From the NCBI RefSeq assembly GCF_041468085.1, contig NZ_CP121017.1, positions 1,157,501 through 1,221,500 on the forward strand: a stretch of 64,000 nt of DNA, written 5' to 3'. Below, in pieces: positions 1 to 64,000 of the stretch. The notes under the pieces were generated by a model. That model did no database searches. It was not told where the DNA came from and saw only the letters and a program-made list of their open reading frames with translations. A program made the position numbers and the translations under genes. Source of the stretch: Tistrella mobilis. Its GTDB lineage: Bacteria > Pseudomonadota > Alphaproteobacteria > Tistrellales > Tistrellaceae. Numbering within the stretch: the first letter of the stretch is position 1; every line of letters starts with the position of its first letter.

Positions 1-1
1 C

Positions 2-1075
2 GACCCCGATCTTGCCGGCTCGCTGACCGGCATCACCCAGATCGGATACGGCGTCGGCCTGTTCCTGCTGGTCTCGGCCGCCGATCTGGTCGAAAACCGC
101 CGGCTGGTGCTGGCGACGCTGGTGCTGACCACCTTGGGCCTCGGCGGCATTGCGCTCTCGACCGAGGCGCTGCCGCTGTTTGCCTTCTGCTTCATGGTCG
201 GCCTGTGTGCGACCGGCGCCCAGGTGCTTGTGCCGTTCATCGCGAGACTCGCGCCCGACGAGCGCCGCGGCCAGGTGGTCGGCACGGTGATGGCCGGCCT
301 CTTGACCGGCATCATGCTGGCGCGGCCGGCCGCCCTGTTCATTGCCGGCAGCTTCGGCTGGCGGGCAGTGTTCTGGGCTTCGGCCGTGCTGATGCTGGTG
401 GTGGGGGCCGCCCTCTGGCGGATGATGCCGGCCTGGCAGCCGGGGCGAAGCCGCAGCGGATCCGGGCTGGTCGCCTATCTTCGCATCCTGGGCTCGATGC
501 CCGGCCTGTTGCGCCGCCTGCCCGCGGTGCGCCGGCGGGCCGCCTATCAGGCGCTGATGTTCGCGGCCTTCAACCTGTTCTGGACCACGGCGCCGATCAT
601 GCTGGCGGAGCGCTTCGGCCTCAGCATTCACCAGATCGGCCTGTTCGCACTGGCGGGCGCCGGCGGTGCCCTGGTCGCTCCGGTCGCGGGACGGCTGGCC
701 GATCGCGGCTACAGCCGGGTGCAGACCGGGGTGGCGATGGTGCTGGTGGTGGTGTCGTACCTCGCCTCGGGGGCGGCGGTTTCCGCCGGCTCGATCATCG
801 CCATGGCGGTGCTGGCGGTGGTGCTGGATGCGGCCATCCAGGCCAATCAGATCACCGGCCAGCGCATCATCTTCTCCACCGCGCCCGAGATCCGCGGCCG
901 GGTCAACGCCATCTACATGACGATCATGTTCTTCGCAGGCGCCTCGGGTGCCGCACTCGGCACCGTGATCTATCACGCCGGCGGCTGGGCAGGCGTGGTT
1001 GCAGCCGGTGCCGGGCTCGGCCTCGCCATGCTTGCGATCTATGCCACCGAATTCCGACGTGGCCGGGCCGGCTGA
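2..1075 (+). CDS. MFS transporter, C-terminal part (5' end outside window)
   Basis: The reading frame is open from base 2 and continues without a stop to 1075, so the start lies before the window. The visible 357 residues are very hydrophobic, with about ten membrane spans and short basic loops of the kind that separate MFS helices (DERRGQ after a span, GRLADRGYSR later). This is an inner-membrane secondary transporter, probably a proton-driven drug or metabolite exporter; the substrate cannot be read from the sequence. Its last 37 bases overlap the end of the convergent msrQ-like gene. Family assignment is fairly safe, specificity unknown. Confidence 0.8.
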   Translation, partial: DPDLAGSLTGITQIGYGVGLFLLVSAADLVENRRLVLATLVLTTLGLGGIALSTEALPLFAFCFMVGLCATGAQVLVPFIARLAPDERRGQVVGTVMAGLLTGIMLARPAALFIAGSFGWRAVFWASAVLMLVVGAALWRMMPAWQPGRSRSGSGLVAYLRILGSMPGLLRRLPAVRRRAAYQALMFAAFNLFWTTAPIMLAERFGLSIHQIGLFALAGAGGALVAPVAGRLADRGYSRVQTGVAMVLVVVSYLASGAAVSAGSIIAMAVLAVVLDAAIQANQITGQRIIFSTAPEIRGRVNAIYMTIMFFAGASGAALGTVIYHAGGWAGVVAAGAGLGLAMLAIYATEFRRGRAG

Positions 1076-2025
1076 GCACGGGGCCGGGACCTGAAGGCCA
1101 GGTGCAGCCCCACGATCCCGAGCCCCGCCATGGCCACCACCGCGGCGGGGCGCGGGAAGACATCGGGCATCAGATTGGCCGCCACCACCCGGCCGGGATC
1201 CAGGCTGGTGCCGAAGGCGAACCAGGCCGCCTCGATCCCGACGGTCAGAAGCCCCGCGGCCAGGGCGAGGCCGACGAGGCCCGGCACCCCCCGCACCCAG
1301 GCGGGGCGCCGGGCATCGGCCAGCCGCCAGAGCGCGGCCCAGCCCAGAATGCCCGCCAGAATGGTCGCCTCCCCCGGCTCCAGCCGGGTCTGCATGAAGA
1401 AGTGCAGGGCGCCGAGCAGGGCGGCGGCATAGACCGCCTTGTGCAGCCGCTTCCAGGCGCTGCCGCCCAGCCGCTTCGCCATGCCGTCGGTCGAGGTGGC
1501 GAGCAGGGCCGCCAGGATCAGCACGGCCACGAAGCCGATGGTGAGATAGGTTCTGAGCCAGATTTCGGACGCGATCCGGACGAGATCGAGCTTCATCCAG
1601 ACGAGATAGAGCCCGAAATGGGCGAGCGTGTAGAGCCCGGCCGCCACCCCGATCATCCGCCGGAGCTGGCCGATCTTCGGCCGGCCGAGGGAGAGTTTGA
1701 GCGGTGTTACCAGCAGTGACAGGGTCAGCAGCCGCACGGCCCACAATCCCGCGAGCAGCAGTGTCTCCTTGACCTGGGGCACGCTGAGCCCGGCTTCGTC
1801 GATGCCGCCGGCCGGCCCGCCCGGCCCCAGCAGTCCCCGATCCGGCAGCCCCTGAAGCCCGATCCCGGGGCCTGGCTGCTGCGGCATATCCGGTGCGGCT
1901 GCGACCAGAGTCCAGATCATCCACATGCCCGGCAGCAGCAGCAGGCCGAAGACCAGCGCCTTCATCGGCGAGAAACGGCCGCGGGGGTCGTTCCAGGGCA
2001 GGGCAGGCTTGCGGGCTGCGGACAT
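1039..2025 (-). CDS. msrQ: MsrQ-like heme-binding membrane subunit (ferric reductase-like domain)
   Basis: A 328-residue multi-span membrane protein. The ferric-reductase-like core shows the histidines expected for heme b: H136 in AHFGLYL, and H195 and H208 thirteen residues apart in LHKAVYA...GALHFF. In the family, MsrQ passes quinol electrons to the periplasmic molybdoenzyme MsrP, which repairs oxidised methionine. No msrP is adjacent here, so the partner is elsewhere or different. Between the first and second spans sits an unusual Pro/Gly-rich stretch of about 35 residues. I chose the ATG at 2025; an upstream in-frame start at 2115 would add 30 residues that do not look like protein. It ends convergently inside the end of the MFS gene. 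Confidence 0.7.
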   Translation of the reverse strand: MSAARKPALPWNDPRGRFSPMKALVFGLLLLPGMWMIWTLVAAAPDMPQQPGPGIGLQGLPDRGLLGPGGPAGGIDEAGLSVPQVKETLLLAGLWAVRLLTLSLLVTPLKLSLGRPKIGQLRRMIGVAAGLYTLAHFGLYLVWMKLDLVRIASEIWLRTYLTIGFVAVLILAALLATSTDGMAKRLGGSAWKRLHKAVYAAALLGALHFFMQTRLEPGEATILAGILGWAALWRLADARRPAWVRGVPGLVGLALAAGLLTVGIEAAWFAFGTSLDPGRVVAANLMPDVFPRPAAVVAMAGLGIVGLHLAFRSRPRAQPARPRRNSVA

Positions 2026-2260
2026 CTGTCGGGTCCCTGAGACGGGTGGGGCTTCCCCACAGATGTCGGCAGATCGGCCGGCGGGGCAAGCCGCAAGCCG
2101 CTCGCGGCGGGTCACGTTCCTGTGAGAGCCGGCCCGGGAGAGGCGGGACCTCGCGCAAATGATGAATTTTTACGACGCATATCGACTCAGTGGTTCAATC
2201 CATGGTGGAATCCCAACCTGCCGGCGAAGCACCGGTGCCCCTGCCACGCCAGGAGAGGAG

Positions 2261-2656
2261 ATGTGTGTCATGGACGTTCATGCCATCGGAAAGATCGCCG
2301 GCGATCTGCCCCTGTTGACCATCGGCCCGGATACCCGACCGGAAGACGCCATGGCGGCGATGCGGCCGCTGGCCGCGGCCAATGGCTGCATGGCCTATCT
2401 GCTGCGCTATGCCGGCCAGGTGCCGTGGGAACGCCACCCCCATGACGAGCAGGTCCAGGTGCTGGACGGCGCGATCCAGCTGACCCTGCTGCACGAAAGC
2501 GGCCCCGAAACCGTGAAGATCGAGGCGGGCGGCTTCGTGGTCATCCCCGCCGGCATCTGGCACCACCCGGCCCCGGCCCCCGAGGCCACCACTTTCGCGG
2601 TAACCTCCATGGCCGGCACCGAACATTCCGTCGCCCAGGACCCCCGCGCCGGCTGA
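2261..2656 (+). CDS. small cupin-domain protein
   Basis: A 131-residue single-domain protein with a conserved double-stranded beta-helix pattern: RHPHDEQVQVLDG followed by GGFVVIPAGIWHHP, the two histidine-bearing cupin motifs that normally bind one metal ion. The reaction is unknown; small cupins of this kind are metal-dependent dioxygenases, isomerases or sensors. AGGAGAGGAG directly precedes the ATG at 2261. A second ATG lies at 2270, and the further upstream start at 2159 lacks a ribosome site. It is monocistronic and converges on the MocR-type gene, with repeat array A between them. Confidence 0.7.
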   Translation: MCVMDVHAIGKIAGDLPLLTIGPDTRPEDAMAAMRPLAAANGCMAYLLRYAGQVPWERHPHDEQVQVLDGAIQLTLLHESGPETVKIEAGGFVVIPAGIWHHPAPAPEATTFAVTSMAGTEHSVAQDPRAG

Positions 2657-2693
2657 TTTGCCAGGATCTGTCTCAGGCTGTGCCTATGGAGCT

Positions 2694-2866
2694 GCACCAG
2701 CCATCACCGATGGCTGGTGCAAGCCGCCATTGCGGCGGCGGCCAAGGCCACGGTAGTGGCCGCCCGGCGAGGGGCTAAAAAAACTCCGCCATTGCGGCGG
2801 CGGCCAAGGCCACGGTAGTGGCCGCCCGGCGAGGGCCAGACAGACTCCCCCCGCCCGGCGAGGGAC
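2694..2866 (-). repeat. structured repeat array A (two full units, one partial, end hairpin)
   Basis: Read on the minus strand, away from the MocR-type stop codon, this holds a T-run then the core CCCTCGCCGGGC (partial unit, plus 2832-2866). Two complete units follow (plus 2788-2838 and 2723-2783). Each complete unit carries stem 1 (GGCCAC, loop TACC, GTGGCC; plus 2808-2823 and 2746-2761) and stem 2 (GCCGCC, loop GCAAT, GGCGGC). The array finishes in a hairpin with 11-base arms GCACCAGCCAT and ATGGCTGGTGC (2694-2720). The same unit occurs at 5202-5443 and 9967-10026. Tandem arrangement puts stem 2 before the next T-run, so the array could terminate transcription. Confidence 0.85.
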
Positions 2867-2886
2867 CAAAAAACGACTCCCTCCTC

Positions 2887-4260
2887 CTACGTATACAGCA
2901 ACCGCCCCGGCCGCATGCTGTCGGCCAGGGCCCGGGCGACGGTTTCCTCTTCGCCCGGATGGAGACTGGCGATGCCGACACGCACCCCGGGGCCGCTGCG
3001 CAGGCGGAAGATCTCGCCGGCCTGGATCGACCAGCCGCGGGCGAGCATCCCCTGGACGACCTCGGCCTCGCGCTGGACGGGCACCCAGACATGCAGGCCT
3101 GAACGGCCGAGCGCGATGACGCCATGATCGGCCAGCCGGGCGGCCAGCGCCTCGCGCCGGGCGCCATAGGAGCGGGCGGCCCGCTCGATCACCTGATCGG
3201 TGCCGGGGGCCGTCCACAGCCTGAGCACCAGACGCTGGATGATATGGCTGACCCAACGAGGACCCAGCGCCTGCTGGTCCTGCATGCGGGCGATGGTCAT
3301 CGGGTCGCCGGCAACGATCGCAAGCCGCAGATCCGGTCCCAGGAATTTCGACACCGATCGGATCACCGTCCAGGGACGGGCGGCCATGCGGGCGGGGGCG
3401 AGCGTCTGGGCCGGAACACCGGAGACCGCGCTGGCGTGGTCGTCTTCGATCACCAGCACCTCCGGATGGCGGTCGAGCAGGGCGCGCAGCCGGGCGGCCC
3501 GTTCCGCGCCGAGGCAGGCGCCGGTCGGGTTCTGGGCGCGGGGTGTGGTCACCACCGCGCGCACCCCGGCGGCGAGGGCGGCATCCAGCGCTTCGGGCAG
3601 CACGCCGTCTTCGTCCAGCGCCATCGGCACGGGCCTGAGGCCCAGGGAACGGACCAGCAGCAGGGCCGAGACATAGCCCGGATCCTCGATCGCGATCGGG
3701 TCGCCGGGCCGGAGATGCGCGCGCAGTGCCCGTTCCAGCCCGTCCATGGCGCCCGAGACGATGGCGATGCGGCCGGCCTGCAGGCCGTCGGCGCGGAAGA
3801 CCCGCTGGGCATGGGCGACCAGTTCGGGGTCGTCTTCGACCATTTCATACCCGCCCGGGGGCAGATCGAGCCGGGCAAGGAAGGGGGCGAGGTCGGGCAG
3901 CAGCGAGGCATCGACATTGCCCGAGGCGAGGTCGCGGACATCGGCCGGGATCTCGCTGCGGTAGATCTCGACCGAAGGCGGCGCGGCCACGCGGGAGCCC
4001 TGGCGGCCGTTTCCAGTGACGAGACCGGCTTCACGCAGACGGGCGTAGGCGGCTGTGACGGTGTTGCGATTGACGCCCAGCCGTTCGGCCACATCGCGCA
4101 CCGAGGGCAGCTGCTCGCCGGGGGAGACCTGGCCGCTGCGGATCGCCCGCTCGACGCTGGCAGCGATCTCTGCCGCCGATCTGCCGGTGACGAAATGCAT
4201 CGGGTGAGGGACTCCGGTGAGTGGGGCATGGGTCCGGGTCGGACCGAGTGTCTCGGACAT
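2887..4260 (-). CDS. MocR/PdxR-type regulator: GntR helix-turn-helix fused to aminotransferase domain
   Basis: 457 residues. The N-terminal winged helix (about residues 30-95) has the GntR pattern PGEQLPSVRDVAERLGVNR and TVTAAYARL. It is followed by a fold-type I aminotransferase domain (about 110-450) with NPTG and the PLP-lysine region SVSKFLGPDLR. MocR proteins use PLP or a PLP adduct as effector and usually control a neighbouring gene. Here the divergent neighbour is a glutamine amidotransferase 228 bp away, with a perfect inverted repeat in the gap. Start at 4260 is provisional; M at 4200 (MHFVTGRS) is also possible. The effector and target are inferred only. Confidence 0.85.
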   Translation of the reverse strand: MSETLGPTRTHAPLTGVPHPMHFVTGRSAAEIAASVERAIRSGQVSPGEQLPSVRDVAERLGVNRNTVTAAYARLREAGLVTGNGRQGSRVAAPPSVEIYRSEIPADVRDLASGNVDASLLPDLAPFLARLDLPPGGYEMVEDDPELVAHAQRVFRADGLQAGRIAIVSGAMDGLERALRAHLRPGDPIAIEDPGYVSALLLVRSLGLRPVPMALDEDGVLPEALDAALAAGVRAVVTTPRAQNPTGACLGAERAARLRALLDRHPEVLVIEDDHASAVSGVPAQTLAPARMAARPWTVIRSVSKFLGPDLRLAIVAGDPMTIARMQDQQALGPRWVSHIIQRLVLRLWTAPGTDQVIERAARSYGARREALAARLADHGVIALGRSGLHVWVPVQREAEVVQGMLARGWSIQAGEIFRLRSGPGVRVGIASLHPGEEETVARALADSMRPGRLLYT

Positions 4261-4441
4261 TTATGGCGTCATCCGCTTTCGGGGGCAATCGGCGAGCCGG
4301 TCTCCACCCCTGGCGACAGGGGCCGGGGAGAGGGGCGGCGGCGGTGGTGTGTTGCGGCAGGTGGAACCGTGCTGCCCGGGCTGTGCATTTCGGGCGAACG
4401 TCATGGTTGCAGTGCGGTGAGGAAGCCGCTAGATATATCGG

Positions 4442-4469
4442 CACATGCCAAATGAGATATTGGCATGTG
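4442..4469. promoter_or_regulatory. perfect 10-bp inverted repeat, candidate MocR operator
   Basis: CACATGCCAA at 4442-4451 and TTGGCATGTG at 4460-4469, separated by 8 bases. The region is much more AT-rich than its surroundings and ends 19 bp before the amidotransferase ATG (ribosome site GGAGG near 4479-4483). Placement suggests a repressor or activator site for the divergent MocR-type protein. In RNA it could also form a hairpin in the leader. Confidence 0.6.
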
Positions 4470-4488
4470 TCATTAATCGGAGGCAACG

Positions 4489-5190
4489 ATGCTGAAGACC
4501 GCCGTCGCCATTCGCCACCTCGCCTTCGAGGATCTGGGCTGCTTCGGGCCGGTCCTGGAGCGCGCCGGCTACAAGGTCCACTACTACGATGCGGGTGTGG
4601 ACGAGCTCTGGACCCTGGATCCCCTGACCACCGGGCTGATCGTGGTGCTCGGCGGGCCGATCGGTGCCTATGAGGAGGAGAAATATCCCTTCCTCACGGA
4701 AGAGCTGCAGCTGATCGAGCGGCGCCTGGCCGCCGGCAAGCCGATCTTCGGCATCTGCCTGGGCGCGCAGCTGATGGCGCGGGTGCTGGGGGCAAAAGTC
4801 TATCCGGGCCCTGCCAAGGAAATCGGCTTTTCGGAGCTGACGCTGACCGAAGCCGGCCGCCGGTCCTGCCTGAACGTGTTCGACGGCGGGCCGGTGCTGC
4901 ACTGGCATGGCGACCGCTTCGACCTGCCCGAGGGGGCGGAGGCGCTGGCCTCCACGGAAATCTGCCCGGTGCAGGCCTTCTCTTACGGCGCCAACGCCTT
5001 CGGCGCCCAGTTCCACCCCGAGGCGGGCGGCGAGGGCTTCGAGCGCTGGCTGATCGGCCACACCATCGAGCTTGGCGGCGCCGGCGTCGACGTGCCGCGG
5101 CTGCGGGCCGACAACGAGCATTGGGGCCCGATCCTGAAGCCGCGTGCCGAGGCCTGCCTGGAGACCTGGCTGCGCAACCTCGACGCGTGA
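4489..5190 (+). CDS. class I glutamine amidotransferase-like protein (GMP-synthase-type GATase)
   Basis: 233 residues forming one class I glutamine amidotransferase domain. The nucleophile elbow GICLGAQ contains the catalytic cysteine, and QFHPE carries the histidine and glutamate of the triad. There is no synthetase domain, so this is a stand-alone GATase; related proteins hydrolyse glutamine or gamma-glutamyl compounds. Good ribosome site (GGAGG) before the ATG. It is divergent from the MocR-type regulator, which probably controls it. Repeat array B starts eleven bases after the stop. Substrate unknown. Confidence 0.85.
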   Translation: MLKTAVAIRHLAFEDLGCFGPVLERAGYKVHYYDAGVDELWTLDPLTTGLIVVLGGPIGAYEEEKYPFLTEELQLIERRLAAGKPIFGICLGAQLMARVLGAKVYPGPAKEIGFSELTLTEAGRRSCLNVFDGGPVLHWHGDRFDLPEGAEALASTEICPVQAFSYGANAFGAQFHPEAGGEGFERWLIGHTIELGGAGVDVPRLRADNEHWGPILKPRAEACLETWLRNLDA

Positions 5191-5201
5191 GAGGTGGGAG
5201 G

Positions 5202-5443
5202 TTTTTTTAGTCCCTCGCCGGGCGGCCACTACCGTGGCCTTGGCCGCCGCCTCAATGGCGGCTTGCTCCCGCACGGGGCCGTGCGGGAGCGGGAGTTTGT
5301 TAGTCCCTCGCCGGGCGGGGGCTGCCGCCCCCTGGCCGCCGCCGCAATGGCGGAGGTTTTTTAGCCCCTCGCCGGGCGGCCACTACCGTAGCCTTGGCCG
5401 CCGCCTCAATGGCGGCTTGTACCAGCCACGCCGGATGGCTGGT
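5202..5443 (+). repeat. structured repeat array B (three units with variable stems and two extra hairpins)
   Basis: Starts just after the amidotransferase stop. Unit 1 (5202-5262) has stem 1 GGCCAC/GTGGCC. Unit 2 (5296-5353) has GGGGGC (5317-5322) and GCCCCC (5327-5332). Unit 3 (5359-5416) has GGCCAC/GTAGCC. All share T-run, AGYCCCTCGCCGGGC, loop TRCC, then stem 2 GCCGCC-NCAAT-GGCGG. After unit 1 comes a hairpin with arms GCTCCCGCAC and GTGCGGGAGC (5265-5290). After unit 3 comes one with arms ACCAGCCA and TGGCTGGT (5421-5443), matching the end hairpin of array A. Stem 1 of unit 2 differs from unit 1 but still pairs perfectly. Fills the 320-bp gap before glyA. Confidence 0.88.
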
Positions 5444-5476
5444 GCGGGTCGCGTCCTGCTTTCGTCGTTGCTCCTT

Positions 5477-5488
5477 CCCCCCCCCCCC
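5477..5488. repeat. C12 homopolymer in the glyA leader
   Basis: Twelve consecutive cytosines 22 bp upstream of the glyA start codon. Such tracts slip during replication and are common sites of sequencing error. No strong ribosome-binding site is seen between the tract and the ATG. Confidence 0.9.
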
Positions 5489-5510
5489 GCTGCCTTCGGA
5501 AATCGCCACC

Positions 5511-6803
5511 ATGCTGAAGACTGCGCCTGTTTCCGTTCCCGATCGTGATGCGCCGCTTGCCGCGATCGATCCCGATCTCGCCCGTGCCATCCGCGCCGAG
5601 GAACGCCGTCAGCAGACCCAGATCGAGCTGATCGCCTCGGAAAACCTGGTCAGCCGCGCGGTTCGCGAGGCTCAGGGGTCGGTGCTGACCAACAAATATG
5701 CCGAGGGCTATCCCGGCCGGCGCTATTACGGCGGCTGCGATCCGGTCGACCGGGCCGAAACGCTGGCGATCGACCGGGTCCGCCGGCTGTTCGGCGCCGC
5801 CTATGCCAATGTCCAGCCGCATTCCGGCGCCAATGCCAATCTGGCGGTGCTGTTCGCGCTGCTGGAGCCGGGTGACACGGTGATGGGGCTGGATCTCGCC
5901 TGCGGCGGCCATCTGACCCATGGTTCGCCGGTCAGCCTGTCGGGACGCTGGTTCAAGGCGGTCACCTATAAGGTGCGGGCCGATGACGAGACGATCGACT
6001 GGGACCAGATGGCCGCGGAAGCCCGGCGGACCCGGCCGCGGCTGATCTTCGTGGGCGGCTCCGCCTATCCGCGGCAGATCGATTTTGCCCGCGCCCGCGC
6101 GATCGCCGACGAGGTCGGCGCCTGGCTGATGGCCGATATCGCCCATTATGCCGGGCTGATCGCCTGCGGCCTCTATCCCGACCCGGTACCCCATGCCCAT
6201 GTGGTGACGTCGACCACGCATAAGACCCTGCGCGGCCCCCGCGGCGGCATCATTCTGACCAACGATCCGGATATCGCGCGGCGCATCGACAAGGCGGTGT
6301 TCCCCGGCGTTCAGGGCGGGCCGCTGATGCATGTCATCGCCGCCAAGGCGGTCGCCTTCCACGAGGCCCTGCAGCCGGATTATCGTGCCTATATCCATGA
6401 TGTCGTCGCCAATGCCGCGGCGCTGGCCCGCACGCTGGATGCGGGTGGCCTGCGTCTGGTGACCGGCGGCACCGATTGTCATCTGGTGCTGGTCGACCTC
6501 AGGCCCTTCGCGCTGACCGGCAAGGCCGCGGTCGAGGCGATGGAAGAGGTGGGGTTGACCGCCAACAAGAACGCCGTGCCCTTCGATACCGCCACGCCGA
6601 TGGTCACCTCGGGCATCCGGCTCGGCAGCCCGGCCTGCACCACCCGTGGTTTCGGCATCGCCGAATTCGAAACCGTGGGCCGGCTGATCCTGCAGGTGCT
6701 GGGCGCCCTGCGTGACAATGGCGGGCTGGATCCCGCGACCGCAGCCGCCGTCCGGCAGGAGGTCGATGCCCTCTGCGCCCGTTTCCCGCTGCCGGCTGCC
6801 TGA
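5511..6803 (+). CDS. glyA: serine hydroxymethyltransferase
   Basis: 430 residues, normal length. It interconverts serine plus tetrahydrofolate with glycine plus 5,10-methylene-tetrahydrofolate in the cytoplasm. Family landmarks: [12 protein letters not shown] near the N-terminus, [24 protein letters not shown], and the PLP-lysine motif [17 protein letters not shown] chose the ATG at 5511 (MLKTAPVS); upstream in-frame codons read through repeat array B and the C12 tract and are not credible. Leader has no clear Shine-Dalgarno. Alphaproteobacteria often carry two glyA genes; whether this is the housekeeping copy cannot be told. Ends 56 bp before a strong terminator. Confidence 0.95.
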
Positions 6804-6859
6804 TTTTCAGGGGACTCCCACGTCGCGGGTGATCGAGCCTCACCTGCGACGCCACTGGA

Positions 6860-6890
6860 GCCGTCCGGCGACAGCCGGGCGGCTTTTTTT
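6860..6890 (+). terminator. intrinsic terminator after glyA
   Basis: GCCGTCCGGC (6860-6869), loop GACA, GCCGGGCGGC (6874-6883) with one T-G wobble, then seven T residues. Confidence 0.88.
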
Positions 6891-7284
6891 CATGACAGAT
6901 ATGTGAAATCGCAACCATAGCGTGTTGCACAAAGCCAGATCATCTGACCTATGCAGCTGAGTTGAAAAGAAAACGATCCCAATCAGACATGAAAATTTCT
7001 CAGGATTCTTTGACCAATGGTTGTGTTTGCGCTGGACAGGGATAGGGCGGATCGCTAGTTTATGGCACAGGCCGTTACAAATAATGACATAGGCCAAAAA
7101 TGAGACACGGGCCACCCAGGACCCGTGCCAGCACCAAGGAGAGCGGCCCGCCGCGCGACCCCGCCGGACGAGATGCCGTCGTTCGAAGATCGACCGAGAG
7201 AGATGGATGCCGCCACCCGATCGAGCCACGGGCAGGCGGACCAGTGACCCTGTCCCTTCGCACATGTTTTCGGAGAGCCCTGTC
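6891..7284. other. AT-richer intergenic region, probable promoter region of the diiron oxygenase genes
   Basis: About 394 bases without a credible gene. From 6891 to about 7095 the DNA is clearly more AT-rich than the neighbouring genes, as expected for a promoter or regulator region. No convincing -35/-10 pair, operator or riboswitch was identified. The last 20 bases contain the ribosome site GGAGA (about 7272-7276) for the oxygenase. Confidence 0.5.
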
Positions 7285-8274
7285 ATGACGACGATGAGCG
7301 CCCCCGCCATCGCCCCCGGTGGTACTGACGCTGCGCATCAGCACGAGCAGTCGGAAGTCAAAGCCCTGCTGCAGCGGATCGGCGACGGCTGGATCAAGCG
7401 CGCCAAGGTGCGTCGCGATGCGATCGATCTGACCTTCGATCCCGCCCGGCCGGATTTCCTGGAAGAGCTGCTGCCCTTCCACGCCCACCCGCTCTACCAG
7501 CGGCTGGCGCCCGAGCTGAAGTCGAAGATCCTGTCTGCCGGCTGGATCATCTACAACGAGAAGACCGTCGCCATCGAAAGCGCGATCGTCTCGCCCTCGT
7601 GCTACGACGCACTCGATGGCCGCATCCCCGGCCTCACCGACGAGACCAGCCGCCAGATCGTCTGTGAAACCCTGGTCGACGAGGCCTATCACCTGCTGCT
7701 GGTGGCCAACGCCAACCGGCTGACCCGCGCCCATCGCGGGCTTGACGATCTGAAGATCCCGGGCTTCAACCTGGTCACGATGATGAACCGCGAAAAGGCG
7801 CTGCAGTCGGAAGACTGGCAGAAGATCCTGGTTCATCTTGCGACCTCGGTCGTGTCCGAGATCTTCGTCAGCGACTATCTGCATCAGCTGTCGGATTGCA
7901 CCGAGATCCAGCCGATGAACATGGCGACCGTGGCCGCCCATCGCCATGACGAGCTGGCACATTCGAAGATCTTCACCCTGATGACCAAGACCTTCTACCC
8001 GGCGCTGAGCCCCCGGGAACAGGCCTTCTTCGCCAGCGTGCTGCCCAAGCCGATCGAATGGTTCGCCGATCTCGAACTCGACATCTGGTCGTCGGTGCTG
8101 GAGCAGCTGCGCGTGCCGGGTGCCGCAACCATCGTCGCCGACTGCCGGCCGCTGAATGCAGCTGCGCGCGAGCGGCTGGACTATACCGGCATCGTCGGCC
8201 TGTCGCACGAGGTGGGCATTCTCTCGACCGATGCCGGCCGCAACAGCTTCACGGCCATGGGCATCGCGATCTGA
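7285..8274 (+). CDS. AurF-type diiron N-oxygenase-like protein
   Basis: 329 residues. All seven diiron ligands known from the p-aminobenzoate N-oxygenase AurF can be placed with nearly the same spacing: E98, E133, H136 (DEAYH), E192 (SEIF), H219, E223 and H226 (HRHDELAHS). AurF oxidises an aryl-amine to a nitro group; other family members act on different amines, so the substrate is open. The next two genes are a rubredoxin and a rubredoxin-reductase-like flavoprotein, which suggests an NAD(P)H-to-diiron electron chain. Start at 7285 has GGAGA eight bases upstream; M at 7264 is an alternative. Family confident, substrate unknown. Confidence 0.85.
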   Translation: MTTMSAPAIAPGGTDAAHQHEQSEVKALLQRIGDGWIKRAKVRRDAIDLTFDPARPDFLEELLPFHAHPLYQRLAPELKSKILSAGWIIYNEKTVAIESAIVSPSCYDALDGRIPGLTDETSRQIVCETLVDEAYHLLLVANANRLTRAHRGLDDLKIPGFNLVTMMNREKALQSEDWQKILVHLATSVVSEIFVSDYLHQLSDCTEIQPMNMATVAAHRHDELAHSKIFTLMTKTFYPALSPREQAFFASVLPKPIEWFADLELDIWSSVLEQLRVPGAATIVADCRPLNAAARERLDYTGIVGLSHEVGILSTDAGRNSFTAMGIAI

Positions 8275-8327
8275 CGCCGGGCCCTGCTCACCACATCCGA
8301 CACCAACCGGGAATTGTTTCCGTGCCC

Positions 8328-8531
8328 ATGACCGCCAAGATCGAGGCTGACGCCGGCGCCGCCGCCGGCAAGGCCTGGAAGTGCCTGCTCTGTACCTATG
8401 TCTACGACGAGGCGACGGGGTCGCCGGCCCATGGCATTCCGCCCGGCACCCGCCTCGAAGATCTGGATGACGACTGGTCCTGCCCCGATTGCGGGGCGGG
8501 TCGCGAGGATTTCGAGCTGCTCGACGCCTGA
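8328..8531 (+). CDS. rubredoxin
   Basis: 67 residues with the two iron-binding knuckles of rubredoxin: KCLLCTYVYDE near residues 18-28 and CPDCGAG near 52-58. A one-electron carrier with an Fe(Cys)4 centre. The spacing and the DDDWSCPDCG segment are typical, and an alanine-rich N-terminal tail of about 15 residues precedes the domain. It lies 53 bp after the diiron oxygenase and 99 bp before the reductase, so it is the probable link between them. A GTG at 8322 is an alternative start. Confidence 0.92.
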   Translation: MTAKIEADAGAAAGKAWKCLLCTYVYDEATGSPAHGIPPGTRLEDLDDDWSCPDCGAGREDFELLDA

Positions 8532-8630
8532 GGCGCGCCGGTTCGTGATCCCGCTGCCGCCGGCCGGGTGCGGCGTACCCCCGCACGCAGCCCCCGGCCG
8601 GCCTTTCCGTTTCCCCCCGGGAGCAGGACG

Positions 8631-9911
8631 ATGACCTGGACATTCGACATCGCCATCGCAGGCGCCGGCCATGCCGGGGCCCAGCTCGCCATCAGCCTTC
8701 GCCAGGGCGGTTTCGACGGCACGATCGGACTGATCGGCGCCGAGCACGAAGCCCCCTATGACCGGCCGTCGCTGACCAAGGACTATCTGACCGGTGCGGC
8801 CCTTGCCGCCGATATCCGGCTGCGGCCCGACGGCTTCTGGGCGGAGCGCAACATCACCCGGCTGCCCGGCACCCGGATCACCGATCTGGACCCTGCCGCC
8901 CATCGCCTGTTCACCGCAGATGGCCGCCGGATCGGCTATGGCCGGCTCGCCTGGGCGACCGGCGGTGCCGCCCGCCGGCTGACCTGCCCGGGATCGGACC
9001 TGTCCGGCATCCACACCATCCGCAGCCTCGCCGATGCCGACCGGCTGCGGGCGGATCTGTCCGGCCGCCCGCGGGTGGTGGTGGTCGGCGCCGGCTATGT
9101 CGGGCTCGAAGCCGCTGCGGCGCTGGTCGGTCAGGGTCATCGGGTGACGGTGATCGAAGCCGCCGACCGTGTGCTGGCCCGGGTGTCGGGGCGGAGCGTC
9201 GCCGCTGCCGTCGAGGCACGCCACCGTGATGCCGGGGTCGAGATCCGCACCGGTGTGGGGGTCGAGGCGCTGACCGGCGATGCCGCCGGCCGGGTCGCCG
9301 GCGTGATCCTGTCCGACGGCGACTGCCTGCCCGCGGATCTGGTGATCGTCGGCATCGGCCTGGTGCCCGAGGTCTCGGCGCTCGCCGCCGCCGGCGCCAC
9401 CACCGGGGCCGAGGCGGCGGGCGGCGTTGCGGTCGACGGCCTCTGCCGGACCGGCCTGCCCGATGTCTGGGCGCTTGGTGACTGCGCGGCCCATGTCAAC
9501 CGCTTCGCCGGTGGTCGCCGGGTGCGGCTGGAATGCGTGCAGAACGCGGTCGATCAGGCGCGGGTCGTGGCCGGCGCCATGCTCGGCGGCGACCAGCCCT
9601 ACGATGCCGTGCCGCGCTTCTGGTCGTCGCAATACGACCTCAAGCTTCAGACCATCGGCATCGTCCAGGGCCATGATACCGAAATCCTCCGCGGCCGGCC
9701 CGACGGCGGCAGTTTCTCGGCCGTCTATCTCCGCGATGGTCGGGTGGTGGCCATCGACTGCGTCAATGCTCCGCTCGATTTCGCCCAGGGCCGCGGCCTG
9801 ATCCAGGCCCAGGCCGATGCCCTGGCTCCCATTCTCGATCCGGCTGCGCTCGCCGACCCGGCGCGGCCGCTCAAGACGCTTCAGGCCGGTACGGTGGCGG
9901 TCCCGGCCTGA
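8631..9911 (+). CDS. NAD(P)H:rubredoxin reductase-like FAD oxidoreductase
   Basis: 426 residues, two-dinucleotide-fold flavoprotein. FAD motif IAGAGHAGAQLA near residues 8-19, NAD(P)H motif VVVVGAGYVGLEAAAAL about residue 145, and the second FAD motif VWALGDCA about 280, followed by a C-terminal reductase domain. This is the class of ferredoxin and rubredoxin reductases that serve oxygenases. The ATG at 8631 follows GGGAGCAGGACG. Together with the two upstream genes it makes a complete electron path to the diiron protein. The preferred carrier is inferred from gene order. Confidence 0.88.
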   Translation: MTWTFDIAIAGAGHAGAQLAISLRQGGFDGTIGLIGAEHEAPYDRPSLTKDYLTGAALAADIRLRPDGFWAERNITRLPGTRITDLDPAAHRLFTADGRRIGYGRLAWATGGAARRLTCPGSDLSGIHTIRSLADADRLRADLSGRPRVVVVGAGYVGLEAAAALVGQGHRVTVIEAADRVLARVSGRSVAAAVEARHRDAGVEIRTGVGVEALTGDAAGRVAGVILSDGDCLPADLVIVGIGLVPEVSALAAAGATTGAEAAGGVAVDGLCRTGLPDVWALGDCAAHVNRFAGGRRVRLECVQNAVDQARVVAGAMLGGDQPYDAVPRFWSSQYDLKLQTIGIVQGHDTEILRGRPDGGSFSAVYLRDGRVVAIDCVNAPLDFAQGRGLIQAQADALAPILDPAALADPARPLKTLQAGTVAVPA

Positions 9912-9919
9912 AGCATCGG

Positions 9920-9972
9920 ACGGCGCCCCCATTGGCTGCCCCCGTGGGGGCGCCGTTCGAGAGTCGTTTTTT
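9920..9972 (+). terminator. strong hairpin plus T-run after the reductase gene
   Basis: Arms ACGGCGCCCCC (9920-9930) and GGGGGCGCCGT (9946-9956), 15-base loop, then ten bases later a T6 run at 9967-9972 that is also the start of repeat C. The distance to the T-run is long for a classic terminator. Confidence 0.6.
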
Positions 9973-10026
9973 AGCCCCTCGCCGGGCGGGCGCTGCCGCG
10001 CCCTTGGCCGCCGCCTCAATGGCGGC
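9967..10026 (+). repeat. structured repeat unit C (single copy)
   Basis: T6, AGCCCCTCGCCGGGC, then stem 1 GGGCGC (9988-9993), loop TGCC, GCGCCC (9998-10003), TTGGCC, and stem 2 GCCGCC-TCAAT-GGCGGC. Stem 1 differs from arrays A and B at paired positions and still pairs fully. Like them it lies downstream of a stop codon in the same direction as that gene. Confidence 0.85.
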
Positions 10027-10070
10027 TGGGGGCGCTTATCGGCATGTCTCGATCACTTTTCGAGGGCCGA

Positions 10071-10277
10071 TCACGTTTCGAGAGTCTTGCGGTACTCCGC
10101 GACGGGGAGGCCGCCCACGCCCCAATTTTCCAGGTCGACTTCGTCGATGACGACGAAGGTTGCCGCGGGGTCCTTGTCCAGCACGTCCGCGAGGAGTTTG
10201 GTCACGCCTTTGATGAGTTCGGCCTTCTGCGCAGCCGTCGCGCCCTCGCGCGTGATCTTTATATTCACATACGGCAT
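10071..10277 (-). CDS. 4-oxalocrotonate tautomerase family protein
   Basis: 68 residues beginning MPYVNIKI; after removal of the initiator methionine the catalytic Pro1 of the tautomerase family is at the N-terminus. The length and the pattern GATAAQKAELIKGVT are typical of small hexameric 4-OT-like enzymes that move protons between enol and keto forms. It is the last gene of a minus-strand set with an NTF2-like protein (12 bp upstream) and a glutathione transferase. The substrate is unknown. Confidence 0.88.
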   Translation of the reverse strand: MPYVNIKITREGATAAQKAELIKGVTKLLADVLDKDPAATFVVIDEVDLENWGVGGLPVAEYRKTLET

Positions 10278-10289
10278 ATTCCTGGCTCC

Positions 10290-10667
10290 TTATGACGGGC
10301 GTTGGATGATCTGAAAGACTTTGGCGATGATCCGCCACTGGCCGTCGGTGCGCACCAGGGTCAGGAAATCGACGAAATCGCGCGGACCTATCGAACAGCG
10401 CGCGCGGACCATGGCGGTATTTTCTCCGGCGAGGTCGATGGCGTCGATATGGTCGCGCCGGATTTCGTTGCGCGAGGCCGGCGATTGCCGGGCAGCCACC
10501 ACCGGTACGTACTCGTCCATGGTGCGGTAGAGCAGCGGCGTCTCGTCGGCGGTCGCATAGATCGCCTTCGGGTGAAAGACGCGCTGAAGCCTGTCGACGT
10601 CGCAGAAATAAAGCGCGTCGAAATAGTCCTGGATGACGTCGGTGATGTCGTTCTGGGTTCGGGTCAT
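10290..10667 (-). CDS. NTF2-like (SnoaL-type) small protein
   Basis: 125 residues with the alpha+beta-barrel pattern of the NTF2 superfamily: N-terminal helices with DYFDALYFCDVDRLQRVFHP, then strands ending in FLTLVRTDGQWRIIAKVFQ, the usual family ending. Members are small hydrolases, isomerases or ligand carriers; no catalytic residues can be assigned. The ATG overlaps the stop of the glutathione transferase gene by four bases (ATGA), so the two are translationally coupled. Confidence 0.75.
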   Translation of the reverse strand: MTRTQNDITDVIQDYFDALYFCDVDRLQRVFHPKAIYATADETPLLYRTMDEYVPVVAARQSPASRNEIRRDHIDAIDLAGENTAMVRARCSIGPRDFVDFLTLVRTDGQWRIIAKVFQIIQRPS

Positions 10668-11293
10668 TCTGCGGCCTCGTCGGCAATCAGCCCTTCCTGG
10701 CGCATGGCCGTGCGAACGGACGGACGCGCGGCGATGCGCGCCACATAGGCTGCCACGGCCTTCCAGCGGTTGAGATCGAGCCCGATGAAGCCCGACCAGT
10801 TCAGGACGACGAACAGATAGGCATCGGCCACGGTGAAGCGATCGCCGAGTATGAAGCTCCTGCCGTCGCCGAGGCCGCGTTCCACGTCGGCGATGCGTCG
10901 CGCCAGGCGGTCTTCGACCTGTTCTCTTTCCGCCCCGGTCAGCGGCTGGCCCCTGAAATAGGGGCTGAAGGCCTTGTGCAGCTCAGACGAGGTGAAGTTC
11001 AGCCATTCCTGGAGGCGCGCACGCTCCACACCGCCAGAGGCAGGTACCAGGCCCGCTTCGGGATGGCTATCGGCGAGAAACTGAAGGATTGCCGGATTCT
11101 CGGTGAGAACGACGCCGCCTTCCAGCTCAAGAGCCGGCACATAGCCCTTGGGATTGATGGCCCGATAGGCCTCCCCGGTTTCGGTCAGGCCGGTTTCGGT
11201 ATCGACGCGGATGGTCTCATAGGCCAGGCCGATCTCGGTAAGCACGATCCGCGACGACAGTGAACACGCGCCGGGTTTGTAGTAGAGCCGCAT
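10664..11293 (-). CDS. gstA: glutathione S-transferase, beta-class-like
   Basis: 209 residues. The N-terminal thioredoxin-like domain begins MRLYYKPGACSLSSRIVL, with Cys10 as in bacterial beta-class GSTs and the cis-proline region GYVPAL. The all-helical C-terminal domain contains FTVADAYLFVVLNW. It conjugates or reduces electrophiles with glutathione in the cytoplasm. First gene of a three-gene minus-strand operon and divergent from an HxlR regulator, which suggests induction by electrophiles or quinones. That regulatory link is inference. Confidence 0.88.
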   Translation of the reverse strand: MRLYYKPGACSLSSRIVLTEIGLAYETIRVDTETGLTETGEAYRAINPKGYVPALELEGGVVLTENPAILQFLADSHPEAGLVPASGGVERARLQEWLNFTSSELHKAFSPYFRGQPLTGAEREQVEDRLARRIADVERGLGDGRSFILGDRFTVADAYLFVVLNWSGFIGLDLNRWKAVAAYVARIAARPSVRTAMRQEGLIADEAAE

Positions 11294-11422
11294 GGAAACC
11301 TCCCTGGTTGCAGGCTCGGTTACAGGACCGACCCGACCCTATTGGGGCAGGTTACCCTTGCCAAGCAGGTTTCCATTGGTTATCAGATATCCGGGTTTCC
11401 CGGCAGTAACCTGGTCGTGCAG

Positions 11423-11791
11423 ATGAGCCTGAAACTCCGCAAGAACCGAAGTGCGCCCCCGCCACCGACCTGCGCCCTGACCGAGTGCATGGCGGTCATT
11501 GCCGGGGCCTGGGCACCGAATGTGATCTGGCACCTGCGTGCAGGCCCGCGGCGCTTCAATGAATTGCGCCTCGATATTCCGCCGGTTTCGGCCAAGGTGC
11601 TGTCGCAGCGGCTTCGGGAACTGGAAGGCCGTGGCGTGATCACACGCACCATTCAGCCAACGACGCCGCCTTCGGTAGAATACAGCCTGACGCCGCTCGG
11701 CACCGAACTGCTGCCGGCCCTGGATGCCATCGTCGAGGTCGGCCACAAGCTGAAGGCCAGGAACCAGATGGATGGCCATCCGCAGGGATGA
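11423..11791 (+). CDS. HxlR-family transcriptional regulator
   Basis: 122 residues, a single winged-helix domain with the family signature CALTECMAVIAGAW (including the conserved N-terminal cysteine), then FNELRLDIPPVSAKVLSQRLRELEGRGVI and VEYSLTPLG. HxlR proteins sense aldehydes, quinones or oxidants, often through that cysteine. Divergent from the gst operon, 129 bp apart, and probably controls it. Start at ATG 11423 has a weak ribosome site; a TTG at 11342 would extend it by 27 residues. Confidence 0.85.
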   Translation: MSLKLRKNRSAPPPPTCALTECMAVIAGAWAPNVIWHLRAGPRRFNELRLDIPPVSAKVLSQRLRELEGRGVITRTIQPTTPPSVEYSLTPLGTELLPALDAIVEVGHKLKARNQMDGHPQG

Positions 11792-11797
11792 GGCCGG

Positions 11798-12664
11798 TCA
11801 GGCGAAACGCCGTGCGGCGGCGACGCAGCCGATCACCAGGATCATGACGACCAGAAGAGACCAGCCGACCGGCTCTCCAAGGATGGCGGCGGCCAGGGCC
11901 AGCCCGAGAAAGGGCTGAAGGAACTGCAGCTGGCCGATGCTGGCGATGCCGCCCTGGGCCAGGCCGCGATACCAGAAGATGAAGCCGATCAGCATGCTGA
12001 ACAGGCCGACATAGAGCAGCGCAAGCACCGCCGGCGGGGTGACCTCCGCCAGATTTTCCGGCCAGGCGAACAGCGCGAGAGGCAACATCACGGGCAGCGT
12101 CATGAGCAGGGCCCAGCTGATGACCTGCCAGCCACCCAGGCGGCGCGAGAGACGGCCGCCTTCGGCATAGCCCAGTCCGCAGAGAATGATGGCCGCGAGC
12201 ATCATGAGATCGCCCGGCAGGGTGCCGGCGACGCGCCCGGTCGAGACGGCGAAGGCCATGACCAGAAGGCTGGCTGCGAACGAAAACAGCCAGAACGGAA
12301 GACGTGGCCTTTCTCCCGCCCGCACGACTGCAAAAAGGGCCGTCATCACCGGTAGCAGGGCGATGTAGAGAAGCCCGCGTGCGGCGGTGATGTGCTCCAG
12401 CGCCAGGGCCGTCAGCAGCGGAAAGCCGATGACGACGCCCGCTGCGACCAGGATCAGGCCGGCCATCTCTTCCCGGCGCGGCCGCTTCTGCTTCAACAAT
12501 GAGAGCGCGAGGGCGCCGGCCGCGGCGGCGATCGTGGCGCGCGCATAGGTGAGGAAAAGCGGATCGAACCCCAGAAGGGCCAGGCGCGTGGCGGGGAGCG
12601 AGCCGCTGAAGATCACCACGCCGACCAGACCGTTGAGCCAGGCGGTTGGACGCGCCGGCATCAT
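11798..12664 (-). CDS. EamA/DMT-family transporter
   Basis: 288 residues with about ten membrane spans in two EamA halves; the second half contains YVGLFSMLIGFIFWYRGLAQGG and LGLALAAAILGEP, typical of this family. Inner-membrane exporter of amino acids or other metabolites; substrate unknown. The start ATG (12664-12662) overlaps the stop of the ketopantoate-reductase-like gene by four bases, so the two are co-translated. The 3' end meets the HxlR gene convergently, only 6 bp apart. Confidence 0.88.
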   Translation of the reverse strand: MMPARPTAWLNGLVGVVIFSGSLPATRLALLGFDPLFLTYARATIAAAAGALALSLLKQKRPRREEMAGLILVAAGVVIGFPLLTALALEHITAARGLLYIALLPVMTALFAVVRAGERPRLPFWLFSFAASLLVMAFAVSTGRVAGTLPGDLMMLAAIILCGLGYAEGGRLSRRLGGWQVISWALLMTLPVMLPLALFAWPENLAEVTPPAVLALLYVGLFSMLIGFIFWYRGLAQGGIASIGQLQFLQPFLGLALAAAILGEPVGWSLLVVMILVIGCVAAARRFA

Positions 12665-13587
12665 CCGGCCGCCGTGCCGGAACGCTGCGCTTCGTAGGCC
12701 TGCATGTTTGCCAGGCTGAGCCGGAGCAGCGGAGCAGGCACGCCCGCCTTCCGTGCGCGGGCGAGCATGTCGCCGATGACATGCTCGTGTTCGGTCCTGC
12801 CGTTGCGCGCCATGTCGCGGAACATCGACGCCGTGCCTGCCGAACCGCGCTCGGTCAGGGAAGAGGTCATCTGCGCCATGGCATCCGGACGCGGGGGATA
12901 GCCGCCGGCGGTCGCCGTCGCCAGACATTCGTCCAGCATCTCGCGCATGATCGCCTCGCCGTCGTCGGCAGCCATGATGGCGCCGATCGGCGCACGCATG
13001 AGCGTCGTCATTCCCGCATATGTGGCGAGAAACGTGAACTTCTCCCACATGTCCTGCACGATGGCGGGGCTGAGGGCGAGGTCGAAACCGCCCGGCTGGA
13101 TGGCCTCGAACAGCCGTTCCACCGCATCCGCCTGGTCCGCGCTCCGGGCCCCGAAGACAAGGCGCTGCAGCGTGTTGAGGTGCAGGATCTGGCCGGCCGG
13201 GTTCACCGTTACCCCGATGTGACACAGCCCGCCCAGCACATGTTTGCGGCCGAAACGGGCGTCGAGCATGTCAAGCTGGCGGACGCCGTTCAGAAGCGGC
13301 AGGATCACGGTGGACGGGCCGATGGCAGGCGCCACCGCCTCCATCGCCTCCGTCAGGTCGTATGCCTTGCAGGCCAGCAACACCGCATCGACCGGGGCCG
13401 TTGCCGCCGTCAATGTCGTGACGGGAGTATGGAGATCCCCCAGAGGGCTTCTGACGACCAGCCCGTCCCGGGCCAGCACCTCTGCACGGGAGGGTCTGAC
13501 CAGGAACCGGATGTCGGCCCCGGACGACGCCAGTCGGCCGCCGAAATAGCCGCCGATTCCGCCGGCCCCCAAGATCAAGATACGCAT
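12661..13587 (-). CDS. panE: 2-dehydropantoate 2-reductase-like protein
   Basis: 308 residues. N-terminal Rossmann fold with GAGGIGGYFGGRL at residues 7-19 for NADPH, CKAYD, LPLLNGV, and the C-terminal helical domain with EKFTFLATYAGMTTLM. Ketopantoate reductase makes pantoate for coenzyme A. Many paralogues with this architecture act on other 2-oxo acids, and coupling to an exporter rather than to other pan genes favours a specialised role. Family certain, pathway uncertain. Confidence 0.8.
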   Translation of the reverse strand: MRILILGAGGIGGYFGGRLASSGADIRFLVRPSRAEVLARDGLVVRSPLGDLHTPVTTLTAATAPVDAVLLACKAYDLTEAMEAVAPAIGPSTVILPLLNGVRQLDMLDARFGRKHVLGGLCHIGVTVNPAGQILHLNTLQRLVFGARSADQADAVERLFEAIQPGGFDLALSPAIVQDMWEKFTFLATYAGMTTLMRAPIGAIMAADDGEAIMREMLDECLATATAGGYPPRPDAMAQMTSSLTERGSAGTASMFRDMARNGRTEHEHVIGDMLARARKAGVPAPLLRLSLANMQAYEAQRSGTAAG

Positions 13588-13632
13588 GCCTGTCTTCTCC
13601 TGTCCTATCCCGGAAGCGGTCGCGTCGCGTTG

Positions 13633-14004
13633 TTATCTTGAAATACTCTTCAGATAATCAATGATATCCGACCTGTCCTGCTCGGATCGAATGCCGGAAA
13701 ATGCCATCCGGGTGCCCCGTAGAAAACCTTGAGGGTGCTGGATAAACTGGCTGATATTGTCTTCACTCCAGACGATCCCGCTTTGGCTCATCGCCCGGCT
13801 GTATCGGAAATCGTCCAGGCTTCCTGCGGGTCGTCCGATTATTCCCCGAAGACTCGGGCCCGTGCGGCTGCTGGTCTGGCCTGTCTGATGACAGGCCGCG
13901 CAAGCGGCGAAGAGCGTTTCCCCCCTCGCCGGGTCAGCCCTGGCGGGGGTAGCCGAGGCAAGGATTGCCGCCAGACCCAGGATCGTTTTTCCGACAGTAT
14001 TCAT
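13633..14004 (-). CDS. monoheme class I cytochrome c
   Basis: 123 residues. Signal peptide with cleavage expected after ATPARA (residue 23), heme site CAACH at 35-39, and distal methionine M100 in GTRMAF, as in mitochondrial-type cytochrome c. Periplasmic electron carrier. Its ATG overlaps the stop of the GMC flavoprotein (ATGA at 14001-14004), so it is almost certainly the electron acceptor of that dehydrogenase. Related gluconate or fructose dehydrogenases use a larger triheme cytochrome; here only one heme site is present. Confidence 0.93.
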   Translation of the reverse strand: MNTVGKTILGLAAILASATPARADPARGETLFAACAACHQTGQTSSRTGPSLRGIIGRPAGSLDDFRYSRAMSQSGIVWSEDNISQFIQHPQGFLRGTRMAFSGIRSEQDRSDIIDYLKSISR

Positions 14005-15764
14005 CCCAGGCGCCTCGGGCCGGACAGATACGACAGAAGATCTTCCGCCAGTCTCAGACCCAGGGCGCCCACAGGTCCGGTGGGGTTGTACCCTGAATTC
14101 TGGGGGAACACGCTTGCCCCCGAGATGAACAGGTTCTCCACATCCCAGCTCTGAAGGTGCGGGGACACGACGGAAGAACCGGGATCGGAGCCCATGATCG
14201 TCCCACCGGTATTATGCGTCGACTGATACTGTCTGGTGTCGTACGGGCTCTTGCGGACACTCGCCTTGCCGACGATCTTTGCACCGGCCGCGGCGGCAAT
14301 CTCTTCCATCTTGCCGTTCACGTACCGACACATGAGAGCATCGTTGTCGTCGAAGTCGAAGGTGATGCGCAGAAGCGGCCGCCCCCACTGGTCTTTGTAA
14401 TCGGGGTCCAGGTCCATGTAGTTCCGGGCATTGGCATAATTCGACCCGTGAACCGAAAGGCCCATGGACCGCAGATACCAGTCGGCATTTGCCTTTTTCC
14501 AGGCCGATCCCCAGCGGGGCGTGCCGGGCGGCAGGCGTCTCGTATCGATCGGGCGGCCATTCGTCTGGGTTGCGGAGATGTATCCGCCGCCATGGAAGCC
14601 CAGGCCGGTGTGATCGAAATTGTCGTTGTTGAAGTCGTCGATGACGAAACCCAGCGCCCCGGCCCCCATGAAGGGGTTTATGTATCTGTCCGGGAAGAAC
14701 ATGTTCAGGCCGGATGTCACCTGATAACAATAATTCTTCCCGACCGTACCGGTGCGGGTGACCGGATCATAGGGCGTGCCGATCTTCGACAGAAGAAGCA
14801 GGCGGACATTGCTCAGCGTGTAGCTGCACAGAACGAAGAGTGAGCCGGGTTGGATGAATTCCTGTCCTGTCGCCACGTCGACATAGCTCACGCTCTCCAG
14901 ACGGGTCCCGTCGGCGGTCGTGTTGAGACGGATGACCTCCGCACCGGCGCGCAGTTCGAAATTCGGGCGGGACCGGACGAGCGGAAAGAGCAGAGAGGCC
15001 GGCGTTGCCTTCGCGTTCGCTTCGCAGGTGAAGCGTTCGCAATGGCCGCAATACTGGCATTGCCCCAGCTGCATCCCGTCCGGGTTCCGGTATGGCTGGC
15101 TGGCATTGGCAGCCGGCAGCGGAAACGCCTCATAGCCCAGCTGCCCGGTCGCGTCCTTGAAGATCTGCGAGGCCTCCGACATCTCCAGCGGGGGAAGCGG
15201 ATATTCCGTGGCGCGCCAGGGTTCGAAGGGATTGCCGCCTGCCTGCCTGACGCCCCTCAGATTGCCCGCCTTGCCGGCAATGCCGAAAAGCGCTTCGAAT
15301 TCCTCGTAATAGGGCTGGAGATCGCGGTAGGTGAGCCCCCAATCCTGGATCGTCATCCCGTCCGGAATGGATTTTGCCCCATAACGCTCCGTCAGATGCT
15401 GTCTCAGAACATAATCGGATTCGGAAAAGCGCCAGGTCTGGCCGTTCCAGTGTTGAGCCGCCCCGCCCACGCCGAAGCCGGGCAGGAAGGACAGCAACTG
15501 CCGCATCGGCAGCGCCTCCTCGTCCGGGCTGTGGCGCAGGGTGTAGGTCTCGACGTTTTCGCGGCGGGTCATGCCGCGATAGGTCGCCCACCGCAGCTCG
15601 TCCCGCTGATGCGGCAGCTCGCCCACCGCCGACCCCGACCAGTCCGGGCCGCGCTCCAGAACGAGCACCTCTCGTCCGGCGGGTACCAGTTTGCGGGCCA
15701 CCAGACCTGCGGTCAGGCCGCCGCCGATAACAACGATCTCTTTTTCAGGGAGTCGCGTCGCCAT
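14001..15764 (-). CDS. GMC-family FAD dehydrogenase, large subunit (gluconate 2-dehydrogenase type)
   Basis: 587 residues. N-terminal FAD fold VVIGGGLTAGLVARKLV, then the C-terminal GMC region with THNTGGTIMG (active-site histidine segment) and the closing FAD motif NPTGPVGALGLRLAEDLL. A Cys-rich stretch CQYCGHCERFTC at about residue 237 could bind an iron-sulfur cluster, as reported for FAD-dependent glucose dehydrogenase large subunits. It has no signal peptide of its own; family members are exported together with the Tat-tagged small subunit. It oxidises a sugar, sugar acid or alcohol and passes electrons to the downstream cytochrome c. Substrate unknown. Confidence 0.88.
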   Translation of the reverse strand: MATRLPEKEIVVIGGGLTAGLVARKLVPAGREVLVLERGPDWSGSAVGELPHQRDELRWATYRGMTRRENVETYTLRHSPDEEALPMRQLLSFLPGFGVGGAAQHWNGQTWRFSESDYVLRQHLTERYGAKSIPDGMTIQDWGLTYRDLQPYYEEFEALFGIAGKAGNLRGVRQAGGNPFEPWRATEYPLPPLEMSEASQIFKDATGQLGYEAFPLPAANASQPYRNPDGMQLGQCQYCGHCERFTCEANAKATPASLLFPLVRSRPNFELRAGAEVIRLNTTADGTRLESVSYVDVATGQEFIQPGSLFVLCSYTLSNVRLLLLSKIGTPYDPVTRTGTVGKNYCYQVTSGLNMFFPDRYINPFMGAGALGFVIDDFNNDNFDHTGLGFHGGGYISATQTNGRPIDTRRLPPGTPRWGSAWKKANADWYLRSMGLSVHGSNYANARNYMDLDPDYKDQWGRPLLRITFDFDDNDALMCRYVNGKMEEIAAAAGAKIVGKASVRKSPYDTRQYQSTHNTGGTIMGSDPGSSVVSPHLQSWDVENLFISGASVFPQNSGYNPTGPVGALGLRLAEDLLSYLSGPRRLG

Positions 15765-15824
15765 TGCTGCCTCGCTGAAGCCATTTCGGAGGAGTGCTCG
15801 GGCGCCTGAACGGCGCTCCCGGTC

Positions 15825-16586
15825 TCAGGAGAAATCCTGAATCGACATGGGCGAGTCAGACGCCGGATGCCTGCGGCCGCGCCAGGTCACGATGTCGGTC
15901 GCATAGGTGGCCGGCAGACCGGGATAGCCGATCATCCGCCACGCCTGTTTGCCGCGGTTGCCGCCATAGATCGGATCGGCAAAGGCGCCGCGAACGAACA
16001 GCGGGTAGAACAGCTCGTTGAACCAGGTATTCAGTGCGAAAGCGGCGGGCTGCGGCGGCGCTTGCGATATGACGTGCAGCAGCTCTTCCAGTTGATCTGT
16101 CGTCAGACGATCCGGCGGTGCCGCGTAACGTTGCGCCGAGACCTCCGCGACCTGGCGCAGCCCGGCCTTGAAGTACTGCTCCGGCGTACAGGCAAGCTGA
16201 TAACCGTGCTCCGGCTTTCCCTGTCTGAACGGGCCGCTCAGATACAGGCGATCGCCCTGCCCGTAAGCTCCCGCCAACTGGCGGTCAATGAAGGTGGCGA
16301 TCCCGAGCGCGACGCCGTCGGGCGACAGATCGTCGGCCGGCCACATATGGCCGACCAGCGCCTCCACGATCGCGGCGTCGTCCAGGCTGAGGCTCTGATA
16401 GCCGTCGACCGCATCCGGCTGTGCCGCATCGGCCGCCTGCTGCGCCTCTGCATTTTCGCCGGTATCCCCGGCCTGCCGGGCGCGGGCCAGGCCAACCGGC
16501 GCTGCAAGCACACCAACGCCGAGCGCGCCGGCACTGGTGAGCAGCGACCTTCGGCTGAGGCCTTGCGGTTCATCTGGCGACATCAC
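15825..16586 (-). CDS. gluconate 2-dehydrogenase subunit 3-like protein with Tat signal
   Basis: 253 residues. Twin-arginine signal at the N-terminus (SRRSLLTSAGALGVGVLAAP), then a linker rich in Ala and Asp and the subunit-3 domain with VEALVGHMWPADDLSPDG and GIATFIDRQLAGAYG. In this family the small subunit carries the flavoprotein through the Tat system and stabilises it. First gene of the operon, 60 bp before the flavoprotein. Divergent from the XRE-cupin regulator with a 16-bp palindrome between them. Confidence 0.88.
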   Translation of the reverse strand: MMSPDEPQGLSRRSLLTSAGALGVGVLAAPVGLARARQAGDTGENAEAQQAADAAQPDAVDGYQSLSLDDAAIVEALVGHMWPADDLSPDGVALGIATFIDRQLAGAYGQGDRLYLSGPFRQGKPEHGYQLACTPEQYFKAGLRQVAEVSAQRYAAPPDRLTTDQLEELLHVISQAPPQPAAFALNTWFNELFYPLFVRGAFADPIYGGNRGKQAWRMIGYPGLPATYATDIVTWRGRRHPASDSPMSIQDFS

Positions 16587-16625
16587 CCACCTCCGATAAC
16601 TCGACGGTTGAATCGTTATAGAATA

Positions 16626-16641
16626 GTAGACATATGTCTAC
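16626..16641. promoter_or_regulatory. 16-bp perfect palindrome, candidate XRE-cupin operator
   Basis: GTAGACATATGTCTAC, preceded by AGAATA, 40 bp upstream of the dehydrogenase operon and 90 bp upstream of the divergent regulator. A near copy (same AGAATA flank) lies upstream of the PPDK-like gene at 19511-19526. Confidence 0.75.
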
Positions 16642-16731
16642 CGACTCGTCCAGCCGGGCAGATCGGGAAAATTTTGGTAGTGTTGCGGCAAGGTCCTGGA
16701 TGCAACCTGCGAGCGGCGCAGCGGAGAGGCA

Positions 16732-17313
16732 ATGGCACAGCAGTCGGCTGAAGATATTGGCAAGAACCTCAGAGCGATCCGCCAGTTGCGCGGGCTGTCG
16801 ATGTCGGCGCTCGCCGCGGCATCCTCGGTCAGCAAGGCGATGATTTCGAAGATCGAGCGCGGTGACGGCGGTGTTTCGGCCACGACGCTCGGCAAGCTTG
16901 CCGAAGCCCTGGAGGTGGGAATTTCAGACCTGCTGAGCAAAGACGACATAAACAGCATCATATATCTGCCCGCCGATGCGCAGCCTGTCCTTCACGACAG
17001 CGCACGTGGCTTCGTCCGCCGCGCTCTTTCGCCCATTTTTCCAGGGCGTGGGGTCGACGTCGTCCATAATGAACTCGGACCCGGCGGGCGCACGGGCCCT
17101 TTTTCCCCGCACAAGAAGGGCATTCACGAATACATCTTCGTTCTGGCGGGCCAATTGAGCGTCCACTTGAACGATCGGAAAATCATCATGAAAACAGGCG
17201 ATAGTCTTTTTTTCGATGCCGATTGCACCCATGAAATGGTCAACGACACGACGGAAGCGGTCTTGTGGCTTCTCGTGATCGATGGCACGAAATACGTCAA
17301 GTCGATCACCTGA
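16732..17313 (+). CDS. XRE-family regulator with C-terminal cupin sensor
   Basis: 193 residues. Helix-turn-helix at about 9-65 (IGKNLRAIRQLRGLSMSALA and ISKIERGDGGVSATTLGKLAE) and a cupin_2 domain at about 105-185 (HKKGIHEYIFVLAGQLSVHL, FFDADCTHEM). Regulators of this layout bind a small metabolite in the cupin and often repress or activate the next operon. Divergent from the FAD-dehydrogenase genes. The palindrome shared with the PPDK-like gene suggests it controls both. The effector may be the dehydrogenase substrate; that is inference. Confidence 0.9.
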   Translation: MAQQSAEDIGKNLRAIRQLRGLSMSALAAASSVSKAMISKIERGDGGVSATTLGKLAEALEVGISDLLSKDDINSIIYLPADAQPVLHDSARGFVRRALSPIFPGRGVDVVHNELGPGGRTGPFSPHKKGIHEYIFVLAGQLSVHLNDRKIIMKTGDSLFFDADCTHEMVNDTTEAVLWLLVIDGTKYVKSIT

Positions 17314-17350
17314 CCGGCCAAAGATGCCGCGCCGGCACCGGAGGCGGGAC

Positions 17351-17388
17351 CAGGTCCCGATCAGCTGAAATCGCCTGATCGGGACCTG
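17351..17388. terminator. bidirectional hairpin between convergent genes
   Basis: Perfect 14-bp stem CAGGTCCCGATCAG (17351-17364) and CTGATCGGGACCTG (17375-17388) with a ten-base loop, in the 91-bp gap between the regulator and the PPDK-like gene. No T-run follows on either strand. Confidence 0.65.
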
Positions 17389-17404
17389 AGCCGCTGCGCT
17401 GCGT

Positions 17405-19363
17405 TCAGGCGGCGCGACTGACTTCCGGCCGCTGATACCGGGTCGCGGTGGAGGCGAGCAGCGCTGCGATGATGGTCTCGGGGCTGGTCGACAGATAGGT
17501 CAGGCCGGCCGGGGCAAGGAATCGCGCCAGCCACTGGACGGAATGCCAGTCGGTGGTCAGCTCGCCCGCAAGACCCCAGGTGAACTGTTGATCCAGTTCC
17601 AGGGCAAGGCGGGTGGACCGCTGCAGCGCTTCATGCATTGCGCGACCGACCACGGATACCTGGACATGGGTGAACGGGCTGGAGGCAAAAAAGCCCTGTT
17701 CGACATAGCCGGGGATCAGATGGCGCGGCGCGTCACTGCGGTTCATGTTGAGGCAGGCGGTCGTGAAATCGTTGGACCCGATCAGGCCGCCGACCATGCC
17801 CAGCTCGTGGCCGCGCTGCCGGAGGATGCTTTCCAGGCAGATGAAGGCGCCGCCGGTCTCCAGCATGGTGGCCGCCCCTTCAATCGGGGCCGCCTTCACG
17901 CTGCCGAAGATGGAAGACGCGACCTCTTCGAGCGTCACGATGAAGCGCGAGGCCTCGTCGGGAAGCGTGAGCGTGGCAAGCAGGAACCGGACCTTCACCG
18001 CGGCGCCGTCTGCATTTGCACGCGCGAGCGCGCCCAGCACGGTCCGCAGCCACAGGCGCGCCAGATCCGGGCGGATCGAGAAGAGGCGGATGCCGCGGCA
18101 GCCGTGATAGACCTCCCGCTCGCCGCTCAACCGGCGGAAGGCGCTTTGCGTCTTTGCAGGATCAAGACCGTGCCTCGCTGCAAAATCCGCAATGTCGAAG
18201 TTGTCGGGCAGAAACTTGCTGAACGGCATGCACAGGGTTCTGACGACGCAGATCGCGCCCGGCCGGGCGGAGAAGATCGAGTAGTAGCGATCTCCGTGCC
18301 GGCGCTCGTACTGGCGGACGATGCGGTCGTAATGCTCTTTCGTCGTGCAGTCGTCTCCGAGGAACAGAATGCGCAGGATGTCGATGTCCGACGGCTCGAT
18401 CCACATCCTTTCGTCACGAAGCAGACCAACCCCCAGCGCGGCGTCGTTGCAGTCGATCGACAGGCCGGACTCATCGAAGGTCAGCGTCGAGGCGAGCAGC
18501 CGTGCCCGGACCACACAGGCGGTGTTGTGAACGTTCACATAGACCCGCAACGGCGACTGGGCACGACAGAAGCCGATCAGGGACTGGAAGCCCGAGAATT
18601 CATCCGACCCGACAATCTCCTGAATGTCCGCGCGATGGGCGGCAAAGAAGCTCGTATCCGAGATGCGTTCCCAGGCAAAGGCCGGCCCGAATTCCGTCTC
18701 GGCCGCCAGATAGGCGTCGGTCAGCAGGGTGTAGAGAGTGTCGATCCGGGACGGCGCGACCAGACGTGCGCCTGCGAAGACCAGGCCCCGTGATCCGGAC
18801 ATCGCCACCATGTCGCCTTCATATATCCGGGCTTCGCGGCCATCGATATCGACCGTCGAGATCCAGCGCTTTCTGGTCCTGACGACGCGGGATTCGCCGC
18901 TCTTCGTCCGGAAGTGAAGGTCAACGGGCTCGTCGCTTTCGTGATAGTCGATATTCGCGGCGATGATCGTCGATTTTCCCTCTGATACGGATTGCACCGG
19001 AGAGAATGTGGTCTTGCCCGGATGGTTGGTAAAAAAACCCGCGGCCCCCTTGATCGCCGCGAAATCGTCAATGTCCCCTTCGGCGACCGAGTAGATATAG
19101 TCGGGAGCGTCGGAGCTGTCGCCGGGGCCCTCGGACATCTGCTGTACCGTGCTCCGGTGGAGCACCAGGTATCCCGAATGATCGCCATCATGGATGGCCT
19201 CACCCGAGGCAAAGGGCGTGTACTCGTCGTCGGAAAAGCGCGGGAAGATGACGCCTTCAAGATCAGATGCGCGGATGCCGGACAAGATGTCTTCCGGTCT
19301 CCGGGTTCGGGTACTTATTCCGGTCAGCAAGTCCGTGAAGTCAAATTTGCTCAGCATCGCCAT
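17405..19363 (-). CDS. PEP-utilising-enzyme-like pseudoenzyme (C-terminal half of pyruvate phosphate dikinase)
   Basis: 652 residues. By eye it follows PPDK from the swivel domain to the end. Residues 107-133 match the phosphohistidine loop one-to-one, but the phosphorylated His is F120. GVGLLRDERM (311-320), VVRTLCM...FLP (R375), GCRGIRL (421-427, R423), the metal-ligand Glu E495, GSNDFTT (529-535, D532) and TYLSTSP follow in order. The catalytic Cys region reads GLAGE (597-601), with Ala599 for Cys. The ATP-grasp domain is absent. PEP and metal sites therefore look kept while dikinase chemistry looks lost. Start at 19363 has GAGGT upstream; a GTG at 19462 is less likely. Function unknown; sensor or new lyase are options. 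Confidence 0.75.
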   Translation of the reverse strand: MAMLSKFDFTDLLTGISTRTRRPEDILSGIRASDLEGVIFPRFSDDEYTPFASGEAIHDGDHSGYLVLHRSTVQQMSEGPGDSSDAPDYIYSVAEGDIDDFAAIKGAAGFFTNHPGKTTFSPVQSVSEGKSTIIAANIDYHESDEPVDLHFRTKSGESRVVRTRKRWISTVDIDGREARIYEGDMVAMSGSRGLVFAGARLVAPSRIDTLYTLLTDAYLAAETEFGPAFAWERISDTSFFAAHRADIQEIVGSDEFSGFQSLIGFCRAQSPLRVYVNVHNTACVVRARLLASTLTFDESGLSIDCNDAALGVGLLRDERMWIEPSDIDILRILFLGDDCTTKEHYDRIVRQYERRHGDRYYSIFSARPGAICVVRTLCMPFSKFLPDNFDIADFAARHGLDPAKTQSAFRRLSGEREVYHGCRGIRLFSIRPDLARLWLRTVLGALARANADGAAVKVRFLLATLTLPDEASRFIVTLEEVASSIFGSVKAAPIEGAATMLETGGAFICLESILRQRGHELGMVGGLIGSNDFTTACLNMNRSDAPRHLIPGYVEQGFFASSPFTHVQVSVVGRAMHEALQRSTRLALELDQQFTWGLAGELTTDWHSVQWLARFLAPAGLTYLSTSPETIIAALLASTATRYQRPEVSRAA

Positions 19364-19510
19364 GACGACCTCGATCAACCTGTTGATAGATTCTGTATAG
19401 AGCAAGATTGCATGCCTGAGGTTCGCGCCATGTATCCATTCACGGTTCTTAAACCCCCGCACAAAGCCCTTTTAGGTAGACAAACACACGCGTTATGATT
19501 GTACAGAATA

Positions 19511-19526
19511 GTAGACGATAGTCCAC
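19511..19526. promoter_or_regulatory. second copy of the GTAGAC operator, upstream of the PPDK-like gene
   Basis: GTAGAC-GATA-GTCCAC preceded by AGAATA, almost the same as the palindrome at 16626-16641 (one mismatch between arms). An extra half site GTAGAC lies at 19476-19481. Position is 148 bp upstream of the chosen start of the PPDK-like gene. Confidence 0.7.
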
Positions 19527-19677
19527 GGAGAGATTTGACGGGAGGGCAGCCGCACGGGCGGTACCGACCGTGGCGACCGGTCGATGACCGCTTCGAATCG
19601 GCTGCGATTCCAAAGCTTTGTCGCCTGTCCGGCGAGTGCCGCAGGGGGCGGCACCGTGCCGGGCGGCCGCTATCGTA

Positions 19678-20472
19678 TCAGGACGGGCGGTGGCGATGAT
19701 GGTGGCGGCGGGTGCGGCTTTCACGGGCCAGGCGGCTGGCGGCGCGGGCCTCGATGCGGCGGATCAGGGTTTCCAGATCCTCGCGGCTGATGTCGACCGC
19801 GGTGCCCATGTCATCGACCGCGCCGGCAATGTCTTCCGGGGTAAAGCGGCGGGCGCCCACCGGCTGGCTGGCCGGCTGCGTGGCGCGAAGCGGCCAGTGC
19901 TGGCGCGACAGGCGGTGGAACAGGAAGCCGGTCGCGACCAGGATCAGCGCGTTCAGGCCCAGCGGTACGAAGGCATAGGCGAAGCCGGTTTCGGTGATGG
20001 TGGGGCCCCCCAGCACGGCCGACAGGGCGACCGCGCCGCCCGGCGGGTGCAGGCAGCGCAGCACCGACATCATGCCGATCGCGGCGGCGACCGCGAGCCC
20101 GGCGGCGAGTGTCGCATCCGGCACCAGCCGGGCGGTGGCGATGCCGACCAGGGCCGAGATCACCGTGCCGCCGACGATCGGCCAGGGCTGGGCCATCGGG
20201 CTCGACGGCAGCACGAAGAGCAGCACGGCCGAGGCGCCGGTGGGGGCGACCAGCACCGGCAGATGCCAGCCCGGCCCCAGGATCCAGTGGGCCACCAGGC
20301 TGGTTGCCGCCACGGCAGTGAGCGCGCCCACCGCGCCGATCGCCCGGGCACGGATCGTGGCGCCGGGGAGAATGGGATTGAAGATCCGGGCTGCAAGACG
20401 GCGGCGGAGCTTCAGCTTGCGTTTCAGGCTGCGATTGCGGCGGGACGACGCGCGGGGGGAGAGCGTCGTCAT
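19678..20472 (-). CDS. HPP-family integral membrane protein
   Basis: 264 residues. A basic N-terminal tail is followed by four to five membrane spans with the family signature LPVLVAPTGASAVLLFVLP, MAQPWPIVGGT and CLHPPGGAVAL (the HPP motif). The C-terminal tail is His/Arg-rich and cytoplasmic. Some HPP proteins of plants and cyanobacteria have been linked to nitrite transport; bacterial roles are mostly untested. Its ATG overlaps the TGA of the upstream LysR gene by one base, so regulator and membrane protein are co-expressed. Confidence 0.85.
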   Translation of the reverse strand: MTTLSPRASSRRNRSLKRKLKLRRRLAARIFNPILPGATIRARAIGAVGALTAVAATSLVAHWILGPGWHLPVLVAPTGASAVLLFVLPSSPMAQPWPIVGGTVISALVGIATARLVPDATLAAGLAVAAAIGMMSVLRCLHPPGGAVALSAVLGGPTITETGFAYAFVPLGLNALILVATGFLFHRLSRQHWPLRATQPASQPVGARRFTPEDIAGAVDDMGTAVDISREDLETLIRRIEARAASRLARESRTRRHHHRHRPS

Positions 20473-21335
20473 CACGCAACCTCTGCCAGCAGGGCGGCCA
20501 GGGTCTCGAAGCCGGCGCTGCGATAGTCCCGGCGCGCCACCAGCACGGTCTCGACCGGGCCAAGGCTGCGGACCCGCAGATCTTCGGGCGGGGCCAGGAG
20601 AGTGAAGACCGAGCGTGGCATCACGCCTGAAGCCGTGCCGGCCGCCACACAGGCCATGACCGCGTGATAGGAATTCAGCTGGTGCACCCGCACCATCCGG
20701 CCTTCGGCGGCGGCTGGCCGGACCAGCAGGTTTTCGGCGATCCGGCGGTAGGTGCAGCCCGGCTCCAGCACCGCAAGGGCGGCCGGCGGCTGGTTTTCGC
20801 CGGCCCCGGCCGGTGCGACGAGCAGGAGGTCTTCGGTCACCACCGTGCGTTCGGTCAGCTCCGGATGGGGCAGGGGATCGTCGGCCAGAAGCCGTATCGG
20901 CGGTCGGGCAACCAGCGCGCAATCCAGCCGATGCCCCACCACGTCGCCGACCAGCCTGTCGGTCGGCCCGGTCACCAGATCGATCACGGCGTCGGGTCGG
21001 ATGGCGCGGAACCGTGCCAGCGGCCCGGGCAGCCGGCTCGCGGCCGTGCTCTCCATGGCGCCGAGCCTCAGCCGTTCGGCCCCCGGCATCAGCGCCGCAC
21101 GGGCTTCGGCCACCAGCGATTGCAGGCGGTGGGCGTAATCGAGCAGCACGCGGCCTTCATAGGTCAGCGTCATGCGCCGGCCATCGCGGCTGAACAGCGC
21201 CACCCCCAGATCGGCTTCCAGCTGGCGCAGCCGCGTGGTGACGTTGGACTGCACCCGATCCAGCCGCCGGGCGGCGCCGGTGACGCTGCCTTCTTCGACG
21301 ACGGTGCGGAAGATGTCGAGGGAGACGAGATCCAT
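20472..21335 (-). CDS. LysR-family transcriptional regulator
   Basis: 287 residues. N-terminal winged helix (about 1-60) MDLVSLDIFRTVVEEGSVTGAA with RLRQLEADLGVALFSRDGRRMTLT, then a periplasmic-binding-protein-like effector domain (about 88-285). It sits immediately upstream of, and overlaps, the HPP gene instead of being divergent, which is less usual for LysR and implies co-transcription. Start at 21335 (MDLVSL) matches the family; the ATG at 21350 would add five residues. Effector unknown. Confidence 0.9.
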   Translation of the reverse strand: MDLVSLDIFRTVVEEGSVTGAARRLDRVQSNVTTRLRQLEADLGVALFSRDGRRMTLTYEGRVLLDYAHRLQSLVAEARAALMPGAERLRLGAMESTAASRLPGPLARFRAIRPDAVIDLVTGPTDRLVGDVVGHRLDCALVARPPIRLLADDPLPHPELTERTVVTEDLLLVAPAGAGENQPPAALAVLEPGCTYRRIAENLLVRPAAAEGRMVRVHQLNSYHAVMACVAAGTASGVMPRSVFTLLAPPEDLRVRSLGPVETVLVARRDYRSAGFETLAALLAEVA

Positions 21336-21428
21336 GGGGGGTGGGATCATCTTGTTTTGAGAACGTACCGGGGCATTACGTCTCAGAACGAGATGGGTCT
21401 GTCAAGACGGGCGGGCGCAGGGCTGGTA

Positions 21429-21932
21429 TTACCGGGATGGTGCGAAGCGTGGATCGATGGCCAGCCGTTCCTGGCCGAGAAGCGTGTACCGGCCGGCTGC
21501 GGCGCCGGCGGTGAATATCAGGTTCCAACTGTTGCGGGAGACGACGCTCGGAATCAGGATGAACGGATGAATGGCGAGCAGTTCGTTGCCGAAGGCCTGC
21601 TGGCCTCTGGTCGGCGGCCCAGGCATAAGCCAGTTCGGATTGGGGAGATCATCCGGCTGTACGACATGGATCGAAGCCGTATCATCGATCCGAAAGGCCG
21701 TAAGCACATGCGGGACGGTATCGAGCGTGTCGAAGCCCTTGTGCACGGCGACCTCGGCGATGGCCGTTGCCGGGTCGATGGAGGCATAGACGGCACGCAC
21801 ACCCCGTCCGTTCCAGCGCCCGCCGACCCGGAAGGCACCTTCGCCGCTGTCCCAGGCCGGGGCATGTCGCTGTGTGTCGATTCGCCAGCCATGGATCTCA
21901 CCCGTGCCCAGCCTGCCCGGCAACGGGGTCAC
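21429..21932 (-). CDS. RES-domain toxin (NAD+ phosphorylase type)
   Basis: 167 residues covering one RES domain: WRIDTQRHAPAWDSGEGAFR, GRWNGRGVRAVYAS (R39, Y49), AIAEVAVH (E60), and a later SRNSWNLIF with the family serine. Studied RES toxins consume NAD+ by phosphorolysis or hydrolysis and stop growth. Its ATG overlaps the stop of the Xre antitoxin gene by four bases (ATGA at 21929-21932), the normal antitoxin-first order. Confidence 0.9.
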   Translation of the reverse strand: MTPLPGRLGTGEIHGWRIDTQRHAPAWDSGEGAFRVGGRWNGRGVRAVYASIDPATAIAEVAVHKGFDTLDTVPHVLTAFRIDDTASIHVVQPDDLPNPNWLMPGPPTRGQQAFGNELLAIHPFILIPSVVSRNSWNLIFTAGAAAGRYTLLGQERLAIDPRFAPSR

Positions 21933-22393
21933 GTATAGACCCCGTAATCCAGGCGGGTGAGCAGTGTTTCGACCAGCGTCAGCCCGTCATGCGTGCTGAG
22001 CAGGTCGATCGGCCGGCGCCGATCCAGGGCAAGAGCCGGCATCTCCAGCCAACGCTCAGCGGCTTCCTGGCTGCCGAAAACCTCCGTCGCTCGTGCCAGG
22101 ATCCTGGCGAACTGCCAGGCTCGCCCGCTCTGGTCGGGGTCGAGCGGCCTTGAATCGGTCTTGCGCCGCTGGAAGGTGCGGATGCTGACCCCGAGTGCTG
22201 CCTCCAGCTGCTCTGGCCGCTTAAGGATAATCAGGGCATCGACGAGATGACCAAGGGCTTCGGCGGGGAGACCACGTCTGACAAGATCGTGGGCTTCCAG
22301 CTCCGTGGCCGGCAGATGCTTCAGCACCTTTCGGCCCCCCAGCATCTGCCCTGCCTGCTCCAGCTCTGCTGGGCGTACCATCGTTTCCGACAT
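21929..22393 (-). CDS. Xre/MbcA/ParS-family antitoxin
   Basis: 154 residues. A central helix-turn-helix-like region (LEAALGVSIRTFQRRKTDSRPL) and the C-terminal toxin-binding (DUF2384-type) domain with GRAWQFARILARATEVFGSQEAAERWL, ending close to the C-terminus as usual. It neutralises the RES toxin and represses the pair. Start taken at 22393 (MSETMVRP); an upstream ATG at 22420 would add nine residues. GACATG repeats around the start are candidate autoregulatory sites. Confidence 0.88.
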   Translation of the reverse strand: MSETMVRPAELEQAGQMLGGRKVLKHLPATELEAHDLVRRGLPAEALGHLVDALIILKRPEQLEAALGVSIRTFQRRKTDSRPLDPDQSGRAWQFARILARATEVFGSQEAAERWLEMPALALDRRRPIDLLSTHDGLTLVETLLTRLDYGVYT

Positions 22394-22436
22394 GGCCTGA
22401 CTCCGACATGTGTCGTGCAAGACATGACATCTGCCG
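22388..22436. promoter_or_regulatory. GACATG repeats, candidate antitoxin operator
   Basis: GACATG occurs at 22389, 22415 and 22431. The middle copy is part of CGACATGTGTCG (22414-22425), 5-bp inverted arms. The first copy overlaps the antitoxin start codon. Sited where type II antitoxins usually bind. Confidence 0.4.
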
Positions 22437-22533
22437 GCAGTGCATTCAAGTGATCACGGCAAACGCGTCGGGCCGACCCGATGCAGTTTGCCCGCCGGGA
22501 CCACCAGCCGATACCGCCGGTGGTCCCGCCCGG

Positions 22534-23121
22534 TCAGAGTGACGTCGCCGCCCGCGCCGCCTGATCATAGAGGCCCGAGAGGGCGCGCAGCCGCTGGGCC
22601 AGATCGCCGATCTCCTGGTTGGAGAGGCCGAGGGAGTGGAGCGAGTCGATCAGGCAGCGCTCGCGGACTTCGCGATAGGTGAGGCAGGCCTGCTCGCCTT
22701 CGGGCGTGGTGGCATAGAGCGCCTCCTTGCCCTTGCGGGCGGCGGAGACCAGCCCCGCCTTCTGCAGCTTCTTCAGGCTGTAGGCGACGGTGTGGCTGTC
22801 TTCGATGTTCAGCACGAAACAGATATCGGCCAGTTTCTTCAGCCGGGCGCGGTGGTTGACGGTGTGCAGCACCAGCACGTCGAGCTGCCCCAGATCGCGC
22901 AGCCCCGCCGCCCCCATGCACCGGGTCATCCAGCGCTGGAAGCCGTGGGCGGCGATGATCAGGCCGAATTCGAACTCCGACAGTTCGGGGCTCTTGTCTG
23001 AGACCAGATGGGCGGAGTTCACGATCCCGCGCCCGCCCCCCGGCCGCGATGCGGCAGGGGTGGACGGGTCGGGGAGGGTGGCGGCCCGGGGGGCCGCCTT
23101 GCTGGTGCCGGATGTCGTCAT
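22534..23121 (-). CDS. MarR-like winged-helix regulator
   Basis: 195 residues from ATG 23121. After a low-complexity Ala/Pro-rich leader of about 40 residues there is a winged-helix domain: FGLIIAAHGFQRWM, LVLHTVNHRARLKKLADICF, HTVAYSLKKLQKAGLVSAARKGKE and ALYATTPEGE, as in MarR-type proteins. Ten bases downstream of the 5-oxoprolinase-like gene and therefore probably part of that operon, as its local regulator. An ATG at 23157 would overlap that gene by 26 bases; the start is not decided. Confidence 0.78.
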   Translation of the reverse strand: MTTSGTSKAAPRAATLPDPSTPAASRPGGGRGIVNSAHLVSDKSPELSEFEFGLIIAAHGFQRWMTRCMGAAGLRDLGQLDVLVLHTVNHRARLKKLADICFVLNIEDSHTVAYSLKKLQKAGLVSAARKGKEALYATTPEGEQACLTYREVRERCLIDSLHSLGLSNQEIGDLAQRLRALSGLYDQAARAATSL

Positions 23122-23131
23122 GGGGAGGGTC

Positions 23132-26100
23132 TCATCTGTCCTGGGGCGGCTCACCATAGCCGCCGCCGCCGGGCGTTTCGATCACGAACACGTCACCGGG
23201 CGTCATCTCGACCGTGGCGCAGGCCCCGAAGTCTTCGCGGCTGCCATCGGTGCGTTCCACCCAGTTGCGGCCGGGGGCACCGTCGCCACCGCCCGCAAGG
23301 CCGAAGGGCGCCACCCGGCGGCGGTTCGAGAGCAGGGAGACGGTCATCTCTTCCTCGAAGCGCAGCCGGCGGCGGGCGCCGTTGCCGCCGTGATGCCGCC
23401 CGGCCCCGCCCGAGCCCGCGCGGATCTCGAAGGCTTCCAGCACCACCGGGAAGCGCCATTCCAGCACCTCCGGATCGGTCAGGCGCGAATTGGTCATATG
23501 GGTGTGGACCGCATCGGTGCCGTCGTAATCCGGGCCGGCGCCGGAGCCGCCGCAGATGGTTTCGTAATACTGGTGGCGGGCATTGCCGAAGGTGAGGTTG
23601 TTCATCGTGCCCTGGGCGGCCGCCTGCACGCCGAGCGCGCCATAGATCGCATCGGTCACGACCTGCGAGGTCTCGACATTGCCGGCCACCACTGCCGCCG
23701 GGTAGAGCGGGTTCAGCATCGAGCCTTCGGGGATGCGCAGGCGGATCGGCTCAAGGCAGCCGTCATTCATCGGGATCTTGTCGTCGACCAGGGTGCGGAA
23801 GCTGTAGAGCACAGCGGCCCGGCAGACGGCAGAGGGGGCGTTGAAGTTGTTGTCGCGCTGGGCCGAGGTGCCCTCGAAATCGACCACCGCCTCGCGGGCC
23901 TCGCGGTCGATGGTGATGGTCACCTTCACCACCGCGCCGTCATCCATCTCGTAGGCGAAGCTGCCGCCGTCGAGCTTGGCGATCGCGCGCCGCACCGCCT
24001 CTTCGGCATTCTTGCGGACATGGATGGTATAGGCCTTCACGACGTCCAGCCCGAACTGGCGGACCATGCGCCGGATCTCGGTCACGCCCTTCTCGCAGGC
24101 CGCGATCTGGGCCTTGAGATCGGCCATGTTCTGGTCGGGATTGCGCGAGGGATAGCTGCCCGACGACAGCAGGTCGCGCATCTCCGCTTCCAGCAGCCGG
24201 CCCTGATCGACCAGGCGGATGCCGTCGATCAGCACGCCTTCCTCGTCGATATGGCGGCTGTCGGCGGGCATGGAGCCCGGGGTCTTGCCGCCGATATCGG
24301 CGTGGTGGCCGCGTGAGGCCACGAAGAACAGCGGTTCGTCTCCCGCCGCCGCATCCTCGGCGAAGACCGGGGTGATGACGGTGATGTCGGGCAGATGGGT
24401 GCCGCCGTTATAGGGCGCGTTCAGCACGAAGACGTCGCCCGGTTTCATGGCGCTGCCATGCTTGCGGATCACCGCGCGCACGCTTTCGCCCATCGATCCC
24501 AGATGTACCGGCATATGCGGGGCATTGGCGACCAGCGCGCCGTCGCTTTCGAAGATCGCGCAGGAGAAGTCCAGCCGTTCCTTGATGTTCACCGAATGGG
24601 CGGTGTTCTCAAGCGTGGCGCCCATCTGTTCGGCGATCGACATGAACAGATTGTTGAAGATCTCCAGCATGACCGGATCGGCATCGGTGCCGATCGCGAC
24701 CCGCTTGGGCCGCGGGATGACGCGGGTCAGGATCAGATGGCCGCGCTCGTTCAGCTCGGCCGCCCAGCCGTGTTCGACCACGGTGGTGGCGGTCGCCTCG
24801 ATCACGATCGCGGGGCCCTGCACCCGGTCGCCCGGCTGCATGACGTCGCGATCATAGACCGGCGCCTCGTGCCACTCGCCGTCGGAATAGAAGCGGGTGG
24901 TGGCCATGGTGCCGAGGATGTGGCCGGCCGGGGCGGCGGGCAGCACGGGATCTTCGGGCTGGTCGGTGGCGCCGATCGCCTCCACCTCGACCGCCTCGAC
25001 CACCAGCGCCTTGCCGGACATGACGAAGCCGAAGCGCTGGCGATGGGCATCTTCGAAGCGCGCGACGATCTCTGCGGCGCTGCCATGATCGACCGAGATG
25101 GTGCTGTCGCTGCCGCGATACTTCACATGCAGCCGGCGTGCGACGGTGATCCGCTCTTCCGGCATCGACTGGCCGGTCAGCTCGGCCGTGGTCTCGGCGG
25201 CAAGCTCGGCCAGCAGGGCATCGAGGTCGGCGATGGTCGCGTCCGAAACCTCCTGCTCGACCGCCCGCTCGCGCATCGCCCGGATATCGGCCAGGCCCAT
25301 GCCATAGGCCGAGAGCACGCCGGCCAGCGGATGCACGAAGACCCGGGTCATGCCCAGCGCATCGGCCACCAGACAGGCATGCTGGCCGCCGGCGCCACCG
25401 AAGCAGGCGAGCACATAGGACGAGACGTCATAGCCGCGCTGAACCGAGATCTGCTTGATGGCATTGGCCATGTTGTCGACCGCGATCTTCAGGAAGCCGT
25501 CGGCGATCGCCTCGGGCGCCCGGCGCTCGCCGGTCGCGGCCTCGATCCGGTCGGCCAGCGCCTCGAAGGCCAGGCGCACCGCTTCGGCGTCGAGCGGCTG
25601 GTCGCCCTCGGGCCCGAAGATCTTCGGGAAGTATTCCGGGCGGACCTTGCCGACCATCACATTGCAGTCGGTGACCGCCAGCGGACCGCCGCGGCGATAG
25701 CAGGCGGGGCCGGGATTGGCGCCGGCGCTGTCGGGGCCGACCCGGAAGCGGGCGCCGTCGAAGCCCAGGATCGAGCCGCCGCCGGCGGCCACCGTATGGA
25801 TGCGCATCATCGGCGCGCGCATGCGCACCCCGGCGACCACGGTGTCGAAGGCGCGTTCATACTCGCCCGCGAAATGCATCACGTCGGTCGAGGTGCCGCC
25901 CATGTCGAAGCCGATCAGCTTGTCGAAACCGGCCATGGCGGCGGTGCGCACCGCACCGACCACGCCGCCCGCCGGGCCCGACAGGATGCTGTCCTTGCCC
26001 TGGAACAGATCGGCGTCGGTGAGGCCGCCATTGGAGCGCATGAACATCAGCGGCGCGCCGCCCAGCGCGCCCGCCACCTTGTCGACATAGCGGCGCAGGA

Positions 26101-26773
26101 TCGGGGTCAGATAGGCATCGACCACCGTGGTGTCGCCCCGGCCGACCAGCTTCATCAGCGGGCTCGCCTCGTGGCTGACCGAGATCTGGGTGAAGCCGAC
26201 CTTCGCCGCCAGCGCCTTTAGGGCCAGCTCGTGATCATGCCAGCGATAGCCGTGCATCAGCACGATCGCGACCGCGCGGATGCCGGTCTCGTAAACCTCG
26301 CGGAGGGCGGCTTCGGCCGCCGCCTCGTCCAGCGCCTCCAGCACCCGGCCATCGGCGGCGACGCGCTCGTTCACCTCGACCACGCGCTCATAGAGCAGCT
26401 CGGGGCGGGTGATTTCACGGGCGAAGATGTCGGGGCGGTTCTGATAGCCGATGCGCAGCGCATCGCGGAAGCCGCGGGTGATGACCAGCGCCGTGCGCTC
26501 GCCCTTGCGCTCCAGCAGCGCATTGGTGGCGACGGTGGTGCCCATCTTCACCGCGGCGATCCGCTCGGCCGGGATGGCGGCACCCGCCTCGACTTCCAGG
26601 AAGGCGCGGATCGCGGCCAGCGCCGCATCGTCATAGCGCTCGGGGTTCTCGGACAGAAGTTTCATCGTATGCACCGTGCCCCCGGGGGCGCGGGCCACCA
26701 CGTCGGTGAAGGTGCCGCCGCGATCGATCCAGAACTGCCAGGCGTCGCGGGTGAGGGGAGCGGAAGCGGTCAT
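23132..26773 (-). CDS. fused hydantoinase A/B (5-oxoprolinase-type) enzyme
   Basis: 1213 residues. The N-terminal HyuA half (about 1-690) begins with [19 protein letters not shown] and contains [28 protein letters not shown] and [17 protein letters not shown]. The HyuB half (about 700-1213) contains [35 protein letters not shown] and RGHHADIGG. Eukaryotic and some bacterial 5-oxoprolinases have this fused form and open 5-oxoproline to glutamate with ATP; separate HyuA/HyuB act on hydantoins. It follows TRAP-transporter genes in one minus-strand unit, so the substrate is probably imported. Fusion certain, substrate inferred. Confidence 0.9.
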
Positions 26774-26847
26774 CGTTGAAACTCGATCCGATGCGCGGGG
26801 TGGGTGAGGACGGAAGATCGTGGCCGAAGGCGCGGGAGCCGCGGGCG

Positions 26848-28161
26848 TCAGCCCACGTCCCGCACCATGCCGCCGGGCAGAAGGGTGACGATTTCAGGCA
26901 CCAGCGTGATCAGGATCAGCATCACCACCATCACCGCGAACATGGGTGCGGCGACCCGGGCGATGTAGGTGATGCTGCGTCCGGTCATGCCCTGGAGCAC
27001 GAAGAGGTTGAAGCCGACCGGCGGGGTGATCTGGGCGGTTTCCACCACGATCACGATGAAGACGCCGAACCAGATCAGATCGATGCCGGCCTGGGTGATC
27101 ATCGGCATGACCACGGCCATGGTCAGCACCACCGCCGAGATGCCGTCGAGGAAACAGCCGAGCACGATGTAGAACAGCGCCAGCGCCACGATCAGCTGGA
27201 GAGGCGAGAGGTTGAAGCTCGCGATCAGATCGGCCAGTGCCCGCGGAATGCCGGTGAAGCCCATGGCGAGCGTCAGGAAGGCGGAACCGGCCAGGATCAG
27301 CGAGATCATGCACGAGGTGCGCACGGCGCCCATCAGGCTGGCCGAAAAATTGGCCCAGGTCAGATCCCGGCCGATCGCGGCGACGGCGAAGGCGCCGATC
27401 ACGCCGAAGGCGGCGGCCTCGGTGGCGGTGGCGATGCCGGTATAGATCGAGCCCAGCACGAAGGCGATCAGCCCCACCACCGGCAGCAGTTCGCCGAGCG
27501 CCCGGAACTTCTGGCCCCAGCCCGGCGCCTCGTCATCGGCGGGGATCTGGTCGGGGTGGAGCAGCGACCAGACCACGATATAGCCCATGAACAGGCCGGC
27601 GAGCACGATGCCGGGCAGGATGCCGGCCATGAACAGCTTGGCGATCGACACTTCGGCCGCGACGCCATAGACGATCAGGATGATCGAGGGCGGGATCAGC
27701 AGGCCCAGCGTGCCGCCGCCGGCCAGCGTGCCGATCATCATGTTCTCGGGATAGCCGCGGCGCTTCATCTCGGGCAGCGCCATCCGGCCGACCGTGGCGG
27801 TGGTGGCGGCCGACGAGCCGGAAATCGCCGCGAACAGCGCGCAGCCCAGGATGTTGACATGCAGCAGCCGGCCGGGCAGCGGGCGCATCCAGGGGCTCAG
27901 GCCCTTGAACAGGTTCTCGGACAGCTTCGTGCGGAACAGGATTTCGCCCATCCACACGAAAAGCGGCAGGGCGGTCAGCGTCCAGCCGGACGAGGCCGTC
28001 CAGACATTGATCGCCATCGCCTCGCCGATCGGCCGGGGGCTGAACAGCGCCATGGCGATATAGGCGACGCCCATGAGCGAGAGCCCGACCCAGATGCCGC
28101 CGCCGAGCAAGGCGAGCAGGGCCACGAGCAGCACGATCAGCTGATAGGTCTGGTCCATCAT
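26848..28161 (-). CDS. TRAP transporter large permease (DctM type)
   Basis: 437 residues with about 12 membrane spans. Family segments: [43 protein letters not shown] and [18 protein letters not shown]. It forms the sodium-driven channel part of a tripartite ATP-independent periplasmic transporter together with the small permease, whose gene ends 16 bp upstream. The 5-oxoprolinase-like gene starts 74 bp downstream. Confidence 0.95.
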
Positions 28162-28177
28162 CGGTCGAGATCCCGTC

Positions 28178-28735
28178 TCAGCGATCCGCAGCCGCGTCCA
28201 GCCCGGTCTCGCCTTCGGGAACGAAGGGCCGGCCGGTGACGAGCGTCTCGATCAGCGTGTGCAGCAAAGAGAGGGCGAAGAGCGCGCCGCCCACGACCAT
28301 GACGATCTGCGGGATCCACATCGCCACCGCGACGTCACCCTGCGAAATCTCGCCGATTTCCCACGAGATATAGGCGAGATCCCAGGCCCACCAGGCGAAC
28401 CAGGCGCCGATCACGGTCGCGACCGTGAGCCCCATCACGTCGAGGATGAGGCGCGCCCGCCCGGGCAGAGCCTGGAGCAGGATGGTGATGCGGATATGGG
28501 CGTGGCGCCGGAAGGCGTGGGGCAGGGCCAGGAAGGTGGCTGCCGCCATGGCGTAGCCGGCGAACTGCGCGCCGCCGCGCAAGGGGTAGGCGGCGAGGCG
28601 GGCACCCACCTGCGCCAGGATGATGAGCACGATCGCAATCATCGCAATGCCGGCGAGAACGCCTGCGGCATCATAGATCCGGTCGAGCAGTCGCGAGAGG
28701 GCCAGCCCGGAATGGGCCGGTCGTGAGAGGGCCAT
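28178..28735 (-). CDS. TRAP transporter small permease (DctQ type)
   Basis: 185 residues with four membrane spans, HAFRRHAHIRITILLQALP between spans two and three, as in DctQ. Start set at ATG 28735 because GGAGG lies six bases upstream; the longer open frame to 28858 is Pro/Arg-rich and not credible. Partner of the large permease; 150 bp separate it from the upstream dctP. Confidence 0.9.
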   Translation of the reverse strand: MALSRPAHSGLALSRLLDRIYDAAGVLAGIAMIAIVLIILAQVGARLAAYPLRGGAQFAGYAMAAATFLALPHAFRRHAHIRITILLQALPGRARLILDVMGLTVATVIGAWFAWWAWDLAYISWEIGEISQGDVAVAMWIPQIVMVVGGALFALSLLHTLIETLVTGRPFVPEGETGLDAAADR

Positions 28736-28885
28736 TGGGGCCTCCACCGTCGTCGGGCGTCTGGTCGGGAACGACTGATCAGGGACGGGCCGGCGGGGGG
28801 AGACGGCCGTCTTCCGTGGCGGACGCTGCGGAGGCGGGGGCGGGATCGCGCCCCGCACCTCCGTCCGGTCACGCAGGCGGCAGGA

Positions 28886-29866
28886 TCACTTCGCCCGATA
28901 ATCGGCGATGATCTTCTTGCCGGTGTCGCCGGCACCCGCTTCCCATTCGGCGGTCATCTTCTCGCCGATCGTGGTCATGTCCGAGGCCAGCGCAGCCGAG
29001 GGCTTCGAGACGGTCATGCCGTTTTCGGCCAGGGTCTTCAGATAGCCCTGGGCCAGTTCCTCGCTCATCTTCCAGCCCTTGGCCTCGATGTCGGCGGCGG
29101 CCCGGGTGACGGCCTCCTGCGTCTTCGGGTCCAGCTTGTCCCAGGCGCGCTTGTTCACGAACACCATGTTCTTGGGCAGCCAGGCCTGCACGTCGTAGAA
29201 GTACTTCACCTGCTCCCACACCTGGCTGTCGACGCCGGTGGCGCCCGAGGTGATCATCGCCTCGACCGTGCCGGTGGCCAGCGCCTGCGACAGCTCCGCC
29301 GCCTCGATCTGGGTCGGCACCATCTGCAGCAGCTCGGCCAGGCGGGCCATGGTGGCGTTGTAGGTGCGGAACTTCAGGCCCTTCATATCGGCCGCGCTCT
29401 CGATCGCCTTGTTGGCGTAGATGCCCTGCGGCGGCCAGGCGATGGCATAGAGGAAGTGCAGGTTCTCCTTGGCCAGACGCTCGGTCAGCGCCGGCTTGGA
29501 GGCCTGATAGAGCTTCCAGGCCTGATCGTAATCGGTGGCGAGGAAGGGCACGGCGTCCAGCGCGAAGAGCGGATCTTCATTCGACAGGGCCGAGATCAGC
29601 CGCTCGCCGATCGGCGCGGTGCCACGCTGAACCGCGCGCTTGATTTCGTCGCCCTTGAACAGCGAGCCGCCGCCATGGACGGTGATCACCACCTCGCCAT
29701 TGGTGTCGGCCTTCACCTTCTCGGCGAATTCGCGGCCAAGCTTGGTGTGGAAGTTGCCGTCGGGATAGGCCATCGGCATGTCCCAGGCTTCCGCCGCCTG
29801 TGCCGCAGCGCCACCGAAACCCACCATGCCGGCGACCAGCGCCGCACCGATCCACGTCCTGAACAT
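28886..29866 (-). CDS. TRAP transporter substrate-binding protein (DctP type)
   Basis: 326 residues. Signal peptide with cleavage expected after GGAAAQA (about residue 23), then a DctP fold with HTKLGREFAEKVKADTNGEV, VQRGTAPIGERLISALSNEDP, LKFRTYNATMARLAELLQMVPT and AELSQALATGTVEAMI. It captures the substrate in the periplasm; the Arg of KFRTYN normally holds a carboxylate. First gene of the transporter/5-oxoprolinase unit. A carboxylated cyclic amide such as 5-oxoproline would suit both, but that is inference. Confidence 0.93.
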   Translation of the reverse strand: MFRTWIGAALVAGMVGFGGAAAQAAEAWDMPMAYPDGNFHTKLGREFAEKVKADTNGEVVITVHGGGSLFKGDEIKRAVQRGTAPIGERLISALSNEDPLFALDAVPFLATDYDQAWKLYQASKPALTERLAKENLHFLYAIAWPPQGIYANKAIESAADMKGLKFRTYNATMARLAELLQMVPTQIEAAELSQALATGTVEAMITSGATGVDSQVWEQVKYFYDVQAWLPKNMVFVNKRAWDKLDPKTQEAVTRAAADIEAKGWKMSEELAQGYLKTLAENGMTVSKPSAALASDMTTIGEKMTAEWEAGAGDTGKKIIADYRAK

Positions 29867-30248
29867 CTCTGCTCGTCTCCCCTCACGCGACCGGCGGCAG
29901 CCGGTGCGTCATGTGTTGCCGTAAAACCCCGATCCGTCCGGCTCTGGTGATGCGCGGGGGCACCCGGCCGGTTCGGACCCGACGGCGCCGCCTCCCCGGC
30001 AGCTCCCGTCCCGGAAACGATCGCGTCTCAGTGACAAAATGTCAATAAATCGTCGGCAAAATGTCTTATCTTTTTGGGGCGAAACCCTTCGGCGAAACGA
30101 TCGCCTTGGTGCGCACGGCATGATCATCGGGCGGGCGGCAGGGCGTCCTTGCGCGCGCGGGCCGATTGGTGTTTGCTCCACCCCATGGTGCAGCGCGGCA
30201 GCAGGGCCGCGCCGTGGCCGCAGCAGAGGGCGCGGGGGTCCGGCGCAG
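29867..30248. other. divergent intergenic region between dctP and djlA
   Basis: 382 bases, no credible gene. A short AT-rich patch (30030-30075) contains GACA-AAA-TGTC (30033-30043) and a related AAAATGTC copy ending at 30066, about 23 bp apart, a possible regulator site for one of the two directions. No clear promoter hexamers were identified. Confidence 0.35.
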
Positions 30249-30995
30249 ATGAGTTTCTGGGGCAAGGTCGTCGGTGGGGCGGCGGGTTTCGCCATGGGCG
30301 GCCCGATCGGCGCGCTGGTGGGTGCCGTGATGGGGCACGCGGTGGACCGCTACAACGAAGCCGGCGAGGCCACGGCCCTGCCGCTGGATCGCGCCCATCG
30401 TGAACAGGCCTTCGCGATCGCGGTGATCGTGCTCGGCGCCAAGATGGCCAAGGCCGACGGCCGGGTCACCCGCGACGAGATCGCCGCCTTCCGCCGCGTC
30501 TTCACGGTGCCGGAGCACGAGGTCGGCCGGGTTGCACAGATCTTCGACGAGGCGAAGAAGGATGCCGAGGGCTTCGAGCCCTATGCCCGTCAGATCGCGG
30601 CTCTGTTCCACGATCGCCCGGCGGTGCTGGAGGAACTGCTCGACGCCCTGCTGGAGATTGCCCGCGCCGACGGGTCGGTGGGCGAGGCCGAACGCCGTTT
30701 CCTGACCGAGGTCGCCCGGCTTTTCGGCCTGGACCGCGCCGTGCTCGACCGGCTGCTGGCCATGCGCGGCATCGAACCCGGCGGCGATGCCGACCCCTAT
30801 GCCATTCTGGGCATTTCCCGCGACGCGCCCATGGAGGAGGTGAAGGCCGCCTATCGCCGGCTTGCGCGGGAGCACCACCCCGACCGTCTGGTGGCCGAAG
30901 GCCTGCCCGAAGAGATGATCCAGATCGCGACCCGCAAGATCGCCGCGATCAACGAGGCCTATGACCGGATCCTGAGGCTGCGCGGGGCGCGCTGA
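30249..30995 (+). CDS. djlA: DjlA-like protein: TerB domain plus C-terminal J domain
   Basis: 248 residues. A glycine-rich N-terminal segment (MSFWGKVVGGAAGFAMGG) that may sit in the membrane, a TerB-like helical domain (about 50-170), and a J domain (about 180-248) with DPYAILGISRDA and the HPD tripeptide in REHHPDRL. DjlA-type proteins recruit DnaK to membrane-associated clients. Start at ATG 30249 matches the family N-terminus. Confident from domain order and length. Confidence 0.92.
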   Translation: MSFWGKVVGGAAGFAMGGPIGALVGAVMGHAVDRYNEAGEATALPLDRAHREQAFAIAVIVLGAKMAKADGRVTRDEIAAFRRVFTVPEHEVGRVAQIFDEAKKDAEGFEPYARQIAALFHDRPAVLEELLDALLEIARADGSVGEAERRFLTEVARLFGLDRAVLDRLLAMRGIEPGGDADPYAILGISRDAPMEEVKAAYRRLAREHHPDRLVAEGLPEEMIQIATRKIAAINEAYDRILRLRGAR

Positions 30996-31122
30996 GGCGG
31001 CTGCCGGCCATGCATATCCGGCGCTTGCACGACCGGGCGCATCGACGCATCCTGCCGGCCCGGCCAGCACGGCCGTCCTGGCCGCATGTCGTCCCGTCCT
31101 TCGTCCGGAAGCCCGTCATCCC

Positions 31123-32991
31123 ATGTCCGCACCGCTCATCTCTCTCACCGGCATCCGCGTCACCCTGGGTGGTGGCGGTGATCTGATCGAGGAGGCGACC
31201 ATCGCCGTCTCGGCCGGCGACCGGATCGCGCTGGTCGGGCGCAACGGTGCCGGCAAGTCGACCATGCTCCGGATCATGGGCGGGCTGATCGAGCCCGATG
31301 GCGGCGAGATCGCCCGGCGGCCGGGCCTGCGCGCCGCCTATATGGCCCAGGACCCGCAGACGCCCGCCGGTACCACCGTGCGCGCCTATATAGAAGAGGG
31401 GCTGGCCGAGGCGGGCCAGGCCGACCGGCATTACCGGGTCGACCAGGTGGCGGTGCCGCTGTCGCTGGATCCCGAACGGCAGATGAGCGAGCTGTCGGGC
31501 GGCACCCGGCGCCGCGCGGCCCTGGCGCGGGCGCTGGCGATCGAGCCCGAGCTGCTGATGCTGGACGAGCCGACCAACCATATGGACCTGCCGACCATCG
31601 AATGGCTGGAAGGCGAGCTGCAGCGCTTCCGCGGCGGGCTGGTCGTCATCAGCCATGACCGCGCCTTCCTGGAGCGGGTGGCGGGGTCGGTCGCCTGGCT
31701 CTACCGGCGCCGCCTGACCCGCTATGACCTGGGCTATCAGGCCTTCGAGACCCAGATCGAGGATCTGCGTGCCGAAGAGGATCAGCGTCTGGCCAAGATG
31801 GCCGACAGGCTGGCCCGCGAGACGCTGTGGCTGAACGAGGGGCTGACGGCCCGGCGCAAGCGCAACGAGCGCCGCGCCCGCGCCGTGCATGAACTGCGCG
31901 CCCAGCTTGCGACCGAGCGCCAGGATATCGAGCGCACCCGCGCCCGCGCCGGCATCGCGGTCGCCACCGCCGATACCAGCGGCCGGCTGGTGATCGAGGC
32001 CGAAAACCTGGTCAAGCATTTCGATACGCCCTCGGGGCCGATCACCGTCGCCGACGGGTTTTCGACCCGGATCATGCGCGGCGCCCGGGTGGGCATCATC
32101 GGCCGCAACGGCGCCGGCAAGACCACGCTGGTCAAGATGCTGATCGGCGAGCTTCAGCCCGATCAGGGCGAGGTGCGGCTCGGTACCAATCTGGAGATCG
32201 CCTATTTCGACCAGCATCGCGCGGCGCTCGACCCCGAGGCGACGCTGTGGGATACGCTGGCCGATGGCGGCGGCGATCAGGTGGTGGTGCGCGGCCAGCC
32301 GCGCCATGTCGTGGCCTATCTGCGCGACTTCCTGTTCGACGAGGGGCAGGCCCGGCAGAAGGTCAAGGCCCTGTCGGGTGGTGAGCGCAACCGGCTGCTG
32401 CTGGCCAAGCTGTTCCTGAAGCCGTGCAACCTGCTGGTCATGGACGAGCCGACCAACGATCTGGATCTCGATACGCTGGATCTGCTGGAAGACGTGCTCG
32501 ATCAGTATGACGGTACGGTGCTGCTGATCAGCCATGACCGCGCCTTCCTCGACCGGCTGGCGACTTCGGTGATCGCGGTCGATGGCGATGGCGTGATCAC
32601 CGAATATGCCGGCGGCTGGAGCGATGCCGATGCCCAGCGTCGCAAGGCGGCCGAGGCGGCGCGCGAAGCCGGACGGGTTGAGGCTGCCGCCCGCAAGGCC
32701 GAGGCCAGGCCGCAGGAGAAGCCTCGCGCCCAGGCACCGCAGAAGCTGTCGTTCAAGGAAGCGCGAGAGCTGGATCTGCTGCCGAAGACCATCGAGAAAC
32801 TGGAAGCCGAGATCGCCCGGCTGGCCGAGAAGATGGCCGATCCCGGGCTTTATGCCCGGGATCCCGCGGCAGCCCAGGCGGCCGCGGCGCGCACCGCCGC
32901 GGCGCGGGCAGAGCTGGATGCGGCCGAGGAACGCTGGCTGGAACTGGAAGAGAAGCGCGAGGCCATCGCCGCCGCGAAGGCCCGGCCGTGA
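31123..32991 (+). CDS. uup: ABC-F family ATPase (Uup type)
   Basis: 622 residues, two ABC cassettes without membrane spans. First Walker A VGRNGAGKST about residues 38-47 and signature LSGGTRRRAALARAL; second Walker A IGRNGAGKTT and signature LSGGERNRLLLAKLF. The linker between cassettes is present, and the C-terminus (from about 500) is a charged coiled coil as in Uup. ABC-F proteins act on ribosomes or DNA-associated processes. Its stop overlaps the GTG of the next gene (GTGA). Confidence 0.9.
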   Translation: MSAPLISLTGIRVTLGGGGDLIEEATIAVSAGDRIALVGRNGAGKSTMLRIMGGLIEPDGGEIARRPGLRAAYMAQDPQTPAGTTVRAYIEEGLAEAGQADRHYRVDQVAVPLSLDPERQMSELSGGTRRRAALARALAIEPELLMLDEPTNHMDLPTIEWLEGELQRFRGGLVVISHDRAFLERVAGSVAWLYRRRLTRYDLGYQAFETQIEDLRAEEDQRLAKMADRLARETLWLNEGLTARRKRNERRARAVHELRAQLATERQDIERTRARAGIAVATADTSGRLVIEAENLVKHFDTPSGPITVADGFSTRIMRGARVGIIGRNGAGKTTLVKMLIGELQPDQGEVRLGTNLEIAYFDQHRAALDPEATLWDTLADGGGDQVVVRGQPRHVVAYLRDFLFDEGQARQKVKALSGGERNRLLLAKLFLKPCNLLVMDEPTNDLDLDTLDLLEDVLDQYDGTVLLISHDRAFLDRLATSVIAVDGDGVITEYAGGWSDADAQRRKAAEAAREAGRVEAAARKAEARPQEKPRAQAPQKLSFKEARELDLLPKTIEKLEAEIARLAEKMADPGLYARDPAAAQAAAARTAAARAELDAAEERWLELEEKREAIAAAKARP

Positions 32992-33920
32992 GCCGCGCCG
33001 CCTCTGCTCCGGCGGCGGCACCGGCCATCACGCCGATGACGCCCGGCCATGTGCTGCTGGCGCTGCTGGTGGTGGCGATCTGGGGCGGCAATTTCGTTGC
33101 GGTCAAGATCGCGACCGCGACCGTGCCGCCGCTTTTCCTGGTGGCGCTGCGCTTCGGCGTGCTGTTTCTGATTCTGGCGCCCTTTCTGCCCTGGCCCCGG
33201 CGCAGCCAGCTGCCCTTGCTGGCCGGTATCGGTCTTACCCTGGGGGTCGGGCATTTCGGGCTGATGTTCGTGGCGCTGTCGCTGGGCGTCGACGCCTCGA
33301 CGATGTCGGTTGCGATCCAGATCGAGGTGCCGTTCGCTGCGGTCTGTGCCTGGGCAGTGCTGGGCGAGAAGCTGACGACGCGCCATATTGCGGGTCTGGT
33401 GCTGGGCATGATCGGTGTCGTGCTGGTCGCAGGCGACCCCAAGGTGCTCACCCAGCTCGACGGGCTGGCGGTCGGGCTGATGGCCGGCGGGCTCTGGGCC
33501 TATTCCAATGTCCAGATCAAGCAGCTGGGTCGGCACGGCGCGCTGTCGCCGCAGATGCTGAACGCCTGGCTCGGCCCGTTCTGTGTCGGGCCGCTGCTGA
33601 TCCTGTCTTTCCTGTTCGAGGACGGCCAGGGGGATGCGCTGGCCAGCCTGGACTGGGCGACGGTGGTGGCGCTTGCCTACATCCTGGGCGGGGCCTCGCT
33701 GATCGCCTACGGCGCCTGGTATTTTCTGCTCGGCCGCTATTCGGTGGGGCAGGTGACGATCTACATGCTGCTGGTGCCGGTCTGCGGCGTGCTGGCCGGC
33801 GTGCTGCTGATGGGCGAGACCGTGGGGATGATGGAGATGGCGGGCGGCGTGCTCATCGTCTCGGGCGTCGCCGTGGTCCAGCTTCGTCGTCTGCCGGGGC
33901 CGCTCAGGCGGCTGCGCTGA
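32988..33920 (+). CDS. EamA/DMT-family transporter
   Basis: 310 residues, about ten membrane spans, with the EamA opening VVAIWGGNFVAVKIATATVPPLFLVALRFG and, in the second half, LIAYGAWYFLLGRYSVGQVTIYMLLVPVCG. Such proteins export amino acids or related metabolites; the substrate is not readable. The start is a GTG overlapping the previous stop by four bases; an ATG at 33036 is a possible alternative. Co-transcribed with the ABC-F gene. Confidence 0.9.
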   Translation: MSRAASAPAAAPAITPMTPGHVLLALLVVAIWGGNFVAVKIATATVPPLFLVALRFGVLFLILAPFLPWPRRSQLPLLAGIGLTLGVGHFGLMFVALSLGVDASTMSVAIQIEVPFAAVCAWAVLGEKLTTRHIAGLVLGMIGVVLVAGDPKVLTQLDGLAVGLMAGGLWAYSNVQIKQLGRHGALSPQMLNAWLGPFCVGPLLILSFLFEDGQGDALASLDWATVVALAYILGGASLIAYGAWYFLLGRYSVGQVTIYMLLVPVCGVLAGVLLMGETVGMMEMAGGVLIVSGVAVVQLRRLPGPLRRLR

Positions 33921-33944
33921 TCCCGATCCGGGGGGTTCCGTCCC

Positions 33945-34736
33945 ATGTCTGCCCAAATCGCCGATCGTTTTCCCGAACTCGCCCGCTTCCCGCTGGCCGA
34001 ACGCCCCTCGCCCAATCACGACGAGCGGCCCGACGGCGCGCGGCCCGACATGGTGGTGCTGCATTATACCGGGATGCCCACGGCCGAGGTCGCGATCGAC
34101 TGGCTGGCCGATCCGGCATCCCGGGTGAGTGCCCATTGGGTGGTGGAGGAAGACGGCCGCATCACCCGCATGGTGCCGGAAGACCGTCGCGCCTGGCATG
34201 CCGGCGTGTCGTGGTGGCGCGGGCGCGAGCGTTTGAACGACGTCTCGATCGGCATCGAAATCGTCAATCCCGGCCATGAATGGGGCTATCGCGACTTTCC
34301 CGAACCCCAGATGCAGGCGGTGGAGGCGCTGCTGGGCGGCATTCTGGCCCGGCACGACATCGCGCCGGCCCGGGTGGTCGGGCATTCCGACATCGCGCCG
34401 GCCCGCAAATATGATCCGGGGGAGCGGTTCGACTGGTACCGTCTGGCGGCAAAAGGGCTCGCCCTGATGCCGGCCAACCGGCCGGTCCCGGGCGAGTTGG
34501 GCCTGACGCTCCGCGAAGGCGACAGCGGCCAGGCGGTGACCGATATCCAGCGGGCGCTGGCGGCCATCGGCTACCGTATCCAGACCGACGGCATCTATGA
34601 TCTGGTGACCCGGTCTGTGGTCCATGCCTTCCAGTCGCGTTTTCTTGGCCTGGCTGGCGGGGTCTGCGGGCCCGACACCGCCCAGATGATCTTCGCGGTG
34701 GAGCAGGTTTTCGCCCGGGATCCGCGGGCAGGCTGA
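33945..34736 (+). CDS. amiD: N-acetylmuramoyl-L-alanine amidase with peptidoglycan-binding domain
   Basis: 263 residues. Amidase_2 domain (about 15-165) with zinc ligand H40 in VVLHYTG, WHAGVSWWRG, SIGIEIVNPGHEWGYRDFP and the second zinc segment VVGHSDIAPARKYDPG. A peptidoglycan-binding domain (about 185-250) follows, with LREGDSGQAVTDIQRALAAIGY. It cleaves the sugar-peptide bond of peptidoglycan fragments. No signal peptide is seen, so it may recycle fragments in the cytoplasm or be exported by another route. The rnpB promoter starts 17 bp after its stop. Confidence 0.92.
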   Translation: MSAQIADRFPELARFPLAERPSPNHDERPDGARPDMVVLHYTGMPTAEVAIDWLADPASRVSAHWVVEEDGRITRMVPEDRRAWHAGVSWWRGRERLNDVSIGIEIVNPGHEWGYRDFPEPQMQAVEALLGGILARHDIAPARVVGHSDIAPARKYDPGERFDWYRLAAKGLALMPANRPVPGELGLTLREGDSGQAVTDIQRALAAIGYRIQTDGIYDLVTRSVVHAFQSRFLGLAGGVCGPDTAQMIFAVEQVFARDPRAG

Positions 34737-34752
34737 TCTGCCGTCGCCGGCC

Positions 34753-34781
34753 TTGACCCGCCGGGGGCGCTGCTGCATGGT
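34753..34781 (+). promoter_or_regulatory. sigma-70 type promoter of rnpB
   Basis: TTGACC at 34753-34758, a 17-bp spacer, and CATGGT at 34776-34781, eight bases before the predicted first base of RNase P RNA (34790). Confidence 0.65.
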
Positions 34782-34789
34782 GGCGCCGG

Positions 34790-35224
<435 letters not shown>

Positions 35225-35801
35225 CCCTCATCCCACCCTCTCCCACATGTGCGCACGCAAGCGCGGACCATCGGCCACCGGTATCGGTCCGGGCAGGGTT
35301 GGGACGGCTGAGTCATTTTTGGGAAAACCTGGGACAATCCCCCCTCCGGACGTATGCTCGGAGATGCTGCCACTGTTGCATACTGCAAGGATTCATAAGT
35401 TCACCTTTTGTTCACGGATAATCGAACACTGTCCCGTGATTTCAAGGCCCTGCGCCGTGTTGCTGACATATGTGCGCAGCATTTGCCAAGCATCTGTTTC
35501 ATCGAAGAATTTTCAAGGACTTCCAGCGGAATGTCCGCTTGACCCCCCAAGGTCCATTCGATACCTTCGGCTCAAGGATCCAAAGATTCCCAGCTTTACC
35601 CATCTCGGCCCAATCCGTTCCAGGACGGCGGGTGGAAACGGGTGGCGGGGCAGAGGGATCCGCTTCGGAAAGTCCTGGTCCAGATTTCGGGGCCTGGCCT
35701 GAAGGATCGCCCCGGTGGCGATCGGACCGGTCAGCCATGGAGGGCAACGCCAGCAGGGCTCCGGTCCCTCCGGAGCAGAGTGGTCTCGAGGAGTTCGCCG
35801 G
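35225..35801. other. long dcw leader region between rnpB and mraZ
   Basis: 577 bases without a credible gene. It contains the phased TGGGA repeats at 35300-35334, then an AT-richer stretch (about 35380-35480), then about 250 bases rich in predicted RNA structure before the mraZ ribosome site. Several GANTC sites (for example 35310-35314 and 35390-35394) could be CcrM methylation targets. I could not place a confident promoter. Confidence 0.5.
35300..35334 (+). promoter_or_regulatory. MraZ box: phased TGGGA repeats
   Basis: TGGGA at 35300, 35320 and 35330, all on the same 10-bp register (the slot at 35310 is degenerate). MraZ binds TGGGN repeats separated by five bases, which is the spacing seen in the last two. 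It lies 468 bp upstream of the mraZ start. Confidence 0.7.
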
Positions 35802-36326
35802 GTGGCGCTGTTCCTGTCGACATTCGAAAAGACGATCGACAAGAAGGCTCGCGTGTCCGTGCCCCCTCAGTTCCGTGCTGCTCTTGGCAACCAGGAGTTC
35901 AAGGGTATCGTCGCCTATCCGTCGTTCATCAACCCTGCGGTCGAAGCCTGTGGCTACGATCGTATCCTTCAACTGTCGGAAAGTATCGAGACGTTCGATC
36001 CGTTTTCGGAAGAACGTGACGCCTTCGCGACCGCCATCCTCGCCGAATGCCAGCAGCTGCCCTTCGATCCCGAAGGCCGTGTGGTGTTGTCGAAGCGGCT
36101 GATGGAGATCGCCGGGCTGGAAGACAAGGTGATTTTCGTGGGCAAGGGCCGTACCTTCGAGCTGTGGCAGCCGGAGCGCTTCGCCGAGCATCAGGCGGCG
36201 GCGCGCGAACTGGCGCTGGCCAATCGTGGCCGGCTGCGGCTCGACCCCGCACGTGCGCCCGCGATCGCGCGGCCGGCTCCGGCCGCCGCCCCGGTCGAGC
36301 CGTCCGAAGGCGGGGAGGGCGCATGA
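35802..36326 (+). CDS. mraZ: transcriptional regulator MraZ
   Basis: 174 residues. Two SpoVT/AbrB-like halves: [21 protein letters not shown] (first, positions about 3-25) and [20 protein letters not shown] with [13 protein letters not shown] (second). MraZ represses its own dcw operon through the TGGGN box. Start is a GTG with AGGAG nine bases upstream; an upstream ATG at 35715 lacks homology and a ribosome site. The C-terminus has an Ala/Pro tail longer than usual. Stop overlaps the rsmH ATG. Confidence 0.93.
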
Positions 36327-37327
36327 TCATGTCCGCTCCCGCGACCAACACCCCTCATGTTTCGGTGCTGCTGCCCGAGGTGCTGGCCGCCTCCGCCCCG
36401 GTCGATGGCGCGGTGGTGGTCGATGCGACCTTCGGGGCCGGCGGCTATTCCCGCGGCTATCTGGCGGCCGGCGCCGCCCGGGTCTATGGCATCGACCGCG
36501 ATCCGACCGCGGCCGAGGCCGGGCGGGCGCTGGAGGCCGAGAGTGGCGGCCGCTTCCGTTTCCTGCAGGGCCGGTTCGGCGACATGGACGCGCTGCTCGA
36601 TGCCGCGGGCGAGCCGATGGTCGATGTGGTCGCCTTCGATTTCGGCGTGTCGTCGATGCAGCTCGATCAGGCCGAGCGCGGTTTCTCCTTCCGCCATGAC
36701 GGTCCGCTCGACATGCGGATGGAGCGGGCGGGCATGAGCGCCGCCGATTTCGTGAACACCGCCGAGGAACGCGAGATCGCCGATGTGATCTGGCTCTATG
36801 GCGAGGAGCGGGCGTCGCGCCGGGTGGCGCGGGCGATCACCCGCGGCCGGCCGTTCGAGACCACGGCGGCGCTGGCCGATGCGGTGCGCTCCGCCCTGCC
36901 GCCGCGCGGCCGCGACCAGATCGACCCTGCGACCCGCAGCTTCCAGGCGATCCGCATCCATGTGAACGACGAGCTGGGCGAGATCCTGCGCGGGCTGGTG
37001 GCGGCCGAGCGCCGGCTGAAGCCCGGCGGCCGTCTGGCGGCCGTCACCTTCCACAGCCTGGAAGACCGGCTGGTCAAGCGGTTCCTGACCGCGCGTGCCG
37101 GCCGCGGCGCCAACCCGTCACGCCATGTCGCCGTCGTGGCCGATCGCGACCGCACGGCCCCCAGTTTCGCCATCACCGGCACCCGCCCGATCGTGGCGGG
37201 AGAGGCCGAGACTGCCGTCAATCCGCGTGCCCGCTCCGCCAAGCTGCGGGTCGCCCGGCGCACCGATGCCGCCGCCTGGGATGCCCCCGCCGATGCCCAG
37301 GGCCTGTTCAGGGAGCCTGCCCGATGA
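36323..37327 (+). CDS. rsmH: 16S rRNA m4C1402 methyltransferase
   Basis: 334 residues. SAM-binding start of the family [12 protein letters not shown] and [18 protein letters not shown], the insert with [20 protein letters not shown] and GPLDMRM, then [15 protein letters not shown] and [16 protein letters not shown] near the C-terminus. Methylates N4 of C1402 in the ribosomal P site. The ATG at 36323 overlaps the mraZ stop by four bases after GGGGAGGGC. Confidence 0.96.
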
Positions 37328-37845
37328 TCCGTCCCGGCACCGTCCTGCTTCTGGGCTGCACGGCCGCGATCGCGGCCGGTCTGTTCTGGGTGAAATACCG
37401 GGTGGCCAGCCTGGAAGACGCCTATGTCGCGCGCAATGCCGAACTGCTGCGCGAGCAGGAGGCGATCCATGTGCTCAAGGCCGAATGGGCCTATCTGAAC
37501 AACCCTGAGCGGCTGGAGCGTCTGGCCGGCGAATATCTCGACATCCGGCCGCTTGAGGGGGCGCAGCTGGTGAGCCTGGCCTCTCTGCCGCTGCCGCGCG
37601 CCGAGACCGAGCCCAGGCCCAGATCCAAGCCCGGCACCCCGCCGGCCACCTGGCCGCTGGTCGACCATGTCCCGGAACCGCGCAGCACGACGGTCGCGTC
37701 TGCGCCGCGCAACGCAACGGTCGCGTCTGCACCGCGTGATGCAACGGTCGCCGCGGCACAGCCGGCGCCCCGGTCTTCGATCGATGCCGCGATCGACAGC
37801 GTTCTCGATCAGAGCGGCGTGGTGCTGACAGGGGGTGCGCGATGA
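37324..37845 (+). CDS. ftsL: cell division protein FtsL
   Basis: 173 residues. One N-terminal membrane span (about 5-23), then a leucine-zipper-like coiled coil with [42 protein letters not shown] in short overlapping heptads, placing it in the periplasmic FtsQLB complex. The C-terminal third is Pro/Ala-rich and contains an imperfect triplicate of TVASAPR/TVAAAQP (about 122-147). The family is 90-120 residues, so this tail is an extension. Overlaps rsmH and ftsI by four bases each. Confidence 0.88.
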
Positions 37846-39737
37846 ACCGCGACGACCGCTTCGGCCCCCGCCGCGAGGATCGCGGCCGCCCGCAGGAAGC
37901 GGCGCCCGAGGCGCCGCGCAAGCCGCGCGTGCCGCTGCCGCGTGCCCGCCGGGTGCGGCTGGGTGTTGCGCGGGCGGTCAAGCTCGACGGCAATGTGAAA
38001 CAGGCGCTGGAGACCGGCCGCAATCGCGTGCTGTTCACCGCGGCCTTCTTCGCGCTCGCCTTCATTGCGCTGTCGATCAAGCTGATTGCGGTGGGCGTGC
38101 TGCATGAAGGCGGCGAGCCCCGGGTCGCCCGCGGCGCGCCGCCGCCGCAGCTGGTGCTGGACCGTGCCGACATCACCGATCGCAACGGCGTGCTGCTGGC
38201 CTCCAACCTGATCACCGCCTCGCTCTATGCCGATCCCAAGCTGGTGCTTGATCCGGTAGAGGCGGCGGTGAAGCTGCGCACCGTGCTGCCCCATCTGAAC
38301 CAGACCGACCTGATCGCCCAGCTGTCGGGCGACCGGCGTTTCGTCTGGATTCAGCGCGGGCTGAAGCCCGAACAGCAGTACGAGATCAATGCGCTCGGCA
38401 TTCCGGGGCTTTATTTCCAGCGCGAGCAGCGCCGGATCTATCCCCAGGGCCGGCTGACCTCGCATGTGATCGGCTTCACCAATGTCGACAACACCGGCCG
38501 TGGCGGGCTGGAGCAGGGGCTTGACCGCACGCTGCGCGAACGTGCCGAGACCGGCCGCGGGCCCCTGGTCACCTCGATCGACATCCGCGTTCAGCAGGTG
38601 ATGCGTGAGGTGCTGCGCGACGCGGTGCAGGAATTCCAGGCGATCGGTGCGACCGGCATCGTGATGGATGCGCGCAACGGCGAGATCCTGGCCATGGTCT
38701 CGCTGCCCGATTTCGACCCGAACGCCCCGGTCAACCCCGAAGATCCGGCGATGTTCAACCGGGCGACGCTCGGCGTTTACGAGATGGGCTCGATCTTCAA
38801 GGCCTTCACCGCCGCAGAGGCGCTGGATGCAGGCGTGGTGAAGATCGATGGCGGCTTCGATGCCACCGATCCGATCAAGATCGGCCGCTTCACCATCCGC
38901 GACTTCCATCCCGAGCGGCGCTGGCTGAGCGTGCCCGAGATCATGCTCTATTCGTCCAATATCGGCGCCGCCAAGATGGCGCTGGCGGTGGGGGCAACCC
39001 GGCAGCAGGACTATATGCGCCGCTTCGGCTTCCTGACCCCGGCCCGGATCGAGCTTCCCGAGGTGGGTCTGCCCCAGGCCCCCAATCCCTGGCGCGAGGT
39101 CAACGTCATGACCATCGGCTTCGGCCATGGTGCGGCGGTGAGCCCGCTTCAGGCCGTGGGCGGCATGGCGGTGCTGATGAATGGCGGTTTCAAGGTGCCC
39201 GCCACCCTGGTCAAGCATCAGCCGGGCGAGCGGGTGGTCCGCGAGCAGGTGATCGCCCCGGAGGTCACCGCCCAGGTGCGCAGGATGATGGTCAGCGTGG
39301 TTCAGGACGGCACCGCCAAGAAGGCGCAGGTCCCGGGCTATCTGGTCGGCGGCAAGACCGGCACGGCGGAAAAGGCGGGTGCCGGCGGCTATCGGCGCAA
39401 GGCGCTGCTGACCTCGTTCCTGGGCGGCTTCCCGATGCAGGATCCGCGCTATGTGGTGCTGGTCACGCTCGACGAGCCCAAGCCCACGCCCAAGACCTAT
39501 GGCTATTCGACCTCGGGCTGGAACGCCGCCCCGACGGCGGGTGAGCTGATCCGCCGGATCGCGCCGATCCTGGGTGTGCGGCCGATGTCGGCCGACGGCA
39601 GCCCCAACCCGATGCCGGTGCTGCCGCAGAACCGCGACAACGAGCTGCGCTATGCGCTGGTGGGCGACGAGGACGAAACCTCCGTCACCGCCGATCTCCC
39701 CCAGTCGGATACCGAGGTGACGAATGCGGCTTATTGA
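37842..39737 (+). CDS. ftsI: septal peptidoglycan transpeptidase FtsI (PBP3)
   Basis: 631 residues. Cytoplasmic basic N-terminus, one membrane span (about 62-84), dimerisation domain with DITDRNGVLLAS, and a C-terminal transpeptidase domain. Its catalytic motifs are present: S317-x-x-K320 (GSIFK), S371-S-N (YSSN) and K505-T-G. It cross-links septal peptidoglycan with FtsW. The N-terminal tail is 60 residues, Arg/Pro-rich and long. The C-terminal end overlaps the murE start by 14 bases. Confidence 0.96.
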   Translation: MNRDDRFGPRREDRGRPQEAAPEAPRKPRVPLPRARRVRLGVARAVKLDGNVKQALETGRNRVLFTAAFFALAFIALSIKLIAVGVLHEGGEPRVARGAPPPQLVLDRADITDRNGVLLASNLITASLYADPKLVLDPVEAAVKLRTVLPHLNQTDLIAQLSGDRRFVWIQRGLKPEQQYEINALGIPGLYFQREQRRIYPQGRLTSHVIGFTNVDNTGRGGLEQGLDRTLRERAETGRGPLVTSIDIRVQQVMREVLRDAVQEFQAIGATGIVMDARNGEILAMVSLPDFDPNAPVNPEDPAMFNRATLGVYEMGSIFKAFTAAEALDAGVVKIDGGFDATDPIKIGRFTIRDFHPERRWLSVPEIMLYSSNIGAAKMALAVGATRQQDYMRRFGFLTPARIELPEVGLPQAPNPWREVNVMTIGFGHGAAVSPLQAVGGMAVLMNGGFKVPATLVKHQPGERVVREQVIAPEVTAQVRRMMVSVVQDGTAKKAQVPGYLVGGKTGTAEKAGAGGYRRKALLTSFLGGFPMQDPRYVVLVTLDEPKPTPKTYGYSTSGWNAAPTAGELIRRIAPILGVRPMSADGSPNPMPVLPQNRDNELRYALVGDEDETSVTADLPQSDTEVTNAAY

Positions 39738-41196
39738 GCTGATCGACCGCGATGCGACCGCGATCGGCGGTGATACCCGGATCACGGGCATCACCGCCGA
39801 CAGCCGCGCCGTGCGGCCGGGCATGCTCTTCGCCGCCGTCCCGGGCACGGTGCGCGACGGGCGTGACTTCATTCCGGAAGCCATGGCGGCGGGCGCCGTC
39901 GCCGTGCTCGCCCCGACAGGGACGGTGGTGCCGGCGGGTGTGGTGCTGGTCGAGACCCGGGACGTCCGCGGCGCACTCGCCCGCATGGCCAGCCGCTTCT
40001 ATCCGAAGCGTCCGGGCGTGATCGCGGCGGCCACCGGCACCAACGGCAAAAGCTCGGTGGTGTCGTTCACCCGCCAGATCTGGGTGCGGCTGGGCCTGGC
40101 CGCCGCCAGCCTCGGCACGCTCGGCTATGACGGGCCGGGCGATCTGGCTGCGCCGGGGCTGACCACGGTCGATCCCGTGGCGCTGCACCGTCTGCTGGAT
40201 CAGGCGGCGCGGGCCGGGGTGGGGCATCTGGCGATGGAGGCGTCCAGCCACGGGCTGGATCAGCACAGGCTGGACGGCATCGCGCCGGTCGCGGTTGCCT
40301 TCACCAACCTGACCCATGACCATCTGGATTATCACGGCACGATCGAAGCCTATCGCGACGCCAAGCTGAAGCTGTTCGCCGAGATCGCGGCGCCGGCCGG
40401 CTATGCGGTGATCAATGCCGACAGCAGCCATTACGACCATTTTGTCCGCGCGGCCCTGAAGCGGCCGCTGGCGGTGATCGATTACGGCCGCAAGGCCCGG
40501 GTCCTGCGCCTGGTTTCGGTGGAGCCGATGGCCGGCGGCGGCCTGCATGTGGCGATCGAATATCGCGGCCAGCGTCATGAGTTCGGCCTGGGGCTGACCG
40601 GCAGCTTCCAGGCCCATAACGTGCTGGCCGCCATGGGGCTGGCCATCGGCTGCGGTGCTGCGCCCGAGGCGGTTGTCGCGGCACTGCCCTATCTGAAGGC
40701 GGTACCCGGGCGCATGGAGCAGGTCGGCACCAGCGCTGCCGGTGCACCGGTGCTGGTGGATTACGCCCATACCCCCGATGCGCTGGAGACGGTGCTGAAG
40801 GCGGTGCGCCCCCATGCCCATGACCGGGTGGTGACCGTGTTCGGTTGCGGCGGCGATCGCGACCGCACCAAGCGTCCGGCGATGGGCAGGATCGCGCTCC
40901 GCGAGGCCGACCACGCCATCGTCACCGACGACAATCCGCGCAGCGAGGACCCGGCGGCGATCCGCGCCGAGATCCTGGCGGCCGGCCCCGATCTGGTCGA
41001 GATCGGCGACCGGGCCGCGGCGATCGACACCGCCATTGCCGGCCTGGGGGCCGGCGACGTGCTGGTGATCGCCGGCAAGGGCCACGAGACCGGCCAGAAG
41101 GTCGGCGATCGGGTGCTGCCCTTCGACGACCGCGAGGTTGCGCGCGCAGCCCTGCGTGCCCATGGCGGTACGGTGATCGGGGGAGGGGCGGCATGA
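39724..41196 (+). CDS. murE: UDP-MurNAc-L-Ala-D-Glu:meso-diaminopimelate ligase
   Basis: 490 residues. ATP site ATGTNGKSSVVSF, then AMEASSHGLDQHRL and DYAHTPDAL, and the diagnostic DNPRSEDP near residue 400, which marks meso-diaminopimelate ligases instead of lysine ligases. Adds the third residue of the peptidoglycan stem peptide. The ATG overlaps ftsI by 14 bases and the stop overlaps the murF ATG. Confidence 0.96.
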   Translation: MRLIELIDRDATAIGGDTRITGITADSRAVRPGMLFAAVPGTVRDGRDFIPEAMAAGAVAVLAPTGTVVPAGVVLVETRDVRGALARMASRFYPKRPGVIAAATGTNGKSSVVSFTRQIWVRLGLAAASLGTLGYDGPGDLAAPGLTTVDPVALHRLLDQAARAGVGHLAMEASSHGLDQHRLDGIAPVAVAFTNLTHDHLDYHGTIEAYRDAKLKLFAEIAAPAGYAVINADSSHYDHFVRAALKRPLAVIDYGRKARVLRLVSVEPMAGGGLHVAIEYRGQRHEFGLGLTGSFQAHNVLAAMGLAIGCGAAPEAVVAALPYLKAVPGRMEQVGTSAAGAPVLVDYAHTPDALETVLKAVRPHAHDRVVTVFGCGGDRDRTKRPAMGRIALREADHAIVTDDNPRSEDPAAIRAEILAAGPDLVEIGDRAAAIDTAIAGLGAGDVLVIAGKGHETGQKVGDRVLPFDDREVARAALRAHGGTVIGGGAA

Positions 41197-42650
41197 GCAT
41201 CACCCGGCCTCTCTGGACGATTGACGCGGTCGTTGCGGCAACCGGCGGTTCCTCTGCGGGGGCTGATGCCGCCATTTCGGGTGTCGCGATCGACAGCCGC
41301 GAGGTCCGCCCCGGCGATCTGTTCGTGGCGCTGCTGGGCGATACCAATGACGGCCACGACTATCTGGCGGCGGCGCTGGCCAATGGCGCGGCTGCAGCCC
41401 TGGTCCATCGGGTGCCCGAAGATCTGCCCGCCGATGCGGCCGCAAGGCTGATCCGGGTGGGCGACACCATGGCCGCGCTGCAGGCGCTGGGTGCGGCTGC
41501 CCGCGCTCGTTTCGCCGGCCGGGTGGTGGCGGTGACCGGCAGTGTCGGCAAGACCGGCACCCGCGGCGCCATCGCTCGGGCGCTCGGCGCCTATGGAACG
41601 GTTCATCAGAGCCTGCGCAGCTTCAACAACCATTGGGGCGTGCCGCTGTCGCTGGCGCGGATGCCGGCCGATGCCGACTACGCGGTGCTGGAACTGGGGA
41701 TGAACCATGCGGGCGAGATCGACGTGCTCTCGCGCCTCGCCCGGCCGCATGTGGCGCTGATCACCAAGGTGGCGCCGGCCCATCTGGGCAATTTCCGCGA
41801 CGAGGAAGAGATCGCCGACGCCAAGGCCGAGATCTTCAACGGGCTGGAAGCCGATGGCGTGGCGGTGCTGAACCGCGACAACCGGCATTTCGACCGGCTG
41901 GCCGCGGCTGTGCTGCTGGGCCATCCCGCAACCCGCGTGGTCGATTTCGCCGCCAGCCGCCATGGTGCCCAGCGCGCCATGATCCGCCTGATCAAGGCGA
42001 CCCCGGCGGGCGGCGGTACGGCGATTGCAGCCGAGGTGGCCGGCCGGCCGGTGGATTTCGTGATCGGCGTGCCGGGCGCCCATTGGGTGGAGAACGCGCT
42101 GGCGGTGCTGGGCGTGCTGCACGGGCTGGGGCTGGAGGCGGGCCCGGGGGCGGCGGCGCTGGCGGCGCTGGAAGCGCCCGAAGGCCGCGGCACCCAGATC
42201 CGCATCCCCACGGCCGGCGGCGGGCTGCTGGTCATCGACGAAACCTACAACGCCAACCCGGAATCGATGCGGGCGGCGATCGCGCTCGGGGCCGATCTGG
42301 CCCGGGCCGAAGGCGGCCGGCTGGTGGCGGTTCTGGGCGACATGCTGGAGCTGGGCGATCACGCCGAGCGCCTTCATCGAGAACTCACAGCTCCCCTCGT
42401 TGACGCGGGGGTGGCGGTCGTCTACACCGCCGGGCCGGCCATGATGCATCTGCACGACGGGCTCGATCCCGATCGTCGGGGCGGCCATGCCGGCACGGCG
42501 GAAGATCTGGCACCTGCTGTCGTCCGGGGCGTGGCCCCGGGGGATGTGGTGCTGGTCAAGGGGTCGCGCGGCATGCGCATGGAACGGGTGATCGCAGCCC
42601 TGAAGGCTGCGGGCGCCCGACCTGCGGACACGGGTACGGACAAGGGTTAA
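41193..42650 (+). CDS. murF: UDP-MurNAc-tripeptide:D-Ala-D-Ala ligase
   Basis: 485 residues. Mur-ligase domains in order: SRE...[13 protein letters not shown] site [39 protein letters not shown], and [15 protein letters not shown] in the C-terminal domain. Adds D-Ala-D-Ala to complete the pentapeptide. Ribosome site GGGGGAGGGGC before the ATG at 41193, which overlaps the murE stop. Confidence 0.96.
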
Positions 42651-42660
42651 CGGGCCGCGG

Positions 42661-42680
42661 CACCGGCAGGGTTGCCGGTG
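42661..42680 (+). other. small hairpin in the murF-mraY gap
   Basis: Perfect stem CACCGGCA / TGCCGGTG with loop GGGT in the 53-bp gap, followed 10 bases later by GTTTTGG. It may be a weak attenuator or mRNA-processing site; not a strong terminator. Confidence 0.4.
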
Positions 42681-42703
42681 GCCGACACGGTTTTGGAGCA
42701 CGC

Positions 42704-43792
42704 ATGCTTTTCAATCTGCTCTATCCGCTTTCGAGCGATCTGAGCTTCCTGAACGTCTTCCGGTACCTGACGTTCCGGACAGGCGGCGCTTTGATCACGG
42801 CGCTGCTGATCAGCTTCGTGCTCGGCCCCAGCCTGATCCGCTGGCTGCGCCGCAAGCAGCGCGAGGGACAGCCGATCCGCAGCGACGGCCCCGAGCGGCA
42901 TCTGATCGAAAAGCGCGGCACCCCCACCATGGGCGGCGTGCTGATCCTGACCGGCGCCGGTCTCTCCACCCTGCTGTGGGCGGACCTGACCAGCGCCTAT
43001 GTCTGGATCGTGCTGATGGTGACGCTGGGCTTCGGCCTGATCGGTTTCACCGACGACTATCTGAAGGTCGTCCGGCGCAACCCCAAGGGTCTGCCCGGCA
43101 AGATGAAACTGCTTCTCCAGACCGTGATCGGCGTCGCCGCCGCGGTCTGGGTACAGTACATCGCCCTCGACGACCAGGCCTCGGGTCTTGCCATCCCGTT
43201 CGTGAAGAACGTTCTGCTGGATCTGGGCCTGCTCTACGTGCCCTTCGCGGTGTTCGTGATGATCGGGTCGAGCAATGCGGTGAACCTCACCGACGGTCTC
43301 GACGGCCTCGCCATCGTGCCGGTCATGATCGCGGCATCGAGCTTCGCCTTCATCGCCTATCTGGTCGGCAATGCGATCTATGCCGAATACCTGCAGGTTC
43401 ATTACGTTCCCGGCACGGGTGAGCTGACGGTGCTCTGCGGGGCGCTGGTGGGCGCAGGGCTCGGCTTCCTGTGGTTCAACGCGCCGCCGGCCATGGTGTT
43501 CATGGGCGATACCGGCTCGCTCTCCCTTGGCGGCGCCCTCGGCGCGATCAGCGTCGTCACCAAGCATGAACTGGTGCTGGCGGTGATCGGGGGGCTGTTC
43601 GTGCTGGAGACCGTCTCGGTGATGGTCCAGGTCGCCTCGTTCAAGCTCACCGGCAAGCGCGTCTTCCGCATGGCGCCGCTGCACCATCACTTCGAGAAGA
43701 AGGGCTGGGCCGAGAGCACCATCGTCATCCGCTTCTGGATCATTGCCTTCGTCCTGGCGCTGATCGGCCTGTCCACCCTCAAGCTGCGCTGA
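42704..43792 (+). CDS. mraY: phospho-MurNAc-pentapeptide transferase
   Basis: 362 residues, ten membrane spans. Family motifs [12 protein letters not shown], the catalytic pair in [42 protein letters not shown] and [12 protein letters not shown]. Makes lipid I by moving phospho-MurNAc-pentapeptide onto undecaprenyl phosphate in the inner membrane. Confidence 0.97.
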
Positions 43793-43809
43793 AGAGGCGA
43801 GCCCGTCCC

Positions 43810-45276
43810 ATGAGCCCGAACCAGATGTCCGCCCTTATCCCCGATGCCTCGCTGCCGACCCCGGTCGTGCCCGGCGTCGCGGATCGCTGCGTGGTCGTGG
43901 CGGGGCTGGCGCGGTCGGGCCTTGCCGCCATCCGGGCACTGAAGGCCGGCGGCGCCCGGGTGATCGCCTGGGACGACAACGAGGCCGCACGCGCCGCCGC
44001 GGTCGGGGCGGGGGCCGAGGTGCTGGCGCCGGATGTGATCGACTGGAAGGCGGTCGGCCTGCTGGTGGCCGCCCCCGGCCTGCCGCTGCATTTCCCACGC
44101 CCGCATGAAACCGTGCGCCGGGCACGGGCCGCCCATGTCGCCATCACCGGCGATGTCGACCTGCTCTTCGCCGCGTGTGGCGCTGCGCGCTATGCAGCGA
44201 TCACCGGCACCAACGGCAAGTCGACCACGACGGCGCTTCTGGGCCACATCATCGGCCGGATCGCCGGCGGCACCGCCGACGGCGCACCGGCCCGCCTGGC
44301 GGTCGGCGGCAATCTCGGCATCGCGCCGCTGGCCCTGCCGGCGCTGGGGGCGGGCGATCTTTATGTGCTGGAGCTGTCGTCCTACCAGCTGGACCTGACC
44401 AGCCGGTTTGCGGCCGATGTCGGCGTGCTGCTGAACCTGAGCCCCGACCATATCGACCGCCATGGCGATTTCGCCGGCTATGTCGCGGCCAAGCGCCGGC
44501 TGTTCGACCAGCAGCCGGCGGGAGCCACCGCGGTGATCGGCTGCGATGACGGCCCCTCGATCGAAGTCTTCGACGATCTTGCCGCCGAAGGCCGGCTTCG
44601 GGTGATCCCGATCGCCTCCACCCGCCCGGTGGCCGGCGGTGTCTGGCTCGACGACGATTTCCGGCTGATCGACGACATGAATGGCAGTGCCAGGCCGGTG
44701 ATGAGCCTGGCCGGCATCGAGACGTTGCGCGGCCGCCATAACGGCCAGAACGCCGCCGCCGCCTATGCCGCGGCCCGGGCCCTGGGGCTTGCCCCCGACG
44801 ACATCGTCGCCGGCATCCGCAGCTATCCCGGCCTGGCCCATCGCCTTGAGACCGTGGGCCGTATCGGCCCCGTCGCCATCGTCAACGACAGCAAGGCGAC
44901 CAATGCCGATGCGACCCGCCCGGCGCTGGACGCCTTCCGCCGGATCTACTGGATTGCGGGTGGCGTGGCCAAGGCCGGCGGCATCGCCCCGCTCCGGCCG
45001 TGGTTCGACCGCGTGGCGCATGCCTATCTGATCGGCGAGGCCGCAGAGACCTTCTCCCGGACCCTGGGCGATGAGGTGACCTGGACGATCACCGTAACGC
45101 TTGAGGCAGCCCTGGATCAGGCGCTGGCCGATATTGCCGCCGACCCGCAAGCGGGGGAGGGAACGGCGCTGCTGCTGTCGCCGGCCTGCGCCTCTTTCGA
45201 CCAGTTCAAGAGCTTCGAGCATCGCGGCGACGTCTTCCGTGCCGCGGTCGCCGCCCGGCTGGAGGGACGGTCATGA
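43810..45276 (+). CDS. murD: UDP-MurNAc-L-Ala:D-Glu ligase
   Basis: 488 residues, longer than the usual 440-450, mainly through a 25-residue N-terminal extension and loops. ATP site TGTNGKSTTTALLGH, LELSSYQLD, NLSPDHIDRHG, and NDSKATNADATRPAL. Adds D-glutamate to UDP-MurNAc-L-alanine in the cytoplasm. The stop overlaps the ftsW ATG by four bases. Confidence 0.95.
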   Translation: MSPNQMSALIPDASLPTPVVPGVADRCVVVAGLARSGLAAIRALKAGGARVIAWDDNEAARAAAVGAGAEVLAPDVIDWKAVGLLVAAPGLPLHFPRPHETVRRARAAHVAITGDVDLLFAACGAARYAAITGTNGKSTTTALLGHIIGRIAGGTADGAPARLAVGGNLGIAPLALPALGAGDLYVLELSSYQLDLTSRFAADVGVLLNLSPDHIDRHGDFAGYVAAKRRLFDQQPAGATAVIGCDDGPSIEVFDDLAAEGRLRVIPIASTRPVAGGVWLDDDFRLIDDMNGSARPVMSLAGIETLRGRHNGQNAAAAYAAARALGLAPDDIVAGIRSYPGLAHRLETVGRIGPVAIVNDSKATNADATRPALDAFRRIYWIAGGVAKAGGIAPLRPWFDRVAHAYLIGEAAETFSRTLGDEVTWTITVTLEAALDQALADIAADPQAGEGTALLLSPACASFDQFKSFEHRGDVFRAAVAARLEGRS

Positions 45277-46394
45277 TCGCCTTCGCCCGAACCGATACAA
45301 GCCTCGTCGCCCGCTGGTGGTGGACCGTCGACCGGGTTGCCCTGCTGCTGATCCTGCTGCTGGTCCTGGCCGGTATCGTGCTGACCATGGCGGCCTCGCC
45401 CGCCGTCGCCAACCGCATCGGCGCGCCGACCTATCATTTCGTCATCCGTCAGGCGCTGTTCGTGGTCCCGGCGGTGCTGGTGATGATCGGCCTGTCTATG
45501 CTCAGCCCCGAGCAGGTGAAGTCGGTGGGCGGAATCTGCTTTTGTGTCTTCCTGCTGTTGCTGGCGCTGGTGCCAGTGGTCGGCAGCGAGATCAAGGGCG
45601 CCCGCCAGTGGATTGGCGCCGGCCCGATCGCCATTCAGCCTTCGGAGTTCGTGCGCCCATTCTTCTGCATTGCCACCGCCTGGGCGTTGGCCGATGCTCG
45701 GGTGCGCCGCAACCTGACCGGCTATCTGGTCACACTCGCCATGCTGGTTGCTGTGGTGGGTTTCATCGTGGCTCAGCCCGATTTCGGCATGACGATGCTG
45801 GTGCTGGGCACCTGGTCGGTTCAGGTCTTCGTCGCGGGCCTGCCCTGGATTCTGGTGGCGCTGGTGGTCGGCGGCGGCCTTGCCGGCCTGGTCGGCGGCT
45901 ATCTGATGCTCGACCATGTGGCGAGCCGCATCGACCGTTTCCTCGACCCGGCGAGCGGCGACAACTATCAGATCATGACCTCGCTGTCGGCGATCCAGAA
46001 TGGCGGGCTGATCGGCCGCGGCCCGGGTGAGGGGCTGGTTAAGGCGGTGCTGCCCGATGCTCATACCGACTTCATCTTTGCGGTCACCGCTGAAGAATTC
46101 GGCGCGCTCGCCTGTCTGCTGATGATCGCGGCCTTCGGCGGCATCATCCTGCGCGGCTATATGCGGATGATGCAGGAGCGTGACCTGTTCGTGGTGCTGG
46201 CGGTCTCGGGCCTGCTCGGCAGCTTCGGCCTGCAGGCTTTCATCAATATGGGCGTCGCCGTCCATCTGATGCCGACCACCGGCATGACCCTGCCCCTGAT
46301 CTCTTACGGCGGCTCGTCGCTGGTCGCGACTGCGGCTGGCCTGGGCATGATGCTGGCGCTGACCCGCCGCCGCTATCTGGAGGGCACGCGATGA
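45273..46394 (+). CDS. ftsW: septal peptidoglycan glycosyltransferase FtsW
   Basis: 373 residues of the SEDS family, ten spans: ARQWIGAGPIAIQPSEFVRP, AQPDFGMTMLVLGTW, DPASGDNYQIMTSLSAIQNGGLIGRGPGEG, PDAHTDFIFAVTAEEFG and TTGMTLPLISYGGSS. It polymerises lipid II at the septum with FtsI. Four-base overlaps join it to murD and murG. Confidence 0.96.
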   Translation: MIAFARTDTSLVARWWWTVDRVALLLILLLVLAGIVLTMAASPAVANRIGAPTYHFVIRQALFVVPAVLVMIGLSMLSPEQVKSVGGICFCVFLLLLALVPVVGSEIKGARQWIGAGPIAIQPSEFVRPFFCIATAWALADARVRRNLTGYLVTLAMLVAVVGFIVAQPDFGMTMLVLGTWSVQVFVAGLPWILVALVVGGGLAGLVGGYLMLDHVASRIDRFLDPASGDNYQIMTSLSAIQNGGLIGRGPGEGLVKAVLPDAHTDFIFAVTAEEFGALACLLMIAAFGGIILRGYMRMMQERDLFVVLAVSGLLGSFGLQAFINMGVAVHLMPTTGMTLPLISYGGSSLVATAAGLGMMLALTRRRYLEGTR

Positions 46395-47614
46395 GCGCTC
46401 TGCGTCCCGTTCAGACCCGCGGCCGCATCGTCGTCACCACCGGCGGCACCGGCGGCCATGTCTTCCCGGCCCGGGCGCTTGCGGCCGAGTTGATCCGGCG
46501 CGGCTGGACGGTCGATTTCGCGACCGATGCCCGCGGCGTCGCCCATGTCCGCATGCCCGAGGGTGTCGATGTCCACGCGCTGCCCGCGGGCGGCGTCTCG
46601 GGCATGGGGATCGGCCGTCGGATCAAGGGGGCCGTGGACCTGCTGCGCGGCGTGGGCCGGGCCCGCGGCCTGATGCGGCGTCTGGCGCCTGCGGCCGTGG
46701 TCGGCTTCGGTTCTTACGCCGCGCTTCCGGCGACGCTCGCGGCCCTGCTCGCCGGCCTGCCGGTGGGCCTGCATGAACAGAATGCGGTGCTGGGCCGCGC
46801 CAATCGTCTGCTCGGCCGCAAGGCCCGCCTGCTGGCATTGTCGGTCGCCGACACCAGGTCGGTTCCCGATGCGGCGCGCGGTCGGGTGCGGGTGACCGGC
46901 AATCCCGTCCGGGCCGAGGTGGCGGCGGTGGCCGACATGCCCTATGCCGCCCCCGCGGCGGGGGCGGATTTCGTGCTGTTCTCGACCGGCGGCAGCCAGG
47001 GCGCGCGCTTCCTGGGCACCACCCTGCCCAAGGCCGCGGCCCTGCTGCCGGCGGCGCTGAAGGCCCGCACCCGGCTGGTGATCCAGGTCCGGCCCGAGGA
47101 CATGGCCGGGGCCCAGGCGGCACTGGCCGGTCAGGGCTTCGCCGCGGTCGAACTGGCGCCCTTCTTCGCCGACATGCCCGAGCGCCTGGCGGCGGCGCAT
47201 CTGGTGGTCGCACGCTCCGGCGCCTCTACCGTCGCCGAACTTGCCGCTGCCGGCCGGCCGTCGCTGCTGGTTCCGCTGCCGGGGGCGATCGACGACCATC
47301 AGACCGCCAATGCCCGCGCGCTGGTTGATGCCGGCGCCGCCATCGCCATGGCCCAGCCGACGGCCACGCCCGAGGCTCTGGCCCGGGCGATCGCCGATCT
47401 GGCGGAAGATCCCGCCCGGCTGGCACGCATGGCAGAGGCAGCGCGGAGCGTCGGTCGGGCCGATGCCGCATCCCGGCTTGCCGATCTGGTCGAGGCGCTG
47501 GCCGAAGGCCGGGCGCTGCCGGCCGACACCGAGGGTGGCCTTCGCACCACCACGACCAACCAGACCCCGACGGGCGGCCTGTCGCCGTTCGGCGGGCGCG
47601 AGGAGACCGCATGA
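46391..47614 (+). CDS. murG: lipid II synthase MurG (GlcNAc transferase)
   Basis: 407 residues. GT-B fold with [42 protein letters not shown], and [36 protein letters not shown] (in segments). Adds GlcNAc to lipid I at the inner face of the membrane. The last 35-40 residues (Thr/Gly-rich, including [11 protein letters not shown]) go beyond the family end and look unstructured. Confidence 0.95.
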
Positions 47615-49035
47615 GGCGCATTCCGCTCACCATCGGCACGCTGCATTTCGTCGGCATCGGCGGCATCGGCATGTCGGGCATCGCCGAGATCCTTCAGGGC
47701 CTCGGCTACGACGTGCAGGGCAGCGACATCGCGGAAAACGCGAATGTCCGCCGGCTGCGCGCGAAGGGCGTGCGCGTCGCCATCGGCCATGTGGCGGATA
47801 ACATCGCCAACGCTGCGGTGGTGGTCGTCTCTTCGGCGATCCGTCAGGACAATCCGGAACTGGTCGAGGCGCGGCGGCGCTTCCTGCCGGTGGTGCGCCG
47901 GGCCGAGATGCTGGCCGAACTGATGCGGCTCAGATCCGCGGTCGCGGTGGGCGGCACCCATGGCAAGACCACCACCACCTCTCTGGTGGCGGCGGTGCTG
48001 GATGCCGGCGATATCGACCCCACCGTCATCAATGGCGGCATCATCAATGCCTATGGCACCAATGCCCGCCCGGGTGAGGGCGAGTGGATGGTGGTGGAGG
48101 CCGACGAGAGCGACGGCAGCTTCCTGAAGCTGCCGGCGACCATCGCCATCGTCACCAATATCGACCCCGAGCATCTGGACCATTACCGCAGCTTCGCCGC
48201 GGTGCGGGAAGCCTTCCGGACCTTCGTCGAGAACATTCCCTTCTATGGCCTGGCGGTGCTGTGCAGCGACCATGCCGAGGTTCAGGCCCTGATCGGTCAG
48301 GTGCAGGACCGCCGGATCGTGACCTATGGCTTCAACCCCCAGGCCGATATCCGCGCGGTCGATGTGCGCCATGATGTCGACGGCGCCCGCTTCACCGCGG
48401 TGATCCGCGACCGGCGCGCGGGATCGGAGCGGCGGATCACCGATCTGCATCTGGCCATGCACGGGCCGCACAATGTCCAGAACGCGCTGTCGGCGATCGC
48501 CGTCGCCGACGAGCTGGGCATTCCCGACGACGCGGTGCGCAAGGCGCTGGCCGGTTTCGCAGGCGTGAAGCGGCGCTTCACCGTGACCGGAGAGGCGAAC
48601 GGGGTTCGGGTGATCGACGATTACGGCCATCACCCGGTCGAGATTGCGGCGGTGCTGCGCGCGGCCCGTGGTGTTGCCCAGGATCACAGGGTGGTGGCGG
48701 TCGTGCAGCCGCACCGCTACAGCCGGCTGATGAGCCTGTTCGAGGAATTCTGCACCTGCTTCAACGACGCCGACACCGTGGTCGTGGCCGATGTCTATGC
48801 GGCGGGCGAGACCCCGATCGAGGGCATCGATCGTGATGCGCTGGTCGAAGGGTTGCGGGCCCGTGGCCATCGTCATGTCGTGGCGCTGGACGGCCCCGAG
48901 ACGCTGGCCGCCGTGGTGAAGCCGCTGGTGTCGCATGGCGACATGATCGTGTGCCTGGGCGCCGGCAACATCACGGCCTGGGCCGAGAAGCTGCCGCGCG
49001 AGCTGGCCGCACTTGAAGAGGAGGACGGCGCGTGA
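47611..49035 (+). CDS. murC: UDP-MurNAc:L-alanine ligase
   Basis: 474 residues. [17 protein letters not shown] at the N-terminus, ATP site [34 protein letters not shown] and [14 protein letters not shown]. First amino-acid addition in peptidoglycan precursor synthesis. It overlaps murG by four bases, and its TGA shares bases with the murB start. Confidence 0.97.
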
Positions 49036-50045
49036 TGGCCGATGCCGCCCTGACGCACACCATCCGGCATGCCGCCGCCGACGGAGAGGGCGGTGCCGCC
49101 GCCCTGCCTCTGGCCGGCCGCCTGCCGGCGGTGCGCGGGCGGATCAGCCATGGCGCGATGCTGGACCGGGTGACCTGGTTCCGGGTCGGCGGCCCGGCCG
49201 AGGCGCTGTTCAAGCCGGCCGGGGTGCAGGATCTGGCCGATTTCATGGCCGCATTGCCCGCGGATGTGCCGGTGACGGTGATCGGCGTCGGCTCCAACCT
49301 GCTGGTGCGCGATGGTGGCGTGGCCGGTGTGGTGGTCCGGCTGGGACGCGGTTTCGTCGATATGGAGGTGGACGGCACCGATGTGATCGCCGGCGCCGGC
49401 GCGCTGGACGTGAACGTGGCCGAGCTGGCGCAGCGGGCGGGTCTCGCCGGTCTTGAATTCCTGTCGGGCATTCCGGGCACCATCGGTGGCGCGCTGCGGA
49501 TGAATGCCGGTGCCTATGGTGCCGAGATCGCCGATGTCCTGGTCTCTGCCACCGCGGTCGACCGGGCCGGGCGCATCCACGAGGTGCCGGCCGGGGCGCT
49601 GGGGCTCAGCTATCGCCACTCGGCCGCACCGGCCGACTGGATCTTCACCGCTGCCCGTCTGCGCGGCCGGCCGGGTGATCCGGCCCGGATCCGGGCGCGG
49701 ATGGACGAGATCAGGGCAAAGCGCGAGGAAAGCCAGCCGGTCCGGTCCCGCACCGGCGGCAGCACCTTCCGCAACCCCGAAGGCGCCAGGGCCTGGGAAC
49801 TGATCGACCGGGCCGGCTGCCGGGGATTGCAGATCGGTGCCGCTCAGGTGTCGGAGCGGCACTGCAATTTCCTCATCAACACCGGCGGGGCCACGGCGGC
49901 CGAGATCGAGGCGTTGGGCGAGGAGGTGCGTGCACGGGTGCGGGCCACTTCGGGCATCGAACTGACCTGGGAAATCCGTCGCATCGGCCGCCCGGCCGGC
50001 GCGGTGCCCGGCGCAATCACGGACGAAAGCAGGAGCGAGGCATGA
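49035..50045 (+). CDS. murB: UDP-N-acetylenolpyruvoylglucosamine reductase
   Basis: 336 residues. FAD-binding region with [58 protein letters not shown] and [10 protein letters not shown]...AWELID, the type I MurB pattern. Reduces enolpyruvyl-UDP-GlcNAc to UDP-MurNAc. I take ATG 49035, whose A is the last base of the murC TGA; a GTG at 49032 would add one residue. N-terminal 35 residues are an Ala-rich extension. Confidence 0.95.
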
Positions 50046-50956
50046 CCACGCAGCATGTGGCGGTACTGATGGGCGGCATGTCGGCGGAACGCGAGGTTTC
50101 GCTGACCAGCGGCCGCGCCTGTGCCGAGGCGCTGCGCGGCGAGGGCTATCGGGTGACCGAGATCGATGCCGGTGCCGATCTGGGGGCCAGGCTGGCCGAG
50201 ATCCGCCCGGATGTCGTGTTCAACGCCCTGCATGGCCGTTTCGGCGAGGATGGCTGCGTGCAGGGGGTGATGAACCTGATGCGGCTGCCCTATACCCATT
50301 CCGGCCTGCTCGCCTCTGCCATCGCCATGGACAAGCCGGTTGCCAAGCGGCTCTACGCCGCCGCCGGCCTGCCGGTGGCCGAAGACCGGGTGATGCATAT
50401 CGACGAGATCGGCCGCGAACACCCGATGCCCGTTCCCTATGTGCTGAAGCCCGCCCAGGAGGGATCGAGTGTCGGCGTGCGCATCGTGCGCGACGAGAGT
50501 GAGACCCCGCTCGGCAACCGCAGCTGGACCCACGGGCCCGTGGTCCTGGTGGAACGCTACATTCCCGGCCGCGAGCTGACCGTCGGCGTGATGGACGGCA
50601 AGGCGCTGGGGCTGACCGAGATCCGGCCGGTTCAGAACTTCTACGACTACGAGGCCAAGTACACCGATGGCCGCGCGGTGCATCTGGTTCCGGCCCCGGT
50701 GCCGGAAGAACTGGCCGCGCGGGCGAAGGAGATCGCCGAGACGGCCCATCGGGCGCTCGGCTGCCGCGGTGTCAGCCGCGCCGATCTTCGCTGGGACGAT
50801 ACGAAGCCCGGCACCGAGGGGCTGATCCTGCTGGAAGTGAACACCCAGCCGGGCATGACGCCGCTCTCGCTGGTCCCCGAACAGGCCGCCGCCGCGGGGA
50901 TCGCGTTCGGACCTTTGGTCAGATGGATGGTGGAGCACGCCGCATGCGACGCCTGA
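50042..50956 (+). CDS. ddl: D-alanine:D-alanine ligase
   Basis: 304 residues, ATP-grasp enzyme: [17 protein letters not shown] at the N-terminus, [41 protein letters not shown] and [16 protein letters not shown]. Makes D-Ala-D-Ala for MurF. Its 3' end overlaps the ftsQ start by 13 bases; the 5' end overlaps murB by four. Confidence 0.96.
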
Positions 50957-51888
50957 GCACCGAAGACATCCGCGTCAAGCGGGTCACCACCCATGGCTTC
51001 GAAGGCGCGGAGGAAGCAGCCGCCCTGGCGGAAGCCTTGCGTCGTCGCCGGCGTCGGCCGAAATGGCTGCGGCCCGCGGCCATCTGGGGGCGCAGGCTGG
51101 GGGTACTGGCGCTGGTCGGCGGCGCCGGCTGGTGGCTGTGGTCGTCCGGCACCGCGGAGACGGCGGCGGATGGTGTTCATGATTTTGCGGTGGTCCAGGC
51201 CGGCCATCTCGGGCTGGCGGTGAAGGAAATCTACCTGGAAGGCCGGTACGAAACGAAGCCCGGACAGGTACTTGGGGCAATGGCTGTTGACCAGGGCACG
51301 CCGATGCTGGCGCTGGATCTCGATCAGATGCGCCTCAGGCTGGAACAGCTGCCCTGGGTGGAGCGCGCCTCGATCGAACGGCGCTGGCCGGACACGCTTT
51401 ATGTCCGCATCCGCGAACGTCAGGCGGCGGCCCTCTGGCAGGTCGGCGAGGGGCATATCCTGGTCGACCGCAAGGGCGCGCTGATCGAAGGCGTGGATGT
51501 CGGCCGCTTCGCCCATCTGCCGGTGGTGGTGGGCGACGACGCCCCGCAGCTGGTGGCGCAGCTGCTGGATCTGGTCGAGACCGCCCCCGATCTGGCTGAT
51601 CGTTTCGTGGCCGGGGTGCGGGTCGGTGGCCGGCGCTGGGATGTGCATCTGAAGGACGGCGTGGTGGTGCGCCTGCCGGCCAGGGATGCAGTGGAGGCCT
51701 GGAAGCGCCTCGCCGAGGTGGAGCGCGATCACGGCATCCTCGAAAAGGCGATCACCTCGGTCGACCTCAGGATCGCCGGCCAGTTCGCGGTCAGGCTGAC
51801 GGATGCGGCAGCCCTGACCGAGCGGATGAAGCCGGTGGTCAAGCGCCCGCCGGGGGTGGCTGCGACCGGCCCCGGTCTCGACGCCTGA
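50944..51888 (+). CDS. ftsQ: cell division protein FtsQ
   Basis: 314 residues. Basic cytoplasmic tail, single span (about 55-72, LGVLALVGGAGWWLW), POTRA domain (about 82-155: VKEIYLEGRYETKPGQVL, LPWVERASIERRWPDTLYVRIRERQAAALWQ, in segments) and the FtsQ beta domain. Anchors FtsL/FtsB at the divisome. Start ATG 50944 lies inside the end of ddl. Confidence 0.93.
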   Translation: MRRLSTEDIRVKRVTTHGFEGAEEAAALAEALRRRRRRPKWLRPAAIWGRRLGVLALVGGAGWWLWSSGTAETAADGVHDFAVVQAGHLGLAVKEIYLEGRYETKPGQVLGAMAVDQGTPMLALDLDQMRLRLEQLPWVERASIERRWPDTLYVRIRERQAAALWQVGEGHILVDRKGALIEGVDVGRFAHLPVVVGDDAPQLVAQLLDLVETAPDLADRFVAGVRVGGRRWDVHLKDGVVVRLPARDAVEAWKRLAEVERDHGILEKAITSVDLRIAGQFAVRLTDAAALTERMKPVVKRPPGVAATGPGLDA

Positions 51889-51974
51889 CGATCTGACGAC
51901 GAAGAAGACGACGGACTCCGAACGGCCCCAAGGGCCACTCAGTGTGTATCGCACAAGCGGGAAGGTGGGAAAAC

Positions 51975-53210
51975 ATGGCGAAGGGGCGCGGCGGCCTGAT
52001 TGCGGCACTCGACATCGGCACCACCAAAGTGGTGTGCTTCATCGCCGAAGGTGACGGCCATGGCCGCTGGCGCGTCCGCGGCATCGGCCATCAGGCGGCG
52101 CGCGGCCTGCGCGCCGGGCTGATCGTCGACATGGTACAGGCCGAGGCCTCGATTCTGGCGGCGGTCCATGCGGCCGAGCAGATGTCGGGGGAGACCATCG
52201 AACGGGTGGTCGTGGCACTGCCGTCGACGGTGATGTCGAGCCATCTGATCGATCTGGAGGTCGAAATCGCCGGCCATGCCGTGGCCGATGCCGATATCCG
52301 CCGGATCTATGCCGAGGGCCGTCGCATGTTTCTGGGCGACGACCGGGCCGTGATGCATGCCCTGCCGGTCGATCATTCGATCGACGATGCCGGCGGCATC
52401 CGCGATCCGCGCGGCATGTATGGCGAGCGGTTGGGCGTCAGCATGCATGTGGTGACCGCTCAGTCGAGCCCGTGGCGCAATCTGGAGCTGTGCATCGCCC
52501 GTTGCCATCTGGAGATCGAGGCGGTCGTCGCCTCGCCCTTCGCCGCCGGCCTCGCCTGCCTGGTGGAGGACGAGCGCAACATGGGCACCACCGTGGTCGA
52601 CATGGGCGGGGGCACCACCACCATGGCCGTGTTCTTCAACGGCAGCCTGATCCATGTCGACGGTTTCGGCGTCGGCGGCCTGCATGTCACCCGCGACATC
52701 GCCCAGGTGCTGGAGACGCCGCTGGTCCATGCCGAGCGGATGAAGACGCTGTACGGATCGGCGATCGCAACCCCGTCGGATGCCCGTGAACTGATCGAAC
52801 TGCCCCGGGTGGGGGAGCCCGATGGCGTCCAGAACGTTCCGCGTTCGCTTCTGGTCAACATCGTCCGCCCCCGGGTCGAGGAGACCCTGGAGCTGATCCG
52901 CGAGCGCCTTGAGAAGAGCGGCCTTGCCGAGGTCGGCGCCAAGCGCGTGGTGCTGACCGGCGGGGCGTCGCAGCTGCAGGGCCTGCGCGAACTCGCGGGC
53001 CGGGTTCTGGGCCGCCAGGTCCGGCTCGGCCGGCCGATCGCGGCCTCGGGAGAACTGGAACAGTCCGGCGGCGCCGGCTTCTCGGTCGTCACCGGACTGA
53101 TCGCCCATGCCGTGGCGGATTGGGGCGAGGTGGGCGAGCGCGATGCCGGACCGGATGCCGGCCGCGGCACCTTCGGCCGGCTGGGCCGCTGGCTGAAATC
53201 GAATTTCTGA
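51975..53210 (+). CDS. ftsA: cell division protein FtsA
   Basis: 411 residues, actin-like ATPase: LIAALDIGTTKVVCFIAE (phosphate 1), a 1C domain with VVVALPSTVMSSHL, VVDMGGGTTTMAVF (phosphate 2), and VVLTGGASQLQGL. The C-terminus ends GRLGRWLKSNF, the amphipathic membrane-targeting helix. It tethers FtsZ to the membrane. Start ATG 51975 has GAAGGTGGGA upstream; an 86-bp gap separates it from ftsQ, the first real gap since murD. Confidence 0.96.
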   Translation: MAKGRGGLIAALDIGTTKVVCFIAEGDGHGRWRVRGIGHQAARGLRAGLIVDMVQAEASILAAVHAAEQMSGETIERVVVALPSTVMSSHLIDLEVEIAGHAVADADIRRIYAEGRRMFLGDDRAVMHALPVDHSIDDAGGIRDPRGMYGERLGVSMHVVTAQSSPWRNLELCIARCHLEIEAVVASPFAAGLACLVEDERNMGTTVVDMGGGTTTMAVFFNGSLIHVDGFGVGGLHVTRDIAQVLETPLVHAERMKTLYGSAIATPSDARELIELPRVGEPDGVQNVPRSLLVNIVRPRVEETLELIRERLEKSGLAEVGAKRVVLTGGASQLQGLRELAGRVLGRQVRLGRPIAASGELEQSGGAGFSVVTGLIAHAVADWGEVGERDAGPDAGRGTFGRLGRWLKSNF

Positions 53211-53290
53211 AACCCTGAAGTTTCCCGTCCCCGTGTCGGCGATCGCGGCGGGGGCGGATCCAAGTCCGAGCGACCAGGAGGCAACACGTC

Positions 53291-54856
53291 ATGTCCCTCA
53301 ATCTCAGTATCCCCGACAGCATGCAGCTGACCCCGCGGATCACCGTGGTCGGTGTGGGCGGCGCCGGCGGCAACGCCGTCAACAACATGATCAACGCGCA
53401 GCTGGAAGGCGTGGAGTTCATCGTCTGCAACACCGATGCGCAGGCGCTGAACCAGAGCCAGGCCGAACGCCGCATCCAGCTGGGCCAGATGATCACCCAT
53501 GGCCTGGGTGCGGGTGCGCGCCCCGAGGTCGGCCGCGCCGCCGCCCAGGAGACCATGGAAGAGATCTCCGAATATCTGGACGGCAGCCATATGGTGTTCG
53601 TCACCGCCGGCATGGGCGGCGGCACCGGCACCGGCGCGGCGCCGGTCATCGCCCAGATCGCGCGCGAGAAGGGCATTCTGACCGTCGGCGTGGTCACCAA
53701 GCCCTTCCACTTCGAAGGCACCCGCCGCATGCGGCTGGCGGATTCGGGCATCGACGAGCTGCAGAAATATGTCGACACCCTGATCGTGATCCCGAACCAG
53801 AACCTGTTCCGGGTCGCCAACGAGCGCACGACCTTCGCCGATGCCTTCAAGATGGCCGACGACGTGCTCTATGCCGGCGTGCGCGGCGTGACCGACCTGA
53901 TGGTCATGCCCGGCCTGATCAACCTGGACTTCGCCGACATCCGCACCGTGATGAGCGAGATGGGCAAGGCGATGATGGGCACCGGCGAGGCCGGCGGCGA
54001 CAACCGCGCGATCGAGGCCGCCGAAGCCGCGATCTCGAACCCGCTGCTCGACGACGTGTCGATGAAGGGCGCGCGCGGCGTGCTGATCAACATCACCGGC
54101 GGCGGCGACATGACCCTGTACGAGGTCGACGAGGCCGCCAACCGCATCCGCGAGGAAGTCGATCCCGAGGCGCATATCATCTTCGGCTCGACCTTCGATC
54201 CCAGCCTGGAAGGCACGATCCGCGTGTCGGTGGTGGCCACCGGCATCGATGCCGAAGAGGTCGCCCGTCAGCGCGCCCGTCGCGAGCAGGAGGCGGAAGC
54301 CGCCGCCCGCGGTCAGTCGCAGGCCCGCCACGAGGCCCAGCAGGCGGCGGCCATGCAGCAGGCGCCGCAGATGGCGGCTGCCGGCGGCACCCGTCGCACC
54401 GTGGTGGAAAGCCCGGCGCCGGCCGTCACCACCGCCCGCAGCGAAGGGGGCCGCCCGTCCCAGCCGCAGATGCCGCGCGGCGAGGTCGAGGATGGCAGCT
54501 TCATCGCCCCCGAGCCGGTGCGTGCACCGGAGCGCCAGCCGACCCGTATCGAGATGGCGGACGAACCGCTGGCACTGGAGCCGGCGCCGCGTGCGGTGGA
54601 GCAGCAGCCCGCGCGTGCGGTGGTCGATGATCGCCCGGCAACCGAGGCCGCACCGCGCAAGTTCTCGTTCCTGCAGCGGATGACCGGCGCCCATCGCCGC
54701 GAGAGCGAGGCGACTGCGCGTCCGGCGCCGGAAGAGCCGCGCCGTGCGCCCCGCCTCGACCATGTCGACGGTGGCGCACCCGTGCGCCAGCAGCCGGCCG
54801 ACGAGGAGAATGATCTGCTGGAGATCCCGGCCTTCCTGCGCCGCCAGGCGAACTGA
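53291..54856 (+). CDS. ftsZ: cell division GTPase FtsZ
   Basis: 521 residues. GTPase core (about 1-330) with [13 protein letters not shown], the tubulin signature GGGTGTG at 109-115, and the T7 loop NLDFADI. A long Ala/Gln/Pro-rich disordered linker of about 175 residues follows (common in alphaproteobacteria), and a C-terminal peptide [14 protein letters not shown] that binds FtsA and other partners. Polymerises into the Z ring. Preceded by AGGAGG and followed by a strong terminator. Confidence 0.98.
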
Positions 54857-55050
54857 CGGCTGCGGCGACGCCGCAGATCGACGACGACCCCACGGGGGAC
54901 CCCGGGGCTGCACGCGCTCCGTCGCGCGTGCAGCCGGTCCCTCCGACATGAACGCACCGCCTCCGGCCCCACCGCGGCAGCCTCCGCCGGTGGGGAGGGT
55001 GGTTGCGAACGCTCTTGCGCGTCCGGTCGCTCGGCATCGCGCAGGCGGGC

Positions 55051-55086
55051 GCCGGCTCGTGCCCCAGCGGCACGGGCCGGCGTTTT
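55051..55086 (+). terminator. strong intrinsic terminator after ftsZ
   Basis: 13-bp stem with one T-G wobble: GCCGGCTCGTGCC (55051-55063), loop CCAGC, GGCACGGGCCGGC (55069-55081), followed by GTTTT. Marks the end of the dcw operon. Confidence 0.8.
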
Positions 55087-55111
55087 CATGCAGGGCCGGC
55101 GTTTTCATGCA
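55074..55111. repeat. 19-bp perfect tandem duplication
   Basis: The 19-base unit GGGCCGGCGTTTTCATGCA occurs twice head to tail and includes the 3' arm and T-run of the ftsZ terminator, so the terminator tail is duplicated. Confidence 0.9.
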
Positions 55112-55117
55112 GCGGTG

Positions 55118-55136
55118 TTGTTACAATCGGTAACAA
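55118..55136. promoter_or_regulatory. inverted repeat upstream of lpxC
   Basis: TTGTTAC (55118-55124), spacer AATCG, GTAACAA (55130-55136): perfect 7-bp arms, 89 bp before the lpxC start. Candidate operator; the protein that binds it is unknown. Confidence 0.45.
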
Positions 55137-55225
55137 AGAGTGATTTGAGCCTGTACGTCGGGCTTGCTACCTGTTCACTGACGGATCGCACCCGATCCGG
55201 ACGTGGCCGCAACGGAGCATGACCC

Positions 55226-56191
55226 GTGTACCTCAATGACATCCGCGACAGCGCCGATTTCCTCCGCACCGCCGCGCCGCAGGGCGTGGTGCGCCAGCGG
55301 ACGCTGGCTGTGCCGATGCGGTGCAGCGGCGTCGGTCTTCATAGCGGTACGCCGGTGGAGATGGTGCTGCGCCCGGCCGCTGCCGATACCGGCATCATCT
55401 TTCGCCGCACCGATATGGACGGCGCGATGGTGCCTGCCCGCCACGACATGATCGTGAACACCCGGCTGTGCAGCATGCTGGGCGTGCCCGCCAGCGGCGA
55501 CCGGCCGGCCGTAACGGTGTCCACCGTGGAACACCTGATGGCGGCACTGGCCGCCATGGGCATCGACAATCTGATCATCGACATCGACGGGCCTGAAGTG
55601 CCGGTGATGGACGGCAGTTCGCGCCCCTTCATCCAGGTGATCGAGCGGGCCGGCATGATCGAGCAGCCCGTGGCACGGCGTTTCATCGAGGTGTTGAAGC
55701 CGGTGGAACTGGTGCAGGGCAACTCGGTGGTGCGCCTGCTGCCCGCAGACCGCTGGACCCTGGACGTCACCATCGATTTCGCCAACCCGGTGATCGGACG
55801 CGAGCGGATCGTGATCGACCTGACCGCCCGGGGCTTCTCGTCGGAGCTGGCGGCGGCCCGCACCTTCGGCTTCGCCCACGAGGTGGAGCAGATGCGCGCA
55901 GCCGGCCTCGGCCGCGGCGGCTCGCTCGACAATGCAGTGGTGGTCGACGGCGACCGGGTGTTGAACCCCGAGGGCCTGCGCTATGCCGACGAATTCGTGC
56001 GTCACAAGGCGCTGGATGCCGTCGGTGACCTCTACCTTGCCGGTGCGCCCCTGCTGGCGCGTTTCGAGGGGCTGGCGCCCGGCCATGGCGTGAACAACGC
56101 CCTGCTGCACGCTCTCTTCGCCGACCCGACCGCCTGGCGCTATACCAGCTGCCGCGAAGTCGATACCGCCCGGGCGGTCGAGGCCGCCTGA
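55226..56191 (+). CDS. lpxC: UDP-3-O-acyl-N-acetylglucosamine deacetylase
   Basis: 321 residues. Zinc-dependent deacetylase, the committed step of lipid A synthesis. Landmarks: CSGVGLHSG, zinc ligand H103 in VEHLMAAL, IDGPEVPVMDGSS, and HKALDAVGDL and GHGVNNALL supplying the other ligands and catalytic histidine. Start is a GTG at 55226 after GGAGC; no in-frame ATG precedes the conserved region. It follows ftsZ as in many proteobacteria but has its own leader behind the ftsZ terminator. Confidence 0.96.
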   Translation: MYLNDIRDSADFLRTAAPQGVVRQRTLAVPMRCSGVGLHSGTPVEMVLRPAAADTGIIFRRTDMDGAMVPARHDMIVNTRLCSMLGVPASGDRPAVTVSTVEHLMAALAAMGIDNLIIDIDGPEVPVMDGSSRPFIQVIERAGMIEQPVARRFIEVLKPVELVQGNSVVRLLPADRWTLDVTIDFANPVIGRERIVIDLTARGFSSELAAARTFGFAHEVEQMRAAGLGRGGSLDNAVVVDGDRVLNPEGLRYADEFVRHKALDAVGDLYLAGAPLLARFEGLAPGHGVNNALLHALFADPTAWRYTSCREVDTARAVEAA

Positions 56192-56224
56192 GACCGCCTC
56201 TCCGACACCAGCCGTAACAAGCCA

Positions 56225-56257
56225 AAGGCCCGCATCGTGTTTCGCGATGCGGGCCTT
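56225..56257. terminator. bidirectional terminator between lpxC and the XRE gene
   Basis: Perfect 13-bp stem AAGGCCCGCATCG (56225-56237) and CGATGCGGGCCTT (56245-56257), loop of seven. It sits between convergent genes; the arms carry A and T at the ends, so it can serve both strands. Confidence 0.75.
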
Positions 56258-56295
56258 CAGCGTTGGATCAGGTGTATGCGGCCAACGGCCGGCGC

Positions 56296-56778
56296 TCAAT
56301 GCTGCCGGTCGTCGTCCAGAAGATCGGTCATGTCCAGGTCGTCGGTGTGTTCGCCCCGCTGTCCGTTTCCCTCGGCCAAAGCCTTGATCAGGCGGATGAT
56401 CGCCGTCCTCAGGGTCTGATCGGTAATGTCGGTGAAGTACCGGACGAGTTCAATGGTCGAGCGGTTCTTGCCGCCATGTTCCTTGGGCGCGTCCGGATCG
56501 ATGCTGTCTGCCATCTCTTCCAGACCGTCGAAGAAGAAGGCGACCGGTACACCGAGTTTGGTCGAGATTTCGTACAGGCGGCCCGCACTCACACGATTGA
56601 GCCCGGTTTCGTATTTCTGTACCTGCTGGTACGAAATATCGAGAGCCGCCGCCAGGTGTTCCTGGGTCATGCCAAGCAGCGTCCGCCTCAGACGGATCCG
56701 CTCCCCGACGAAATTATCGACACGTCTAGCCAGTTCCCCCATAGCGCAGGCGTCTCTATGCATGTTTTTGTTGCTCAT
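56296..56778 (-). CDS. XRE-family transcriptional regulator
   Basis: 160 residues. Helix-turn-helix at about 25-80: IRLRRTLLGMTQEHLAAALD and SYQQVQKYETGLNRVSAGRLYEIS, then VPVAFFFDGLEEM, as in alphaproteobacterial cell-cycle or symbiosis-associated XRE regulators. The C-terminal half is acidic without a recognisable domain. It is convergent with lpxC and separates it from bamD; its upstream region is AT-rich. An internal ATG at 56742 (MGELARRV) may be the real start. Target unknown. Confidence 0.85.
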   Translation of the reverse strand: MSNKNMHRDACAMGELARRVDNFVGERIRLRRTLLGMTQEHLAAALDISYQQVQKYETGLNRVSAGRLYEISTKLGVPVAFFFDGLEEMADSIDPDAPKEHGGKNRSTIELVRYFTDITDQTLRTAIIRLIKALAEGNGQRGEHTDDLDMTDLLDDDRQH

Positions 56779-57551
56779 ATTTGCGGTCTCATGAACAACT
56801 TTGTCAAACAGAACTTCGAGTAATCATTCATTGCAGGCCAAGAGACATAGCGGGCACCAAAACAATCGTTTATGGCTTTTTCGCTAGAAACTGATCTAAT
56901 CCGATAACACCGTCGGTTGCTTGCGAAGTGCGAAGGGCTGGGTAGCCTCACCTGTTTTATGACAATTTGCAAAAAGCAGTAATGTAATGATCGCGGGATG
57001 ATTGAGTTTCAGGAGATATATCCGAACATCAATGTGTCTTCATCGAGTATTCTCGGAAATATTTAGCGTGGTGAAGAAATGGTAAAAGCTTCGATCGGGT
57101 TCATTTCTGACAATGTGAACATGGCGTTTCTTAGTGTTGCTACTCTCTGACTGCAAACGCCGGGTTGCAGTCGCATCCTCTGCGAACGATACCCGGTCCG
57201 GGACTTGAAACCACGGGCACGTGGTGCGGAGCCTGCGGGGGTGGGCTCGGGTGTACATGACCGGAAGGCATTGACGTCGCGCATGTTGCACCATCGCCTT
57301 GCGCAGACCATTCGCATCAACGTTCCCGTCCCCGGATCGTTGCGGCGGCATTTTTGCCGGGGAGGCGACGTGTTTTGAGGCAGCCATGATGCCGATACGT
57401 CACATGTCATCCGCTTCACGGCCCGTTTCTGCGGATATGCAGTGCGGGTGCCACGGCTCTGTTCGTGCGGATCAGGAGTGGTATAGTAGCGGCCGCTTGG
57501 CCAGGGCCGGCAGAGACGTGACATGACACCGAGCAGCATGACGGGGAACGG
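56779..57551. other. AT-rich divergent intergenic region between the XRE gene and bamD
   Basis: 773 bases with no gene I can support. From 56779 to about 57140 the composition is distinctly AT-rich compared with the rest of the window; from about 57150 it returns to normal. A possible -10 element TATAGT lies at 57482-57487 about 65 bp upstream of bamD, with a weak -35. No RNA gene recognised. Confidence 0.5.
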
Positions 57552-58445
57552 ATGGCGAAGGCAGTCGCAACGGAACGGGCGATCGCGATGCGGACGGCGA
57601 CAGCCGTGACCCGCGCCTACAGGATCCGGGCCCATAGAATCCTGCGGGCCGGCCTTCTGGCGGCGTGTGTGGCGGGGCTTGCCGCGTGCTCAAGCGATGA
57701 CGACGACCGCCCTGCTTATGTCGAGCGGCCGGTGGAGCAGATCTACAGCCAGGCGGCGAACGAACTGGACCAGGGCGAGTATCGCAAGGCGGCGCAGAGC
57801 TTCGACGAGGTCGAACGTCAGCATCCCTATTCGACCTGGGCCACCGAGGCGCAGCTGATGGCCGCCTATTCCTACTACCAGGCCAATCAGTATGAAGATG
57901 CGATCGCAACCGCGCAGCGCTTCATCGACCTGCATCCCGGCAACCCCAATGTGGCCTACGCCTATTATCTGGTCGGGCTCTGCCATTATGAGCGGATCTC
58001 GGATGTCGGCCGCGACCAGGAGATGACCCGCAAGTCGCTGGAGGCTTTCCAGGAGGTGGTGCGTCGCTTCCCCGACAGCGCCTATGCCCGTGACGCCCGG
58101 CTGAAGATAGACCTTGCCCGCGACCATCTGGCCGGCAAGGAAATGGAAATCGGCCGCTACTATCTGACCCGTGGCATGTACATCGCGGCGATCAACCGCT
58201 TCCGCACCGTGATCGAACGCTACCAGACCACCACCCACGTGCCCGAGGCGCTGCACCGGCTGGTCGAGGCCTATCTGTCGCTGGGCATCGAGCGCGAGGC
58301 CCAGACGGCCGCTGCCGTGCTGGGCTACAACTATCCCGGCAGCGACTGGTACCAGGACAGCTATGCTCAGCTTACCGGCCGCAATCTGCAGCCGTTGGAA
58401 GACAAGGGGTCGTGGATCAGCCGGGCCTTCAAATCGGTTTTCTGA
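57552..58445 (+). CDS. bamD: outer membrane assembly lipoprotein BamD
   Basis: 297 residues. Lipoprotein signal with lipobox LAAC (Cys46), preceded by an unusually long, basic N-region, so the real start may be M13 (57588). The rest is TPR repeats: EQIYSQAANELDQGEYRKAAQSFDEVERQHPYS (in segments), DAIATAQRFIDLHPGN, YYLTRGMYIAAINRFRTVIERYQTT. It works with BamA to insert outer-membrane proteins. GGGGAACGG precedes the ATG at 57552. Confidence 0.95.
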   Translation: MAKAVATERAIAMRTATAVTRAYRIRAHRILRAGLLAACVAGLAACSSDDDDRPAYVERPVEQIYSQAANELDQGEYRKAAQSFDEVERQHPYSTWATEAQLMAAYSYYQANQYEDAIATAQRFIDLHPGNPNVAYAYYLVGLCHYERISDVGRDQEMTRKSLEAFQEVVRRFPDSAYARDARLKIDLARDHLAGKEMEIGRYYLTRGMYIAAINRFRTVIERYQTTTHVPEALHRLVEAYLSLGIEREAQTAAAVLGYNYPGSDWYQDSYAQLTGRNLQPLEDKGSWISRAFKSVF

Positions 58446-58521
58446 TCCGGCACCCGCCCGCCGCCCCGTTCCGCCATCCACCTGACCCACTGTTTCCTTC
58501 GCAATCGTCACGGAAGACCGG

Positions 58522-60198
58522 ATGCTCGCCAGTCTCTCGATCCGCGACGTGGTTCTGATCGACCGGCTCGATCTCGACCTCGGCCCCGGCCTCGCCGTCC
58601 TGACCGGCGAGACCGGTGCCGGCAAGTCGATCCTGCTCGATGCGCTGGGGTTGGCGCTGGGAGCCCGGGGTGACAGCGGGCTGGTGCGCGCCGGCGCCGC
58701 CCAGGCCTCGGTCACGGCCGTGTTCGAGGTGGCGGAGGATCATCCGGCGCTGGCCATGCTGGCCGGGCAGGATATCCCGGCCGCGCTGCCGCTGATCCTG
58801 CGGCGCACCGTCACTCCCGATGGCCGCAGCCGTGCCTGGGTGAACGACCGGGCCGTCGGCGTGGGCCTGTTGCGCCAGCTGGGCGAGGTGCTGGTCGAGA
58901 TCCACGGTCAGCACGATCAGCACGGCCTGCTGGATCCGCGCACCCATCGCGAGGTGCTGGACCAGTTCGGCGGCCACGAGGCGCTGAAGGCAGAGGTGGC
59001 GCGTCGCTTCCGCGAGATGCAGGCTGCGGACACCGCCCGCGATCGCGCCGAGGCCGAGGCCGAGGCGGTGCGGCGCGAAGAGGACCATCTTCGCACCAGC
59101 CTCGCCGATCTCGACAAGCTGAAGCCGCAGCCGGGAGAGGAAGAGGATCTGGTCCATCGCCGCCAGCGGCTGCAGAATGCCGACCGGATCGTGGCGGCGC
59201 TGAATGCGGCACTGGATGCGCTGAACGGTGAGCCGACGCTTGAGGTGCGGCTGCTGGATGCCGATCGCGCCCTGCAACGCCTGCCCGATGCCGAAACCGA
59301 CGAGCGGGTCCGCCAGCTGCGGGCCGGGCTGGAGCGCGCCTCGATCGAGATCGGCGAAGGCGTCGCGGGGGTCGAGCGGCTGCTCGCCGATCTGGACCTG
59401 GGCGAAGACAGCCTGGAAGTGGTCGAGGACCGGCTCTATGCCCTGCGTGCCGCCGCCCGCCGCCATCAGGTCACGACCGAAGACCTGCCCGAGCTTGCCC
59501 GGAAGCTGCGTGCCCGGCTGGAATTGATCGACGGCGGCGGTACGGTCGCGGCCAAACTGACCGCCGCGGCCGCCGAGGCGCGCCGGGTATACCGCAAGGC
59601 TGCCGAGGCCCTGAGCCAGGCCCGCAAGGCGGCAGCAGACGAGTTGATCAAGGCGATCGCGGCCGAACTCGGGCCGCTGCGCATGGGCCGGGTCGAGATC
59701 GCGGTCGCCTTCGAGCCGCTGCCCGAAGACGCCTGGGGGCCCGAAGGCATCGAACGCTGCCAGTTCATGGTCCGCACCAATCCGGGCGCGCCGGCAGGCC
59801 CGCTCGCCAGGGTGGCATCGGGCGGTGAGCTGTCGCGGCTGATGCTGGCGCTGAAGGTGGTGCTGGCCCGCACGGCCAGCGCCGGCACCCTGGTCTTCGA
59901 CGAGGTCGACAGCGGCATCGGCGGTGCGGTGGCCGATGCGGTGGGCGAACGGTTGCAGCGCCTGGGCGGCCATGCCCAGGTCCTGGTCGTCACCCACAAC
60001 CCACAGGTTGCGGCACGTGGTGATTTGCATCTGAGGGTGGCGAAGCGGATCGAGGGCGAGACCACCCTTACCGAAGTGCGCGCCCTGACGGCTGCCGAGC
60101 GGCGTGAAGAGGTGGCCCGCATGCTGTCGGGGGCCGAACTCACCGCCGAGGCACGGGCCGCGGCCGACCGGCTGATGAGCCTGGCCGTGCGCAGCTGA
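58522..60198 (+). CDS. recN: DNA repair protein RecN
   Basis: 558 residues, SMC-like ATPase: Walker A GETGAGKS (about 29-36), coiled-coil arms (about 150-370), and the C-terminal head with signature RVASGGELSRLMLALK and Walker B LVFDEVDSGIGG, then VLVVTHNPQVAA. It helps double-strand-break repair by holding DNA for RecA. Follows bamD by 76 bp, the usual neighbour in alphaproteobacteria. Confidence 0.97.
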   Translation: MLASLSIRDVVLIDRLDLDLGPGLAVLTGETGAGKSILLDALGLALGARGDSGLVRAGAAQASVTAVFEVAEDHPALAMLAGQDIPAALPLILRRTVTPDGRSRAWVNDRAVGVGLLRQLGEVLVEIHGQHDQHGLLDPRTHREVLDQFGGHEALKAEVARRFREMQAADTARDRAEAEAEAVRREEDHLRTSLADLDKLKPQPGEEEDLVHRRQRLQNADRIVAALNAALDALNGEPTLEVRLLDADRALQRLPDAETDERVRQLRAGLERASIEIGEGVAGVERLLADLDLGEDSLEVVEDRLYALRAAARRHQVTTEDLPELARKLRARLELIDGGGTVAAKLTAAAAEARRVYRKAAEALSQARKAAADELIKAIAAELGPLRMGRVEIAVAFEPLPEDAWGPEGIERCQFMVRTNPGAPAGPLARVASGGELSRLMLALKVVLARTASAGTLVFDEVDSGIGGAVADAVGERLQRLGGHAQVLVVTHNPQVAARGDLHLRVAKRIEGETTLTEVRALTAAERREEVARMLSGAELTAEARAAADRLMSLAVRS

Positions 60199-60278
60199 GC
60201 GGGACGCTGTGCCGGGCTTGCCCCCGGCCCGCCATCGTCGTACATCTCGCGCCCCGATCCTTCGATACCGCGTCTTGA

Positions 60279-62405
<2,127 letters not shown>

Positions 62406-62429
62406 CGAGGCTGGCAGAAACGGGCATAC

Positions 62430-62467
62430 TCCTGCGGATCAAACGTTCGTTTCAAGGGTCCGCAGGA
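62430..62467. other. nested hairpin between ligA and the MaoC-like gene
   Basis: Outer arms TCCTGCGGA (62430-62438) and TCCGCAGGA (62459-62467), with an inner AAACG/CGTTT pairing. It could be the ligA 3' end (no T-run) or a leader structure of the next gene. Confidence 0.45.
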
Positions 62468-62496
62468 AGAGACCCGCAGCAAGGTAGCCCGATCCC

Positions 62497-62982
62497 ATGT
62501 CCGCAGACACCGCCGCCAGCCCACCCGTGACCGACCTCCATTTCGAGGATTTCGCCGCCGGGCAGGTCTTCCGTACGCCCGCGCGCAGCGTCACCGAAGA
62601 CGAGATCATCGCCTTCGCCAGCCAGTTCGACAACCAGCCCTTCCATGTCGATCGCGAGGCGGCTGCCGCCAGCATCTATGGCGGGATCATCGCCAGCGGC
62701 TTCCATACCCTCGCGCTTGGCTTCAGGCTGGTGCTGGAGGCGCAGATCGTCTCGACCGCGTCGATGGGCTCGCCCGGCCTCGACGAGGTCCGCTGGCTGA
62801 AGCCCATGCGCCCCGGCGATACCATCCGTCTGGAGCTGGAGGTCACCGAGGTCGTGCCCAGCCGGTCCAAGCCGGATCGCGGCATCGTCAAACTGCTCTA
62901 CAAGACCTTCAACCAGAATGACGAGGTGATCTGCACCATGCGCAGCATGTGGATGCTCCGCCGGCGGGTGGTGGTGGCATGA
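62497..62982 (+). CDS. MaoC-like (R)-specific enoyl-CoA hydratase
   Basis: 161 residues, single hot-dog domain. Hydratase 2 motif DNQPFHVDREAA with catalytic D45 and H50 five residues apart, and GGIIASGFHTLAL. Such enzymes hydrate trans-2-enoyl-CoA to (R)-3-hydroxyacyl-CoA, feeding polyhydroxyalkanoate or other pathways, but many MaoC proteins have unknown acyl substrates. No related genes adjoin it; an IS110 element lies immediately downstream. Confidence 0.88.
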   Translation: MSADTAASPPVTDLHFEDFAAGQVFRTPARSVTEDEIIAFASQFDNQPFHVDREAAAASIYGGIIASGFHTLALGFRLVLEAQIVSTASMGSPGLDEVRWLKPMRPGDTIRLELEVTEVVPSRSKPDRGIVKLLYKTFNQNDEVICTMRSMWMLRRRVVVA

Positions 62983-63011
62983 GATACCGTCACGCTGAGC
63001 AAGCGCTTTTT

Positions 63012-64000
63012 TCAGTCGGCGAGCTTTGGCACGAAGGGTTTTCGAGCCTTGGCGACGGCGTAGACGGCGACGAGGAGTTTTCGCATGGCGGCGACGAGGG
63101 CGAGCTTTGGTGGCTTTCCCTGTGCGCGCAGTCGGTCGTAGAAGGCTTTGAGCCACGGGTTTCGGCGGACAGCGGTGAGGGTTGGCATCCACAAGGCGGT
63201 GCGCAGGCGCGCGTTGCCGATCGGGGTGATGCCGGCGCGGGTGGGGCGGCGCTTTCCGGAGTGGCGCAGGGCTGGGATGACGCCGACGTAGGCTGCCAGG
63301 GCTGCGGGGCTGTCGAAGCGGGCCGGATCGCCGAGTTCGGCGATGAGGCGTGCTGCGGTGCTGGGACCGATTCCGTCGATGGAGGTCAGCAGCGAGCCGA
63401 CCTCGTGCTCGTCGAGCAGACGGGTGATGTCGTCGTCACGGTCGGCCAAGCGGCGGCGCCACAGATCGAGATCCTGACAGATGTCGCGGACCTGGACGCG
63501 GTAGGCGGGGCCGTGGTGCTGGCCGACCGAGCGCTTGGCCGCGGCGATGATCTGGTCGGCCAGTTCGCTTCCGACGGCGTGGCGGCCATCGTAGCGCAGC
63601 TTGGCGAGCCGGCGTGGCGTGGCTTTGGCGACGGCCTCGGCGGTGGGGTATTCCGCCAGGATGGCGGTGGCCAGCATGCTGTCGAGCGTGCGGACATAGC
63701 GTCGGAATTCCGGGAAGCCGAGATCGACCAGCCGGCGGAGCTGGCGGACGCGGTCGTCGAAATCCTGGCGCAGCCGGTCGCGGTGGCGAACCAGTTCGCG
63801 CAGCTCCTCGCTGGCCCGGCTGCCCAGCCGGGTCGGGGAGGGGCGCTTTTCCCGCCCGAAGCGGGCCAGGCCGAGGGCGTCGATGGCGTCGGTCTTGGTG
63901 CGCTCCAGGCTCTCGCCCTGGAAGCGGTGGGTGCGCAGCGGGTTGATCAGGGCGACCTCGTAGCCCTTGGCCGCCAGCACGGCGAACAGGTTCTTCCAGT
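63012..64000 (-). mobile_element. IS110-family transposase (5' end beyond window)
   Basis: The frame is open to the window edge, so the N-terminus is missing; 329 residues are visible. RTKTDAIDALGLARFGRE belongs to the N-terminal DEDD (RuvC-like) catalytic domain, and LLTSIDGIGPSTAARLIAELG, LAAYVGVIPALRHSGKRRPTRAGITPIGNARLR (in parts) to the C-terminal Transposase_20 domain with its conserved serine region. IS110 elements insert through a bridge RNA and usually lack terminal inverted repeats, so the exact boundary cannot be drawn; it lies between the MaoC-like stop (62982) and 63012 or slightly beyond. Confidence 0.93.

Follow-up and report, generated by a model that had tools for sequence, protein, structure and literature searches.

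The 64,000-nucleotide stretch of the Tistrella mobilis genome analysed here (the window) encodes a descendant of pyruvate phosphate dikinase (PPDK) that very probably has a different job on the old enzyme scaffold. The open reading frame at 17405–19363 on the minus strand is confirmed, and its 652-residue product consists of the linker, swivel domain and PEP/pyruvate-binding TIM barrel of PPDK without the ATP-grasp domain. Along its full length the protein is homologous to the region of PPDK beyond the ATP domain, and its sequence excludes the dikinase reaction. The initial annotation had claimed as much, describing a PPDK-derived protein with its PEP and metal site retained, and the homology, the residues Phe120 and Ala599 and the ligand set described below bear it out. 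A separate PPDK of the normal type is encoded in the genome that carries the window.

Several searches place the protein within the PPDK lineage. The best family match is NCBIfam TIGR01828 (PPDK), at an E value of 1.6e-29, although its score of 102.5 bits misses the curated cut-off of 843. The only Pfam domain seen is PEP-utilizers_C (PF02896), which covers residues 307–634 (E 9.6e-13) and passes its gathering threshold with 48.4 against 22.8 bits. The initial annotation had suggested searches with both the TIM-barrel and the swivel families; the former is the PF02896 match, whereas the mobile-domain family PF00391 gives no match to the protein up to E 10. The swivel, or central, domain (residues ~50–205; 18749–19216; like all features within the gene, on the minus strand) is instead assigned by profile-profile comparison, in which the N-terminal half alone matches PPDKs at 96.6% (E 6.6e-10). 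When the whole family is compared with PPDKs by hhalign, the match reaches 99.8% (E 3.3e-30) and spans 519 columns, in which the swivel loops align in register, in agreement with the PPDK order first proposed for it. The TIM barrel follows at residues ~270–640 (17444–18556). Two family-specific insertions are absent from PPDK: a beta-hairpin within the swivel domain (residues 139–171; 18851–18949) and a helical segment at the swivel/barrel junction (residues 206–269; 18557–18748). Among solved structures, the strong matches found by sequence are PPDKs only (E values to 3e-22); PTS enzyme I is reached at 0.02–0.04, and the same search does not find PEP synthase.

The absence of the N-terminal ATP-grasp domain, noted from the outset, is supported by a Pfam search of the protein, which gave no ATP-grasp match, and by the structural match, in which PPDK residue 337 corresponds to the start of the protein. 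An AlphaFold2 model built with PPDK rows in the alignment (pLDDT 85.7, pTM 0.87) superposes on PPDK residues 337–874 with a Z score of 36 and 3.1 Å over 521 residues, and the structural match to the C-terminal part of PPDK that had been suggested as a check is thus obtained. With family rows only, the model is poor (pLDDT 38), so both the prediction and the fold match depend on the PPDK alignment; the homology inferred from sequence profiles is one that stands without the structural model. The model superposes better on the PPDK conformers 5JVJ, 5JVL and 2R82 (3.0–3.5 Å) than on 1DIK and 1KBL (~10 Å), which suggests a swivel domain docked on the PEP domain; the evidence is weak because the protein has no ATP domain as the alternative docking partner. 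The TIM barrel of the model also resembles barrels of the citrate-lyase/malyl-CoA-lyase type and that of pyruvate kinase.

Mapping onto Clostridium symbiosum PPDK numbering (C. symbiosum) reveals a binding site that is complete and a phosphoryl-transfer apparatus that is gone. The roles of the arginine, glutamate, asparagine, aspartate, histidine and cysteine residues of PPDK are general family knowledge, for which see Herzberg et al. (2002), cited in PMC5371819. The phosphorylatable histidine of the PPDK swivel loop (TSH), His455, aligns with Phe120 (19004–19006), and the acid/base cysteine, Cys831, aligns with Ala599 (17567–17569), both as read in the initial annotation. The two PEP-binding arginines named there also hold, Arg375 (18239–18241) being equivalent to PPDK Arg617 and Arg423 (18095–18097) to Arg665; a third, the phosphate-binding Arg316 (18416–18418; PPDK Arg561), had been missed. 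Of the two metal ligands proposed, Asp532 is retained as the equivalent of Asp769, lying within the substrate- and metal-binding pair Asn531-Asp532 (17768–17773; PPDK Asn768-Asp769), whereas Glu495 was an error for Glu502 (17858–17860), the equivalent of Glu745. The arginine trio, the metal-binding glutamate and aspartate and the asparagine are all kept, and purifying selection on this set is strong.

Relatives of the protein carry the same substitutions. The closest named relative, on T. mobilis plasmid pTM3, is 95% identical over the protein, and three Tistrella genomes contain members (the window's own and two at 94–95%). A Nitratireductor metagenome-assembled genome (MAG) holds a copy with 80–91% identity by segment, Lautropia dentalis one with 32% identity in the N-terminal (swivel) half and 55% in the C-terminal (barrel) half, and a further Burkholderiales genome, G380, a fragment. 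In the homologue alignment, phenylalanine stands in place of the histidine in Tistrella, Lautropia and Nitratireductor, and every relative that covers these two positions has phenylalanine at the first and alanine at the second; no relative with the histidine or the cysteine emerged from this alignment, which had been put forward as a check on misalignment. Positions with the same residue in at least 95% of 28 PPDKs were taken as PPDK-invariant: 58 of these are kept in both Tistrella and Lautropia, every ligand residue among them, 61 have been replaced identically in the two lineages, and 54 are otherwise changed. The 61 concordant replacements, together with the Phe and Ala kept in Lautropia, indicate a fixed redesign and not decay. 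The ratio of non-synonymous to synonymous substitutions (dN/dS) is 0.08 overall among the intact Tistrella copies; between Tistrella species the barrel has a value of 0.03 and the swivel half one of 0.16, and between Tistrella and Nitratireductor the values are 0.04 and 0.11, respectively, with synonymous sites near saturation in the latter comparison.

The family is very rare. One of 398 genomes in a sample of the phylum has a member (the window's own), as do three of 385 in the class, all Tistrella, two of 399 in Burkholderiales and one of 297 in the order of Nitratireductor; sampling the families of Lautropia and G380 yields no further member. An exact-pattern scan of ~85,000 species, of a kind that reaches close relatives only, finds three loci. 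Matches in viral and phage collections are normal PPDKs or distant PPDK-type sequences, where there are any, and none is a family member. Seemingly full-length relatives from Nonomuraea and Embleya in a plasmid collection turned out to be ordinary PPDKs. Intact copies are found in Tistrella only: the Nitratireductor copy is frameshifted, possibly through an assembly error, that of G380 is truncated, and that of Lautropia is split by an IS66-like insertion. This element occupies locus positions 5412–8045 and, by reading, contains transposase and accessory open reading frames; an apparent duplication in Lautropia, where two matches overlap at residues 262–298, arises from misalignment at the borders of the insertion.

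In the window, the gene lies tail to tail with a gene for an XRE-type helix-turn-helix and cupin regulator (16732–17313, plus strand), which is itself divergent from a run of five minus-strand genes. These encode a twin-arginine small subunit resembling gluconate 2-dehydrogenase subunit 3 (G2DH3; 15825–16586), a GMC-family FAD dehydrogenase large subunit (14001–15764) whose nearest solved relative is the large subunit of fructose dehydrogenase, a c-type cytochrome (13633–14004), a 2-oxoacid reductase of the 2-dehydropantoate 2-reductase (PanE/ApbA) family (12661–13587) and an EamA/DMT permease (11798–12661). All seven genes are kept together in the Tistrella genomes and the Nitratireductor MAG, and no kinase or PTS-like gene is among them. 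In Lautropia, a DapA-type pyruvate aldolase gene, scoring above its curated cut-off, is immediately upstream of the PPDK-like gene, a MocR regulator gene is also near, and a lactate-permease relative lies downstream; no XRE-cupin neighbour is present within the 17 kb seen. The dehydrogenase, reductase, permease and Lautropia aldolase share a 2-oxoacid theme without naming a unique substrate. The cassette cytochrome is 65–70% identical between genomes versus 89–97% for the GMC subunit, indicating a much faster rate of change in the electron acceptor than in the enzyme. The cassette is on plasmid pTM3 in T. mobilis and on a 4.9 Mb contig in the window's genome. Beside the Nitratireductor copy are open reading frames that read as relaxase-like and DNA methyltransferase-like (locus positions 5169–7247), which suggests transfer of the cassette by mobile elements.

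Two other loci lie nearby in the window, both on the minus strand. First, a RES-domain toxin gene adjoins an Xre/MbcA/ParS-type antitoxin gene at 21429–22420, forming a RES-Xre toxin-antitoxin pair that is intact in one sister genome; the other matches only part of the antitoxin. Second, 23132–26773 encodes a 1213-residue fused hydantoinase/oxoprolinase-like protein with both subunits in one chain; its matches to the caprolactamase alpha and beta models fall short of the cut-offs, and its gene adjoins one for a TRAP-type transporter.

A shared operator stands at two sites in the cassette. The palindrome GTAGAC-N4-GTCTAC occurs exactly in the gap between the XRE-cupin and G2DH3 genes (GTAGACATATGTCTAC; 16626–16641) and with one mismatch upstream of the PPDK-like gene (GTAGACGATAGTCCAC; 19511–19526), and both sites have TACTAT downstream. 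Its presence in the two gaps confirms the operator that the initial annotation saw as shared by the PPDK-like gene, the FAD dehydrogenase operon and the regulator gene. The window holds three sites at two or fewer mismatches against a mean of 0.47 in shuffled versions, and in each of four whole genomes the cassette pair ranks above all other sites, those elsewhere having two mismatches. The upstream operator lies over the -35 region of a sigma-70-like promoter, TGGACT-16-TACAAT (19498–19525, minus strand; 9/12, a level expected about once by chance in the 3.1 kb scanned). The position of the sites suggests that the XRE-cupin protein binds them. With its two sites, the operator also defines a small regulon and so opens the substrate to direct testing.

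The best explanation of these data, to which we would give slightly less than an even chance, is that of a neofunctionalised PPDK descendant in which phosphoryl transfer is lost and the old PEP/pyruvate site serves as a stand-alone metal-dependent active site. Because the phosphate arginines and the PEP/metal site are kept, the ligand is expected to be phosphorylated or a dicarboxylate. The three arginines would still hold a phosphate or a second carboxylate, as in PEP or a 2-oxo-dicarboxylate, and the metal bound by Glu502 and Asp532 would stabilise an enolate. The loss of the proton-donating cysteine implies that an enolate is not simply protonated there, which leaves C–C lysis or condensation, or pure binding. 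The enolate would be made or used by C–C bond cleavage or formation, of an aldolase, decarboxylase or PEP-condensing type, instead of being protonated to pyruvate, and the histidine-less swivel loop would be a fixed lid, no longer a carrier. The protein would belong to a dedicated pathway with the periplasmic GMC dehydrogenase, the PanE-type 2-oxoacid reductase and the EamA permease, all of whose genes the XRE-cupin protein would switch at the GTAGAC-N4-GTCTAC operators. A metal-dependent pyruvate/2-oxoacid lyase function, acting on a C–C bond at the pyruvate enolate, is put forward as a proposal only. In its more specific form, which we hold more tentatively still, the PPDK scaffold may act as a C–C lyase or PEP-condensing synthase in which an aldehyde or CO2 captures or leaves the enolate beneath the former phosphohistidine loop; if true, it would add a new class of reaction to the PPDK family.

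A less likely alternative is that the protein is a ligand-sensing pseudoenzyme, which would bind PEP, oxalate or another 2-oxoacid together with a metal, undergo a conformational change by way of its swivel half and signal, without chemistry, to a partner, be it the XRE-cupin protein, the dehydrogenase or the genuine PPDK. The joint loss of the histidine, the cysteine and the ATP domain from a protein that retains its binding set fits such a sensor, as do the operators common to the PPDK-like gene and its tail-to-tail regulator neighbour. However, the XRE-cupin regulator already has a cupin ligand domain of its own, and the Lautropia gene has no such regulator in the region seen. Conservation is highest in the barrel rather than at a new swivel-half interface, and the many coordinated second-shell changes are those expected of a new reaction. 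The initial annotation had left the choice between a metabolite sensor and a new reaction; the 61 fixed, concordant changes and the extremely conserved barrel speak for the latter, and it is for these that catalysis is preferred over sensing here. The faster evolution of the swivel half would also be expected of a loose sensor or scaffold and counts against the new-reaction reading.

It is improbable that the protein still acts on PEP phosphate, whether by hydrolysing PEP or by exchanging phosphate with a partner that supplies a histidine in trans. The three phosphate-binding arginines and both metal ligands would suit this role, but the protein's own swivel loop, with Phe for His, occupies the place that a partner would need, a separate PPDK is encoded in the genome, and the cassette offers neither a kinase nor a PTS-like gene. 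A decaying PPDK remnant is very improbable: the copies outside Tistrella are indeed frameshifted, interrupted or truncated, but within Tistrella the low dN/dS of the intact copies contradicts decay, as do the conserved operator and promoter region and the concordant replacements. The idea that misalignment or a sequence error has disguised an ordinary PPDK, to which the best family match might point, can be dismissed given a score so far below the PPDK cut-off, the same Phe and Ala in three Tistrella genomes, Nitratireductor and Lautropia, and the true PPDK elsewhere in the genome.

PPDK serves as a model enzyme for catalysis by domain swivelling. The protein described here has the same linker-swivel-TIM barrel order as PPDK (TIGR01828; 5JVJ/5JVL, 1VBG, 1DIK) and all of its PEP and metal ligands; unlike PPDK, it lacks the ATP-grasp domain, the phospho-histidine and the acid cysteine, and it carries the hairpin and helical insertions and dozens of further replacements shared within the family. 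The PEP-binding domains of PTS enzyme I and PEP synthase have a barrel homologous to that of the protein, with a much weaker sequence match, and both are phosphotransferases with His and Cys, unlike the protein. Citrate-lyase beta-like proteins, citramalyl-CoA lyase and malate synthase have a similar TIM barrel (Z ~16 for citrate-lyase-like chains), and these metal-dependent lyases of the PEP/pyruvate superfamily perform enolate chemistry of the kind proposed here; no sequence relationship to them was found, and membership is not claimed. No account of PPDK-like proteins without the histidine, or of this gene combination, was found in the open-access literature. The nearest parallel is VadK (Rv1127c) of Mycobacterium tuberculosis, a truncated PPDK descendant with the ATP-grasp domain and the histidine and without the PEP domain (PMC13400623). 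Both are truncated, repurposed descendants unable to perform the dikinase reaction, but the truncations are reciprocal, the Tistrella protein keeping the PEP domain without the ATP-grasp domain and the histidine. A conserved, regulated PPDK descendant with the PEP/pyruvate half only would show that half of the enzyme can be recruited alone, and together with VadK it represents complementary halves of PPDK, each repurposed separately.
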